Positions 1 to 64,000 of a stretch of DNA of 64,000 nucleotides are shown here, piece after piece (position 1 is the stretch's first letter; each line of letters opens with the position of its first letter). The stretch is from Gloeophyllum trabeum ATCC 11539. Lineage: Eukaryota; Basidiomycota; Agaricomycetes; Gloeophyllales; Gloeophyllaceae. The notes beneath the pieces were generated by a model, which was given only the letters and a program-made list of their open reading frames with translations, was not told the origin of the DNA and did no database searches. The translations under genes were made by a program, and so were the position numbers. The stretch spans positions 2,162,740-2,226,739 of the forward strand of contig NW_006920411.1 of NCBI RefSeq assembly GCF_000344685.1, given 5' to 3'.

Positions 1-3000
1 CCGCAGGATGTCATTCCTACTCTGCATCAGATAGCTAGCCGCTTCAGCGGACTTTGCTTTGAGGATACATGGGTTCGGAAGAGTGCCGGTTGTGCAGGAA
101 TCAAGATCATGACTTGCACTCCAGACGTCGGTGTGAAATGGATCACTGATCGAGAAGTGGACCTTGTACGCACTCTGCTGCACGTTCTCAAAGATCTTCC
201 GTCCGACCTCCCTCGGGATGTGGACGAAGTCCTGGATGTATTGAAACGCGTCCTACGTGTGAGCAACGCTGACTTACCACCCTCGACTGCTCAGGGCGCA
301 GATGATGCGCTCAATGTCCGAAACAAGATCAGTAACTTGACGGGGATCTTCTTCGCTGAGCTCTCCAGTCCCAGCGCTATCGTGCGCGAAGCGGTCCAGG
401 GGTGCATCGAGCTGCTGGCGGAACTCAGCGGGAAGCCTGCCGTAGAACTTTTGTTGCCACACAGGGACCGTATGTTGGCCACAATCTACACCAAACCTCT
501 TCGAGCTCTTCCGTTGCCTATCCAAATAGGAATGGTTGAAGCTGTGAGATACTGCATCAGCTTGGATCCGCCATTGCCTGAGTTGAATGAGGAGCTATTG
601 CGACTCTTGCATGAGACGTTGGCGCTAGCAGACGCTGACGATGCCAACTTACTCGGTCGTGGCAACCCTCGTCAAGGAGGCCTGGATATAATCAATCTCC
701 GAGTAGCCGCAATTAAGCTGTTGACAGCATCCATGCCCATGACCGATTTCTTCTCCAAGCATACTGCGACACGGCAAAGGTACGATGACCAATCTGGTTT
801 TACGTAGTTTGGCTGATTCTTGCACAGGGTGACTACGGTCTACTTCAAGTCTTTGTACTCCTCTTCACCTGAAGTCAAAGAGGTGGCGCATGAAGGCCTG
901 AGAACAGTCCTTTCGCACCAAAGCAGGCTCCCCAAGGAGCTGTTGCAGACAGGTCTTCGGCCTATCCTTATGAACCTAGCGGACCCTAAACGTTTGTCCG
1001 TTCCTGGCCTCGAAGGTCTGGCCAGGCTTCTGGAGCTCCTGACGAACTACTTCAAGGTCGAGATAGGGCACAAACTCCTGGATCATTTCAGAGTAGTGGC
1101 TGATCCTCAGATGTTGCAAGAGTCGTCGAGGCTGCCCTTGACAGAAAACGAGGGCATCACGAAGCTTGTTCGACTCGCTAACATATTCCACCTCCTCCCA
1201 TCGGCTGCCAACATATTCCTGGACGCACTCGTTAATGCCATAGTGCAGACGGAAGCTCAGATGCACTTCTCTGGCCAATCCCCGTTCTCGGAGCCCCTTG
1301 CGAAGTATCTTGATAAGTATCCTATCGATGCTGTGGACTTCTTCATGCGCCACCTCCACTTCCCCCGGCATATGAGAACCCTGAGGACAATACTTCAGGC
1401 CAATCTTGCACCCAGTGTCCTTCGCGAGTTGGCTTCAAGGACGTCCACGCTAGTCACTATGTGCTTCTATGGTAATGATCAGAGCCTAATCATGCCTGGG
1501 CTAGAGATTTGCTCCGACCTGAATAAGTATGTTCCCGACTGGCTGCATCACAATGGGTACGCTCTAGGAGCCCTGGTGAAGATATGGAATCTCAGTCCAG
1601 GCACTGAACAGGCCGCCGTTGGGATGGATTTGACTCAGCGCTATTCCTTGATCCTGTCTATCTTCGAAGAGGCCTTAAAGCAGTCGCCCCGGATTGACAT
1701 CCTCTTCGAAATTGTTGCAATTTACACTCGCAGCGTACCGCTGGACTTGATGAAGCTATCACACTTCCTGTATCGCCATGTGGCTTCAAGGGAATCTCTC
1801 GCGTACAAGCGCAATATTTTGACTCGTTTCCTTATCTGGTTCAAGGACGAGAGTGTACCATGGCCACGCAAAGCATACTTCATGCGCTCCATCATCACTC
1901 CCATGCTCTTAAGACAAGCATCCGGTACGATACCCAAGGAGGGTCTCCTGGACGAAGAGATCATAGCTAAGGTTCATGCAAGTATATGGCGTCCAATGTT
2001 GGATGATGCCGCGTTGTCTGAGGCGGATGGCATGTTCAAAGTCGAGCTGTTGCACTTCACTACTGTCATGGTCCAACATTATCACGACATGCTTGAGCCT
2101 GTCAAGAAGGAAGTCATCCGATGCGCCTGGTTCTATATCAGCCACGAAGATCCCGTGGTCAAGCAGACAGCGTATCTATTGGCCGCTAGGTTCTTCGAAG
2201 CGTTCGATACACCACAGAAGTTCATCCTTCGCGCCTGGACTGGATTATTGAAGCAACCCCACACTGAAGTACGAGCCACTATTCGTCAAGCTTTGGATAT
2301 TATCGCCCCTGTGTTGTTACGGTCAGGCGCTCAAGAGCCAGGTAACCAGCCTACATGGGCGAGAACGACTCGAAAATTGCTCGCAGAAGAAGGCACCGGG
2401 TTGGCCCAGATAATGATCGTATACCAGGTTATCGTGCGGCAGCCGCAACTGTTCTATCATGTCCGGGCCCTTTTCGTACCACACATGGTAAACTGCCTCG
2501 CACGACTTGGCTTGTCTGTTTTGGCCCACAACGAGTCAAGGCTTCTTTCCATTGACATCCTCCAGGTTATATTCGATTGGGACCAGAAGACTATCTCATC
2601 TGGCGTGGTTGATGAAACTCCCGCATCTGGGGACAACAGGCAGAATGCGAATTGGGTGACACCTATGCCCTTCCGTGAGACCATGGTGAGCTATCTGGTA
2701 CGTCTGGCGACCGCACCGCACGAGCCGCCCGCCAGAAATATCCTGGTCCCTCGGGCGTTAGCTCTTTTACGGACTATGGTAGGGACTCCGGGGTGGAGTG
2801 AAGTCACCGTGAAATTACACTATTTCGCGAGAGCGCTGGAGCAGGTGAGTGACAGTCTGTAGCGGCATGCTAAGAGACTGACGTGGTGTAGAATGAACTC
2901 AACAATGAAGCTACCCTCAGCCAAGCCATCAGCTCGGCCAAGGTACTTCAAATCGTATCCGCGGATAAAGGGGATGCCTGGTACCATGCCAACGCTGCTA

Positions 3001-6000
3001 TCTTGCAAAAACTCATACGCAAGGGCCTCATGTCCGAAGATGCAGCGCTGCATGATGCCTTGCATCCTGTTTTCGACCATCTGATTCGACTGTTCCCTCT
3101 TCCAAGTGAGGATGAAGAGCAACAAAGTGATATGAGCGAATTCCACCGCTTTGTCTATTCAACAATCGGAGAGGGATTGCGAAATGGGACTACTCTGCGA
3201 GGTGTCCTACTCATGTTGAAGTCTGTTGTGCAGGCGATACCCGAGAGGATAAAGCCTTTCAGCCCGTCGATTGCCAAACTCCTCCAGAAACTCTTCAAGG
3301 ACCATACCGCATCAGCTCCTGGGACCCCGAATTTCGATATGACGGTCCGCCTCACCATCTGCTTGCTCGATATATGCCAGCTAGGCATCTTGTTCCTGGG
3401 TGATGACCGCAGAGCTCTTTTGCAAGCTTTGGTACTTTTCGTTGACAAGTCCAAAAGTCCCGTCCTGTGCAAATACCTGCTGGACCTGGCGCGCGATTGG
3501 GCCATCCAAAAGCGTGACGCTTTCCCTACTGTGAAAGAGAAGGCGGCGCTCCTGCAAAGAATGGTCGCATTTGAGACGCGCGGCGAAGCGCTGTTCAACA
3601 GCTATCTCGAATTGATCCTGGACATCTACACTGATGCTTCTCTGCGTCGCAGCGATCTTACTACAAGGCTAGAGCAGGCTTTCCTGACTGGTTGTCGCTG
3701 CCGCGAAGCTTCCCTACGCGAAAAGTTCATGGACCTCCTGGATAGTTCCATTCCTCGAAATTTGCCAGCTCGATTGGCATATGTCCTGGGAGTCCAGAGT
3801 TGGGAGGCCCTAGCAGAATATAATTGGATCTACATCGCTTTACACTTGTTACTGGGGACTGTGGATGGCGATCATGACCTTATCGACGAGCGTAAAGGGT
3901 CGTTAGACCCTGCCCTTTTCGCCGTCTTCGGGCGAAGATGTGCTCAGGAAGTTGTCCGTCCTCTCCAGCGTCTGCTATTCCTCGATCACCAAGTCGCCCA
4001 TGACATCTGGCTCACAATATTCCCCGCTGCCTGGGGATGCTTATCGCGACGAGAGCAGACAGACATTACCCAGCACGTGATGATTCTGCTGAGCAGGGAA
4101 TATCATCTGAAACAAGCGGAGCTTCGACCGAATGTTATCCAGTCTCTGCTGGCAGGAGTGCATGCGTGCATACCTCCGATCACGCTTCCGCCTCACTTGC
4201 TCAAGTACCTTGCCAAGAACTACGGGACCTGGCACGTGTCGCTCGAGCTGTTGGAGAGTTCATTGGACCACTTGAGAGAGGACGAAATTCCTGTTCGAGA
4301 TACAATCTACGATTCGCTTGCTGAAGTCTTTGCCGAGCTCTCGGAAGATGATCTGTTCTACGGTCTTTGGCGGAGGCGCAGCCTCCACAGTGAGACCAAT
4401 ATTGCGATCGCTTTCGAGCAGAATGGGATGTGGGAGCAAGCTGCTGTTATGTACGAGACAGCGCAGAGTAAAACGAGGTCGGGAGCGATACCATTTTCCG
4501 AACCCGAATTCTGTCTTTGGGAAGATCATTGGATGCTAGCTGCTGAGAAGCTACAACAATGGGACATTCTTTTCGAACTGGCCAGGAATGAAGGGAATGT
4601 TGAGCTGCAGCTGGAAAGTGCATGGCGCATTAAGAATTGGGCTGAGGAACGAGCTTCCCTAGAAGAACTCGTCAACTCCCTCCCAGACATTGGGACCCCT
4701 CGCCGTCGGGTCTTCGAAGCATTTATAGCCTTACTTAAACTTCCGGAGACGTACGGTGCCTCGGGACCGAATGCCACAGCCCAGCATGCTATCAATGCCG
4801 CGACACAGGAAGTAGCTGCGGAAGTCACCAAAATATTGGAGGACGCAACGCAACTATCCCTCCGAAAGTGGATTGCTCTACCTCCCTACTTGTCACCTGC
4901 ACACGTGCCATTACTCCAGCACTTCCAACAGTTCGTGGAACTTACAGAAGCGATCCAAATATTCAACTCGTTAGCGTCCACGACCGCGTCGAATCTTGAG
5001 AAGAAATCCGCGGAACTCAAGATTCCACTACAGGCTTGGCGTGAACGTCTTCCTGACCGCTGTGACGACATCAGCCTCTGGAGTGACCTCGTAGCTTGGA
5101 GGCAGAATGTTTTCCACGCCATCAATAAGCGATACATACCACTTATTCCACAGAGCGGACCCAATGCCAATGGTGCTGCTGGGACTTCCAATACATTCGG
5201 CTATCGAGGCTTCCATGAGACGGCTTGGATCATAAACAGGTTTGCCCATGTAGCGCGTAAACATGACCTCCTGGATGTCTGCTTCACTTACTTGAACAAG
5301 ATCTATACCTTACCCAATATTGAAATCTCCGAGGCATTCCTCAAGCTTCGCGAACAGGCGCGCTGTCACTATCAGAAGCCTAACGACTTGCAAGCAGGCT
5401 TGGAAGTTATCAACAATACAAATTTGATGTACTTCTCGAGTACGCAAAAGGCGGAGTTCTTCACCCTGAAGGGAATGTTCCACGCTCGCGTTCAGCGCTA
5501 CGAGGATGCCAACCATGCATTCGGGTCTGCGGTACAGTTAGACATGAATCAAGCTAAAGCTTGGGCAGAGTGGGGCAAATTTAACGACCGTATGTTCAAA
5601 GAGAGGCCGAACGATATGACATACGCTGCCCACGCTGTCAGCTGTTACCTGCAAGCTGCCGGCTTGCACAAGAACGGGAAAAGTCGGCCTCTACTGACTC
5701 GGGTCTTATGGCTGCTCAGCGTTGATGATGGCCAATTCACGATTTCGCGCGCTTTCGACACCTATAAAGGAGATGCAGCGTTCTGGTATTGGATCACCTT
5801 AATACCTCAACTATGTTTGTCCATATCACAACGAGAAGTCAAGCAAGCTCGATACCTGCTACTAAATCTTGCGAAACTATACCCTCAGGTGCGTGGACGG
5901 TATAATATTTTATCGCTCTTCATGCTCATGCAGAATAGGCCCTTTTCTTCCCTCTCCGGACTACGAAAGAGGACATGGCAATTGTCAAGAGACAAGCAGC

Positions 6001-8405
6001 CGCAGCCGCAGCCGCTCGAGCTTCCAGTGGCAGCAGCCATGGAGCGCCCTCAGTTCAACAGGCGACGACCGCAGATGTAGCCCGAAGGACTGATGTAGAT
6101 CATCCCATGCGAGATGCTACCAACGAAGTCAACGAGACGAAGAAGGAGAATGACTCAGTCGGTCCGTCTCAGTCCCCAGCCCCTGTTGCACGCTCAGGCT
6201 CGGACGGCACTGTACCGGATGTACAAAGACCTGCTCCGCCCATCTCCGGGGCGCAAACAGGCAATGACGCTTCCGCGTACCACCCAATGCGACAGGCTTG
6301 GGAGTATGTCGAAGAGGTTGTCAACATCCTCAAGACAGCCTTCCCCCTTCTCATACTCAGCTTGGAGACGTTGATAGATCAAATCAACCAGCGGTTCAAA
6401 GCCACACCGGAAGAAGACATCTATAGATTCGTATGCATGCTGCTGCTAGACGGTGTTAATGTGCGTTGATTTCCTTGCGTTGCGTGACCTTGAGTTTCAT
6501 GCTTGCTGTCATGTAGACGTATCTCAGCAGGGTGCCAATGGCGGAGGACGACGGACAATTGCCCCCACAGACGCAGGCCAACCTCCAGCGTATGGTCGGC
6601 AATCTGACAGGCCCTGCTCGAGTGAGTTGTTTCCGCTATCTCTCGCGCTTGTCTCTGCACTGCTCACGTCTCTTCAGAAAGATTACGAAGAAGATTTCCT
6701 CAAGTCAAAGCTGACGCAGCTGGAGTACATTGGGAAACTACAACAGTGGCGAGATAGATATGAGAAATACCTTGACTCTCGACCCCGCGTTCAACCATTG
6801 GACCTGCTCAGTCATTATTTGACGGAGTTCCAGTACGGTAAATTTGACGAGATCGAAGTTCCGGGCCAATATACGGAGGTCTGCCGAACCATACTATCCC
6901 CTTGATGAACTTTGTTAATCTCCGCATCTAGGACAAGGATAGCAACCAGAATTTCATCAGAATCCAGAAGTTCGGTCCCAAATTCGAGAACTGTCGATCC
7001 CATGGATACTGTTTCAGGCGCCTTACCATCCATGGAAGTGACAGCTCGAAGACTTCGTTTGCCGTACAATTGCCTTCAGGCCGGCATTGTCGCAGAGAGG
7101 AAAGAGTTATGCAGTTGTTCAGGACTTTCAATGGGTAAGCCTGCCAAGTTGTTATCTGCGCCTCGCTTTACGAGAGTCGTTATAGAACATTGAGCCGCAA
7201 GAAGGAGAGCCGAAAGAGGAACTTGACCTTCCATCTTCCTGCGGCAGTGTCATGTGGTACCAATCTGCGTTTGCTGCAGAATGATTCTTCCTACATCAAT
7301 CTTGGTGATATATACGACCAGTATTGCGAAGATACCGGTGTCAGCAAAGAGGATCCAATATTGGTAGTTGGAGAGAAGATTAAGACCGTCTTACGGGAGT
7401 TCAATCACAATGAGAAACGACTGGTACGTCTCGTCGGAGCAAGCATTTCATATCTCTGACTGTCTTGAATAGCCCAGCAAAGCGGAGTACTTCACTCTCA
7501 AGAAGGATGTATTGGATGAGGTTGTGCTGAAGCTTGTCCCAGACGACATCCTTTTCCGGGTACGGCTCTAACCATCTTATACCAAGGAGGTGTTCTGATC
7601 TCTTCACATAAGTATATGTTGCGGACTATGGACGGTCCAAGCGAATTCTGGCGGATGCGGAAGCAATTTACCCTACAAATCGCCGCCACTAGTTTCATGA
7701 CGTGGACCTTGTGTCTAACCAGCCGCCTTCCGTCTCGCTTCCATGTATCACGCGCCACTGGGCAAATAGCCATGAGCGAGCTTCTGCCTGGTATGCATTC
7801 TGCGATTCAAATCCCGGATACCTAGCTAAAGTCAAGGCTCGCAGGCGTAGCTGCGAATCTCCCTCAGTTCGCTACCCCTGATACCGTGCCTTTCCGGTTC
7901 ACGCCCAACATGCAACGCTTCGTCGGACCTATCATGACGGAGGGTCTCTTGACGACGAGCATGATGGCGATTGGACGTTGCTTGACGGAGCCCGAGGTTT
8001 GTGTATCTCGTTCAAACTTCTCGAAATCTCACTGAATTCGGACTCCAGTTCGATTTGGAACAGCAGTTGTGCTTGTTTGCAAGAGATGAAGTCATAACTT
8101 GGCTTCATTTACGCAACAAACCCTGGAATGCAGCCGACATCACATTCCGCAACCACGTTGCTGCTAATATCGATGCCATAGTCAAAAAGGCCGAAACAAT
8201 GGCGTGTAAAGTGGAGAGGGAACAGGTGGGCTCTTTGTCATAAATTCATTGCAGCAGTCGCTCAGAGTCGAGTAACCAGGCTGTTCAAAATCCGAGCAAC
8301 CCCGCCACAGCGCCGGTGGTCCAGACGGTCACAAACCTCATTTCATCGGCTACGAATCCCATCAATCTAGCCAAAATGCAAGAAGTATATAGTCCTTGGT
8401 TCTAG
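1..8405 (+). CDS. TRA1: TRA1, SAGA/NuA4 scaffold pseudokinase (3' part, 5' end outside window)
   Basis: Tra1/TRRAP is the giant PIKK-family protein that recruits the SAGA and NuA4 histone acetyltransferases to activators in the nucleus. The reading frame is open from base 1, so the N-terminus lies upstream. Seen here are long HEAT/TPR-type helical repeats (1 to about 4500), a FAT region with the YPQ-ALFFPLRTTKED block at about 5880-5980, an Ala/Ser/Pro low-complexity linker (about 5990-6290), then the PIKK-like domain from about 6940. The kinase-like part has no HRD-type catalytic loop and no DFG: the corresponding stretches read SRATGQIAMSELLP and TPDTVPFRFTP, as expected for this pseudokinase. 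The short FATC-type end is NLAKMQEVYSPWF followed by TAG at 8403. Introns of about 48-55 nt were placed by hand, for example 780-827 and 8226-8279. About 2550 residues are visible; the family is usually about 3700. Confidence 0.95.
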
Positions 8406-8537
8406 TCATGGGGTTTCTGGTGCTCTCGATTTGCTTTGCGATGTATAATTACTGCTGTATCATTAGATTATGTATTGTATATTCCGACCCGAAAGTAAAC
8501 TAAGAGTTTGCATAAACAGGATTAGCTAGGGCTGGTG

Positions 8538-10664
8538 TCACACGCGATGGACGCCCCTAACAAAACCTTCTGTATGCTTGAACGTATTGATATGTCCCTC
8601 ACTGTCCAGCATCATCTTTGAAAACGTCAGAGGCATGTTATAAAATCCACTATCAGGTGCCACTGACCTGCTCAGCCATCCGGTAGATGTCAGACCCAGG
8701 CCGATTATACATCATCGCATTGGCGAAGATGAGATAGATATCACGTTGAAATTCTAAGGAATTGACTATCAATCCGTCCTTGATCTTCTGTTTGATTGTC
8801 TTCAGGTCCATAGGTCTCTTCACGATATCATGGTAATCTGGGGCCTCAGAGGTCTTGATGGGATTTTGAAATATAGCGCCGTTACGATGTTGGGCGATTT
8901 GTGAGTATAACATGGTGATGACTGTCTGGAATCGTTTGAGTGCTGTTGGGTCAACATTGGCCACTTGACGGCCAGAACGCCTGCGACTGGAGCCGACTAA
9001 ATATATGTTCATTCAGCGTGGATGTGAAGAAAGTGGACCTAAGCATACCGCTTTGTTCATCGTCATCTGCGAGCTCCGAGTCCTCTCTGGCCCTCTTCCT
9101 TTCTCTCTGCGAGTCCGTCGTCCCAGTGTCGGAAGCCCTGCGTTTACCTAGGGGAGCGGCAAAGGTAAGCCGCTGTAGACTTCTGTTGAGAGGAGCACCA
9201 ACCTTGTCTCCGTCGGGAGAAACTGGTGTCGCTTGGAGTAGGCGCTTGTTCTGATCCATCCTCCGGAGCGGAGACCCCTTCTTCGTCGGCATCAACCTCC
9301 ACTTCCTGGCTCACTTGTTGCACGTCTATGTCTTCTGGTACGCCGGGCGTCTCTTCCTCTTCCTTGGCCAGCTCCTCTTCCCTGGCCAGCTCCTCTTCCC
9401 TGGCCAGCTCCTCTTCTTTGGCCATTTCAATATCACCGTCAGTACTCTCTTTAGTCGACGTGGCATCAGGTATATGCTCCAGCTGTATGTCAGGCTCTTG
9501 CGACGTCGCTGCACGCGATCGCGAGCGGCTCCGGATGTGCTCATCTGTTGCTTGGTCGCGCGAACCGGGCGAGATCGCTCGTTCCACATGAGCTGCAGAT
9601 CCTGTGGCGCCTACCTCATCTTCCTCTCCTGGGCCTCGGTCCTCGTGATCTTGCTCTGTTGCTGCCTGCTGGACTGATGGGGACCGCGTGGGTCGCGCCG
9701 GACTCCTTGCAATCTCTGGCGGAATCGATGTTTCCATCTTGTCTTCTCCTGATGCACTGGCTTCTGGGCTAGTTGTTGACCGTGCTGGGATGTCCGGTTT
9801 GGGTGATTCGACAAGTTCTGCTGGAGCGGAAGACGGGGAAGTCATTACTGCATCAGCCGTCGAGGGTTCTGCCGCAACTTCAGCGGCTGGAGACGAAGGA
9901 TGATCCTCAGGATGCTGGTTTGCTACCTGAATACGCAACTTAATACAAAGACGGTATCTTGAGAGAACTTGTACCTCAATAGTGTTAGCCACTTCCGCAG
10001 TTACTTCCTGGGTCGGGGTCGCCTGAGGTTGGTCGTCCAGTTTAGTGTCCCATAGTCCGGAGCGTATCTCGTCTATCTCCTTGACTATGGTTCTAAGGCA
10101 TTGTGAACGGGTGCCACTTATCCTGCATGCCCAATACTCACTTAAATTTCACTTCCTCTGCAGCGATGAGGTCTCTCAGTTCAAGTACGCGGGCCTGATA
10201 GTGCCTTTGTGCCAGCTTGAGATGCACCGGAGCTACAGGCGAACGATTACTCCTAGAATGCCTCAAGACGTGTGTATTGGCTTACCGCGGCTCGCACTGA
10301 TATCCTCTGGGCTGTAGAATGCTCAGGATTTCCTCTTAGTCGAGCATCGTCAATCATACCTCTCCAGATCAGCTTCCTGCATAAGCTGCGTGTATAGATC
10401 CTGACATGCCTTTACGGTCCAAAGAAATATATTTCAGGTGGGAAATCTATCGATGACAACTCGTACACTAACGTCAGGGGTAAAAGTGTTTTTAGGACGC
10501 GTGATGAGGGCATGTTTGCTCAAAAGCTCAGACACTTCGTTCCACGCGTCTGCGCCCAGTTCGTACACGGCCTGAGCCAGCATAAGCCGCTCCGTATTCG
10601 TGAGCGACGCGTAGTCCAGCTCCATCCCAGCGTTTCGCCTGGATGCGCGCGTTTTGGAAGCCAT
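8538..10664 (-). CDS. BRD8/Bdc1-like bromodomain protein, probable NuA4 subunit
   Basis: The start MASKTRASRRNAGMEL is followed by a SANT-like helical segment (LTNTERLMLAQAVYELGADA), as at the N-terminus of BRD8-type NuA4/TIP60 subunits. A helical stretch (APVHLKLAQRHYQARVLELR) and a long acidic, Ser/Pro-rich linker follow. The C-terminus is a bromodomain: ...IFQNPIKTSEAPDYHDIVKRPMDLKTIKQKI...FANAMMYNRPGSDIYRMAEQ, with the conserved YN-type Asn present as MMYNRPGSD. The open frame would stop at 8653, but a 52-nt intron (8616-8667) leads into a final exon MMLDSEGHINTFKHTEGFVRG ending at TGA 8538-8540, which fits the family's C-terminal helix better. The linker carries an 18-bp tandem repeat. 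The gene is tail to tail with TRA1 (132 bp apart) and head to head with PEP4. The first exons are less certain than the bromodomain. Confidence 0.82.
9365..9418 (-). repeat. 18-bp tandem repeat encoding (E)ELAREE units
   Basis: Three near-perfect copies of an 18-bp unit (TGGCCAGCTCCTCTTCCC on the plus strand), in frame within the BRD8-like gene. They give repeated EELAREE/EELAKEE blocks in an acidic linker. Copy number is likely to vary between strains. Confidence 0.85.
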
Positions 10665-10923
10665 AGACGCGTTATTTCGAGGCTCGATGGCAATAGCAGC
10701 ACCACACGGTGAGAGAAAGACAAGTGCCACCAAAGCGCCACAACAGAGTCGACCGTTCAGAGCGAGCCCAAGCGGAGAGCTGGGAAGCCGCGAAGGTACT
10801 CGACCGGCCGGGGACCGGGGACTGCGGAGACTCGGGTCGCTCCGACGACCCGCAGCCGGAAGCAACAGCAGAGTACGTCAACCTGCGGACGGGGCAACGT
10901 TGGCTTGTTCCCTCTCCACCACC

Positions 10924-12469
<1,546 letters not shown>

Positions 12470-12815
12470 GCTGCCTCCAGCTTTGCCATTACATTTCCAT
12501 ACCTTGTTTCTCTTGCAATACCAGTAGCACACGATCTTGATCAGCATGACATGTTTGTACCAGTAGTCTTGGCCCGTCTACGCCGAATAATATGTTCTCC
12601 GGTTTATGCAGGCCCGTTGCGAAAAGCCTGCGAATAATGACGTCTCGCCTACTATGACTGCATGGACGAGCATCTATCGTTCTGTTGTAATATCAGATTG
12701 GTACCCGATCCAACTAGAATAACCTTCGTTTCTATTCTTCCAGGGTTCACAGACTCGTCCGGTGAGTCTGACTTCTCGACCACTGCATACCTTGTCGTGT
12801 CTGATGTCCAGTCGT
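12470..12815. other. Intergenic, PEP4 3' flank and DCAF8-like promoter
   Basis: No gene or RNA recognised. In-frame upstream ATGs at 12762 and 12804 could extend the downstream WD40 protein by 18 or 4 residues. Confidence 0.6.
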
Positions 12816-14978
12816 ATGGAAAATGACGATGGCTCCTCTGCACAACGCAGTCAGTTCATTCGCCCAACTGCCTCGATACCTCTGCCCCAGCTCAAGGCAG
12901 AATTGCCTTATGCATCACGCTCTGAACGATGGAAAAGAGTAAATCTATCACATGCTTTATATGAGACTTGGGATAGAGTGCAGGTGCTCGGGGATGAGGA
13001 CTCTGGGCATACGGGGTACGTGCTTACACTTCATTCTCCCCAGCATTCCCCATAAACAACCTTCCGTTGGTAGATGCGTCAATGCGTTGAGTTGGGTGCA
13101 AGGTGGAGATGTCTTGCTGAGCGGTGGTGATGACAGGACGTGCGTACGAACAAAGTATCACCTCTGACGACGACTTATCATTGCGGTAACCAGTGTTCGG
13201 TTCTGGCGAATGGACCCTACTGACTCGTCGCAAGACTACCCGTTTATATGCACCGCTGTAATCAAAACCGGTCACAGAGGCAATATATTCAACAACCAGA
13301 TGCTCCCATTTTCCTCGCGAATGTGGGTTCCTATCATTCGTTCATTCTACTGCTTCTCACAAGTTTGCATAGCGCGACTGTTTCAGGAGATAGCCAAGTA
13401 CGGGTATTTGATATCACGAACGCAACTGGTCATGCAACATCCAGAGGGCCCGAAACAGAATATAACACGCACGAAGCGTGCATCTGTGTTCTCCGCTGCC
13501 ACCGAGGTGCTACGAAGAGGATAGTGACGGAAGAGAGTCCAGACACATTTCTTACGGTATCAGAGGTGCGCTTGCAATTCCCAACAGACCTGATATATCG
13601 TGGTCTGACCGGACATGGATAGGACGGCACTGTGCGGCAACACGATTTACGACACCCGCATGTCTGTGGCTCGGATTCCTGTCCACCGCCGTTGATCAAA
13701 GTGCCACATGACCTGTACTCTATTGGCGTTTCTCCTCTCACACCCTACCAATTTGTGGTTGCGGGCGAATCACCGTACGTACGTATGGCAGAGCCATATT
13801 TGAAGCGGAATGTAGCCTCGACACTGAATCTTGTTCGACAGGGCTACCTCTTCGACCGAAGACAAGTCGGGAGATCGTTGCAAGAAGAGGCAGGAGTACC
13901 GGATGACGGTGAAGATCTAGCAAGATGCGTGCGTCGATTTGCCAGAAAGCCCACACGGGAACAGCGCAAGAGACGGCGGGAGTACATCTCAGGCGTCCGG
14001 ATGGCACAAAACAATGGACATGAAGTCCTGATGAGTGAGTTTCCGTCGCATGATAGGTGTTCTTTGATTACTTACTACTGCAATTTGTAGCTTACGGTGG
14101 AGACGCTGTGTATCTATTTTCGACTCTTGACAACCCAGGAACTAACGATGCCTGGGTGGGCAAACGGACTGGTCGCAGTGTTCTCTCTCCCAACCCAAAA
14201 AGAACTCGTCTGAATGAAGTACGTAGGGAAACGACGGATACTTCGGATGATTGGGATCTAGATTCCGACGTGGAAATGCCGGAAGATCCTCTACAGCAGA
14301 TCGACAGTCCTCAGCCTGCCCAAGAAGAAGCCGTAGCAGAGTCGAACGGAGAAGACGAAGAGGGAGACGACGACGACGACGACGACGACGACGATGAAGA
14401 AGAGCTAGACGTCCACGGAGACGTTCCGATTATATATCCTCAAAGGCGGTTTGCTGGTCATTGTAACGTCGAAACCATAAAAGACGGTGAGTGGTCATCC
14501 AACGTCTGTGAGCCGACGATTCCACTCCACACAGTGAATTTCCTCGGCCCTGATGATGACTTTGTCGTGTCCGGTTCCGACGACGGCAATTTCTTCGTAT
14601 GGACGAAGTCCATGGGAAAGTTGCATGGCATATACGAAGGCGACGGCAGCGTAGTGAATGTGGTTGAAGCTCACCCGCAGTTGCCACTTGTCGCTGTCAG
14701 CGGCATTGACACGACGGTCAAAGTGAGTCACTCGCAGACCTTCGAGTGTCCGGTGCTGATGTCTCCGCCAGCTCTTTGCCCCTGTACACGGAGAGAGCCG
14801 GTGGTCCCGTTTCCAGAATGCAGAAGCTATAGTGCAACACAACATGGATGCCTCACACTCGAGTCGGAGCCATTTGCGGGTGAACCTGGGTCAGTTGTTG
14901 CTTCACTATAACCTGGCCCTTCGAGAGGAAGGAGGGGGAGCTGAAGAAGCGGGAGAGCCGACTTGTACCTTCCAATGA
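12816..14978 (+). CDS. DCAF8/DCAF6-like WD40 protein (CUL4-DDB1 substrate receptor family)
   Basis: The protein starts MENDDGSSAQRSQFIRP; in-frame ATGs at 12762 and 12804 are alternatives. WD40 blades can be read across exons: GHTGCVNALSWVQGGDVLLSGGDD, KTGHRGNIFN, SGDSQVRVFDI, CHRGATKRIV, SEDGTVRQHDLR and VVSGSDDGNFFVW. The segment YISGVRMAQNNGHEVLMTYGGDAVYLFST and the acidic insert before the last blades match the architecture of DCAF6/DCAF8 and Schizosaccharomyces iqw1, which bind DDB1 in cullin-4 ubiquitin ligases. A (GAC)9 run gives a poly-Asp stretch in the insert. Two late introns restore the frame: one just before VNFLGPDDD and one at 14723-14771. Stop TGA is at 14976. Function in this organism is inferred from architecture only. 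Confidence 0.85.
14366..14392 (+). repeat. (GAC)9 microsatellite in coding sequence
   Basis: Nine uninterrupted GAC codons, followed by GAT, encode ten Asp in the acidic loop of the DCAF8-like protein. Confidence 0.95.
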
Positions 14979-15737
14979 ACGCCATGTTCGTCCTTAATTG
15001 CTGACTTACCGTTGTAATCATAGTACATTTTCGATAATGTAGTCCTGCATTCGTGTTACCTCTACTTTGGTGCAGCGCGACCCCCTCGGCCCCCGGCAGC
15101 GGCCCAATCACCACTCCACCACTTTCCTCTCAAGTGACCATCACGTTTCCATACAAGACAAAGCGCATTCTCAGACCACATCTACAGATGTACTTCATCT
15201 TGGAAAGGGTCGGTTTAAGAATTGTAGAAATTGTTTTATTCGTGTCATGGCGGCGCGATTGTGGCCTATCGGAGCGTCAGACTGGGCGTCGGGCATGTCT
15301 GCTACCGCCCTTGCTGCTTTTGTTTCACAGTTTCGATCAAGCACGAACTGGAGGCTCTCTCTCATCTGCCGCTGCAGAAGAAAAAGCTAGCATCCTCAGA
15401 TTCTTCAAGCACTTAATGTTCTCGGGGGTTATGTAAGTTTTCACGATCTCAAGCGGTCTGTCAGCGGTCGACTTGCGTTGACGTTGCGTGGATTCCAAAC
15501 ACCATCATGGCCTCTCTAACTCTTTTCCACAAGCTCGGGCCACCTCGTTTCTGAAGGGTATTGTGATTGAGGGATCGGTGTTGTTGGTCTTGTCCCAACA
15601 AGACCGTCTCCAGGTCGCAGGTCACAAACTCGGCGCTTGACTTCCGTCCACCACCACCCTTCCTCCTCCTCTGTTGAACTTACGCACTGAATCCCACTTT
15701 CTAATTCGTGCACCTGCCCGTCTCACTGTCAAGCTCG
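14979..15737. other. Intergenic gap of about 760 bp
   Basis: Lies between two plus-strand genes. The short open frames here resemble no known family and do not join to either neighbour. Probably the 3' flank of the WD40 gene and the promoter/5' UTR of the kinase gene. CT-rich tracts occur at 15300-15420 and 15650-15730. Confidence 0.5.
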
Positions 15738-18700
15738 ATGCATTCTGCCCACAGCAGAAGTCGACGGCAGCATCCTGCCGGTGCTGAGGACGACGAGGCC
15801 TTGTTAGGCTCACGACGCGAAGAACCTGCTCGTGACTTGTCGTATTCTCGAGCACACCAATACCCTCATCGTACTGACTCGTACAGAGAACCTTCATCAC
15901 GAGATTTGAGCACTGAAGCGTCAACGTCGCGACGTCGTGACATGGACGACTGGCGCCACGCTGAACCGTCTCAGCTCGCTCATGATCGCCCCCAGACATC
16001 GTCAAACGACATGTATCGACGTGGTTCTCGTGATCCTCGGGACGCGCACGATAATGGCGTTCCTAGGTCAGACAATGGCTGGGCAACGCGAGATGCTCAT
16101 TTTTCAGCCAGAGATCGGGAATGGGACGACCGCGAACGCGACCGTTATGAGCCTTCTTATTCACCTTATCGTGAATCAAGTACCTGGAGCAGCAATGGGC
16201 GCTATGAGAGGAAGGCAGCATCGTACGATTCATGGGCAGACGACCGGGTTGCTCGTCGGTCCGTGGAGGATCGGCATGGGTCAGATAAGGACGATAGGTG
16301 GCGGAGGGATGAGCTTAGGGACCACTTACGGGATGGAGAGGACCGTCGATGGCGTAAGGAAAGCAACAACGATGCGAAGACCGAAGCCCGAGACGAACCT
16401 CGACGTCAATGGGGTGATTCCAAGCCCGTGAGTTCGCGCAGCAACAATGATGATCGCTCATGGGAACCTGCTGCCTCCTGGAAGCGGCGGGGTCCTGCAG
16501 AGCAAGGGCGCAATCAAAATCGCAATCAATCTGGCAAGAAGAAAAAGGGAAAGAAAAATAAGGACAGGGAGCGCGAACGCGAACGGGACTGGCGGAATGA
16601 TGACGGTTCGCTCAATAAGTATGCAATTCTGACTGTGAGGTACTTTCTGCTGATTATCCTGGTGGAATAGCTGGACTAGGAGGGATATGGGTCCGCCCGC
16701 GTCGACCAACCGCTCACCTGGAAAGCGCCGGCCGTTACGATCCCCTAGGTCAATGTCGAGGTCACCAGGAAGGTCATACGCATCCCGGCGGCCTTCTTGG
16801 GGACGGTCGAGATCCCGTTCTCGCTCCAGGTCGCGTTCGCGGTCCATCTCGCCGCGAAGGATGCGCCGTGATCGCAGTCCAACACCCCGGGGACGATCCC
16901 CTGGGTATGACCGTTCTCCTGCGAGCAAACGACACTACGGCCGATATTCTCGCTCTCCAGCGACGTCTCACCGAAGTTACGACAGTCGTGGCCGAGCGCG
17001 CCCAAGGAGTGTCTCCTCTGCTTCGAGTATTACGAGGAGTCCGAGTAGTAGTCCACCGAGGCGTCCCAAGGCCGTCCACCGGCTACCCCCAGCGACATCT
17101 ATAGAAGATATCGCGATCAACCTCTCGAAGAATCCACAACGTGGATCTCCGCGGAAAGGGCGCAATGCTGCGAATGGCAAGCATTCCGATGTAAGCAAGC
17201 AACCTTATGCACTAGCACGGGACGACATTTATAAGAGATCACAGAGTCGTACATCTGAAGTATCTCATGTAAAGCAAGGTTTGAGGACGGGTCGCGAAGA
17301 GGCGTCACGATCATCCCCTGTACGCTCGTCTTCGCGAGCCTCACCATTCCCGGAGGACCATTCCAAGAGCCAAGAATCTTCTTCAGGTACCCTCACAGAA
17401 GTGCAGTCGAAGTCAAACGTTCCCTCCGGTATCCGAGTTAAAGCGGGATTCAAACCTATCGGCCAAGTTAACGCCTCCAACTCTTCGCTAAAGAGATTCT
17501 TCCCGGACGACGATGAGGATGAAAATGAGCTGCCAGTACGATCCACGGTGCAAAAGTCTTCTACTGTCCCGGACCCCGTCACTACCATCCAGGGCCATAC
17601 CCCAGAGCACTCTGTACAGCCTTCTCCGCAGAGCTTAGAGGCAACTCGTGCCACAGATGAGGTTGCTATGGTTGTCGATAACGCAGGACATGAGCAAGTG
17701 CTGCAGGCTCAAGACCAACCGCGGCCCAACTTCCATCCAGGGCCGCCGTCCACGCCATCATCTCAGGATACTCTGCGTCAGTCATCTCTTCAAGAGCATA
17801 ATAGATTGGCTCTGAGTCACAAAGTGGGAGGGCCATTGCCAAGCCGATTAGCAACCCCTGTTGCTCCATCTTCTGATGGCACTTCCGAGACTTCATCGCG
17901 TGCTGATCTATACGCTATAGTAAGCCAGGTCGGTGAGGGCACTTTTGGCAAAGTGTACAAGGCGCGCAACACGATAACTGGGGTACATGTCGCCTTAAAG
18001 AGGATCCGGATGGAACAGGAGCGAGACGGATTCCCGGTCACTGCTATGCGTGAAATCAAGCTCCTTCAGTCCCTTCGTCACCAGAATGTCGTGAAGCTGT
18101 ATGAAATGATGGTGTCTCATGGTATGCACTGTCGCTGTCCACAACGTTACCTATGTCGGCTCATTATCCGTGTAGGTTCTGTATACATGGTCTTCGAGTA
18201 CATGGATCACGACTTGACGGGTGTATTAACGCAACAGCAGTTTGCCTTTTCTGATGCAAATCTCAAATCCCTTTGTCAACAAATGCTGGCTGGACTGGCT
18301 TACTTGCATCATAAAGGCGTTATCCACAGGGACATCAAAGGCTCGAACATTCTCTTGAACAACCGAGGCGAGTTGAAACTGGCCGACTTTGGACTTGCTC
18401 GTTTCTACCAGAAGCGGCGCCGTAGCGATTACACCAACAGGGTCATTACTCTGTGGTACCGGCCTCCCGAACTCCTGCTTGGCACTACTGTTTATGGCCC
18501 TGAGGTCGACATGTGGAGCGCAGGGTGAGTCTCAGGCCGTTCGTATGGAACTGTCTTAATGGAAAGACAGGTGTATCATGCTGGAGCTGTACACGAAGAA
18601 GCCCGTATTTCAGGGTAACGACGACATCTCCCAGCTGGACTCCATCTACAAGGTCTTTGGTACGCCGACCCCAGAGCGATGGCCCGGCGTGGCGGATATG

Positions 18701-19055
18701 CCGTGGTACGAGCTGGTCAAGCCGAAGGAGGTAATCGAGGACCATTTCCGCGTGCTATTCAAGAAATGGCTGTCTCATGCTGCGTTGGATCTTGCGGAGC
18801 AATTACTCAATTACGATCCCTCGAAACGTATAACAGCCGCTCAAGCTCTTGAAGCACCATATTTCACGCAAGAAGAACCGGCTCCTGCACTACCTGTCGG
18901 GTTCGTTCATTTTCGCAACCTCTCACATGCCATTATTCACTCAGTGGTATCATAGATTGTCCACCTTGGAGGGTGAGTGGCACGAGCTGGAAGCCAAGCG
19001 GGAGCGGGAGAGGGTGAAGAAGCGGAGGAGAACCGAAGGCGAAGTGTTCCAGTGA
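15738..19055 (+). CDS. CTK1/CDK12-type cyclin-dependent kinase with RS-rich N-terminus
   Basis: A nuclear kinase expected to phosphorylate the RNA polymerase II C-terminal domain during elongation. The first about 310 residues are Arg/Ser/Asp-rich (RDRERERERDW and similar). After a 52-nt intron (16619-16670) comes a run of alternating RS dipeptides, then a disordered linker. The kinase domain starts at about 17900: GEGTFGKVYKA (P-loop), ALKRIRM (catalytic Lys), FPVTAMREIK (PITAIRE-like helix), HRDIKGSNILL, ADFGLARF and RSDYTNRVITLWYRPPELLLG with a T-loop Thr. Further introns are 18122-18175, 18525-18570 and 18901-18955. The last exon is a charged tail ending RRRTEGEVFQ. HRDIKGSN and the RS domain favour CTK1/CDK12 over BUR1/CDK9. 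An ATG 30 bp upstream (15708) is an alternative start. Confidence 0.9.
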
Positions 19056-19137
19056 ATACTGTTATCGATCATGCATTGCAATGTACAATTAATTTGACAG
19101 TCCCGCTTCCACCCCCGCATCTAACCATACGTCATTG

Positions 19138-20707
19138 TCATGCTGATACTGTGGCTAATAGATTCTTGTTCGAAAGGTGTTGTACAATTGATTCCACCTG
19201 AAATCCGATTTTCAGTGAGTGAATTCAGTATGGAAACATGCGTACAAACCTCTGCTGCAGTCTGGCGGATCTGCATGTCCCATCGCTTTGTGAAAGGCGC
19301 CCCAGGATCCTCGGTCTCCTGCTCCACGTCTCCTAGACCTCCAGCCTTGTTCTGAGCTTCTTCGTCCTCACTTCCGGTTTCGAACCATATCAATCTGTCT
19401 ACCTGATCAATGTAGCCCTTGAGGCGGCCCTGCTCGATCATCTTCCGGGCCATGGTTTCCGCTGCACCAGGTGTGAGGTCTAACAGAGCTCCGAGACCGC
19501 GGAAAGTGATGTTGTTGTAGATCTTGGAGCTGGCGAGAAGGTTGTGTTCCAGAACGGCTCGGTCGAGGACGGTAGAGGGTCCTGTGCGCTTGCTGGCGCT
19601 TGGCTCTCTCGAGGATGAATCGTCTTCGTCAGCATCTGCGGTAGACGCGAGGCGGTCGTTTGAGGATATGCTGATCTTGGCAAGCTGGTGGGTCTTGAGG
19701 GTGCCCTCGAATTCGTGAACTTCGGCCGGGCGCAGGATGCGGTCGAGGAACATCTTCGACAGGATGTTGTGGGTGGGAAGCTCGGCGGTGCGCTCGTCGC
19801 GGCACAGAGAGGCAAGGACGCGGGATCGGTTTGGGCCTGCTGGCGCGAGGACGGCACATGTCACTGCAGCGGATCTGGGGGACGCGGGAGATGAGGATCC
19901 GACACTCGGAGGATTCGAAAGCGACGTACAGCATATGCCTGCGCTCTTCTTCATCGATATCTGCTACCCAGCTGAGCTCGTGGTATCGTTGCGCAGCCTC
20001 CAGGAACCTCCGGCTATAGTCCATAATCCTTGCTTGGCACAATTTGAACGCTAGCTGGGTCTCTTTGTCGGTTGCGCTGTGCGCGAGGAGAGCAGCACGG
20101 TTATAGTACGTTTCTGCTTGTACGGAGTCTTCATCCTCGAGCAATAATCGAACGATGCGGATATACACCCGTAACTTCTCCTCATCAGACACCGATCTGA
20201 TACCTTGCTCTCAATGAAGTTCAGTGGCGCAGGCGGAACACACAAAATACCTCTGACTGGACTCTAGTGATATCCCCATAAGCACCCGTGCTGCGTCGCT
20301 CCATTCTTCCTCCTCCTCCAAGAGGTCCGCGAGTTGGAACCGTAATACGTTTACCTATCGGAAATGTCAGCTTATGGATGCCGCGCACAGATGGACGATC
20401 GTACCTGCTCCTCGTAACTGACCAGCCTTGGTTGCACTATCGCAAGCGTGTCTTCCACAATTTGCTTCCGAGTCGCAGAGGCCTTGATGACGCCCCCTCC
20501 GAGAGCCTTCGCCAATTCAGACAAGACCTGTCTGCCCACGACAGGGCCGACGGCGTCACTGTTCACGACATGGTCGACGAGCGTGTGGACATCGGCCGCA
20601 ACAGTAGACTGGTCGTCGCGCGTAAGCACCTCCTGAAGCAGAGACAGATACGCCGGCGCCTTGTCTTTCTGGCCGAGCGACGTGTACTGAGCGAGCCTAG
20701 CATCCAT
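19138..20707 (-). CDS. CSN4: COP9 signalosome subunit 4 (PCI domain)
   Basis: The COP9 signalosome removes NEDD8 from cullins; CSN4 is a PCI-domain structural subunit. The protein begins MDARLAQYTSLGQKDKAPAY and continues through helical repeats (SDEEKLRVYIRIVRLLLEDED, AETYYNRAALLAHSATDKETQL, RFLEAAQRYHELSW) to a PCI/winged-helix module. Joining a short intron after QIRQTAAE gives VESIVQHLSNKNLLATVSA and a stop at 19138, the expected C-terminal helix of CSN4; without the splice the frame runs into unrelated sequence. An upstream in-frame ATG at 20749 would add 14 residues; I prefer 20707. Convergent with the CTK1-type gene (82 bp) and divergent from the repeat-exon gene. A DCAF-type cullin-4 receptor sits two genes away, probably by chance. 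Confidence 0.92.
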
Positions 20708-21224
20708 GGCTGGTGGTCGATAAAGCAGTCCAATTAGCAGGCGGGCCACGTGACGGGAGGCGACGGGCGTGGGAAGTCGATCGCTCGGTTACGGTCTCCA
20801 GGCTTGAGCGTAAATTGGCACCCATACGCTCACGACCAGTGCTTGCACCAGCGATCGCTTCACGGGTGCCCATCCCCCGACCAGCCCAGGAGGCAGGCCT
20901 CTCTTTCGTTTTCCTCTCTCTGCCGTTTGGTGTCGTGCGCGAACGTCCTTGTCGTCCTAGCAATTGCGGAGGTATGATCGGGGCTGCGTATCAATCAAGC
21001 AAATGTCGGCTTACTGATTTCTCATACTACTGACTATTAGAGCGCGCCCCCGACATATCTGGTCATCTCACCCCCCCTTCGACGGTCAGTCTTTGCGCCA
21101 GGGACCAGTGGATCCGAGACTCTGACGCGGTGCTCACCCTCCGAGTGTATCTATTATTGCTGCTAGACGGCTTACACACGCCCAATCCTTCAACGTAACT
21201 CTCATTACACCGCATTGAAGACAT
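20708..21224. promoter_or_regulatory. Shared 517-bp divergent promoter (CSN4 / repeat-exon gene)
   Basis: Lies between two opposite start codons and must hold both promoters. No clear TATA box or known operator seen. The right half is pyrimidine-rich (about 20895-20940 and 21050-21090). Confidence 0.5.
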
Positions 21225-24200
21225 ATGTCTCGATTCACGTCCACGCCTTTCCATAAGCCTTCTCCGTTCGACGTTCCTCGACCGGTCCACCCTCTTAGCC
21301 CGCCAGACACAGATTCAGATATAATGGGTCCTGCCCAGCACTCCTCTATGTCTATGACGCTCGGCGGAGACGCAGAGTCAGCTACCATTCCCATCGCGGC
21401 CCCTACAGAAACGCCGGCGTCGCGGTTCAGGAAAATAGCGTACCTCAGCTCTGGGCTGGGTGCAAACGCAAGAGGGGATACACATGCGCGAGAGCGAGTG
21501 ACTCCCCGAACGAAGTGGTTAGTAGTGGTTGTCCCGCCCACGACCTTTCCGCAAGAGCCAGGTCACCTCGGTCACACGCTGTCCTCGGGCCCATCGAGTC
21601 GGTTGTCTTCCGGTCTCCTGATGCCTTTATTCCCAACGGTGAGCATGAATATGCTATACAACCCGGGAGATTACTTATCAAGCTGTAGATGTATGGACAA
21701 CTCTCAGCAATCGCGAAGGAGTTCAACTTCCCTAGCACGACCGGCCTTTGCTTGTATCTTCATGTGACCGAGAGCGGGTTCACGTTCACTCCCCGCATTT
21801 CGGACGAATCCTGGCAACTCCTGTGGGGTCACTTATTTGAGGCTCGATCACCGGTCAGCTCGACTGCGCAGCTGCCTATCAGCGGCAGGATAGAATTCGA
21901 CATCGATCTGCGCAAGGCCCGATGGTACGACGCGTGGATTGCATCTTCCCAAAGGGATGCGTATGATGTTCCCATGTCGATGCCCGGCTCCCGCGCCCCG
22001 TCTGTTGTGCATGCTCGGCACGACAGTAGGACGACTTTTGCTGAGGACAACATGGTGGACGACCAGGTGGATACTGAGTCTGTAACGCAGCGAACGAGAA
22101 CCATGCGTCATGTCCCAAGGAAACTGTCTCTTCTGGACCGCTTTGACACCCTCTCAGCGCGTTCGGTGTCTCGGGCTCCTTCACAAGCCGAAATATCTCC
22201 GCCCAAGCCAGAACATTCTGACCACCGGGCCATTAACTCCCTCTCACCCATTGTGCAGGAGGAAGAACCCAAGTCTGCGAAGAATGACCTAGAGTCTCGC
22301 GTTCGGAACTGGAGGGCCAGTTCGTCTGTTGCTCCTACTCCTTTGGCTGCGACCGGTCAATTCAGCCTGGATCCCGTTAACATGCCGAATATCGTTTCGC
22401 TAGATTCACCCGTCGTGGAAGGCGAGTATGAACTCAACCTTGACGACTTCACCTGGTCTATCTCGTCTGCGGGACCGGAAGAGTTTGAATATGACGTCGA
22501 GTCAGTCTCGTCTGGACGTGTGCTATCTGTGCATATGGACCGTAGGGCGGAAGGTTCAGTCTGCCTTACTCCTTCGGTTTGCACCTCGTACGGGCCAGAG
22601 GACTATGATGATCTTTACTCTCCTGTCTCAAATGTGGATCGCCTACCTTCTCCCGATCTCGGTCAGCGGATGTTGGAGAGCGTCCCGCCTACCCCATCAA
22701 CTGCTACAAGCTGGGGTCCGGATGACTACGCCTACGACTACCTCTACTCGCCCATCTCCAACGTTTCGCGCCTTCCTTCGCCCGATCTGGGACGCAGGAT
22801 GCTATCCAGCCCTCCTCCCACTCCTTCGACCGCTACGAGCTGGGGCCCTTCGTCGTCATACCCGCCGTCGCCCGTGGTGAGCGAAGGCTACGCCCAGTCC
22901 GTCGACATCGGCTTGCGCAATGACGGCTGGAGCAGGCCGAATACGCCGTCGACGGCGACCAGCTGGGGTCCTTTCGAGTCCTACCCCCCCAGCCCCGCGA
23001 CGCCGTACTACATCCGGACGCCTGATGCCGGCGAGCGAGCGTTCGATCTGGAGATGCCCGCGGAGAGGTTCTCCTTCCCGTATTATAACGTGTGGACACG
23101 CGCTCCCTGGAGGTTTGTCTGGCCATATACTCGACAACGGGAGCCGGATAATGAGCAGACGCTTGAGGTGTCCCCGCCTGACGTCGGTGCAGCGCCACAG
23201 AGTCCCTTCGGATTCCCGTATTATAGGGCCAGGCAGTCTGAGCCTTGGAGTATGGTTTGGCCATACCGTATTCAAAAGGAGGATCGTGACCTTGCCGGTG
23301 ACAATTCGGTACGGTTGAGCGCGAAGTACCCCAGGTTTGACCTCTGTAAGCTTTTCTCTTTACTGAGTTATGCCGCTATCGTGACTGAGAAGTCGCAGAT
23401 CCCGCTGTGTACCCGCATCTCGACATTTATCCCCCGATCGTGCCGGCCTACGATGCCAGGGAAAAGGTATCGGTCGCAATACCCGCGCGCTATCCCACGT
23501 TCTCGTTGTGTATGTCTCCATCGCATATCTACATGTATTCAGATCTGACTCGCTGGTCGTAGATCCTGCAGTCTATCCTTGCCTGGAGATCTACCCCGGT
23601 TATATCAACGTCCTGGAGGGTGTCAGAACCGAGCAGCTGACGCCGAAGTATCCCACCTTCAGCATCTGTGAGTCCATCTTGTCGCTCCCAGTGGACGCGT
23701 AGGCATACCAATCACGTAGATCCCGCTGTCTATCCGCACTTTGAAATCTACCCTGAGCACGTCTGTGGTACAGGAGCTGCTTCATTGGCGGTGAGTTTGA
23801 GTCGCCGGATCATATCTCGCGCTCCCAAGGACGTGGTCCCCAGTATTTGTGAGTTCTGTCCAATCACGTCCCGCTGTGGCAAGCTTACATCGTAATACTA
23901 GCTGCGGGGGTGTATCCGCACCTCCAGATCTACCCTAGTATCCGCCCTCGGAAAGCAGGTGACAGGCAGCTAATCTCGGTGACTCTATTCAAGTATCCTG
24001 TCATGAAAATTTGTAAGTCCAGTTCTTGTCTTATTATATCTCTTGCTCATTGTTGCATTTCAGATCCTGCCTCATACCCCCACATGGAAATCTACCCGGG
24101 TCATGTCCACAGTGCCGAAGTAGAAGAGCCAATAATAGTCTCCCTTCCATCTGCATACCCGGCCCTCGAGATCTGTACGTATACACTCTAAAAACTATTA

Positions 24201-26033
24201 GTCGACTCTCACGCATTGCGCAGACCGAGCGGTTTATCCTTGGAGTTTGATCAGCATTTACCCTGCCCACCGTACCTACAAGGGTCAACCACTTTCGGCC
24301 AAGCAGGAGCGTACAGAGCAATACCCGGACTTCGATATTTGTATGTCTCTTCCTCAATCGGACGTGCCCAATATTGAGTATCTGCTTCCTGCAGATCCTG
24401 CTATTCATGACCCCTCGCGCGATGAGGGATACTACAAGACTCGATCCGTTGAGCTTAAGGCGAGGTACCCGGCCTTCGATCTCTGTAAGTCGCGTATGTA
24501 CTACATCCTGCACTTATGGGACTAAAGCGTTTCTCAGACTCGGCATTGTACCCCCATTTCAATATCTACCCATCAGCGAGTGGTCCCGTGTGCACTGCTA
24601 GGGCGGGTTCTGGTTCTCAGGCTTCAAAGGGAAATTTCTTGCGCGGGATCGATATGCGGCTCTCAGCTCTGTATCCCTCCTTCAACCTCTGTGCGTATTG
24701 CTGCGGCGTGTGGACCGAGCTCTATACTCATACGCTTTGATCCGTATTAGATCCAGCCGCTTACCCTCACTTCGATATCTATCCAGCGTGTTTCGTGCTT
24801 GCCGCAGAGGCACTTGGCCCAAGTCGACTTAGTCCTCGGTATCCGTTCATCAGCTTATGTATGGCCCAACCAGGTTTGTTTACCGTAATCTTACTTACTG
24901 CATTCTGTCAGATCCCGCGGTTTACCCCTCCTTTGAGATCTACCCTGGCGTCGTTTGTGACGGTGCCCTGCCCGGTGTGATCTCTGTTAGGTTGGTTGGC
25001 AAATATCCGACCATTAGGACATGTGAGTCACCGTCTTCCTCCACTTAAGAGCTGAAATTGACACTACGTAGATGAGGCTATCTATCCTCATCTAGACATC
25101 TATCCGGCGGCCTCATGTGCCTCGATGTCGGCAGTCAGGATGGCGAGGAGTCGGCGGACTCATGCCGAGTTACACGAGGAAGTGTTCTCATCTGGCTATG
25201 TTATAAGAAAGCAGCCATGGAAGACGCATCTGCAACTGCACGAGGAAGTGCTCGCTTCGGGCGCAACAGGGCCAAGGTCTGAATCCCCTCCACGGGGAAA
25301 TGTCAGTCCCACTGAGCCCGCTCGGCGCAGGGTCTCGTTTGCATCTGATACCGTCATCGAACCCGCCCATGCTTCTGCCCCAGCCCCGCGCATCACTCGC
25401 TCGCGGTCTGGTACTGTGAAGCTTGATATTCCTCCTGTACCTCCCCTCCCCCCGCAGTTTGTATCGAAGCCCGCTCCCTCTCCGAAACCATCTCCATTAC
25501 GTGGTGTGCCGCGGAATGGTCTACCATTGCACCCCGCCCAGAAGGTCAGGCCTATTTCCGTTGTTGTCGATACCATGGCGGAACACAGGAGGACGTCGTC
25601 CTCATCTTCGCAATCATCAAATGCAGAGAGTTGGGAAACGTCGCCGTCCGCGCGTGTTGCCCGGACGAAGTCTATGATCATGACGGGCATGTCTCCTGAA
25701 AGCCCTGTCGCTACACTGGACAGATCGAACTCTTTGAATGATGCCAGGAGACCCAGCCGGCCACGGAATAGCCTAGTGTCCGAGCGCATGAAAGCCTTTG
25801 ACAACTCGTCGTCATCCTCCTCTTGTACGTGCCGACGTATCTCGTTCAACAGTTCCTTCACTTAACGATGTTCCTTTGTAGCTGAGCGCAGCGACCCTGA
25901 CGGTACGCCCGTAAGGATCACCCTGAACACGCTGTCTCAATTCCCTATGCCCCCGGCTCCGAAGGCCGTGCCCATCCCTGATGGCAGGAGACGTATATCA
26001 AAACTGGACAGATCCAAGTATCCGTTCGCATGA
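21225..26033 (+). CDS. Unrecognised repeat protein with tandem symmetric exons (about 1373 aa)
   Basis: No family recognised. Hand-joined exons: 21225-21638, 21689-23345, ten short exons from 23399 to 25022, 25072-25824 and 25882-26033. They total 4122 nt, exactly 1374 codons with the stop, so the frame is consistent throughout. Residues 1-250 hold a possibly globular region (MYGQLSAIAKEFNFPSTTG, ARWYDAWIASSQRDAY). The middle has imperfect repeats around TPSTATSWGP and YSPISNVSRLPSPDLGRRML, then two blocks of the form FPYY..PW..VWPY. Next is the exon array with a YPxFxIYPAxYPHxEIYP motif, then a duplicated THxxLHEEVxxSG segment, a Ser/Pro-rich tail and the end KYPFA. No signal peptide or membrane segment seen. 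A structural or scaffold role is possible but unproven. Confidence 0.8.
22570..22990 (+). repeat. Imperfect coding repeats around TPSTATSWGP
   Basis: Within the second exon of the same gene, four related blocks follow each other (TPSVCTSYGP, TPSTATSWGP three times). Two of the spacers share DxLYSPxSNVxRLPSPDLGxRML. A second internal duplication layered on the exon array. Confidence 0.8.
23399..25115 (+). repeat. Array of ten symmetric phase-1 repeat exons plus terminal half-repeat
   Basis: Exons: 23399-23509, 23563-23667, 23720-23848, 23902-24012, 24064-24174, 24224-24340, 24395-24484, 24538-24690, 24751-24858 and 24912-25022. Their lengths are 111, 105, 129, 111, 111, 117, 90, 153, 108 and 111 nt, all divisible by three. 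Each intron (49-60 nt) splits a codon after its first base T; it is completed as TAT or TAC (Tyr), or once as TCT (Ser). Each exon opens with (Y)PAVYPHxEIYP-like sequence and closes with YPxF(D/S)(I/L). The 90-nt exon has lost its internal VYPHxEIYP. A further opening half starts the exon at 25072 (YEAIYPHLDIYPA). Confidence 0.88.
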
Positions 26034-26297
26034 TCTAGCCAAGGTCTTTCTTGATTACTGTCCATATGTTCTCTTAGAGTTGGAGGATATGCTGTATTTA
26101 TTCGCGCGCATCAAGAACCGGTCGGGTGTACCACTTCTGTCTGTCCCTTTAATCCTACAAGAATAGTACACATTGAGAACTGTAATGCTGTGTTCAAACG
26201 GTGAAATAGACGATGCAAAGGTTCCTTCCTTCTTAGATGGTGAGCGCGAGGTCAGAATTACATGGCGCGAGCCCTTCAGCACAAAATCCTAGTCTTC

Positions 26298-27316
26298 CTA
26301 ATCCATTTCAGAGCCATCATCTGAGCCACGTCGAGGGTAGGGAGGTGGTATGTCGAGGTCGTCGCCATGGACAATAGCACCTGATAAGGTTCTCCCTGGG
26401 CCTGTCATTCGTACAGCAGATGTAGAAGGAGAAGCGGGAGGAGACATAGATTGCCTGCTTGCAGCTGCAGTAGCTCGCGCCTCTCTGAGCTCCTTTTCCC
26501 GTTTGTCGTTAAGGAGCTTACTCTTACGGTCGTCCATGAAGGCGAGTTTGACCTGAAAGATGGGTCTTGCTTGTGAGAGGAAACAGAGTCAGAAGAGATT
26601 GGGCACGGACGTTCTGCGCTACACTCGCAGCGGCTACCTTCTCTTGCTCTTTCCATCGCTTCATCCGTTCTTGCTGCTCCGCTTTGCGGTCCAGTACTTC
26701 GTGGATAATGGCGGCTCCTATGCGGAGATCGTCCATGTGGCGCGGATTGAAGACGTAGTAAGGCTGAAACTCCTCAACCTAGACGGGTATCCGAAGTCAG
26801 ACAGTTCCGAACTGATAGCAGGTGAGTGCCTACCTCTGTACGAAATCCGAGCTGGGCGGAACGAGTACATACGATTAGTGACACAAGCACGAGCAGTACG
26901 AAGATCACTGACAGCTATTGCATACTCTAACGCGCCCTTGGGGTCTATCAGGCGCTCCTTGATGGTGCTGTTGGTCGGCTTGAATCTCTGGAACTTAGAG
27001 TTGTTCGGTTCTCGCAGCAGGTTGTCTGCTATGGTGGACAGGGTCTGCAAAGCCACAAGTATGAACGTATGTCCATTACAGCGCGGCGAGGATTAAGTAC
27101 ACGCAGAGCGACCATGGACACTTCATCTGGATTGCGCGTGAATATACCAGGCTCTATCAGCCGTCTGAACTCTTGTCTCTTGTCGTGCTCCCGCCGATGC
27201 TGTTCTTCGGCGTGCAAGGCAGCTTTTTGTTGCGTCCGGCGAGCAGCTGCTGCCGCAATGCTTTCACGCACACTGGGACCGGGGCTGCCTGCCGGCGATA
27301 CGTTTCCCGAGGACAT
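26298..27316 (-). CDS. PUB-domain protein, possible Cdc48/p97 cofactor
   Basis: Start MSSGNVSPAGSPGPSVRES, followed by an Ala/Arg/Gln-rich helix (AAAARRTQQKAALHAEEQHRREHDKR). After a short intron comes TLSTIADNLLREPNNSKFQRF, then KPTNSTIKERLIDPKGALEYAIA. This matches the PUB (PUG) fold of peptide:N-glycanase and UBXN6, which binds the C-terminus of the AAA ATPase Cdc48/p97. Later exons hold VEEFQPYYVFNPRHMDDLRIG, a charged coiled coil (DRKAEQQERMKRWKEQEKVA) and a Ser/Pro-rich tail ending PYPRRGSDDGSEMD. No transglutaminase domain is present, so it is not the glycanase itself. The Cdc48 link is inferred from the domain. Convergent with the repeat-exon gene (264 bp). Confidence 0.72.
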
Positions 27317-27567
27317 ATTGATAGAGGTCAGCTAATGGTGCGTCGAAGGGATACCAGAGCTGTTATTCAGCCTGGCTGAAGTTGTGGCGGTTGTGACTGC
27401 ATTGGGCTGCTATTAATACGGGACCGGATACCGCTCTCCCACGGCTCGGCAAATGCGTGATCGCGTTCTCGAGGCTCGTTGTAGCCTGCAGGCCAAATCA
27501 CAGCTCGAAGCGAAGAGCAGTACATCGTATCTAATACACCTATCGACAGTAAGAGGCTCGTAAGTCC

Positions 27568-29377
27568 CTACCATCTCCACTCCAAGTCCACCAGAGACCT
27601 TCCCCGCACGCCCTTGTACGGCTTATAGGCCTCGCCCGTGAGCCGCAATTGGTCGATCTTCAGCGCAGAGAAGGTGTGCTGCTGTATAGCGAATCTTACT
27701 CTGAATGCACGTGCAGCTCGAGGATTTGGTATGCTGTGCATCCATGTACAGCATGAGAACCGCTGGAAGTATCGAAGGTTGGAGAACATACCTTGATGTC
27801 CACGAACCTCTGAGGCTATGACTAGAAGATGGTGGCAGGTTGGCCATCTCCCAGCGCAAGACCTACGGCAGCGACCGTCAAGTTGAATTAGCAAAGAAAT
27901 ATGTGAATGTACTGACGAGAGTCCGAGGATCAAAGGCCCAGGAACCGCCTCCAGATACCATGAAGTTGGGTGCGCCTGCGCCTTGCCCTAGGTAAAGCTC
28001 TACTGTAAAGTCTTCGATCGCCCTCGTTGATAGACGTGAGATAGCAGTCAAGTCGATTGTTCCTACGCAACCGGATTATCTTTTGATATATACCGCATCC
28101 TTTCGGCATACTTACCTCCGTTCTCATTAATGACCACACTGGGTTTTAGCATGACGGGCACCGGCACCTGGTTGACGCCCAAGGAACTAGAGTTGGACGA
28201 GGAAGGGGAGAATCGATATTCCATCAAGATGAAGGGACCGTCTGGAGGAACGAAAGACAATGCTTTGTCTCTGCTCCAACGAGGCAGCCTAGTGGCGGGA
28301 GAGCGTGAGGCAGAAATCGTTGACAACAGCAGACTATCTTACCGGACACATGGATGGAATGAGCAGTCGGTAAGGACCTTGGGATTAGAGAACGTCAAGA
28401 GCAGGTCTGGAGTGCCTGACCACGATGCATCAGTCATTACACTACCTGTATTCATCTGTAAAGTACCTGATAGCCTGGAGTTGGTGTCGATCTTTCCCAG
28501 CACTTCATTGGACAACGAGACGCCCGACCTAAGTCATATCAACTACAGCGTCTGCATCGAATGATATTCGCCTTCAGAGCAAACCGGATTTACCTATTCA
28601 CAACAGCTCTCAGCTCCTCGACGACGTCAAAATAAATCTCGTTATTGTTATGCCGGACATTTGCTTTGCGCCATGGTATCGGCGAAGCAAAAGGATTGGA
28701 AGAAGCGGCAGATAGGGACGATATGTTTGCTCCTGCGACCGAGAGCAGCTTGTTGAGCAGCGACGGCGGGATGACGATCTCACGCAAAGCATTTGGTGAA
28801 GTTGTGAGAGGATGTCCGCCTGAGTCAAGGGTTTCTTCCAAGAGCTGCGAGGGGCAAGCAGGTGAACACGTTGCAGCAGTATGAGAGAAGATTCTCACTT
28901 GATAGACAACGTCGAAGTTGTCTCTGAGGGTCGAGGCCGAGACATGGCCGAGGTACTCTCTGAGGATGTCTATGAAGGTCCTGAGGTACGCGAACGCGAA
29001 CAATGGGTCCACTGTCGTAGATGACACGAATTAGAGATGTCCAGGGTCCCGCTGCATCGGAACACGTACCATCGCCGCTGATTGGAGCCAGAATCCTCAG
29101 TCCCCCACATCCGACGTGGCAGCAAGCACTAGGCTTATCATCATTGATACCGGAGACGTACAGAACAGGGTCTACGTCGTCTGGTCGAGAGACTTTCGCG
29201 AGAGCATTGTTGTAGGTATCGATGTGGATGAGAGGGTACGCCGGCGACGTCGAATGGAACGACGTCTGGACAATAGGACGGCTAAGAGTGTGTGTGTTTG
29301 AGTGTCTCCCACGTCGACCTCGACGATCTGAACGCTTACCCGACGTTGTCGAGGATGATGAGGCCGTCGATGGCCAT
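27568..29377 (-). CDS. APM3: AP-3 complex subunit mu
   Basis: The medium chain of the AP-3 adaptor, which sorts cargo from Golgi/endosomes to the vacuole. Exon 1 reads MAIDGLIILDNVG and is split by an intron inside the following Gly codon into RPIVQTSFHSTSPAYPLIHIDTYNN, a longin-type N-terminus. Then come DPLFAFAYLRTFIDILREYLG and STLRDNFDVVYQLLEETLDSGG, the mu longin signature, PLTTSPNALREIV, and the linker into the mu-homology domain (PIPWRKANVRHNNNEIYFDVVEEL). The last exon reads HTFSALKIDQLRLTGEAYKPYKGVRG and ends VDLEWRW. KIDQLxL...YKPYKGVR is the AP-3 type C-terminus rather than AP-1/AP-2 mu. At least five introns are needed; the middle exons of the MHD were only partly traced. Confidence 0.85.
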
Positions 29378-29705
29378 TGCAGCTGCGAATGCGTCGGACG
29401 TGCTTCAACGCCTCGGCACCGAAGTTCCGGCATCCGCTATTTTTAAGTCGAGATCTTAGATCTACATACGACTCAGCGTCACGATCACGAATGTGCCAAT
29501 AATAGTCTGCTGATAGATTCGGATTGCACTTGATTGCATATCCAGGGTACACGCTACGCTTGCGAAGCCAGTTTATCGATACGACTGATTCAAACGGTAT
29601 GCCACCGCAATTCATCCCACAAGCCAGTCCAAGCACAGTTCAAATTGTCCGTTAAAAGTACATTCCGCAAACTATGTATGCTTCTGCTACGCCACAGCCA
29701 ACAGC
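29378..29705. other. Intergenic, AP-3 mu promoter and CipC-like 3' flank
   Basis: No gene recognised. Both neighbours lie on the minus strand. Confidence 0.5.
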
Positions 29706-30243
29706 TCAGTACTCCCCGGCATTGGACAGGGCACCCTCAGCACGCTGCCTAGCCTGGTGCTTCGCCTTCTCGCGGTCAACAAAGTCAAGCTGAAAAAACG
29801 GGCCGCCTCAATAACTGTAAGAGGCAGGAGACGGAGGACACTTACACCCTTGGTCTCAACAATGCGGTCGACGAAGCCACCGGTGATACCAGCACTAAGG
29901 ATGTGGCGTCAGAGGGGTTGACGAATACCATGTATCACAGTATACTCACAGAAGTTCCTTAGCCTCCTCGTGCGACTGAGGCTTGCCATTCTGCTCGCAG
30001 TGCTTCTCGTATGCCTTAGCAGCCTGATCGAACAGATTAGTGACCTGCAAGGGCGAAGAGGGAGACTTCAGGAGTTACCTCGTAGGAAGCGGCAGCGGCG
30101 ATCAGCTCATGGGAGAGCTCAGCCTTGTGGGGGGCGTTGACCACCTACGGGGATGTGATTAGGCTAGCAGAGACATAGAAGGTTGATAAACGTACCTGGT
30201 CGTAGGATTGAGCCTCGTCAGAGTCGTTAGAGAACCAGCCCAT
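29706..30243 (-). CDS. CipC-like protein (DUF3759 type)
   Basis: A small cytosolic protein of the family named after the concanamycin-induced CipC of Aspergillus; members are often abundant under stress, and their molecular function is unknown. Spliced product: MGWFSNDSDEAQSYDQ, then VVNAPHKAELSHELIAAAASYE, then a run containing FDQAAKAYEKHCEQNGK and SHEEAKELL, then SAGITGGFVDRIVETKG and LDFVDREKAKHQARQRAEG, ending LSNAGEY. The HKAELSHELIAAAASYEA-like core and the E-T-K-G-L-D-x-x-D-x-E-K-A-K-H tail are diagnostic. Four introns are needed; the second is only 34 nt. Without removing it the frame stops after 14 codons. Confidence 0.9.
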
Positions 30244-30325
30244 GTTGTGTAGTCAGTGAAGTGGTGTGAGATTGTGATAAGAGCGAGGTGAGAGAATCTG
30301 GAGGACGACCTGGTATTTGCGACCG

Positions 30326-30333
30326 TTTATATA
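30326..30333 (-). promoter_or_regulatory. TATA box of the CipC-like gene
   Basis: TATATAAA on the minus strand, 83-90 bp upstream of the ATG at 30243. Just upstream (30344-30359) are CCCCC and AGGGGG blocks that could be stress-response (AGGGG) elements; that part is inference from the motif alone. Confidence 0.6.
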
Positions 30334-30570
30334 CTTGAGCATGCCCCCAATTCAGGGGGAACCCGACCATAGCATCATGCGTTAAAAATAGGCCATGACG
30401 CCTAATCCCGTCACATGTGCCCGTTGGGGGGGAGGATAACAAGGCAGCGCCAATAATAATAGGCGTTGTCATGGCTGGATACCATTTGGATAAGGCCCAG
30501 TGCGCAGGAATGCGCAGCTGCGCCGCAGAACTCGGGTTCCATCTTGTGTGCGTGCTTTGATTATCAGCAG

Positions 30571-31007
30571 TGGATGACTTTCCGTAAGCATTTAGAGTCG
30601 TTTTCTATCCTAGATTCGACTCTAAATGCATCAGCCGAGATGCCGGCTTGTCACGCTCGCCAATTTTGATGGTGGTCGTCGAGTTGACGCTGTCTGCAAA
30701 CTTTATTTTGTCAAGGGGGTCCGACCCCCCTCTTCAGACTCGCGCTCGCCTCTAAAGGCTCGCTTAGCCTCGGTAAACGTTCGCGTATCATGCCATCATA
30801 TACTTGCCATCAGTACCTTCCGTGTTTAGCCACTTTCCTTCCTTACATAGTAAGCCGCCATCAATAGCGTGACTGAGGGCTTGTGGCGTTACGGATAGGA
30901 GAAACACCTCTGTCCTGTCTATCGGCCGTGCGAATGACCGTGACAAGGCACTGTGATGGCGTTTAGGACGGCGAAATCTAGGATTTTTCCTTACGGAAAG
31001 TCATCCA
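30571..31007. mobile_element. Putative MITE with 18-bp perfect terminal inverted repeats
   Basis: TGGATGACTTTCCGTAAG at 30571-30588 is repeated in perfect inverted orientation at 30990-31007. A nested inverted pair, ATCCTAGATT at 30607-30616 and its complement at 30975-30984, supports one 437-bp unit. A 13-bp hairpin (30588-30600 with 30617-30629) sits just inside the left end. No coding capacity. I found no clear target-site duplication, so the class is open and the exact ends are uncertain. Confidence 0.5.
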
Positions 31008-32003
31008 GTTCCGATGGGACTTGCTACATTTGAAGTTCGGAGGTGCCTTGTTGCCCAAGGCTGTACGAGTCTTGTACTCATCTGCCGAGCAACGCATCTC
31101 GAAGGGTTTCTGTTGGGAATGACGGTGCCATCTTTGTTAGCTACAGCCCATTCGGGCCTAGCAGTCAAAAGTTCCAGGTCCTAACTTCTGCGGCGCAGAT
31201 CCGTCCCTTTGTCGTCACAGTCCGTGGCTTCGGCCCATTGTTCTGAGGAGATATCCGCGATAAACGAAGTGGGCTCCATCATGTTATGGCGATGAAGCCT
31301 CCACCGACGAGACTGTTGCGTTGTGCCAGTGGGACACTGTCATCCACAGGTACCGACATTTTAGCGATGTCAGAACTAATGGCGATGATACGTCAATGTA
31401 CTCACGCAAACCCGCTACGCCGGAGCTGTGCCCCATTGAAGGGGGCCGGGGGGGACTGGCGATACGGAGAACCGAATATAACTGCGAGTATGTATTCGAA
31501 TGACAACCTGTAAAACGAGAATTCATTCGTGGAGAGCCCCTCGCTCCACTAAAAAAGGTGCAACATTGATCAATTAGCTTGAACGTCTATCTGAATTTGT
31601 GGCTGTCAGTCCGGTTGAGTAACGAGGATCCACGCTCTCGAACTTGAAGTGGAGTAACGTGCTGTGGCAGGAGAGCATAGCCACCAGCTGACAAATATCC
31701 CAATTTCGACGTCATCCATAGGCGCCGACGGTCCAGGGCCACGTTTGAACTCTGTACTGACATTTGCCATTTCGACTGATTTCGACATAAGTACCACTCC
31801 TGCGAATCTCTTTCAGCGCTCGCTTGATAATGTATATTTCATAATGCCGACATCGCAACAGGCCGAAAATTCTAATTCGATGGAGGATGTGGCGAGGAGA
31901 GAGCTCTACACAGACTATGTAAACGAATCGTGTGTAGTCAGTGATCCAATGTACTTTCTCGTGTGCCTGACTTTACCCACTTCAACCATGCGATCGCAGG
32001 CAT

Positions 32004-35000
32004 ATGCAAACGTTTGCGGAGGCCCTGAATTCAGATGATATTGTCACAGATGCGAACGACCCTCCCACGCCAACCAGTCACCCTGGAGGGGCCCCTACGC
32101 CCCACGGAGAGCGGGTGCGGAAAGTGTCTGCTCTGTCCGACTTTGCACCCGTGAACGTAAAGGTACACAAGAGGTCAGTGCTGTTCTGACCGATTCCATA
32201 TACTGGCAGCTGAGACGGTAAGCCCTCAGGCGGAGGAAAGAAAGCGGAGCACCTGACAGACGGCAGGACCTCCTATTCATCATTGTCCGATGGCCTCTAT
32301 TGGTGCGTCTTTCTTGCCAGTGACATTCACGCTCGCTCTAATAAGTGTTCAGATCATAATCTTCGCCTTCATCCTCGCCGAGTTCGGATTCTACGTCCTG
32401 ATACGACAGCTCGTCAACACGCAGGAGTGGCTTTCTGCATGTAAGTGGGGGACGCTGTTCCGCCAGCCTTTCTTTCTCAATCGTGGTGAGTTAGGGAGAG
32501 GGCGCAGGGGACAACTAAGGAAACAGTTGCGCGCCGCGAAGACGTATGAGGTCAGTCAACCTTTGTTTCGCAGTTTGAATAGCTGTTCTGAATCAAGCTT
32601 GGCTCGCTTGCAGGAATGGAAGCAAGTTGCCCTGGAATTGGACGAATATATGAGGTTCAATCAGTGGAAGACTACAGACGAAGATCCTTTCTACGACTGG
32701 CGACTGGTCAGGAAGGTGGGCAGTTATCCGGCGGGTAAATTCAAACTGGCTATAAACTCCATATTCAACAGGTCCGCCGGTCATTGAAGACTCTTCGAGA
32801 GAAAGATGATGCTAGGGGCATCCTCGGTGTGCTTGAGACATGTATCCGTAACAACTTTGCAGGAATAGAATCCCCTAGGTAAGTCGCTCTTGGTCTATTC
32901 TTAGTATTGCGAGTTCATCTCCGTGATGCCCTGTAGACTATACAGCGAAGTAGATTTGATCACACCAATCAATGATATATCGATGCTGACAGTGGGCGCC
33001 AGACGTTCTACGGTACTAAGAACCTAATTGAGGGTTAGTGGAAAGATTGCGGGGTCGCGTCAAGATCCCGCCTCACTTATGGATTCGATATTGCAGATTA
33101 CATCAATGAACAAGAGAAGGCTCTGCGATACGTTCTCGATACCTCGCATCTTTCCAAGGAAGAGAAACGGCGATTCTTCAAGACTGTCAATACCAATCTG
33201 GGCGCCTCTGCCCTATGTTTATCTGGCGGTGCATCCTTCGGGTACTGTAAGTCTCAAATTGGTGCTGCCTACCAAGTCCGCAACAAGTGCTATGATAGCA
33301 CCGGGCTGATTGTTGATTGTGGATTGACAGATCATCTGGGCGTAGTGAAGGCTTTCCTTGATGCTGGTTTACTGCCGCGAGTCATCACCGGCACCTCCGC
33401 AGGTGGCCTTATAGCTGCCGTATGTGCACTCCGCAGTGTCTTTCGTGCTAAAGGTTACCAGACTGCTCATCATGCATATTATGGTGACAGTTGGTCTGCA
33501 CTCGGACAGATGATGAGCTGAAGCGACTGCTTGTTCCCGAGCTTGCCAATAGGATCACAGCATGCGAGGAACCGTTCAGTGTCTGGTTCAAACGTTTTTG
33601 GAAGACCGGGGCCAGGTTCGATGCTGTTTCATGGGCGAAGAAGGTGCGCCCCTTCACGCACAATCTCCTGGCGATAATCACATATGTCTGCAGGCCACAT
33701 TCTTCACTCGTGGCTCCCTCACGTTCCGAGAAGCGTATATGCGAACTGGTCGCATACTCAACATCTCCGTTATCCCCGCGGATCGACATTCGTGAGTCTT
33801 CGAGTTGATTCCGGGATTATGATCTTATTCTGATACCTGACAACAGCCCTACGAAGCTACTGAACTACATGACAGCCCCTGATACCATAATATGGACTGC
33901 TCTGCTTGCGTCCGCTGCCGTGCCTGGCATCTTGAACCCTGTGGTACTGATGCAGAAGACCAGGGATGGTCGGATCGTCCCTTGGAATTGGGGAAGCAAG
34001 TTCAAAGATGGGTCGTTAAGGTATGTACCGTTGAGCGCGTTGTTTGCTTCGTTTGATCTAACGAGCCATCTTCAGGGTGGATATACCCTTGCAGTCTTTG
34101 AATCTTTACTTCAACGGTGAGTTTACCGGGCGTAACCAGCCTTGAAACGCCGATTGATCTCGGAATGCAGTGACGCACCCTGTGGTCTCGCAAGTCAACC
34201 CGCACGTCCATTTATTCTTTTTCGCTCCTCGAGGATCCCCAGGCAAACCTGTGGCCCATAGGAAAGGCAAAGGTCGGTGCTGTGCCCGTAGCTAGAGAGT
34301 TAGGTCCTCATGCCTTGATCTTCAGGATGGAGAGGCAACTTTTTGCTGTCTGCGGGGGAGCAGTGGCTGAAGCTGGAGTTGACGAAGAATTTCAAGGTGG
34401 GTAGGATCTGGAATCTTACATGGAGATCATAGGGCTCAGTGGTGCATAGGTCATTCGTGATTTGGAGCTTCTGCCTCAGTTATTGGGTCAGGATTGGTCA
34501 AGCGTATTCTTGCAGAGATTTGAGGGTGTTGTGACGTGAGTATTATACACGTATCCATACAATGGTGGTTCTGACTTCGTTGTAAGGATCTGGCCTAGGA
34601 CGCGGGTTAAGGTATGAAGTGCACCTGGCGTCCATTGAATACCGAAGTAAACTCCTTCATAGGATTGGTTTCATATACTAAGCGATCCTGACCCTCCGGA
34701 ACTCGCGCGGATGATGCAGGCTGGGCAGATAGCGACCTGGCCCAAGGTGCGCCTTGTCGAAGAAATCGATGGTTTCCGAATCTGACGAGGGGCCAATATA
34801 GCTGCATATGGTAGAGAACCGGTTCCGCCTAGAGAAGCAGATTTACGAAGGCCGGCAGGCCATCCGTAAGGCGATGCAGATGCGCGGGAAGGATGTGGGC
34901 GTTATCAGGCAGGAGCAAGAGCAGCCACAGGATAGCACGGTGCCCGACCCTGTTACCGGCACGCGCGTCCCGCACATCGACGTTACCGACCCTTCGTCCC

Positions 35001-35500
35001 CGCCCAAGACCGAGATGCCGCTGGCGATGGACACTGATGCGGAGGCCGCGTTCGCGCAGCGCTCCGAAAGGTTCTTCAAGCGTCCGCGGCACCATACGTC
35101 CCCCAGGACATCTACCATCAGCGCTAAACAGGACCTGCTGATTTCGCCCAGTGTCAGGCGTCGTTGGGTATCCGAGCTTTTCGACCACGCACCTAGCGGG
35201 CCTGCCATGTCGGAAAAGAAGTCGCCGGAGCCTGAAGGACCGCGCCCCGCGAACCCGCCGTCGCCCACGTCGGCGCTCTTGACGCGGTTTCGGAAGCCAT
35301 CATTCCAGATGATGTCGCCGTTTTCGAGTATGAGGAAGAAGGAACAGGTGGAGGAGGCGAACGAGGGTGAGGAGGAGTGGGGGAGCGATAGCTCGTCGTC
35401 GGAGACCTTTATCGTTGAGCACAACGGGCACACGCAGTCGCCTGTTGTCCTGCCGAGGGAAGTGCAGGCGGCGAGTTCCAGCTCTGAGGACCAGGTGTAG
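32004..35500 (+). CDS. Patatin-like triacylglycerol lipase (Tgl3/4/5 / PNPLA type)
   Basis: A membrane/lipid-droplet lipase of the DUF3336-patatin family. The N-terminus (SDDIVTDANDPPTPTSHPGG) leads through a spliced basic stretch to a hydrophobic segment VRWPLLIIIFAFILAEFGFY. The DUF3336 region reads EWKQVALELDEYMRFNQWK, then DEDPFYDWRLVRKV, then GILGVLETCIRNNFAGIESP. The patatin core has the oxyanion motif LSGGASFGYYHLGV, the nucleophile elbow GTSAGG (catalytic Ser) and the dyad Asp in KDGSLR. KLHMVENRFRLEKQIYEGR closes the domain, and a long acidic/Ser-rich tail ends SSSSEDQV. About ten introns are needed; several small exons between 32880 and 33120 and between 34120 and 34620 were traced only by homology to the expected order. 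The start is uncertain. Confidence 0.88.
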
Positions 35501-35660
35501 TGCCGCAGTCCCAGGCAAGGTTATTTATCTTGCATTCAAGGACTTGCATTTGTACGTTACCCTAATTGCACATATTGTATCTTGGATTCTTGGATTGTTC
35601 TGTGGCCGCGATAAGATAAGATGAGATCAATGCAGCAGCTGGATTAGGCCGGGGTAGTGT

Positions 35661-35678
35661 GAAGATTCCAGAAACTTC
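35661..35678 (+). promoter_or_regulatory. Perfect heat-shock element upstream of STI1
   Basis: GAAGATTCCAGAAACTTC is four perfectly alternating 5-bp units (GAAnnTTCnnGAAnnTTC), the binding site of Hsf1 trimers. It lies 115-132 bp upstream of the STI1 ATG. Because STI1/Hop is a known Hsf1 target in fungi, this is probably functional. Confidence 0.88.
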
Positions 35679-35792
35679 CGGCCTTGCAGCGAACAAGCAA
35701 TAAAACAGCGGCGAATGACAGCCTACAGCACTGGCATTGCAGACTCTGCACGACGCATATATTCACGCATATATCCACCCTGAACGACATTC

Positions 35793-37826
35793 ATGACTGA
35801 CGCTGCCGCACTAAAAGACCTCGGAAACAAGGCGTTCCAGGCAAAGGACTACGACAAGGCCATCGACCTCTTTACGCAGGCCATCAACCTCGAGCCACAG
35901 AACTTTGTCCTTTACTCCAACCGGAGTGCTGCCAAGGCAGGCAAGAGGGACTGGACGCATGCTTTGGAGGATGCTGAAGCTGTGAGTGTCGTCTGTAGTG
36001 GAAGTGCTTGAAGAGGTTGACCAAACGACGCGCGTAGTGCATCAAAATCAATCCCGCGTGGTCAAAGGGGTACGCGCGCAAAGGTGCCGCTCTCCACGGC
36101 TTGAGACAATACGAGGAGGCTATTCTTGCCTACGAGACCGGCTTGAAGCTCGAGGACAGCCCAGCGCTGCGGAAGGGTTTACAGGAGGTGAAGGATGCCA
36201 AAGGTACGCGCGCATTTCCATCGTAAATATGCACTACGAGAAAGCTGACACTACCCACTAGCTGCTCTCGAGCGCGGTGAGGGTGCCGATGTGATGGGCC
36301 TCGGAAAGATGTTCTCGGACCCCAACCTCCTGGGCAAACTCGCTACCAACCCTCGCACCGCCAAGCACCTCGCCGACCCCGCCTTCGTTCAGAAGCTGAA
36401 CATGTTACAGGCCAACCCGAAGATGGCCGACACCGCATTTGCCGCGGACCCCCGCATGATCGACGTACTCGGCGTGCTCATGGGCGTCGACTTGCAGGGC
36501 TTCAGCGGGGAGGACGCGCCGGACTTTGCCAAGGCGCAGGCGGAGGGCCAGGCGGACTCGATCTCGTCGTCGCCGCCGCCGACGTCTCCCCCGCCCGCGT
36601 CCAAGCCCGAGCCGAAGCCCGAGGCGCCGAAAGTGGAGGATGTGGAGATGGAGGACGAGGAGGAAAAGAAGGCCAAGGCTGACGCGGAGGCGGAGAAGAA
36701 GCTCGGTGCGGATGCGTACAAGAAGAAGGACTTTGACACGGCCATCCAGCACTTTGAGAAGGCATGGGAGATCTGGCCGAAGGATATCACGTACCTCAGT
36801 AACGTTGGAGGTAAGCATGCATCTCCAAGACCTTACTGCCCTAGAGCTCACTTGTTTCTCCATAGCGGCGTACCTTGAGAAGGGCGACTACGACAAGTGT
36901 ATCGACGCATGTCAAAAGGCTGTCGACCAGGGCCGTGAGGTAAATGCAATGTTGGGTTTCTGTTTGCTGCGATGTTCATGTCTTCACCGCAGATCCGAGC
37001 CGACTACAAACTCGTAGCGAAAGCTCTCGGCCGCATCGGTACCGCCTACTTCAGGAAGAACGACTTTCAAGAAGCCATCCGTTTCTACCAAAAATCTCTC
37101 ACCGAGCACCGCACCCCCGACATCCTTAACAAGCTCAAGGAGGCCGAGAAGGCCAAAGCCGAGGCCGAGCGCCTCGCCTACATCGACCCGGAGAAGGCGT
37201 CCGTCGCGCGGGAGGAGGGCAACCAGTGCTTCAAGAACGGCGACTTCCCCGGCGCGGTCAAAGCATATACGGAGGCGATCAAGCGCGACCCGAACGACCC
37301 GCGCGGGTACAACAACCGCGCGAACGCGTACACGAAGCTTGCCGCGCTGCCCGAGGCGCTCAAGGACGCTGAGAAGGCGATCGAGGTCGACCCGAGCTTC
37401 GTGAAGGCGTACATCCGCAAAAGCCACGTGTTGTTCGTGATGAAGGACTACGTCAAGGCCATCGAGGCTATCCAGCAGGCCGAGGACCACGATACGGACC
37501 ACAAGCACAAGGCTGAGATACAGGCGCAGATGATCAAGTGCCAGCAGGCGATGTATTCTGAGCGCGCGGGTGAGAGTGAGGAGGAGGTTCTCCAGAGAGC
37601 CATGAGGGATCCTGAGGTTGCAGTAAGTCATTATACCGGATTGTCCTCTTACCTTGCTCTTATGCTTACTCTGTTTCTCTAGGGCATCATGAATGATCCC
37701 GTCATGCAGTCAATATTGCAGCAGGCTCAGTCGGATCCTGCGGCATTACAAGACCACATGAAGAACCCGATGATCCGGCAGAAGATTATGAAGTTGGTCG
37801 CCGCGGGTATTATCAAGACACGGTAA
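35793..37826 (+). CDS. STI1: Hsp70/Hsp90 co-chaperone STI1 (Hop)
   Basis: Sti1/Hop bridges Hsp70 and Hsp90 in the cytosol. The start MTDAAALKDLGNKAFQAKDY opens the TPR1 domain, continued after short introns through the exon ending AALERGEG. A DP1 (STI1) motif follows (MGLGKMFSDPNLLGKLATNP ... DPRMIDVLGVLMG). Then comes a Pro/Glu/Lys linker, TPR2A (EEEKKAKADAEAEKKLGADA ... KKDFDTAIQHFEKAWE), TPR2B (ASVAREEGNQCFKNGDFPGA ... NDPRGYNNRANAYTKL) and a C-terminal DP2 (IMNDPVMQSILQQAQSDPAA ... KIMKLVAAGIIKTR). All five expected modules are present in order. Strong GC bias in the third codon position fits high expression and creates long antisense open frames that are not genes. Confidence 0.97.
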
Positions 37827-38044
37827 TCTCTGCGGCCATGGGCATTGTCAATGGAATGGAGCGTCGCATACCACTTGGTCTACCCGCATATATTGTATCT
37901 ATAGTTTCATGTAATAATAAAGCATCAATGCTAGCAGAAAATGCATTTGATTGTCGGTCTGACCACACAAAGTTACGTTCATAATATTTACAACCATTCA
38001 GCCCAACGATTCTTCCTGAAAGAGGTCAACGCATGGTGCCAGGC

Positions 38045-39423
38045 TCAGGCGGTAGCCCAGTCCCAGTCCAGATAGCCAGCGGTTCTAAAGATACCCACAC
38101 ACTTGTTCTCCAGTTCCTTCCTTCGATGCCCTTCTACATCATCCTGCACTTCTCGCCATACCCTGACGTTCTCATGCACCTCTCGGGGTTTGCTGAAACC
38201 TACGACCGTAGGAACGTCCTTCGCACGACGGAGCGCATAGCCCACCGCAATGTTGACTAATCCGCCATCCCATTCAGCGCACTGCTTGTTGGCCTCCTCG
38301 ATTGCACCGCGCAAAGGCTCCGGGGCGGGATGCCATATTGGTGGCGAGGGCGTCAACAAGCCCATGCTCAGCGGGGATGCGGTGAGCACGTTTCGAATTT
38401 GAGCGCGGTCGCGGAAGTGAGGGATGAATTCGCTGTAAGTTGCGTTCTGGAGACAGAGGTGCGAATAGGAGAGGATGATATCCAACGGCTCATATGGCGG
38501 CGTGTGGAGCACCAACAAGGCCAGACGCAGGAGTGTGGGAAGCGGGAAACCTAAGACTGGTTGGCATGTTGCGAGGAAGGATGGGTGTATGCGCATACCT
38601 GAGATACCGATATTCCTGATGAGACCCTCTTGCTTCAACTTGCGTAGTTCACCAATAGCGTCAAGAATCTTTTGATCGCCTTCGCCCCAAATCTTTCCTT
38701 CCTCGCCCTCCAGCAGACCATAGGCAGCTTTGTCTTCTTTCAGAGCAGTCGCATGGTTTCCGGTGCTTTTCGAGGCAACCTTCGTGCAGACAAATTCCAC
38801 ATCGTGCAGATACACAGCGTCCAGATAGCCTGTATGTAAGCGCGCGAGACTCCTGAGGATACCTGTGCGGATCGTTGCAGGGGAGTAGTCAAACCCATCT
38901 TGGCCGGGGCTATAACGCCCGCACTTCGTGATCTTCGGGGGAAGGTTAGCATGCAAACAGGGACGCCCATGACATCACTTATTACCAGCTTGTAGGAAGT
39001 GCGGGGGAACTCCGGCTGTAAGGCTTTCAGGACAGTTCCCAGTACAATCTCAGAGTTGCCATAGTATGGTGCAGTATCAAAGACATTGATTCCATATCTG
39101 CCTGATTCATCAGCTACAGCCTACACCTCATTTGCGCAACTTACCGCAAAGCTAGCCTCACCGTTCTGAACGGTATATCTGATGTGAGAAATTCATCGGT
39201 ATTGTAGTGGTATGAGAAGGTCGCTGCTCCAAACACCAGTTCTGGTGAACCCAGCGGCCCAAGTTCACGCTCCGCAGAATTCAACACCTTATGACAGAGA
39301 CTGTTCATCGACAGTACTTACAAAGGAGGAGCCTGGCACCGGTTTGTCTTCATCCCCGTCAGGAATAGAATCGAGAGGAGGTAGAGTGAACACAGGCTCA
39401 GGAGCGTCTAGAGTCACAGTCAT
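38045..39423 (-). CDS. Aldo/keto reductase, D-arabinose dehydrogenase (ARA2) type
   Basis: An NAD(P)-dependent oxidoreductase related to Ara2 / L-galactose dehydrogenase, which makes the lactone precursor of erythroascorbate. Spliced exons give MTVTLDAPEPVFTLPPLDSI, then LVFGAATFSYHYNTDEFLTS, then YGINVFDTAPYYGNSEIVLG (catalytic Asp and Tyr), then ITKCGRYSPGQDGFDYSPAT (Lys), then LHTGYLDAVYLHDVEFVCTK (His). The barrel continues through IRNIGISG, GFPLPTLLRLALLVL, PLDIILSYSHLCLQN, NVLTASPLSMGLLTP and VGYALRRAKDVPTVVGFSKP, and ends GYLDWDWATA. The full catalytic tetrad is present. An ATG at 39519 would add 32 residues. Substrate is inferred from similarity. Convergent with STI1 (218 bp). Confidence 0.85.
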
Positions 39424-39668
39424 CTGTGGCGTAGGGAATAGCGGCACGAACCTGGGGATCACTGCTGATATACCAGTGCACGGGATCGATGGACCGGATC
39501 GGCCCTCGAAGGGTGTCACGCAATAATAACGCCTTAGCGTGACGTACTGAGGCCAAGTAAAAGAATCACATTCGGTTCAGGAGTACAATAGACATTCCTG
39601 ATGCCTAAACTGTGATTAGGAGTAGGATAGCCACTACAACTTCTCGCGCTTCCAGCTGAGCGGAAGGT

Positions 39669-40105
39669 TTAATACCCATGGGCTAGTTTACGTGGATGCG
39701 AGGCGTACCTCTTGTCGAATTGCTGATTGACGCTCATCAGCTTGACATTCTCGTCAGGCTTAATGTCATTCCATGGTGTAGGGTTAGACTTGGTCCAGAC
39801 GACTAAAGAACGGTATGTCAAAACCCAAAGCTGTGAGACTACAGTGACCTACCAGTAGGACCCATCGCAAGCCTGGTAAGGTACCACGCTCCGCCGACAA
39901 CTACAGTGCCGATAATGGCGTATCTATCTGCATAGTTAGACACAATAAAGTTAGCTGTTCGTGCTCATACATAGGGATGGCCTAGCAAACGCATACGTTA
40001 GCATGATTCGCCACCCTTGGGGAATAGACTGACCTCGATGGCGAACCAGTTCTGCATGAAAGTCTTGCGGGGCCTAACCGCGTTGGGGCGCGCTCCGACG
40101 GGCAT
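39669..40105 (-). CDS. NDUFA4/COXFA4-like small mitochondrial membrane protein
   Basis: A small protein (about 85-90 aa) of the NADH dehydrogenase MLRQ-subunit family, now placed with cytochrome c oxidase in animals. Spliced reading: MPVGARPNAVRPRKTFMQNW, FAIE, then AIPIYAIIGTVVVGGAWYLT (a single membrane span), then RLAMGPT, VVWTKSNPTPWNDIKPDENV and KLMSVNQQFDKR. The span followed by RLAxGPxVxWTKxNPxPW is the family signature. The C-terminus is uncertain: reading on gives YASHPRKLAHGY and a stop at 39669, while splicing at the GTACGC after QQFDK would give another tail. Four exons, all short, so the gene is easily missed by open-frame scans. Confidence 0.78.
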
Positions 40106-40578
40106 CGTAAATAGGGATGAGGATGTTCAGAGAGTCTGTGTCTTGATGGTCTCTTTCAACGTCGCAGCGGGTAGTCTCGACAAGCCTCGTGGGGGACATT
40201 ACGCGACTTTTCACACGGTTGAACTCGGGTAAAGCCGGGCACGTCAATTGTCATAGAAGTCAGTAATTCCAAGATATAGCGCAAGAACATCGAAAGCATG
40301 ACAGCAGCCTCATAGCAAACTCGAAAGCGTCCAGACACCAACAGGTGTTGCTCTCTCTACTAATACAGATAAACAATGTATATACACTGTGGACATACCA
40401 GCCCAGAGCATCAAGCCGCATGGGCGGCGCCTCAGGTATACGTGCATAAATAATGCTGTGAAGAACAAAACGTGTCCGAGCCCACAAAGCTACACCACCC
40501 CTTTGAGCAGGGATACGAAAGCCGGCCGATAAATTGAAACTGGAGGCATAGGAAGGGGACGAGACCTTTATCTGCGGA
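40106..40578. other. Intergenic, NDUFA4-like promoter and coiled-coil gene 3' flank
   Basis: No gene recognised in either strand. Confidence 0.5.
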
Positions 40579-43500
40579 TCAAAGGTTGAGGACGCCGCCA
40601 CTTCGCAACTTTAGCTTCCTCTCCTCCTCCATACGAGCTCTAAGAGCTTCCAGTTGCTTCTCTTTCGACACGAAGCCCCTTTCCTTCCGTCCAGTACTCA
40701 TAGCTGGCACATTGTCCGAATGATCCGGTAACAACGGGCTGTCGGAATTACATCGAGGGCTCCAGGGCAGTCCAGACGCACTGATGAAGTTGGTAAGAAG
40801 GGAAAGTCGTGGCGAAAACAGGCTAGAAGGTACAGAGGGAGAGGTAGTCGTGGAACACTGCTTTGAACCGTCGCAAGTCGGAGAGGTATCAGTGGGTAAT
40901 TGATAGGAAAGGCTTGAGTTGGTCATGTCAGACGGGCCCGGTTGGAAGAATGAGCATTCATCGCATGACCTGGAAGGCGCGCCCGCGACAACACTCACTA
41001 AATCATAACAAAGACACAGAAGAGTAAGCATGCGCACTAATGGACGACTTGAGGCAAGGCAAACCGGTCGAACCATTTGAACCATTTGGCTTCGCCTTTG
41101 CAGTAGAGGAGCCCTGCCGTGCCAGCGAATGAGGTATGAATGTAACAGGCGTCATACATCTCGACCGAGTAGGAGTCCCGATCCTAGTAGGGGACGGGCT
41201 TGATGGAGATCTATGGGGTATGCATGAGGGCATTACTCCGCCACGCTTGCTCGGAGGAGTGAAGTATCGAAGAGAACCAGATACACTGATGGGATATTCC
41301 GGTACAGCAGGCTTAGGGGGGCTGGCCTTCGTTGCGAGAGGGATTGCGCTAGGTATCCTGGTGGACCTAGGTATACCCGATGGCGTTGATACCTTCCTAA
41401 GTAGCGACGGCGGCGATCTGGTGGACTGATCGGTGGGTTGCTGAACAGACTCCTGTGACACCCTCTGCTGGGGAAAAGTGAACGGAGCAGGCTCGGCTCC
41501 ATCTGCCTCGTGGAAGCAGGGCGCAGAGAATGAAGGCGCTTCATCTGCCTTCGACGGTGGAGAGAAAGTAAACCTGATGCCGCCCTCTACCTCTTCGCCT
41601 TCTATTTCACTTGCTGCGTCCTCGTCCGTCTGCTTCTCATTATGTTCCTCGGATTCATCTTCCTCATAAAGGACATCAAGTTTGAAAGTCTCCTCCGAGA
41701 CAACGGTACCAACATCAAGTTTGAAAGTCTCCTCCGAGACAACGGTACCAACATCCGAAGGCAGCAAGAAAGGGGGAAGATCGTCATCCTCAATACCGAG
41801 AGTAAACGAGCTTGAGAATGCGCCCTTGTCGCTCTGAACGCCTGATGACGACAAGGGGGGAGATGCATCGAGATCTTCCAAGCAACCGAAGAAACGGTCG
41901 ACGGAGTCTTTCCTGCGGGACACCTGAACTTGAGGACCTTTAGGGAACGTCCATGCCTTGGACAGTGAATTGCGACGGCTGTGTGTTGGCCTGACGGGTT
42001 CATCAAAGACAGGAGACGGAGACGGCGATGGCAAAGGTGAAGGGCTAGCAGAAAGGACAACACGCGAGATTGTGGAGGCAGTAGGGACGTCGATTGTTAG
42101 GTCCCTGACGGAGCGACGCAACTCTTCAAAGGAGCCCACGGAGGAACCGTCGGGACTCTCGAGGCTGACGTCCGACTCATTCTCTTCCTCATACCTAGCA
42201 AGTTCATCATCGTGGTCTTCGTCCTCCTCTGCGACAGCTTTCAGAATCTTCTCGTTGCGAAACGAAGTCTCATCGACAGATTCCACGTCAGTGAATGAAC
42301 TCTCGGAACCCACCGACATAAAACCGAAGCTTCGGTTGCGCAGGGGAGTCACCTTGAATTCGAAAGAATTGGGTGTCGGCGTCGCCAGCAGGCCCGCGTT
42401 CTCCAATTCTCGCTCATATGCTTCCCTCTTCGACCTCTCTTGCGCTAGCTCCGCTTGGAGAGCAGCAATCTCCGCAGGGTACTTGCGAGATTGCTCGACT
42501 TCTTGCTCCAGTCGCTCGCACTTGCCTTGCAGAGCCTCAAGCTCTTGCTTGGCAGCAGAATACCTTTCCTGACTTTCCTCCACCAAGACGCGCTGCGCAG
42601 TCAATTCCCTCTCCAAAGAGCTCTTTTCAACCTGCAGGAGGCCAACGCGCTCTCTAGCAACCCAAGCCTCGCGTCTCTCCATGTCGACTCTGTTGGCAAG
42701 GACACCAACCTGTTTGTCCAAGTCACTGACTCGGACCCTCCAACCATCCACATCCTTCTTGAGTTCGTCTCGTTCTGCTTTGAGATCTGCCACAAGCTGC
42801 AGTATCTCATCGCTAGGTTCTGAACTGCTGATTGATACCGACGTCGATATATCGGAGGCGTAAGACGTGCGACGAGACCGAGGACGAGCTGACAGGGCAC
42901 GCTCAAGATCCTCGATCCTGGCGAGCAATGCTGAATGCTGCTTCACGAGGAAGTGCTGCTCGCTAGAAGACAGTGGCTCTCGAGCCAGGTCACTATCTGT
43001 ACTGGATGCAGAGTACCGATATCGGCTAGATGTCGACGTCGGTGTCATCTCAGGGGTTGGGAGAGAGGCCGCTGCACAGCGAGGGGAGTCGGAGGAGATA
43101 TATGAGATACTGCTGCGCCTCGCTAGGACAGTTGCAGGCGACATCGAACGTCTGCGCTCTACGTCAGAATTTAATGAATTGCATTTAGAAGCTGAAGTCG
43201 GCTATGAAGACAAAAACATGTCAATAAAAGCAACGCCAGAAGACTATCAGATCGACTGACATCGTGGGTGCTCTGATTATCTTTTCCTTCGCTAAGGGCG
43301 GGATTGGCCAGAGTAAGGGACTTCAATCCTGTTGATCGTGGAGTAGAGACTGGTGTCGGCAGATTGCCGCTCGTGTAGCTGACAACGGCATCTGGCGTCA
43401 GTGACAGAGGGCGCAGACTGAGACCAACCGGGCGGTGACGAGCTGGGGCTGGAGACGGGGTAATAACGGAGATAGTGACTGGACGGACTTCGCAAGCCTG

Positions 43501-44336
43501 CGCATCTGCCTCTCTTGAGGTGAGGGAAGCAACCTCTCCGACCTCCTCTTCCTCCTCTTCTTCCTCTTCCAGGAGAGTATCGAGCTGATCCTTTGTAGAC
43601 GAAGACGGGAAGGTTGATTTGCCGAACGAATCACGTTTACCAACGAGGCTATTGATACCTCCCCCAAATCCCATCCCTGGTCCAGGAGGAAACGAGGGCT
43701 TGCTCGCTTCAAGGCACAGCACCGTTAAAACTATCCCCTTACTTTTTGATACGAGAAGAACTCACGGAATTCAAATATCCGTCTCTCAATTTCGGGGGTT
43801 CCAAGCTCAGGTATCTCTACCTTGGAATAATCGCCGACAGACGACTTGCCCTCCAGTGCCCAGAGCGCTTGTCTACGGACAGAGTCCTTGTCGCCGAGAT
43901 TGATGTTGTCTTCCGCGATTGAGGGCGGCAAGTCAGACAGAGCCTTACCCATGACTTCCGCTGACTCTCTGCGGGTAGATACAGAGGACTGTCGCCGGTG
44001 ATGTGAGGTGGGCCGGGAAGTGGGTCGCTTGGAGGGCCCTACGGGGTGTGTAACAGAAGTGGGGGACATATCGTTCATAAATTTGACAGAAGTAGATGAA
44101 GTGGAAACAGAAATGGCAGACAAAGAAGAGATAGAAGTGTTGCGAGAACGTGGGCGTCCATGGAAAGACCTGGGCCGGGATGAAGCCACGGGGGCCTTTC
44201 CCAGACGGAAGGAATCAAACTACAAGGTGTTCAGTGATCCCATCCAGACGCAGCCAGAATCGTGACGCACCCGCTTCTTTTCGACAAGATCAAGCTGGCC
44301 TTGCGTCGTGTCATCAACTGCATGCATAATGTCCAT
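40579..44336 (-). CDS. Large coiled-coil protein, function unknown
   Basis: Not recognised. Hand-joined exons: MDIMHAVDDTTQGQLDLVEK, then a Ser/Arg-rich exon with APVASSRPRSFHGRPRSRN, then a segment containing ALWALEGKSSVGDYSKVEIPE. Next is a Gly/Pro-rich stretch (FPPGPGMGFGGG) with a Glu run of nine, then a long exon starting after TSASKCNSLNS. That exon carries a predicted coiled coil of about 200 residues (SSSEQHFLVKQHSALLARIE through EAYERELENAGL). A disordered tail with many Ser/Pro and RxSS sites follows, and the last exon ends EALRARMEEERKLKLRSGGVL. The join at 43190-43250 and the 40-nt intron near 41010-41050 keep one frame. About 1150-1200 aa. Composition suggests a cytoskeletal or polarity scaffold, but nothing proves this. 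Confidence 0.75.
41673..41750 (-). repeat. Two perfect 39-bp tandem copies in coding sequence
   Basis: A 39-bp unit is repeated exactly, duplicating the 13-residue block GTVVSEETFKLDV in the tail of the coiled-coil protein. Identity at every base suggests a recent duplication. Confidence 0.95.
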
Positions 44337-44726
44337 AGTGAAATGTGATTTTCTTGATTTTCTCGGGTGGATATTGCCAATCCAGAAAGAGCGTAGGAAC
44401 CTTGAAGAGAGCGACTGGGGTAAAGAGAGGACGGGACCGTAGGCACGGCTTGGGACCCTGTTAGCAGGACAGCGTGCGTGATGGCAGACAGCAAGGGAAA
44501 CTCGAACTGTTGAACCAACACAAATAGGCTGCGGAGAACGCCGACCGCCACTGCCGGATTAATTAAGGATCAGGTGGCGTGTCTATCCCGGGACCCTCAT
44601 CTGCTCAATTATTGCGGGGCTCCGTACGCATCCATGTGAGACGTTAAGAGCACGCTGTATTTCCCAGCTCGAGACCACCCATCTTCCCAATCATCCAAGT
44701 GATTTCTTCTGTCTTACGAACTGATA
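44337..44726. promoter_or_regulatory. 390-bp divergent promoter (coiled-coil gene / isochorismatase gene)
   Basis: Lies between opposite start codons. No specific element recognised. Confidence 0.45.
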
Positions 44727-45669
44727 ATGCCCGCCCCCTCCGATAACTTGAAGCTGGTAGCCGAGGAGACCGTTATATTTGTCTGTGATATTCAAACCAA
44801 GTTCCGTGCGTGCGTGCAACTCCCAGAGCCCGTGATAGATGTAACTAACCGCCAATGTACTCTACCGCCCATTCCCAATAGAAAGTGCAATTTACGGATA
44901 CCATGAGCTGATAACGACAGTCAACAAAGTTCTGAAAATAGCCAAGGTACTATTCGCTATCCCTATGAATAGTAACTACCCCAGATCCCTTGAAACTTGC
45001 GTAGGTACTGCAAATCCCTGTGGTAGTCACGGAGCAGAACCCAAAAGGTCCCCGTCTGTTCTTTATGCCGTGTTCGGAGCCAAATCCTGATCCTTCCTAC
45101 CAGCACTTGGACCGACCGCCCCGGAATTGGCTTTGGGTTCTTTAGGGCCGTTATACCTGGCGAATGTCCCAAAGACCCTGTTTTCTATGGTCACGGCGGA
45201 GGTAAAGGACCTCCTTAAACCTCGTGGCTTCAAATGTGTCATCATCGTAGGAATAGAGGTGAGTACGGCTATGACATCTGCGCCCAGCCTGCCCACTGAG
45301 TGCTTCGTAAATGGAGTCCCATGTATGCGTACTGCAGACGACGTTAGACCTTCTATCGCTAGGCTACAAAGTATACATTGTCGCAGATGCAGTGTCCAGC
45401 TGCAACAAGGTGGAAGTGCCCATTGCACTCGCCAGGATGAGGCAAGTCGGCGCGTACATATCGACCAGCGAGAGTGCAGTATTCGAACTCATGGGTGAGC
45501 TCTCGTCTGACTTCGACACTCTGCATGCGTGCACGACTAACAGCCATGGGAAATAGCGGACTCTGGGAAGCCACAGTTCAAAGCTTTTTCCGCTATTATC
45601 AAGGAAGACAAAGAAACCACCGGGAACGCCTTGCGAAAGCTCCGTCCGACTTTTGCCAGTAATTTATAG
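44727..45669 (+). CDS. Isochorismatase-like hydrolase (ISOC1/mar1 type)
   Basis: A cysteine hydrolase fold protein. Spliced reading: MPAPSDNLKLVAEETVIFVC DIQTKF (catalytic Asp in the DxQ motif), then QSAIYGYHELITTVNKVLKIAK, then VLQIPVVVTEQNPK, then ALGPTAPELALGSLGPLYLA, NVPKTLFSMVTAEV, FKCVIIVGIETHVCVLQTTL (nucleophile Cys), LDLLSLGYKVYIVADAVSSC and VPIALARMRQVGAYISTSES. After the last intron it ends KLRPTFASNL. The Lys of the usual triad probably lies in NVPKTLFSM. The short form (about 200 aa) resembles eukaryotic ISOC1 and yeast mar1 proteins rather than siderophore isochorismatases; substrate unknown. Confidence 0.88.
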
Positions 45670-46184
45670 TAACACTGTCTGAATACATGGTTAAGATACC
45701 CGCATGCCTGTCGCTCATCGCACAATTGAGTTGTGTACAGCAGTCCATCGGCTTCGGATATCGAGTCCCACACTGCGCAAGTGCATTTCCTGGTGGTGGA
45801 ACCCTCTGGGTGTAAACCCAACAGCCATTGGCAGCGGGGCTAAGAAGACAGCGAGTCTCTGACGGAAGCCGGTCAAAACCAACGCTCCACCAGAAAAAGA
45901 AAGGGTGTACATAGCAGCTGTGGATATGTAGTCTATGTTAGAATTTTAGAAATGCAGCGTTCGCGCGTGGCCAGGACGCGCCGCGTGCCACTGCCACATC
46001 CGGCAGCTTGCTCTCTCTGCTCTTGCATCACAGCAGTCATTCAATTTCTCCGTCCGGTCTTACGCTCGCTGAAGTCATCCTCGTAAACATTTATCAACTC
46101 CTCTGAGCGCCCTTATCTCAACTCGTACTGCTGTCGCACAATCGCCCTTGCTCATTTGCAGAAGACCCGTCCCACAGCCACATC
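45670..46184. other. Intergenic gap of 515 bp
   Basis: No gene recognised. The last about 100 bp, CT-rich with TCATTTGCAG-like sequence, is the probable 5' UTR of the DUF1748 gene. Confidence 0.5.
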
Positions 46185-46643
46185 ATGTTTGGCAAGTTAG
46201 TGCACCTAGGGTTCGATGCTCTCCTCATTAGCGCTTTCCTCGCTGGTGTAAAGCGCAATACTGGTTTAACGTCTGTGTCTTGGTCTGTGTTATCCGGGAA
46301 GAAGCCAACTAGTCCTGACTGTCTCCATATCAGACCCGCCCTGCACCAGGTACCTAACAAGGATGTACGACGTGAGACCACTTCTTTCCTGTACACCTTG
46401 AAAGTTGTTCTTTTGATACTGATGAAGGTCCTTGACAGAGTTGCTGAGGTCGTATCTGGAAGCCGGTAGGTCATCATACGTCCTTATACGCGATCGGCTT
46501 CCTGAGTAGACCCAGGGGAATACATCTTTGATTTCGCAGTGGTTGTCTTCGGGGTACGTGCCTTTCATGCTCACCCTCCCGATGCATCTTTCCAACCGGC
46601 GATATAACGAACACAGAGGTCCTCCTCTTTTGAACGGAAGTAG
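46185..46643 (+). CDS. DUF1748 small fungal protein
   Basis: Five short exons encode about 75 aa and match the fungal DUF1748 family (for example budding yeast YIL156W-B). Exon 1 reads MFGKLVHLGFDALLISAFLA GVKRNTGLT. Then come PALHQVPNKDVRQ, LLRSYLEAGEY, IFDFAVVVFG and RSSSFERK with stop TAG at 46641. Splice phases fit at every join. The GVKRNTGLTP motif and the YLEAGEYIFD block are the family signature. Function unknown. No single open frame exceeds 35 codons of real protein, so open-frame scans miss this gene. Confidence 0.87.
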
Positions 46644-46833
46644 GGTCCCATGGATACGGATACGACCACGCAGTACTATACCATTTTTACATGTAATGTG
46701 AGTGCCTCGCATACGCATCCTTGCCTCAACACTGACGCGCTTGACTGTCAGTCTGTATTTATAGACTCTAAATATCATAGTCAGACAAGGCACTTCATCC
46801 CAATAGCAGCTCGATGAGACAGGCTCATGCGAA

Positions 46834-47354
46834 TCAACCCAGGAAGTTGAAGGCAAAGAAATGTAGCACAATGGATCCTAGAGCGAAGTCTGCAAAAGCT
46901 CTGAGAGTACATTCCAGCAGACGAGCGACCACATCAATCAAGTGTAAGCAGTTCCATAAGGAAACACGCGTACCGCTCTGGGGATACGTCTTTGAACTCT
47001 CCTCTATTCTCTGGGTTGACTTGGGACCGCAGCGACGCAGTCAGGACGAATTGGCCAACGCAGCTGCCGAACCTGCTCGAGCGCATCTCAGCTCACTGTC
47101 AACCCTTCTCACATGGGACGCGCTTCTAAACGTCACTCCTACACGTACCCTGCTAGGAAAGCGTTGAAAGGGAAGTTGGTCACGAGTATACAGTACAGGA
47201 ATTGCGCTATGCCAGAGAGCATGAGGAACACCAGGAAAGTGTCGATGAGCTTCAGGCGGGATGGTGTTGTATCGTTATAGGCTTTCCATAATGAATGAAT
47301 GGCGCTATTGTCTGCTGGAGACGTAGAAGTCGCTGGTGCTTTGGGAGGGGCCAT
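46834..47354 (-). CDS. OST2: OST2/DAD1, oligosaccharyltransferase subunit
   Basis: A small ER membrane subunit of the N-glycan oligosaccharyltransferase. Exon 1 reads MAPPKAPATSTSPADNSAIH SLWKAYNDTTPSRLKLIDTF and continues LVFLMLSGIAQFLYCILVTN FPFNAFLAG. Exon 2 continues CVGQFVLTASLRSQVNPENR GEFKDVSPER, and exon 3 AFADFALGSIVLHFFAFNFLG with stop at 46834. FPFNAFLAGxxxCVGQFVL, LRxQVNPEN and SPERAFADF are the DAD1 signature. All three membrane spans are present. Exons 2 and 3 lie outside the longest open frame. Head to head with the mitoribosomal protein gene across 171 bp. Confidence 0.95.
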
Positions 47355-47525
47355 GAAGGACGCTGCGGTCTACGTGGAGGAGGCTTGTGGTATGGAGCCA
47401 AACAAAGCCGCCGCGTAGGCCAAACAAACTCGCCGCGTCGGGAAATATCGAAAACTTGGACACGGGTCGGCTTGGTCCTCTTGGTCGTCTGCTTGTTCCT
47501 TCGACGGGGCTCCCTTCTGCATACC
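47355..47525. promoter_or_regulatory. 171-bp divergent promoter (OST2 / mitoribosomal protein)
   Basis: Start codons at 47354 (minus) and 47526 (plus) leave 171 bp for both promoters. The region is GC-rich; no TATA box seen. Confidence 0.6.
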
Positions 47526-48722
47526 ATGAGCACCAGCCTACGAATAGTACGCTCAAGTCTGCGAGCAGCTTGGAGAAGGCAGAGTTCTAGGGTGCTCGTT
47601 CGGCACGCTCACACCAGGAAATCATTACCTTACCCGATAGAAGGAGGTCTCGGAGAGTTCCTGAATCCCAAAGCATTGAGAACTCTTGCCGTTGAATATC
47701 AGGAAGGCTTGCTGAACAGGTTGAACGAGGAGACACGAGGTAAGCTGTGTCATTCCGCCATAGCAGTGACTTCTCTGAGGGATTGTACGTTCCCGTACGT
47801 ATCTGAACAGGCACCTCTCACGAAAACAAAAGTGTGGTGCAGACCATCATTGAGACATCATGGGACAGGAGTCAAGTCATAGCCTATAATTATGCCAGCG
47901 AAGCGTTGAATAACAGCTTCTTCTTGGAATCTTTGGTATGTGTCCTACATCGTGTCTGGCAGGTCGTGCTCACCATTGTGGGAGTAGACACCCTCTACCA
48001 AGGATGCCCATGAGTCAAATATCAATGCTGACTTGCTACGGAGGATCAACCGGCAAATAGGGTCGCTCACTCAACTCAAATCTATTGTCTCTGCCCATGC
48101 ACTTGGGATGTTTTCATCAGGTTGGGTCTGGTTGGTGGCGGACCAGAGTGGTGCACTGGGCGCGATCTCAACATTCGGGACTGGAACATTGCTAGTACGC
48201 AGCAGGCACCAGATGGGAGGAGAAGATGATAGGATTGTTTTGGGCACCGTACTGGACAGGTTCTCCCAGAAACAGACCAGCTCAAGGCCCTCTGGCGAGC
48301 CTAATGTATCCTCACCGGCCAGTACCTCCACGGCTCCTGCATCCCCCACCTCTGGCGTTTCCTCGTCCTCATCTCCTCTAAACCCCCCAATGCATACTCG
48401 GTCGTTGCACACGTCAGTGACTCGTTCACAAGAATCCTTCCCAACCCCGGCCGGGTTGTTAGACTCGGTTGCCGCTTACGCAAGCATTGGGGACGAACCA
48501 CGGGTGTCATACAACCGAGCTCCGCAGGATCTCGACGACCGATTAGGGGAGACATTATACCCCCTTTTCTGTGTCAGTGTGCACGAGCGTTCCTGGATGA
48601 GCGGCGGGTATGGGGTTTGGGGCAAGGAAGAGTACATGAAGAGGTTTTGGTCGGTCTTGAACTGGAAGAAGGTTTCCGAGCGGTACATGGCAGTGGCGGG
48701 CTCTTTCACGACGATGCCTTAG
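47526..48722 (+). CDS. Mitochondrial small-subunit ribosomal protein with SOD fold (mS42/mS43, Rsm26/Mrp1 type)
   Basis: The N-terminus MSTSLRIVRSSLRAAWRRQS SRVLVRHAH is Arg/Ser-rich with no acid, a typical mitochondrial presequence. An iron/manganese superoxide dismutase-like fold follows: FLNPKALRTLAVEYQEGLLN, then SWDRSQVIAYNYASEALNNS FFLESL, then MFSSGWVWLVADQSGALGAI STFGTG, a disordered insert, and LYPLFCVSVHERSW with YGVWGKEEYMKRFWSVLNWK KVSERY. The C-terminal metal-binding box of true SOD (DxWEHAY) is here SVHERSW, so the metal ligands are lost. This fits ribosomal Rsm26/Mrp1 rather than an active enzyme. Which of the two paralogues it is cannot be told from sequence alone. Confidence 0.82.
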
Positions 48723-49233
48723 GGCGAGATACCCTGTGCCGGCCTATAGCCCACACTGCTCTGCCTTCCTTGTTTCTACACTGCAGCAGTATTAACTGCC
48801 TAATCTGCGACCCCATGTCGACATGCACTAATGTCAAAAGTATCGCTGTGTTCCGATTTCCCTGCTAAGTAACACCAGAACGTGCGGAGAATATATCATT
48901 ATATGACGATCAGGCCGCCATGTCCACTATAACGGTATGCACTCAGACTAAGTAGCTGCGGCTGTAAGGGCCGCGTGTCACTGTGAAGGTCCTGAGAGCA
49001 AACGTCAAAGATCCTTCGAAGCTGCTGCAAGTATTTCAGGTACGTAAGCCCCGCATATGCTAGCATGCTGCGGTTTAGTGTTGAGGTTGTCTTCATCCTC
49101 ACGTCTGCTATCGCCGCGGTTCAGGTGCCGCAGTTTGCAACTCCGATTCAGAGGAATTGAGCTGCCCGGAATTTCTACAGGGGCATATTACAGTCCCGGC
49201 CAAGCTAAGGAGCTTCTCATATACGAGAAGCAA
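48723..49233. other. Gap left of the Mutator-like element
   Basis: No gene recognised. A short open stretch near 49057-49233 is interrupted by the element insertion; it resembles nothing I know. Confidence 0.45.
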
Positions 49234-49242
49234 GGGAAAGAC

Positions 49243-50237
49243 CAGGCTCCTAGAACCATCCGTCTCCGCGTCCTCGATCCTCTCTCTCTGCTAGGGCATA
49301 TGTGAAGATGTTATGTAATAGGGCTTATATAATGCAGCTTATTTATAGATGTGTTTCCTAATTAAGACGACTAGTGAGGATGAGGACGCTCTGAGACGGC
49401 TGGCCCAACTCGTCGTCCGAGGTTTTACCGGAATTATGTAAGGCAGCTAAGCGACTAACGACGCTTCGGTTTACTGCCGGTTTATCGACGTTCGTCGACT
49501 GCCCAATTCGGATTTTTGAAGTGGCTTTCTCGTCGCACCTCAGCTGCCTTTGTCCTCTGCTCGCACGCGCGTCGATGGTGGAGCATATGAATTCAGCATT
49601 AAATAGAAAGACACTGTCTGGTGTAGTAATAATACATAAGGAGTCTAAGGGTCTTTTGCTTTGTATTCTTGATGGATAGATTATTTTGAATACATTGGTA
49701 AAGGGCAAGCACCAGGCTCTTCAATGGAAAGTAGCCTGACACCTTATGACATGAGATATTATGTTCAATCTCATTTGATTTCGCTAAAGAGATGGAGACA
49801 GTAGCTTCTTGAATCTTGTAGTAAATAATTGTTCACTATTTTCTTTATTGATATGGGGGAGACTCGGCGGAAGTGCATGCAATCCACAACGCAGATGTAA
49901 TACATTATTTTGTTATTAACAGCTTTATTGCCGTCCACGCGCGTGCGAGCAGAGGACAAAGGCAGCTCAGGTGCGACGAGAAAGCCGCTTCGAAAATCCG
50001 AATTGGGCAGTCGACGCGTCGTTAGTCGCTTAGCTGCCTTACATAATTCCGGTAAAACCTCGGACGACGAGTTGGGCCAGCCGTCTCAGAGCGTCCTCAT
50101 CCTCACTAGTCGTCTTAATTAGGAAACACATCTATAAATAAGCTGCATTATATAAGCCCTATTACATAACATCTTCACATATGCCCTAGCAGAGAGAGAG
50201 GATCGAGGACGCGGAGACGGATGGTTCTAGGAGCCTG
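49243..50237. mobile_element. Non-autonomous Mutator-like element, 222-bp identical TIRs, 9-bp TSD
   Basis: The 995-bp element begins CAGGCTCCTAG and ends with its complement. The outer 222 bp (49243-49464 and 50016-50237) are identical in inverted orientation. The homology continues inward with mismatches and a left-arm insertion of about 28 bp, to about 49578 and 49931. Both sides are flanked by GGGAAAGAC (49234-49242 and 50238-50246), a 9-bp target-site duplication. Long TIRs and a 9-bp duplication are the mark of the Mutator (MULE) superfamily. The AT-rich core (49579-49930) encodes no transposase, so it must be mobilised in trans. Confidence 0.9.
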
Positions 50238-50245
50238 GGGAAAGA

Positions 50246-50290
50246 CTGGAAATCGGCGAGTGCAATATTAATGCTGAGTCCGATTTCCAG
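50246..50290. repeat. Hairpin next to the Mutator-like element
   Basis: CTGGAAATCGG (50246-50256) and its complement (50280-50290) form an 11-bp stem around a 23-nt loop. The stem touches the element's right target duplication. Possibly part of an older repeat used as insertion target. Confidence 0.6.
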
Positions 50291-50422
50291 GGTTTGGGGG
50301 AGGTTCGGGCCGGCTGAGGCCGGTGTGGCGGCAAAAGTGTGGCACCGGGATGTCGCAAGCCGACAGCCGGACCCGAGGCTCTGAGCGCGACGTCTTTGGG
50401 CGGGCTACACCAAAGCACTATA

Positions 50423-51036
50423 CTATCATTGAGGGGGTTCTGCAAATTTTGCAGAACCCCCTCACCCCCTTATATCTCATTCCACACTCAACCAAAAAAT
50501 GTTGGGTAAGCTCAGGCAGGTATATATACACTAGAATAGAACCTCTGTTAAGTCAGAATGGGAATATCTGCTGTGGTTGAAGAGAGGGAGAGAAAATGGG
50601 TCCGGTAGGCCATGGGAAGAAAACAGTGTCCACTAGATCTCTCGTGATGCTCTCAACGGACTGCAGTGGAATGGCTTGGCGTATCATGAATACGCTGTCT
50701 ATAGTACAATACACCAGCCCGATAGAGTAAATAACGAGCGTGTCGAGATAGAGAGGCAACTTTGCACATCTCCCGGGCCCATATCGTGACAAAAGCGTGA
50801 CATCGCTCGCGGCGAGATCCCACTGTGACCGCATGTGACACCTTTTTGCAGAACCCCCTACATGAACCGGCATCTCTCTCCTACGTTCCACAGGCTGCAT
50901 AAAAATGCACAAAAATAATGAGGACGTTCATCACTAAGTTACACACAATATGCGGAAGATCCGGTAAGAATCCGCCAAGTGTGCGGAATGCTACAGGCCG
51001 AATTCGATACTTTTTGCAGAACCCCCTCAATGATAG
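50423..51036. mobile_element. TA-flanked MITE with 24-bp TIRs (Tc1/mariner-like)
   Basis: Inverted 24-bp ends (50423-50446 and 51013-51036, starting CTATCATTGAGGGGG) are each flanked by TA (50421-50422 and 51037-51038), as for Tc1/mariner-class elements. The core motif TTTTGCAGAACCCCCT recurs twice inside: directly after the left end, facing it and forming a hairpin (about 50447-50463), and near 50847-50861. No transposase coding capacity in the 614 bp. Confidence 0.82.
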
Positions 51037-51795
51037 TAAGAAACGGGGATGCGGAGGGCGGGCACGAAGAATACGTCGAGCCAAGCTGGGCAAACGACGC
51101 GTAACACGAAAAACGTTGCACGCGCTGAGCTCGAAAGGGAAAGGGCGGCGCTCGCGTGGCATCTCTCGTTTGCTCTCAGCTTGGCTCGACATAAGCCCAA
51201 GCCGTTCGGGAGGTAAGGCCTTACCTCTAGCCGTTCGTGCCTCACGTCGTGCTTGTAGAACAGGACCGCGTCCAGTGACATCTATATAGAGATACGTTGG
51301 GGCTTATGAGTTGTACCCAACACGCTTCCTCCATACAGACAACTGTACAAGATTATCCTACTATGCTTCTATTGTACATGTATACGCCGTGTTTGCAATA
51401 CGAATCAATGATGAACATCGCGAAATCCCCCCAAAAATGCAAAATACACTACAGTCAATCCCAGAAGACTCAGGCTGCATTGATAACGTCCAAGTGAAAA
51501 CAAGATTGTGATCGGATCATAGAGTGCGCGCTTTGCACGACAGAATACTGAAGCCAGCCAATACAGCCGTTTGCAGATCGATAGACCATCAATTCAGAAA
51601 ACCACGTATAGTCGGAGTGGGTCGGAGTGAGTGCCAGGGACGTCGGAAGAAGGTAGAGAAGTCCAGATGGTCTGATTTCTGTCTCTCGGGGACTTGAAGT
51701 TGCTTGTCCGACGTGGTCCGACTGTAAATGATTCTCAAAAAGTGGGCCCATCGATCTGCAAATGGCTGTAAAACCGAGCCCTCACCTTAGCCATC
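51037..51795. other. Gap right of the MITE, inverted repeats but no gene
   Basis: A 14-bp inverted pair (GTCGAGCCAAGCTG at 51075-51088, complement at 51177-51190) is followed by the palindrome AGGTAAGGCCTTACCT near 51210-51227 and by paired ATAAGCCC/GGGCTTAT segments (51191, 51300). Likely remnants of another small element. From 51310 on, nothing recognised. Confidence 0.45.
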
Positions 51796-54700
51796 TTAGC
51801 CATGAGACAATCCATGTGAATTGCCAGCGTGCTCGGTGCTTGCTCTGCCCGTATCCTGCCTTACCACGTTCACGAAGTTGGTCCACTCTGAATGACCAAA
51901 GCCCATGGAAGCGCCCCATATCATCTCTTCGCTAGGTTGTTGGCTGTAGTTCAGTCCAGCACCATACATGCCTTGCGAGTGCTGTTGAGAATAGCCGTGC
52001 GAGTATGGCATCTCATGCATAGAGTGCTGCCCGGTAGACATTCCTTGGTGCTGTTGCGAGATCAAAGACGAGTGCAGGTGAGGGGGCGGCATTGGCGGAG
52101 GGTGCGTGTATGGCGCTAAGGACGATAATTCGGATGATACACTGGTCTGGTACCCGGATATACCGCTCCCAGGCTGCTTAGGCTCGCCTTGATGGGAGGT
52201 TGCCATAAGACTAGGATCGAGCGCGGTGGTCAGAAGGGGTCGTCCGGGCACTATGGGAGGTGTATTCGACATATCCCTTCTCCTGCCACTGCTTCCAGAC
52301 GCCGGAGAATCCAGACCTCCACGGCCGTACGGATACGGATAGCTTGGTGAATCGTGGCAAGGGAATGCAAGGTTTCTCACGGCGCTCAAGACGTGGGTCA
52401 TTTGCCTGTCTCTATCCTCTTTACCCTTGTCCGTGGTGTGGTCACTCTCCCGTAGAGACAAGGGAGCGAGGGCGTCCAAGATATCCAAAGCTTTGTCGGC
52501 CAACGGTGCACCTCTGCATAACCGGAGTGTTTCCATAGCCTGTCGCACACTCGTCCGGAACATATGCGCGCCAGCTTGGTCAGGATTATTTATGAGCTGG
52601 AAAGAGAAGAACATGGCAGCGGAGAAGATATGAAACGGGCCCCAATTCATGTGTCCTGGGACGGCAAGAGAAGTGTTGTTCTGGAAATCTGGCCGAACCT
52701 GGCCGACGACCAAGACCAACCGTCGTGCATAGCCTACAGCAATCTCAAGAGACTGCTGATGAAATGAGGAGTTCTGCGACTTGGATGGGGCTGCACTTAG
52801 CGAGGGGGCACTAGCGTAGGGGCGATGAAGAGTGAAACGTATATGATAATAGCTGGTTTTGATGATGACGCTTTGGACACCCAGTCTGATGGTGCCCAAA
52901 TCCCTACTGGCCAGACTTCGGGCGACGCTGAACTCATCCAGATCCACTTCCTTGGGTAAATCCTCGGCCCAACGTTTCAAGGCTTGATCATGCGCCATCA
53001 CCGTCTCATATGGAACAGGCTTGAGTGAGACAGCGTCATTCATGATATCTCCCAGAATGTACGCCAATTTGAACAAGGCAATATTGGGCAAATATAACGA
53101 GGGGCTTTGAGTATTGGAAAGAAGCGAAGGATCATGCGAAGATGGTAGCTGTGTGTCGAAATGGTGGGAGGCAACAGAGATCGGACGGCCAAACATGAAC
53201 GCTTGCCATCTACTCCACAGAAGGTTCGCTCAGCAAGAATGGCGCAGGAATTTTGCATTGTAATAACTGACCTTTCAAGTAAAATGATATGCCAGAAAGC
53301 CCACCGTCTACGTTCTGCAACCTCTCTACTCATCTTCCATTTCCTAGGATCACGGTGTAGTCCCATGGCAGTCGCAAGACTCACCAATTCGCCTCTGACC
53401 GTCCATACTTCCTCACAGTCTGTTTTGCTTAGTGTGAGATAATGGCAGCGGATCAACAGGAGTTCCACCAGCTCGAGTGAGTAAGTCCTGTTCTCAGCCT
53501 GGTATCTTCCTAAAGCCTTGATCATAACGCTATAGTACTTGTCGCCTAGCTGTTCGTGCGTCTCAACTATATTCTCCAATAACGGGTGCCGCTCAGGAAG
53601 GTAGAAGACGGAGATTGCCATAATCACGCAGACAGTAGCCAATATCAGTCGATCAGGAGAGTGCCCGCTCTTGAAGCGCGACCAAGCAGCGAGGAATGTC
53701 GACTGGCATACATGTCTGTAAACCCAATTGCAATATTCGAAGTAGTAGCTGACGAGACCATCAATGACCCGCCATTGAGGCAAGTCATTGAGGAGATCTG
53801 CGTCATATTCATGGCCAGGAAGAGCACTGGACGGAGGTGCTTCTGCATTGTCCTCGCTGGACTGGCGCGAATCGCTGTCGCGGGAGTCTCTCTGTTTGAG
53901 TAATAAGCGGTCCAAATTCATGAGTCGAATGGGAAAGATGGAGTGACAAGTTAACTCGTATATCTCACCAAGACTAAGTTAGTCGCCACGCTGGTTGGGC
54001 CCGCGTAAAGCCCTCCCATGCCCTGTTGGCCAAGCATTCCGGGAACTGCGCGTTTTTGCAGATCATCATCGCTCGGTTCTTTCTTCGGATGGTTGCTGGA
54101 TAGAAAAGGCGCCGAAGAGTCGGAACTCGGTGTGGTCGAAGGATAATAACCAGCGGAATCAGTACCGACAGTCGCAGCAGGAGTGCGAAAGTAATCCGGA
54201 TGAATGATCGTCTCCAGAACAGCCAGAGACTGCCGGATGCGAGCGAACTCTTGATACGGGTCAACACCGGTCCTGCGACTGTGGTCGGAGATGAGAGATG
54301 GGAGCATTTGATAAGGCTCGTGTTGTCGAATATGGGTAGAAAACACCGACACCAACCTTGGGTCATCTCCTCGGACTCCTTGGGCAGCTGCGCTATCTGA
54401 CCCAGGATAGCACAGTGCGGCGGTACCTAATACCGGTCAATGATGAATCAGATCCGTGTGGAAAACCATGAAGGACTACCGACCTCTCAGAACACAGGAC
54501 GAGCAAGGACGGTTTCTAATTGCCGCGTAAGCCGTCCTACTCCGCGGACATAAGGCCAGCCAAGTTCACCCACCTATCGCACTTGAGTTTGCTACTTCTG
54601 CACGGTTCGCAATTGATGGCCTTCCGGGCACGTTTTGCTGGCGGCCGAGCACCATCTGGTGTCCCCTGATCGCCTGAGTTTGGGGGAGGCGATGGCCTCG

Positions 54701-54803
54701 TGCGCACGGTACCTGCTACTATTGGTGACCCAGTCGTCGATGCTCTCGAATGCTTCGTCCGCGAGGCCGTGTGCCCAGCCTCAGACGAGCCGCCAGGCTC
54801 CAT
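51796..54803 (-). CDS. Zn2Cys6 fungal-specific transcription factor
   Basis: A nuclear DNA-binding regulator. The N-terminus (MEPGGSSEAGHTASRTKHSR) is disordered. The binuclear zinc cluster begins RARKAINCEPCRSSKLKCDR and is completed across an intron by NRPCSSCVLR, then GTAALCYPG after another, giving the six cysteines. The linker contains DPYQEFARIRQSLAVLETII. The fungal-specific TF domain follows: VIDGLVSYYFEYCNWVYRHV, LILATVCVIMAISVFYLPER, LVELLLIRCHYLTLSKTDCE, VSLATAMGLHRDPRKWKMSR, VAERRRWAFWHIILLER and AFMFGRPISVASHHFDTQLP. The tail is Gln/Ser/His/Met-rich. An in-frame ATG at 54926 would add 41 residues. Target genes unknown; neighbours give no pathway hint. Confidence 0.92.
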
Positions 54804-55420
54804 GAAATTGGCTGGCTGTCCTGATAGTGCAAGTGAGAAGTCAGGCAACCCAGCTTGGCAGGCTGAAGTCTTCCTTTGCGCGAGACGGGCGCTTACCCTG
54901 AGGGTTGCTGGCAGCGCCTTCCACACGCATTACTAGAATGCACGATGACTGTGAACAGGGTGCAGGTGACTTAGCAACTAGCACGTCCGGACAGGGACTG
55001 ATAAATCCTCATGCACTACGCCGGTGTATACATCCGTACACCTCATACAATTCGTATACGCAGCCCTTGTCGGCAGCTGTAGCGCTGAAGCTGAAGCTTG
55101 AAGCCCCAATGTCAGTATAGCCTAGTACTGCAGTACTTAAGACTCGTATGTCCCATTCTACATGTATTCTAAGGTACATATACAGAGAGCCTGAAGCGTT
55201 GATCGATCCGAGGTACTCATCGTTCAACAGCGTTCAGTTCCGCGGTGATTCGCGGACCCCGTGCTTATAATTACACTTCGTGCGGAACGACTTCACATAC
55301 ACAGACGCCCACCCACCGTCAGAACCAAAGAATAGTGAAAGCAAACTGTTACGAGAAACACCCTAACTGTACACATGATCCAAGACGAAGGCGGCGAACT
55401 ACGACTGATCCCAAGTTTCC
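54804..55420. other. Intergenic gap of 617 bp
   Basis: Promoter and 5' UTR of the Zn2Cys6 gene and 3' flank of NUP120. No gene recognised. Confidence 0.5.
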
Positions 55421-58400
55421 TCATACCCGGGTGTTTTCACCAAACTTCTCAAGATGGCGAATACGATTCGCAATCTCCTCCTTGATCTTTGTTAGCTCAT
55501 TGAGAGCCTCGGGGGATAGATCACGTTGAGCCGCGCAAACGGTAAGAACTAGGTCGACCAAGTTGTAAGGGAGCCAAGAAGTCATCCCCGCCTCAGTCGG
55601 CTTTTGTGGCAATGCGGCATCGCTCTGATGGTAACCCGGTTAAACACCGGAAACGCCGCAAATACCCTGACGTACCTTTCGAACGAGTGACAGGGTATAT
55701 CGAAGCGTCAGCTCATATTTTTCATACCGCAAGCAGGTCCTAATCAGCCATTCATGGTGATTCTCCTAGCGGCGAGTAAGCAATATGGTTCCACAGTCAT
55801 GGGCATGCCATACCTCCAGTGTGCTTACAAGCCACGGCGGGGGCGCCGCCTCCATATCCATGATAGTCTCAAAGACCACCTTACTATATTTGAAATCGGT
55901 ATGTCGATTGTCATGCCTTGCCAGTGACTCGCGTACGTAGCGCCATCCTCGGTCAGCGGGTGTCCCAGGCCACGAGGATACACTGTCCGTGAGCAGCCAG
56001 TCGGATGTGTCCTCTTGGCTACATAAAGTAATGCTCACGTTTGTGGATTGACTCGATTCATTTAATGGTAGGCACTCACATCACAACATCCGGATCACGC
56101 GACAAACGTAAACATTGCCGTGTCAGTAATGCAAAGAGATCGGACATTTCGACTTTCAAGCTCCGGGCCGTGGACATGGCAGTGGTGAATTGATTGGCCT
56201 GTGCTAGCCTCATGACTATTAGAGAAGGCGACATTAAGTGGTCTGCAGCAAACGCCCGATGTTATAAGTTCCACATGAAGAAGTTAGCCTGACTCTCTTA
56301 CCAGTGACAGAGCCGTCCTCGGGGTTCAACTGCATTAATTCTAGCCGCGCTGAGAGGAGGGCATATTCATATCGTATATCTGACAGCTCCACAATCTCCG
56401 CATCGCTCTTGCCTACCGCCCACTTGTCTCGAGGAATGTCCCTAGTCAGCCTACGCCGTTTGCGCGGCTACCGCGGCGTCGTCAGTGAAGGTCAGGTCAA
56501 ACTTATTCTGGCTGCGTAGACTGACCTCATCGTCCGTGCTGGAAAGCACGGGCATAACAAACCACGCATTCTTTGTATCCAGCAGAGACAGCGCATTCAT
56601 GGCTGTCAGGTAAGCCTCCAGTTGCCGGGAAAGGTCATTCGTGTAGTGGGGATGCAAAGCCAATTTCCGCCCTCGCTGGTACATTATCATTGCAGCTGAG
56701 GTGTATTGAGCGTTACTCCCATGAAATACGGCTCATACTTACCGTTACGATAGTCACCGCGACGTATGTGCCACGTATGAAGAATTAAGGCATAACATGG
56801 CGTTGCCATAGGATCATCACTGCGTGCCTTGTAAGAAAGAGCTTCTTCGACTTCGTCAGCAAAGGCCGCGAAGTTGAGCGACATCAATTGCTCTACGGCT
56901 TGATCGTCGCACATTCGATACACCAAGCTGGTGGCACAATCTCGTTTTCTGTTGGTCAATCCTGAGACACGCAAAGGGACGGACGATGCTACTTGAGTAA
57001 CGTACAATTTCTCGTATGGAGTGCTTATTATCGCAATATAAGCATCTTCGTACTGGCTGAGATCGATGTAGCCCTTGATTATAGCATACCACAGTTCTTG
57101 GAGATCTGTGCCAAGCGGCGCAACAGAGATGGCGAGTTGCGAAAACTTGATCTCATATGAGGTCGCCCGTGCAGCCCTGAAAAGGTTCGAAACGTGAAGA
57201 TAAAAATGAAATTGAGACATGACGGCTCCTGGGGGTGCTACGACGACGATGTGGCCGTCCTCCTCCTCTGGGAGTCCTTCTGCAAGAAGCAAACATAAGT
57301 ACCCAGGGCGAGGAGATATTGGCTGGCACGTACCATATGACCCTGCCAAAGACTCGAAGAGCCTCGCTGCATCGTCATATCTACCGACGTCCAACCAGAG
57401 CCTGGCACGGACGTAAATAAGAGGAGAAGACCTGGGCAACCAGGCCACTAGTTCTGCAGCTACTTGCGTATAGCCCAGAAGCCGGAGTCGTTCACAGAGC
57501 TGTGCATCCCCAGCGCTCGTCGCCGTCATAGAGCTGGCTTCCAGTAGGCCAATGGTCGACAAGAACCGATGCGCGGACTTCGGTAGTTCGTAAGTATCAC
57601 CAGACTGAGCCAAAAGGACATCTACCAGCGAGTGCGATGAAACATCTGCGGCCTCTGACATATGCATGTTACGCATCCGAGTAATCATCTCGTCTGCTGC
57701 GCTGTCTACGATAGCCTTTTCGCCAGTAGGTTGTCGCACGATATGACGAAGCATGCCTAAACCTCTGAAGATAGCGAGCACTTCGTCTACCACTGAAGAT
57801 TCTCCTTCAGATAATTCGTCACACTTGAAGAGCAGCATAACGAGGAGGCAAAGGCACAACTCGTATCTGGCATTGACGGTATCTGCCACATAGGAGGCGG
57901 CAATCATTCTTTGCCAGGACGAACGACTCTGCTTGAGTCCAGGGTCGAGGGAGATTGCCAACTCCACTTCCTCCTCCTCTCGTTTGACACCGAGTTCACG
58001 TTGCGTCACGATGGCAAGTGAGCGGTGAAATAAGTCGCTTAGTTTGTCTTGGCCATGCAGTCGCCCTGTAATCCAGCTGTCCAGCCCTTCGTCGATGTCT
58101 TGCTTAAGATCATCTCGTAAGCTTTCGGAGCGGAGGATATCAATGTAGGCGAAACCTGCTTCCTGTTGGGTGATTTCTGTGAAACGATCTTCGAGGTGTC
58201 TCATGGTCACAGGCGAGACGGTCCGACGCAATTGCCAGGCTACGTCTAGTAGTCTGTATGCTGGCTCTAGAGACAGTGATGAAGGGAGGATTCGCTGACA
58301 CCTCAGAGTCAGATCTTCGCGAACCAAGGCTCCTGCCCGTTCCCTCTCCACTACAACGACGCCACCTAGACAGTCGAGGCCCAGGGTCAAGGGCCACCTA

Positions 58401-60091
58401 GCGCTCCGCTCTATCTCTCTACAACGCGCGATAAAGCCTTCCCAGTCCCTTCTCAGAGCAGTCCAGTACTTGTCGTACTGAAGCCCTCCAGTTTGCGCGT
58501 CCCGTGTTAAGTTCACAGTACACCCTACCACAGCCGCGATGTTCTCTCCTAGGGTGGCGTATGATGTCTGTAACTGAGGCGGAGGAGGTCCAGGCAGCGA
58601 GAGACATGCATTGGAATATTGTTTGAGTGCGGTCCTAAGGGTCAGGGCAGAAAACATTCCTGGTCTCACGACTGCTTCAAAACATTTGTCGGTAAGAGAT
58701 CCCCGAGAGAAGAGCAGCTCGTCCAGATATCCCGGAGTCAACTCGATGTCTTGTGCATACGACGCCGCCTTCCAATAGACATCGTCGGCCACAAGTGATG
58801 ACTCAGAGACGTCTAGCTCAATCCATTCCACATAGGATCGGCCTTGCCGGTCCCAAAGGGTGTATAATGTATTTCCATCGATCATGAAGTCCTGTAGGTG
58901 ACAATATACGCTTGTTTGCGAACAAACGATAGGCGGGAGAAGGGCGTGTAGTTGGTCATCTTGCGTCCTGCATACGTGGAAGAACCCTCCAGAGCTCGTG
59001 GATGAAGGGGTGGGAACGAAAGCCAAGACGTAAATGATGTCGGCCTCATCGTCGGCGGAGAAGACTTGGAGCAGACTTTGAGGTTCCGCATCGAGCAGCG
59101 CATGGTGTTTGCCAGGAGCGGGTGAAGACTCGAGTAAGGGAGTAGTAGACCTTACTTGAGGGACGGGGGGGAGTCTCCTTGCAGAAGTACAACCTCCCAT
59201 TGCGGTCCAGACTCGTAGCGTACGGTCCCTGGATAAGGTCCAGATATGGCCAATGTCCGTTGGTTGTGGATAACTTGTCATTGCCACGATCTGGGAAGCA
59301 GTCGAGGAGCTCGCGCTTAAAGCTGGTATAAACGAGGTCAACGAGGATAAGAATGTGCCGTGATGGAATATAGTCTCCATCCATTCATCTAAAGTATTCT
59401 TGCATAAGTGGATTATTATACGGGGACCTCACTTACCTCCTCCGGACTCTCCTGCCAGGTTACCAGCTTCCAGCCGTAGTAAATCTCCATTCGGGAGGCC
59501 GATAGCAACGGTATGAGTGCCTTGCACCCTCACAAGGCCTTCGATGTTACCGCTGACACTGTGTATGTTGTGCTCTCGGCACCAGTTTCCGCCGAATTGC
59601 TCGTGCCACAGGAATTCTTCGTCGTAGACTGGCACAACAATGCGATATAGAGAGCCAACGTTTGTCACGGCTAGAATGTGCAGCTCTTCTGCCTCCCAAG
59701 AGAAGATGCCAGGATAGGATAACAGAGGAGCGGGGAACACGAATCGTATTGGGGGGACGTCGGAGGTCAAGGCTATAAGTTCAATGGTCAGATGATCGTT
59801 CAAGACGCGTAAAAGGATCGTTTCCGTGGAGGAGAGCTGCAGCACAGTCGAATACACTGCATGTTCGACAGGCGCGTCCGGGTCATGCGATTGCAGGGGA
59901 AGAGGGACATTTCGACGCGACGTTTGAACAAGTCTAATGGTGGCCGTGGACGCCGGGAATAACGACGAAATATCGGCTGCCTCCAAGACAGCGGCGTCCA
60001 TGACGGAGTCGAGTACACTCCTAGTGTGGCTACGCGATTCACGCCGCCACTTTGTGCGACGCGACGCAAACCTAAGTTCAGCCGATACCAT
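55421..60091 (-). CDS. NUP120: Nucleoporin NUP120/NUP160 (Y-complex)
   Basis: A scaffold subunit of the nuclear pore Y-complex: N-terminal beta-propeller, C-terminal alpha-solenoid. Start MVSAELRFASRRT. Propeller segments include ADISSLFPASTATIRLVQTS, SSTETILLRVLNDHLTIELI, HTVAIGLPNGDLLRLEAG and IGHIWTLSRDRTLRVWTA. The solenoid follows, with CERLRLLGYTQVAAELVAWL and RARLWLDVGRYDDAARLFES. Joining the intron after HIRRGDYRNG gives AAMIMYQRGRKLALHPHYTN and DLSRQLEAYLTAMNALSLLD, the most conserved Nup120/Nup160 block. The remaining exons run through RDIPRDKWAVGKSDAEIVEL and SDIRYEYALLSARLELMQL to the end RIRHLEKFGENTRV. About 1350 aa, as expected. The last small exons (55612-55766) are less certain. 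Confidence 0.9.
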
Positions 60092-61813
60092 ATTTAGGCA
60101 TACAGAACATACGTACCATCAAAACACTGTACATATGTAGCAAATCTAAGAATCTTCAGCTTATTTACGGTAAATGTAACTATGTTCTCAATACTGGCAC
60201 TCCCCCAGGCCGCTGCATATGCACTCGGGTTGGAGGTGTATGCCAGGGCACTTGCTTCAGCTTCAAATTCCAACGTGGTGAACGACCTTCAGGTTTCGAA
60301 GATGCGCTCGCAGGCTGCCAGCGAGTGCCAACGGAATGTCCTTCATCTTTTTTGATGCCTCGTTAATGCCTCGTCTATACTTTATTGATCTTTAGTTACG
60401 GCTTCAGCTTGAGCTGATGGTGAGCGGCCCTGCTACGTTATCTTCCCTCGACGGGTACGTCCGAGCCAGACTACCACGTCACTTAAGTACTTGGTGCACC
60501 ATGTAGGCGACTGGGCCCTGTCTGCATCAGGGCGCCTCCCTCATTCACGGTAGCTCATCTACCTCCGATGTTGGTGGCTGCCTTGATTCTCCGCAGCGAA
60601 GCCTGGACATATGATCCGCTTTCATTTACGAACCGAAGTAGGGGAGCGTCTTTTCATAAGCGGGCCTCAGATCATGCTCGCAGCGCGCATTCATTCTCGC
60701 ATTGGTCCCTAGCATGAACCCCAACCTCAGGAGCTGCAGGCCCATCTCCATCTTCAGCTCTAAACGGGCGTATACGATTCCCGGATCGGAATGAGAGAAG
60801 AGGCTGTTAGGTAGGCGACTCAAATAGACTGGAACAGCTTCTACTCTGATTATGGGGTTGCAGCATGATGAAGCTCACTGACCACCGTTGTCGGTTTATG
60901 AACTCGGGGAACAGAATAAGGTAGAGGGTCTAGATCTCAATGGGCTAACGCTTCTCCTTGATGACACGCCTTCTATGCATGAATTGTTTGAGCACTTTCG
61001 CGGAGAGTAATGCAACGAGCATGTGGACTTGGCGTGAAGATGCTGAACTGCGTCAAGATCTGGCAGGCCCTGAACACTTTATTCGCATTCCCGAGCTTAA
61101 TGAATGAGATGGAGATTCCGACTTCAATAGCGAGGTCAGCATATCATTTCTTCTAGAACTTGTGTTGAGACCTCCTATAAATGCAGAATCGGTAAGGCGG
61201 AGATGCTCGCGGAAAGCAAGTCTTCGGGGATAGTTTATGTAAATGATCTACTTGTGTCGTGCTTCCGATAAATCGCTTAGATCTGTATTAGCTGCTGTGC
61301 TTGAGCGCACTCCCTCATCTCTATCGGTCCGGTTAATCTCGATGCATGCCCTGGCCCCCAGCCGGGTAATATACGAACGCCAAATCATCTGGTTGCTGCA
61401 AGACTCGTTGTCGGTACACGGACTCCTCCATAAGTCACCTGCGTGTGGAGCTTATACGCACCTTCCACTCGCTCTATCTTCCTCTGCCGCGCAGCCTTGA
61501 CGCTAATATTACCCTCACACCTAAATGCTTGTTCTCGGTGATCCGAATGTCTACCTCGTGCATGGCCTGGATACTGTCCACCGTCAGGTCGAAGCGATCG
61601 AGCACCCTGCACGTCGTCCTCGTTTCCGCGGAGCGTAAGAATATAAGGCAGCTCATCGGCATGGAGGAAGACCAGTCAGCTCTCTCCTCTCGGTTCGACC
61701 ACGACGGCAACAACAGCCTCTTTTTTTGCTCCCTCGTACGTGTCTAAAATACTGAAGGGATGTCACCTATTTTGCGTGAATTCTCTGACCTGCCGCGCAG
61801 AGTGAAGATCAAT
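60092..61813. other. 1.7-kb gap, no confident gene
   Basis: Both strands hold short protein-like stretches that do not join into a gene. One is a minus-strand stretch at 60626-60841 (VEAVPVYLSRLPNSLFSHSD and on to EHDLRPAYEKTLPYFGS, no ATG near its start). Another is a 48-codon plus-strand frame at 60961-61107 ending GPEHFIRIPELNE. A third is a minus-strand stretch at 61474-61713 with VILASRLRG. These may be relics of a decayed gene or unannotated small genes. Confidence 0.4.
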
Positions 61814-62399
61814 ATGGAAATGGAATCCTACCAAGCGATCCTCATACCCAGTGACGGGCGACCTCCTTCGCTAGTCCCCCTCGCAACTAGTCCTGTCGCC
61901 ATAACAGACCCGTTCTCCGTACAAGTGACGCAGACGAGTCGGATGCCTCACCCTGAGGTCTACATGGACTACATTGCCGAGTCCCTCGGATCGCGGGCGT
62001 GGCAATACCATGTGCGTATCTGCGGCTTCTGCGGTTGGCGGACTTACTAACTGTGCTTCAGCTCGTCGAAGCGCTTGATGGGATGAACAAGAAGTTCGAC
62101 ACGCCCTACATCATCTTCTACCCTGTGATATCCCGAGATGGGATGCCCTTCCCAGTTAACAAGTGTGTTCGGGAAATACAGGGAAGACTATTCCGAGAAG
62201 ACGCTGCATGGCGAGGTAACCTCGTCGTCGCTAAATACGCCGAGAGCTCCTTCACGAGCATGATGAATGCTTCTATGGCCGATTTCCCCCTAATCAAGAA
62301 CTACCTAATGCAGCACAAGTCGCCTTTGACTCCCGTAAGTCCTGCGGGTGTCGGAACCTCACGCGCATGCTGAACGACTGCTATCCCAAGTCTGTTTGA
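61814..62399 (+). CDS. Small protein of unknown function (about 165 aa)
   Basis: Not recognised as a named family. Start MEMESYQAILIPSDGRPPSL; ATGs at 61760 and 61820 are alternatives. Exon 1 ends EVYMDYIAESLGSRAWQYH, and after an intron with a TACTAAC branch site exon 2 continues LVEALDGMNKKFDTPYIIFY PVISRDGMPFPVNKCVREIQ and AAWRGNLVVAKYAESSFTSM MNASMADFPLIKNYL. The frame then meets a perfect GTAAGT donor; splicing to CCCAAG near 62390 gives the end SPLTPSV, whereas reading through ends at 62371. Its regular soluble composition suggests a real globular protein. I believe similar short proteins occur in other basidiomycetes, but this was not checked. Convergent with the MAPR gene (142 bp). 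Confidence 0.7.
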
Positions 62400-62541
62400 A
62401 ACTTGTGCGTCGCTATCAATCGGCCTGGACTTTTCTATCGGGACTGCTTCATAGCATAATTTATCATCTGCGCAATGTTTGTACAGTATATACGACGTAA
62501 TAACAGGGACCATCGTCATGTAACAATGAATTTCTGCCGGT

Positions 62542-63730
62542 CTACAGTTCATCGCGGCCGGACTTGCGGTGACCAACGTGGGCGTTCTCTTTAGTCTCCT
62601 TTCGAGGACTAGAACTCGCGGCTTTCTTGGGATCGCAATGCTCTGGGATGGGACTAGAGGGATCAATAGCCGGGTGAATAACACGGCCGACTTTGGTGTA
62701 CGTCTTGTGGTCCGCAAAGAACTGCTTCCAATGATTCAAACCCTTGAGCAAAATTTAGGTACGATAGTGAGCGTGGCACGAATAAATTGCCTACCTGCAG
62801 TTCGCTATCAGTTAGACCTCTTGTATCGTGCGTCCTGTGCGTCTGGAAACAACCGGTCGCAAACGCCCTCGCAGCGTCCCTTCCGGCCCTATTGCGATGT
62901 GATCAGTGTACGGCACAGTTTCGTAGTATGATAGGAGCAAACATGAAGTGATATGGTCCTCCTGGACCGTAGGTGCGCCGATTATCCGAGACGTCATAGA
63001 CATCACCATCGATCTGTGCAGGTTACACCTGAGTACGGCGGGTTAAAACGGTACTGGTATGACGACCTACAGCAAGGTATACGGGTTTCTCAGGGTCCGT
63101 GCCATCGAACTGTGCTAAAAGCCTCTCCGAAAAGAGCCTCTGGTTTGTCTACATTCGAAACAATCCGTCTAGCGGGCGAATATCGCAGCAAGTATGTGCC
63201 ACATACCGGGATGTATGTCTTGAGTCTCGCCCATTTGCCTTCGTATTCCCACAAAAAGCTGTCCGTGAAGAACTTGCCTGCAAGCATGAGGAATATTACG
63301 AGGTATGCTGTGAATTTGAGCAAGCCCAAACATCCCACTTCCTGTTCAGCCGTAGGATCCCGTTCCTCTGGCCCGACCTTCTCTCCTCTTGCTAGCTTTT
63401 CCTCTCGCTCCTTCTTCCTCTGGAGCCATGCCTTGTGTTCCTGCTCCTGCTTGGTTCGGTACGCCTTGTAACTGATATGAACGCGTCACATAAGCAGCCT
63501 GCGAGCGACACGAAGACTTACACTTACGCCAGGAAGGGTCTATTTGCCTGTTTGGTAGACACTGTCCGCTCAGGCTCCAAGCTCGCAGGATCCGGAACCC
63601 TGGGATTCAGGTCGTTGTTCGGAAATTCTGCCCAAGGAGAAGCCGGGACCGCATTCGTTTCTGGTGCAGTCGCTGAACGTGCAGGCTGACGGCGAGCAGG
63701 GGCTCCTTGAGGGTTGATAATCCACGACAT
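62542..63730 (-). CDS. MAPR/Dap1-like cytochrome b5-fold membrane protein ending in RDEL
   Basis: A membrane-associated progesterone receptor family haem-binding protein; relatives such as Dap1/PGRMC1 support sterol-synthesis P450s at the ER. A cytosolic-type N-terminus (MSWIINPQGAPARRQPARSA, then a charged KxxREEKLARGEK helix) precedes one membrane span (LLKFTAYLVIFLMLAGKFFT). The b5-like domain reads RLFSERLLAQFDGTDPEKPV YLAV, then DGDVYDVSDNRRTYGPGGPY HFM, then AGRDAARAFATGCFQTHRTH, then GLNHWKQFFADHKTYTKVGR VIHP. YGPGGPYHFMAGRDAARAFA is the MAPR signature. The tail is Pro/Ser/Lys-rich and ends HVGHRKSGRDEL, a KDEL-class ER retrieval tetrapeptide. The upstream N-terminal extension is longer than in Dap1. 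Confidence 0.88.
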
Positions 63731-64000
63731 GGTTTCGAAGGGAGGTGGAGGTAATAGCCCCGACAGTTCTCATCATCGCACTGAGACGTGCTTGAGCTTA
63801 TTGTACATGCCACACGTCTATTGATGCGGCGCATTCAAGAACCGACGGAAAGGACTCCGACGAAGCTCTGTGAACTGACGAAGATGTATCTTGCTTCGCA
63901 GGCACTCTACATATACAGCGAACGTCGATACATTCGATAATAATAATGAACAGTGGAATGTTCGATTAGCAGAGTCTTATCTCCGGACGGGTAGGAGATG
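63731..64000. promoter_or_regulatory. Upstream region of the MAPR gene (window end)
   Basis: Noncoding to the window edge. A CATATACAG / TACATATACAG tract near 63905-63918 reads TATATG-like on the minus strand and could be a weak TATA element. Confidence 0.35.

What the first reader, a model, noticed from the sequence alone, without database searches (positions are those of the whole stretch)
23399..25071. Tandem array of ten symmetric phase-1 exons encoding a Tyr/Pro repeat
Ten consecutive short exons (90-153 nt, all multiples of three) are separated by 49-60-nt introns that all split a codon after a T, usually Tyr. Each exon carries an opening (Y)PAVYPHxEIYP and a closing YPxFxI half. Any exon could be lost, gained or skipped without breaking the frame, so the gene is built for variable repeat number by exon duplication or alternative splicing. 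The introns look unrelated to each other while the exon motifs are kept, which suggests old duplications under protein-level selection. I know of no described domain with this motif.
Basis: partly seen in the sequence, partly recalled or inferred. Interest (0 to 1): 0.9.

Follow-up and report, generated by a model that had tools for sequence, protein, structure and literature searches.

The report
Exon-built tyrosine-proline repeat protein in mushrooms
A brown-rot fungus carries a real gene whose long floppy tail is assembled from ten interchangeable small exons, each adding one copy of a tyrosine-proline motif, and relatives of the gene in other mushroom-forming fungi carry different numbers of copies; what the tail binds is not known.

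Summary
The window is Gloeophyllum trabeum ATCC 11539. The array lies in one gene (about 21225-26034, +, 14 exons); an independent public model, GLOTRDRAFT_125804, joins the same exons letter for letter. Exons 3-12 are ten symmetric phase-1 exons. The true repeat is an 18-residue element, YPx[FL][DN][IL]YPAVYPHF[DE][IL]YP, and each of eleven introns cuts an element after the T of its central codon (Tyr in ten, Ser in one): eleven elements, ten symmetric exons. The 120 homologues listed carry 3-24 elements (median 11). Unspliced relatives run into an intron at the same codon, and near-identical units in 44 of 120 show that unit number still changes. No Pfam family over its cut-off, no PDB sequence match and no paper was found. 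The protein has a probably ubiquitin-like (beta-grasp) N-terminal domain, shared with a repeat-less paralogue, and a tail predicted disordered. Tyr is almost never replaced by Phe and Ile/Leu is kept at Tyr+5, so I infer a multivalent tail of docking motifs. The best-fitting known motif is YPXnL, the ligand of Bro1/PalA/ALIX V domains; two V-domain loci are in this genome, but binding is untested. Exon skipping is possible in frame; nothing here shows it happens.

The parts
21225..26034 (+). Whole gene, coding part, 14 exons and 13 introns; 1373 aa if the upstream ATG is used (the public model starts at Met42, about 21348)
21513..21949 (+). Folded N-terminal domain (about residues 97-225; intron 21639-21688 inside), probably beta-grasp / ubiquitin-like; limits transferred from models of homologues
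22640..22975 (+). Second repeat type, RLPSPDLGxRML and PPTPSTATSWGP, several copies (ends approximate)
   Evidence: sequence
23105..23266 (+). Third repeat type, PWxxVWPY, two copies (ends approximate)
   Evidence: sequence
23327..23345 (+). End of exon 2: first half (YPRFDL + T of the split Tyr) of element 1
23399..23509 (+). Array exon 1 (gene exon 3), 111 nt
23563..23667 (+). Array exon 2, 105 nt
23720..23848 (+). Array exon 3, 129 nt
23902..24012 (+). Array exon 4, 111 nt; starts with the rest of the split Ser codon
24064..24174 (+). Array exon 5, 111 nt
24224..24340 (+). Array exon 6, 117 nt
24395..24484 (+). Array exon 7, 90 nt; opening half decayed (PAIHDPSRDEGYY)
24538..24690 (+). Array exon 8, 153 nt
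24751..24858 (+). Array exon 9, 108 nt
24912..25022 (+). Array exon 10, 111 nt
25072..25106 (+). Start of exon 13: second half of element 11
23346..25071 (+). Span of the eleven phase-1 introns, each inside an element (23346-23398, 23510-23562, 23668-23719, 23849-23901, 24013-24063, 24175-24223, 24341-24394, 24485-24537, 24691-24750, 24859-24911, 25023-25071)
25158..25250 (+). Doubled C-terminal motif THxxLHEEV
   Evidence: sequence; HxxLHxxV present in 91 of 120 homologues

Best explanation
This is one protein-coding gene of a conserved, uncharacterised family of mushroom-forming fungi. Shown: the tail is built from tandem same-phase exons whose introns all cut a repeated Tyr/Pro element at the same codon, and an intron at this codon is found in relatives. 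Strongly inferred: the array grows and shrinks by duplication or loss of intron-exon cassettes, and because every boundary is the same phase and every upstream exon ends in T, such a change keeps both frame and motif. Inferred: the protein is a cytoplasmic adaptor (no signal peptide by eye; no predictor was run), with a ubiquitin-like head and a long disordered tail that displays many copies of a short Y-P-x-hydrophobic-x-[IL] docking motif, so that exon number sets valency. Weakest step: the partner is most likely a Bro1-family V domain (Bro1/ALIX or PalA/Rim20), whose known ligand is YPXnL. My odds: gene structure 0.97, cassette duplication 0.8, multivalent docking tail 0.45, V-domain partner 0.2.
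For: Exons and joins. A JGI protein of a relative (P0050) has 20 elements in a 4764-nt frame on a contig of 5115 nt; the 351 nt left could hold about seven introns of 50 nt at most, so it reads as a transcript. Intron site in relatives: of the 120 listed proteins found with the N-terminal profile (11 of 120 carry an ncbi source; the rest come from metagenome-type sources and look mostly like unspliced frames), the residue at the split site is Cys in 100 of the 175 sites in the eight residues printed, followed by Glu or Lys in 75 of 100, as a read-through donor T|GTGAG or T|GTAAG gives; in the 120 full-length homologues Cys stands at 13 of more than 2200 sites. Five of those 120 carry a whole retained intron, equal to 48-57 nt, at that codon. 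Cassette change: 44 of 120 with unit pairs at least 70% identical, Mycena filopes with six near-identical 41-residue units in a row; units 5-10 of G. trabeum best match units 5-10 of Heliocybe one to one, while Neolentinus has 13 units against 10. Docking motif: with context fixed, Tyr stands at 2196 of 2211 sites and Phe at 6; Ile/Leu at Tyr+5 in 828 of 906. YPx3[LI]: 2219 in 120 proteins against 135 after shuffling, 19 in G. trabeum. Tail pLDDT about 28-41. Receptors: two loci with PF13949 matches over the cut-off, both with an FYX2L string close by, which PMC5145805 (passages) says binds YPXnL.
Against: The conserved motif is longer and stricter than YPXnL: it also keeps Phe/Leu at +3 and the YPAV middle, which a V-domain ligand does not need as far as I know. 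It also fits the looser YxxPhi sorting motif. PMC5145805 (passages) stresses that FYX2L and YPXnL together do not predict which pairs bind, and that one Bro1-family protein takes an FPXL motif, so the lack of Phe is not required by every such domain. Other late-type motifs are not clearly enriched (P[TS]AP 23 against 47 shuffled, PPxY 180 against 152). V-domain genes are expected in fungi generally (recalled), so their presence is weak support. Three of 11 elements are worn. Shuffling keeps composition only, so it overstates the enrichment of any repeated motif. Outside the elements some Tyr columns also never take Phe. DNA of relatives could not be read, so cassette duplication rests on proteins and frames.
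Confidence: 0.45

Rival explanations
1. The Tyr/Pro tail is a self-associating structural segment: aromatic stickers and short beta-prone stretches make a gel or condensate, and unit number sets how readily it forms.
For: Fairly regular spacing (median unit 39 residues), predicted disorder, high Tyr/Pro content, variable copy number.
Against: Aromatic stickers usually tolerate Phe or Trp (recalled); here Phe replaces Tyr in 6 of 2211 context-matched sites, and the Ile/Leu position is strict.
Confidence: 0.25
2. The elements are YxxPhi sorting signals read by an AP-adaptor mu subunit; the protein is an endocytic or Golgi scaffold.
For: YPxF, YPAV and YPHF all fit YxxPhi (motif recalled); 4985 matches in 120 proteins against 2009 shuffled.
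Against: YxxPhi does not explain Pro at +1 (745 of 763 context-matched sites) nor Ile/Leu at +5 (828 of 906).
Confidence: 0.1
3. Repeat number is regulated by exon skipping: symmetric exons give a ladder of isoforms.
For: Each of the ten exons can be left out without changing frame, and all eleven upstream exon ends are T, so the split codon at the joint stays that of the downstream exon.
Against: No isoform seen, though none could have been seen for this fungus; symmetric phase is expected from duplication alone; the public model includes all ten exons.
Confidence: 0.12
4. The exons are not real: an accidental row of open fragments.
For: None found; no RNA of this fungus was available.
Against: Independent identical gene model, 262 homologues, read-through intron signs at the same codon in relatives.
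Confidence: 0.01

Closest known systems
GLOTRDRAFT_125804 family (hypothetical proteins of Agaricomycetes)
   Same: This gene is that locus; homologues share the N-terminal domain and the elements.
   Different: The names printed give no tested function: nearly all are 'hypothetical' or 'uncharacterized'; 'salivary gland secretion 1' (P0022) and an autophagy-related name for P0121 look automatic, and neither protein matched Pfam.
Bro1/PalA/ALIX V-domain ligands (YPXnL; PacC/Rim101, Rfu1, retroviral late domains)
   Same: Tyr-Pro with Leu/Ile at a fixed distance; YPX3L is an accepted form (PMC4907476, passages).
   Different: Known ligands have one or a few motifs (recalled); here 19 YPx3[IL] in one protein, inside a longer strict element. 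No binding data.
Tandem symmetric-exon genes (collagens, titin and similar; recalled)
   Same: One phase throughout, one repeat per exon, in-frame gain and loss.
   Different: In a fungus, with introns of about 50 nt that cut through the middle of the conserved motif rather than between repeats.
Repeat-less paralogue G000:C1:557228 (710-aa frame)
   Same: Same N-terminal domain (pairwise E 5e-12); its own set of 349 homologues, 120 listed.
   Different: No Tyr/Pro array in the frame read.

Membership tests
GLOTRDRAFT_125804 family | Homology including N-terminal domain and elements | tested here: met
   262 proteins at E<=0.001, 120 listed; elements found in all 120 of these
Any Pfam domain or repeat | Match to a curated model over its cut-off | tested here: not met
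   0 families at E<=1 for the full protein; of 7 relatives scanned, only sub-threshold hits (P0011 E 0.14; P0068 E 0.011 and 0.045); the collection lists PF19063 for P0068, 1 of 120, and this is below the Pfam cut-off
Ligand of Bro1-family V domains | YPXnL/I motif | tested here: met
   19 YPx3[LI] and 10 YPx[LI] in P0001
Ligand of Bro1-family V domains | Receptor with FYX2L in the same genome | tested here: met
   two PF13949 loci, each with an FYX2L string in a neighbouring frame of the locus; exon joins of these genes not modelled
Ligand of Bro1-family V domains | Physical binding | not testable with these tools
   no complex prediction or assay available
Beta-grasp (ubiquitin-like) domain | Fold of about residues 97-225 | tested here: inconclusive
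Ras-association or PB1 subfamily | Specific similarity above other beta-grasp domains | tested here: inconclusive
   ties within 1 Z with ubiquitin, ISG15 and FERM
Alternatively spliced exon array | Isoforms lacking whole exons | not tested
   no reads for this species in the tools

The most novel reading that the evidence does not exclude
A fungal scaffold whose binding valency is set by exon number: each intron-exon cassette adds one Tyr-Pro double motif for a Bro1/PalA-type V domain, so that ESCRT or pH-signalling recruitment is tuned between species, and perhaps by splicing, through gain and loss of identical-phase exons. The intron in the middle of the binding motif would make every duplication regenerate an intact motif at the joint.
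Probability: 0.13. Interest if true: 0.85.

Novelty: new variant of a known kind. Interest (0 to 1): 0.55.

Why it matters
It is a clean natural system for how exon duplication changes the valency of a disordered protein: many species, one gene, countable units, introns at a fixed codon. The family, apparently widespread among mushroom-forming fungi, has no assigned domain or function that I could find. If the V-domain reading is right, it would link a mushroom scaffold to ESCRT or pH signalling.

Tried and rejected
A second copy in the genome: the 18-nt pattern hit at C2:1976889 is a single frame without array; a search with a repeat peptide gave 7 places at E<=1, of which 6 lie in this gene and the seventh has E 0.21. 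Tandem Repeats Finder does not report the array, presumably because its units are too diverged. PDB by profile: 0. The fold searches cannot name a subfamily; RA, PB1, FERM F1 and ISG15 are tied, and Atg8-like and USP7 domains also appear. Ras-association was considered and left open. Papers, judged from titles and the starts of abstracts: six motif strings gave 0 papers; searches on symmetric exons and exon duplication (4 papers; 25, of which 20 listed), Tyr-Pro repeats (91, of which 20 listed), the locus tag (0) and repeat expansion or exon repeats (1; 0) showed nothing on this family. That is a statement about those searches in an open-licence library only. Late-domain motifs P[TS]AP and PPxY are not clearly enriched, which counts mildly against an ESCRT role. 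Tyr-to-Phe control: outside the elements some Tyr columns take Phe (10 of 50, 10 of 33), others do not (0 of 49, 0 of 50), so the contrast is a tendency. Filters: 6 of 1449 elements with gaps were left out of the column counts; units over 90 residues or starting under 15 residues apart were left out, and some short or misphased units may raise identities and shift counts (the Neolentinus units 2, 3, 9 and 10 look misphased). Only 120 of 262, 120 of 146 and 120 of 349 hits were listed and used. Alignments: 50 of the 120 homologues in A1, 67 chosen proteins in A3.
Full report
What is there. The window belongs to Gloeophyllum trabeum ATCC 11539: its protein is in the public records as GLOTRDRAFT_125804, on a contig of the same length, 3398809 bases. 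I modelled the gene from the sequence: 14 exons, 13 introns, coding 21225-26034 on the + strand (a first script had two borders wrong). The public protein, which I had not seen when I made the model, is identical from residue 42 to the end. The two models differ only in the start codon. Ten consecutive exons (23399-25022) are 90-153 nt, all multiples of three, all entered in phase 1, and separated by GT-AG introns of 49-60 nt.

The repeat redefined. Written across the splice joints, the repeat is one element, YPx[FL]x[IL]YPAVYPHFEIYP, and each of eleven introns cuts its central codon after the T: Tyr in ten, Ser in one. The profile finds eleven elements in the public protein, separated by variable spacers; the seventh array exon has lost its opening half, and the fourth and sixth elements are also worn. 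Conserved Pro and Tyr codons use several synonymous forms, and intron interiors are about as alike as shuffled ones (0.565 against 0.544). The duplications therefore look old and the protein under selection.

Distribution. A full-length search gave 262 proteins at E<=0.001; of the 120 listed, those with a name come from Agaricomycetes of many orders (orders recalled from the genus names), with no tested function in the names. A profile of the element found 1449 copies in the 120 (1443 without gaps), 3-24 per protein, median 11. In G. trabeum no second array was found. A second gene shares the N-terminal domain without the array in the frame read (C1:557228) and has its own relatives (349 hits, 120 listed).

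Splicing in relatives. DNA of relatives could not be fetched, but their translated frames tell. When an intron at this codon is read through, T|GTGAG gives Cys-Glu and T|GTAAG gives Cys-Lys in place of Tyr. Among the 120 listed proteins found with the N-terminal profile, 11 carry an ncbi source and the others look mostly like unspliced frames: 53 of 120 begin at an MYGQL-like start, that of exon 2. There the split site holds Cys in 100 of the 175 sites in the eight residues printed, followed by Glu (38) or Lys (37); 89 of 120 proteins show it. In the 120 full-length homologues Cys occurs at 13 of more than 2200 sites. Five of these full-length models contain one whole retained intron, C..DPAVYP, equal to 48-57 nt, in Favolaschia, Amylostereum, Amylocystis, Lentinula and Suillus (lengths derived from the residues), which by recall are four orders. 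So the intron site is shared across orders. Not every element has an intron in every lineage: some frames run through an element as Tyr (for example P0138, P0163). Joined exons are seen in P0050, a JGI protein with 20 elements: its frame of 4764 nt sits on a contig of 5115 nt, so at most about seven introns of 50 nt could be there even without untranslated ends; I read it as a transcript.

Change in number. 44 of 120 proteins have two units at least 70% identical; Mycena filopes has six near-identical 41-residue units in a row and a seventh, related one of 40. In the Gloeophyllales I count 10 units in G. trabeum, 10 in Heliocybe and 13 in Neolentinus; units 5-10 of G. trabeum best match units 5-10 of Heliocybe one to one, units 1-4 do not match in order. 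Within genera, elements number 14-17 in 7 Suillus proteins, 11-20 in 15 Mycena, 9-13 in 6 Lentinula, 10-11 in 8 Trametes. These counts depend on gene models, some of which are wrong. Duplication of intron-exon cassettes is the simplest account. The breakpoints are not seen.

What the tail may do. With the rest of the element held fixed, Tyr stands at 828 of 834, 825 of 828 and 543 of 549 sites for three of its positions; Phe replaces it at 4, 1 and 1. Ile or Leu stands at Tyr+5 in 828 of 906 sites. Elsewhere in the same proteins several Tyr columns accept Phe, though others do not. Such strictness in a disordered tail suggests that a partner reads the Tyr hydroxyl and the aliphatic residue: a docking motif in many copies. 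Among motifs I know, YPXnL fits best. It is bound by V domains of ALIX, yeast Bro1 and Rim20 through an FYX2L motif (PMC5145805, passages read); YPX3L is an accepted form (PMC4907476, passages); YPXL/I was defined for the Aspergillus PalA protein (seen only as a reference title in PMC2171039). YPx3[LI] occurs 2219 times in the 120 proteins against 135 after shuffling, and 19 times in G. trabeum. G. trabeum has two loci with the V-domain family over its cut-off, one of which matches human ALIX structures (E 4.6e-14), and both have an FYX2L string close by. Against it: the element is stricter than YPXnL, the same paper warns that the two motifs do not predict which pairs bind and describes a family member that takes FPXL, other late motifs are not clearly enriched, and V-domain genes are expected in fungi generally. 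I give the V-domain partner 0.2 and a multivalent docking tail of some kind 0.45.

Verdict. The idea of exon-based change in repeat number is supported between species; alternative splicing is untested. The gene belongs to a conserved, unnamed family, so it is not a one-off, but I found neither a domain model over its cut-off nor a paper for it. Tandem symmetric exons are a known kind of gene architecture (recalled); a fungal array with about 50-nt introns cutting through the conserved motif is a new variant of it.

Noticed in passing
22640-22975: A second repeat in the same protein, RLPSPDLGxRML and PPTPSTATSWGP, inside the long exon 2, with no introns between copies.
   Followed up: partly
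23105-23266: A third repeat, PWxxVWPY, two copies just before the array; some homologues shown have more copies (for example P0064).
   Followed up: no
25158-25250: Doubled THxxLHEEV motif after the array; HxxLHxxV is present in 91 of 120 homologues.
   Followed up: partly
L013:502-2634 (G000:C1:557228): Paralogue with the same N-terminal domain and no Tyr/Pro array in the frame; 349 uncharacterised relatives, 120 listed.
   Followed up: partly
16654-18955: Protein kinase gene (Pfam Pkinase 9.4e-56) with a long SR/RS-rich N-terminal part, on the same strand.
   Followed up: no
19629-20210: COP9 signalosome subunit 4-like frame (PSMD12-CSN4_N 8.2e-19), minus strand.
   Followed up: no
26718-27092: PUB-domain frame (1.7e-8, just over the cut-off), minus strand, downstream.
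   Followed up: no
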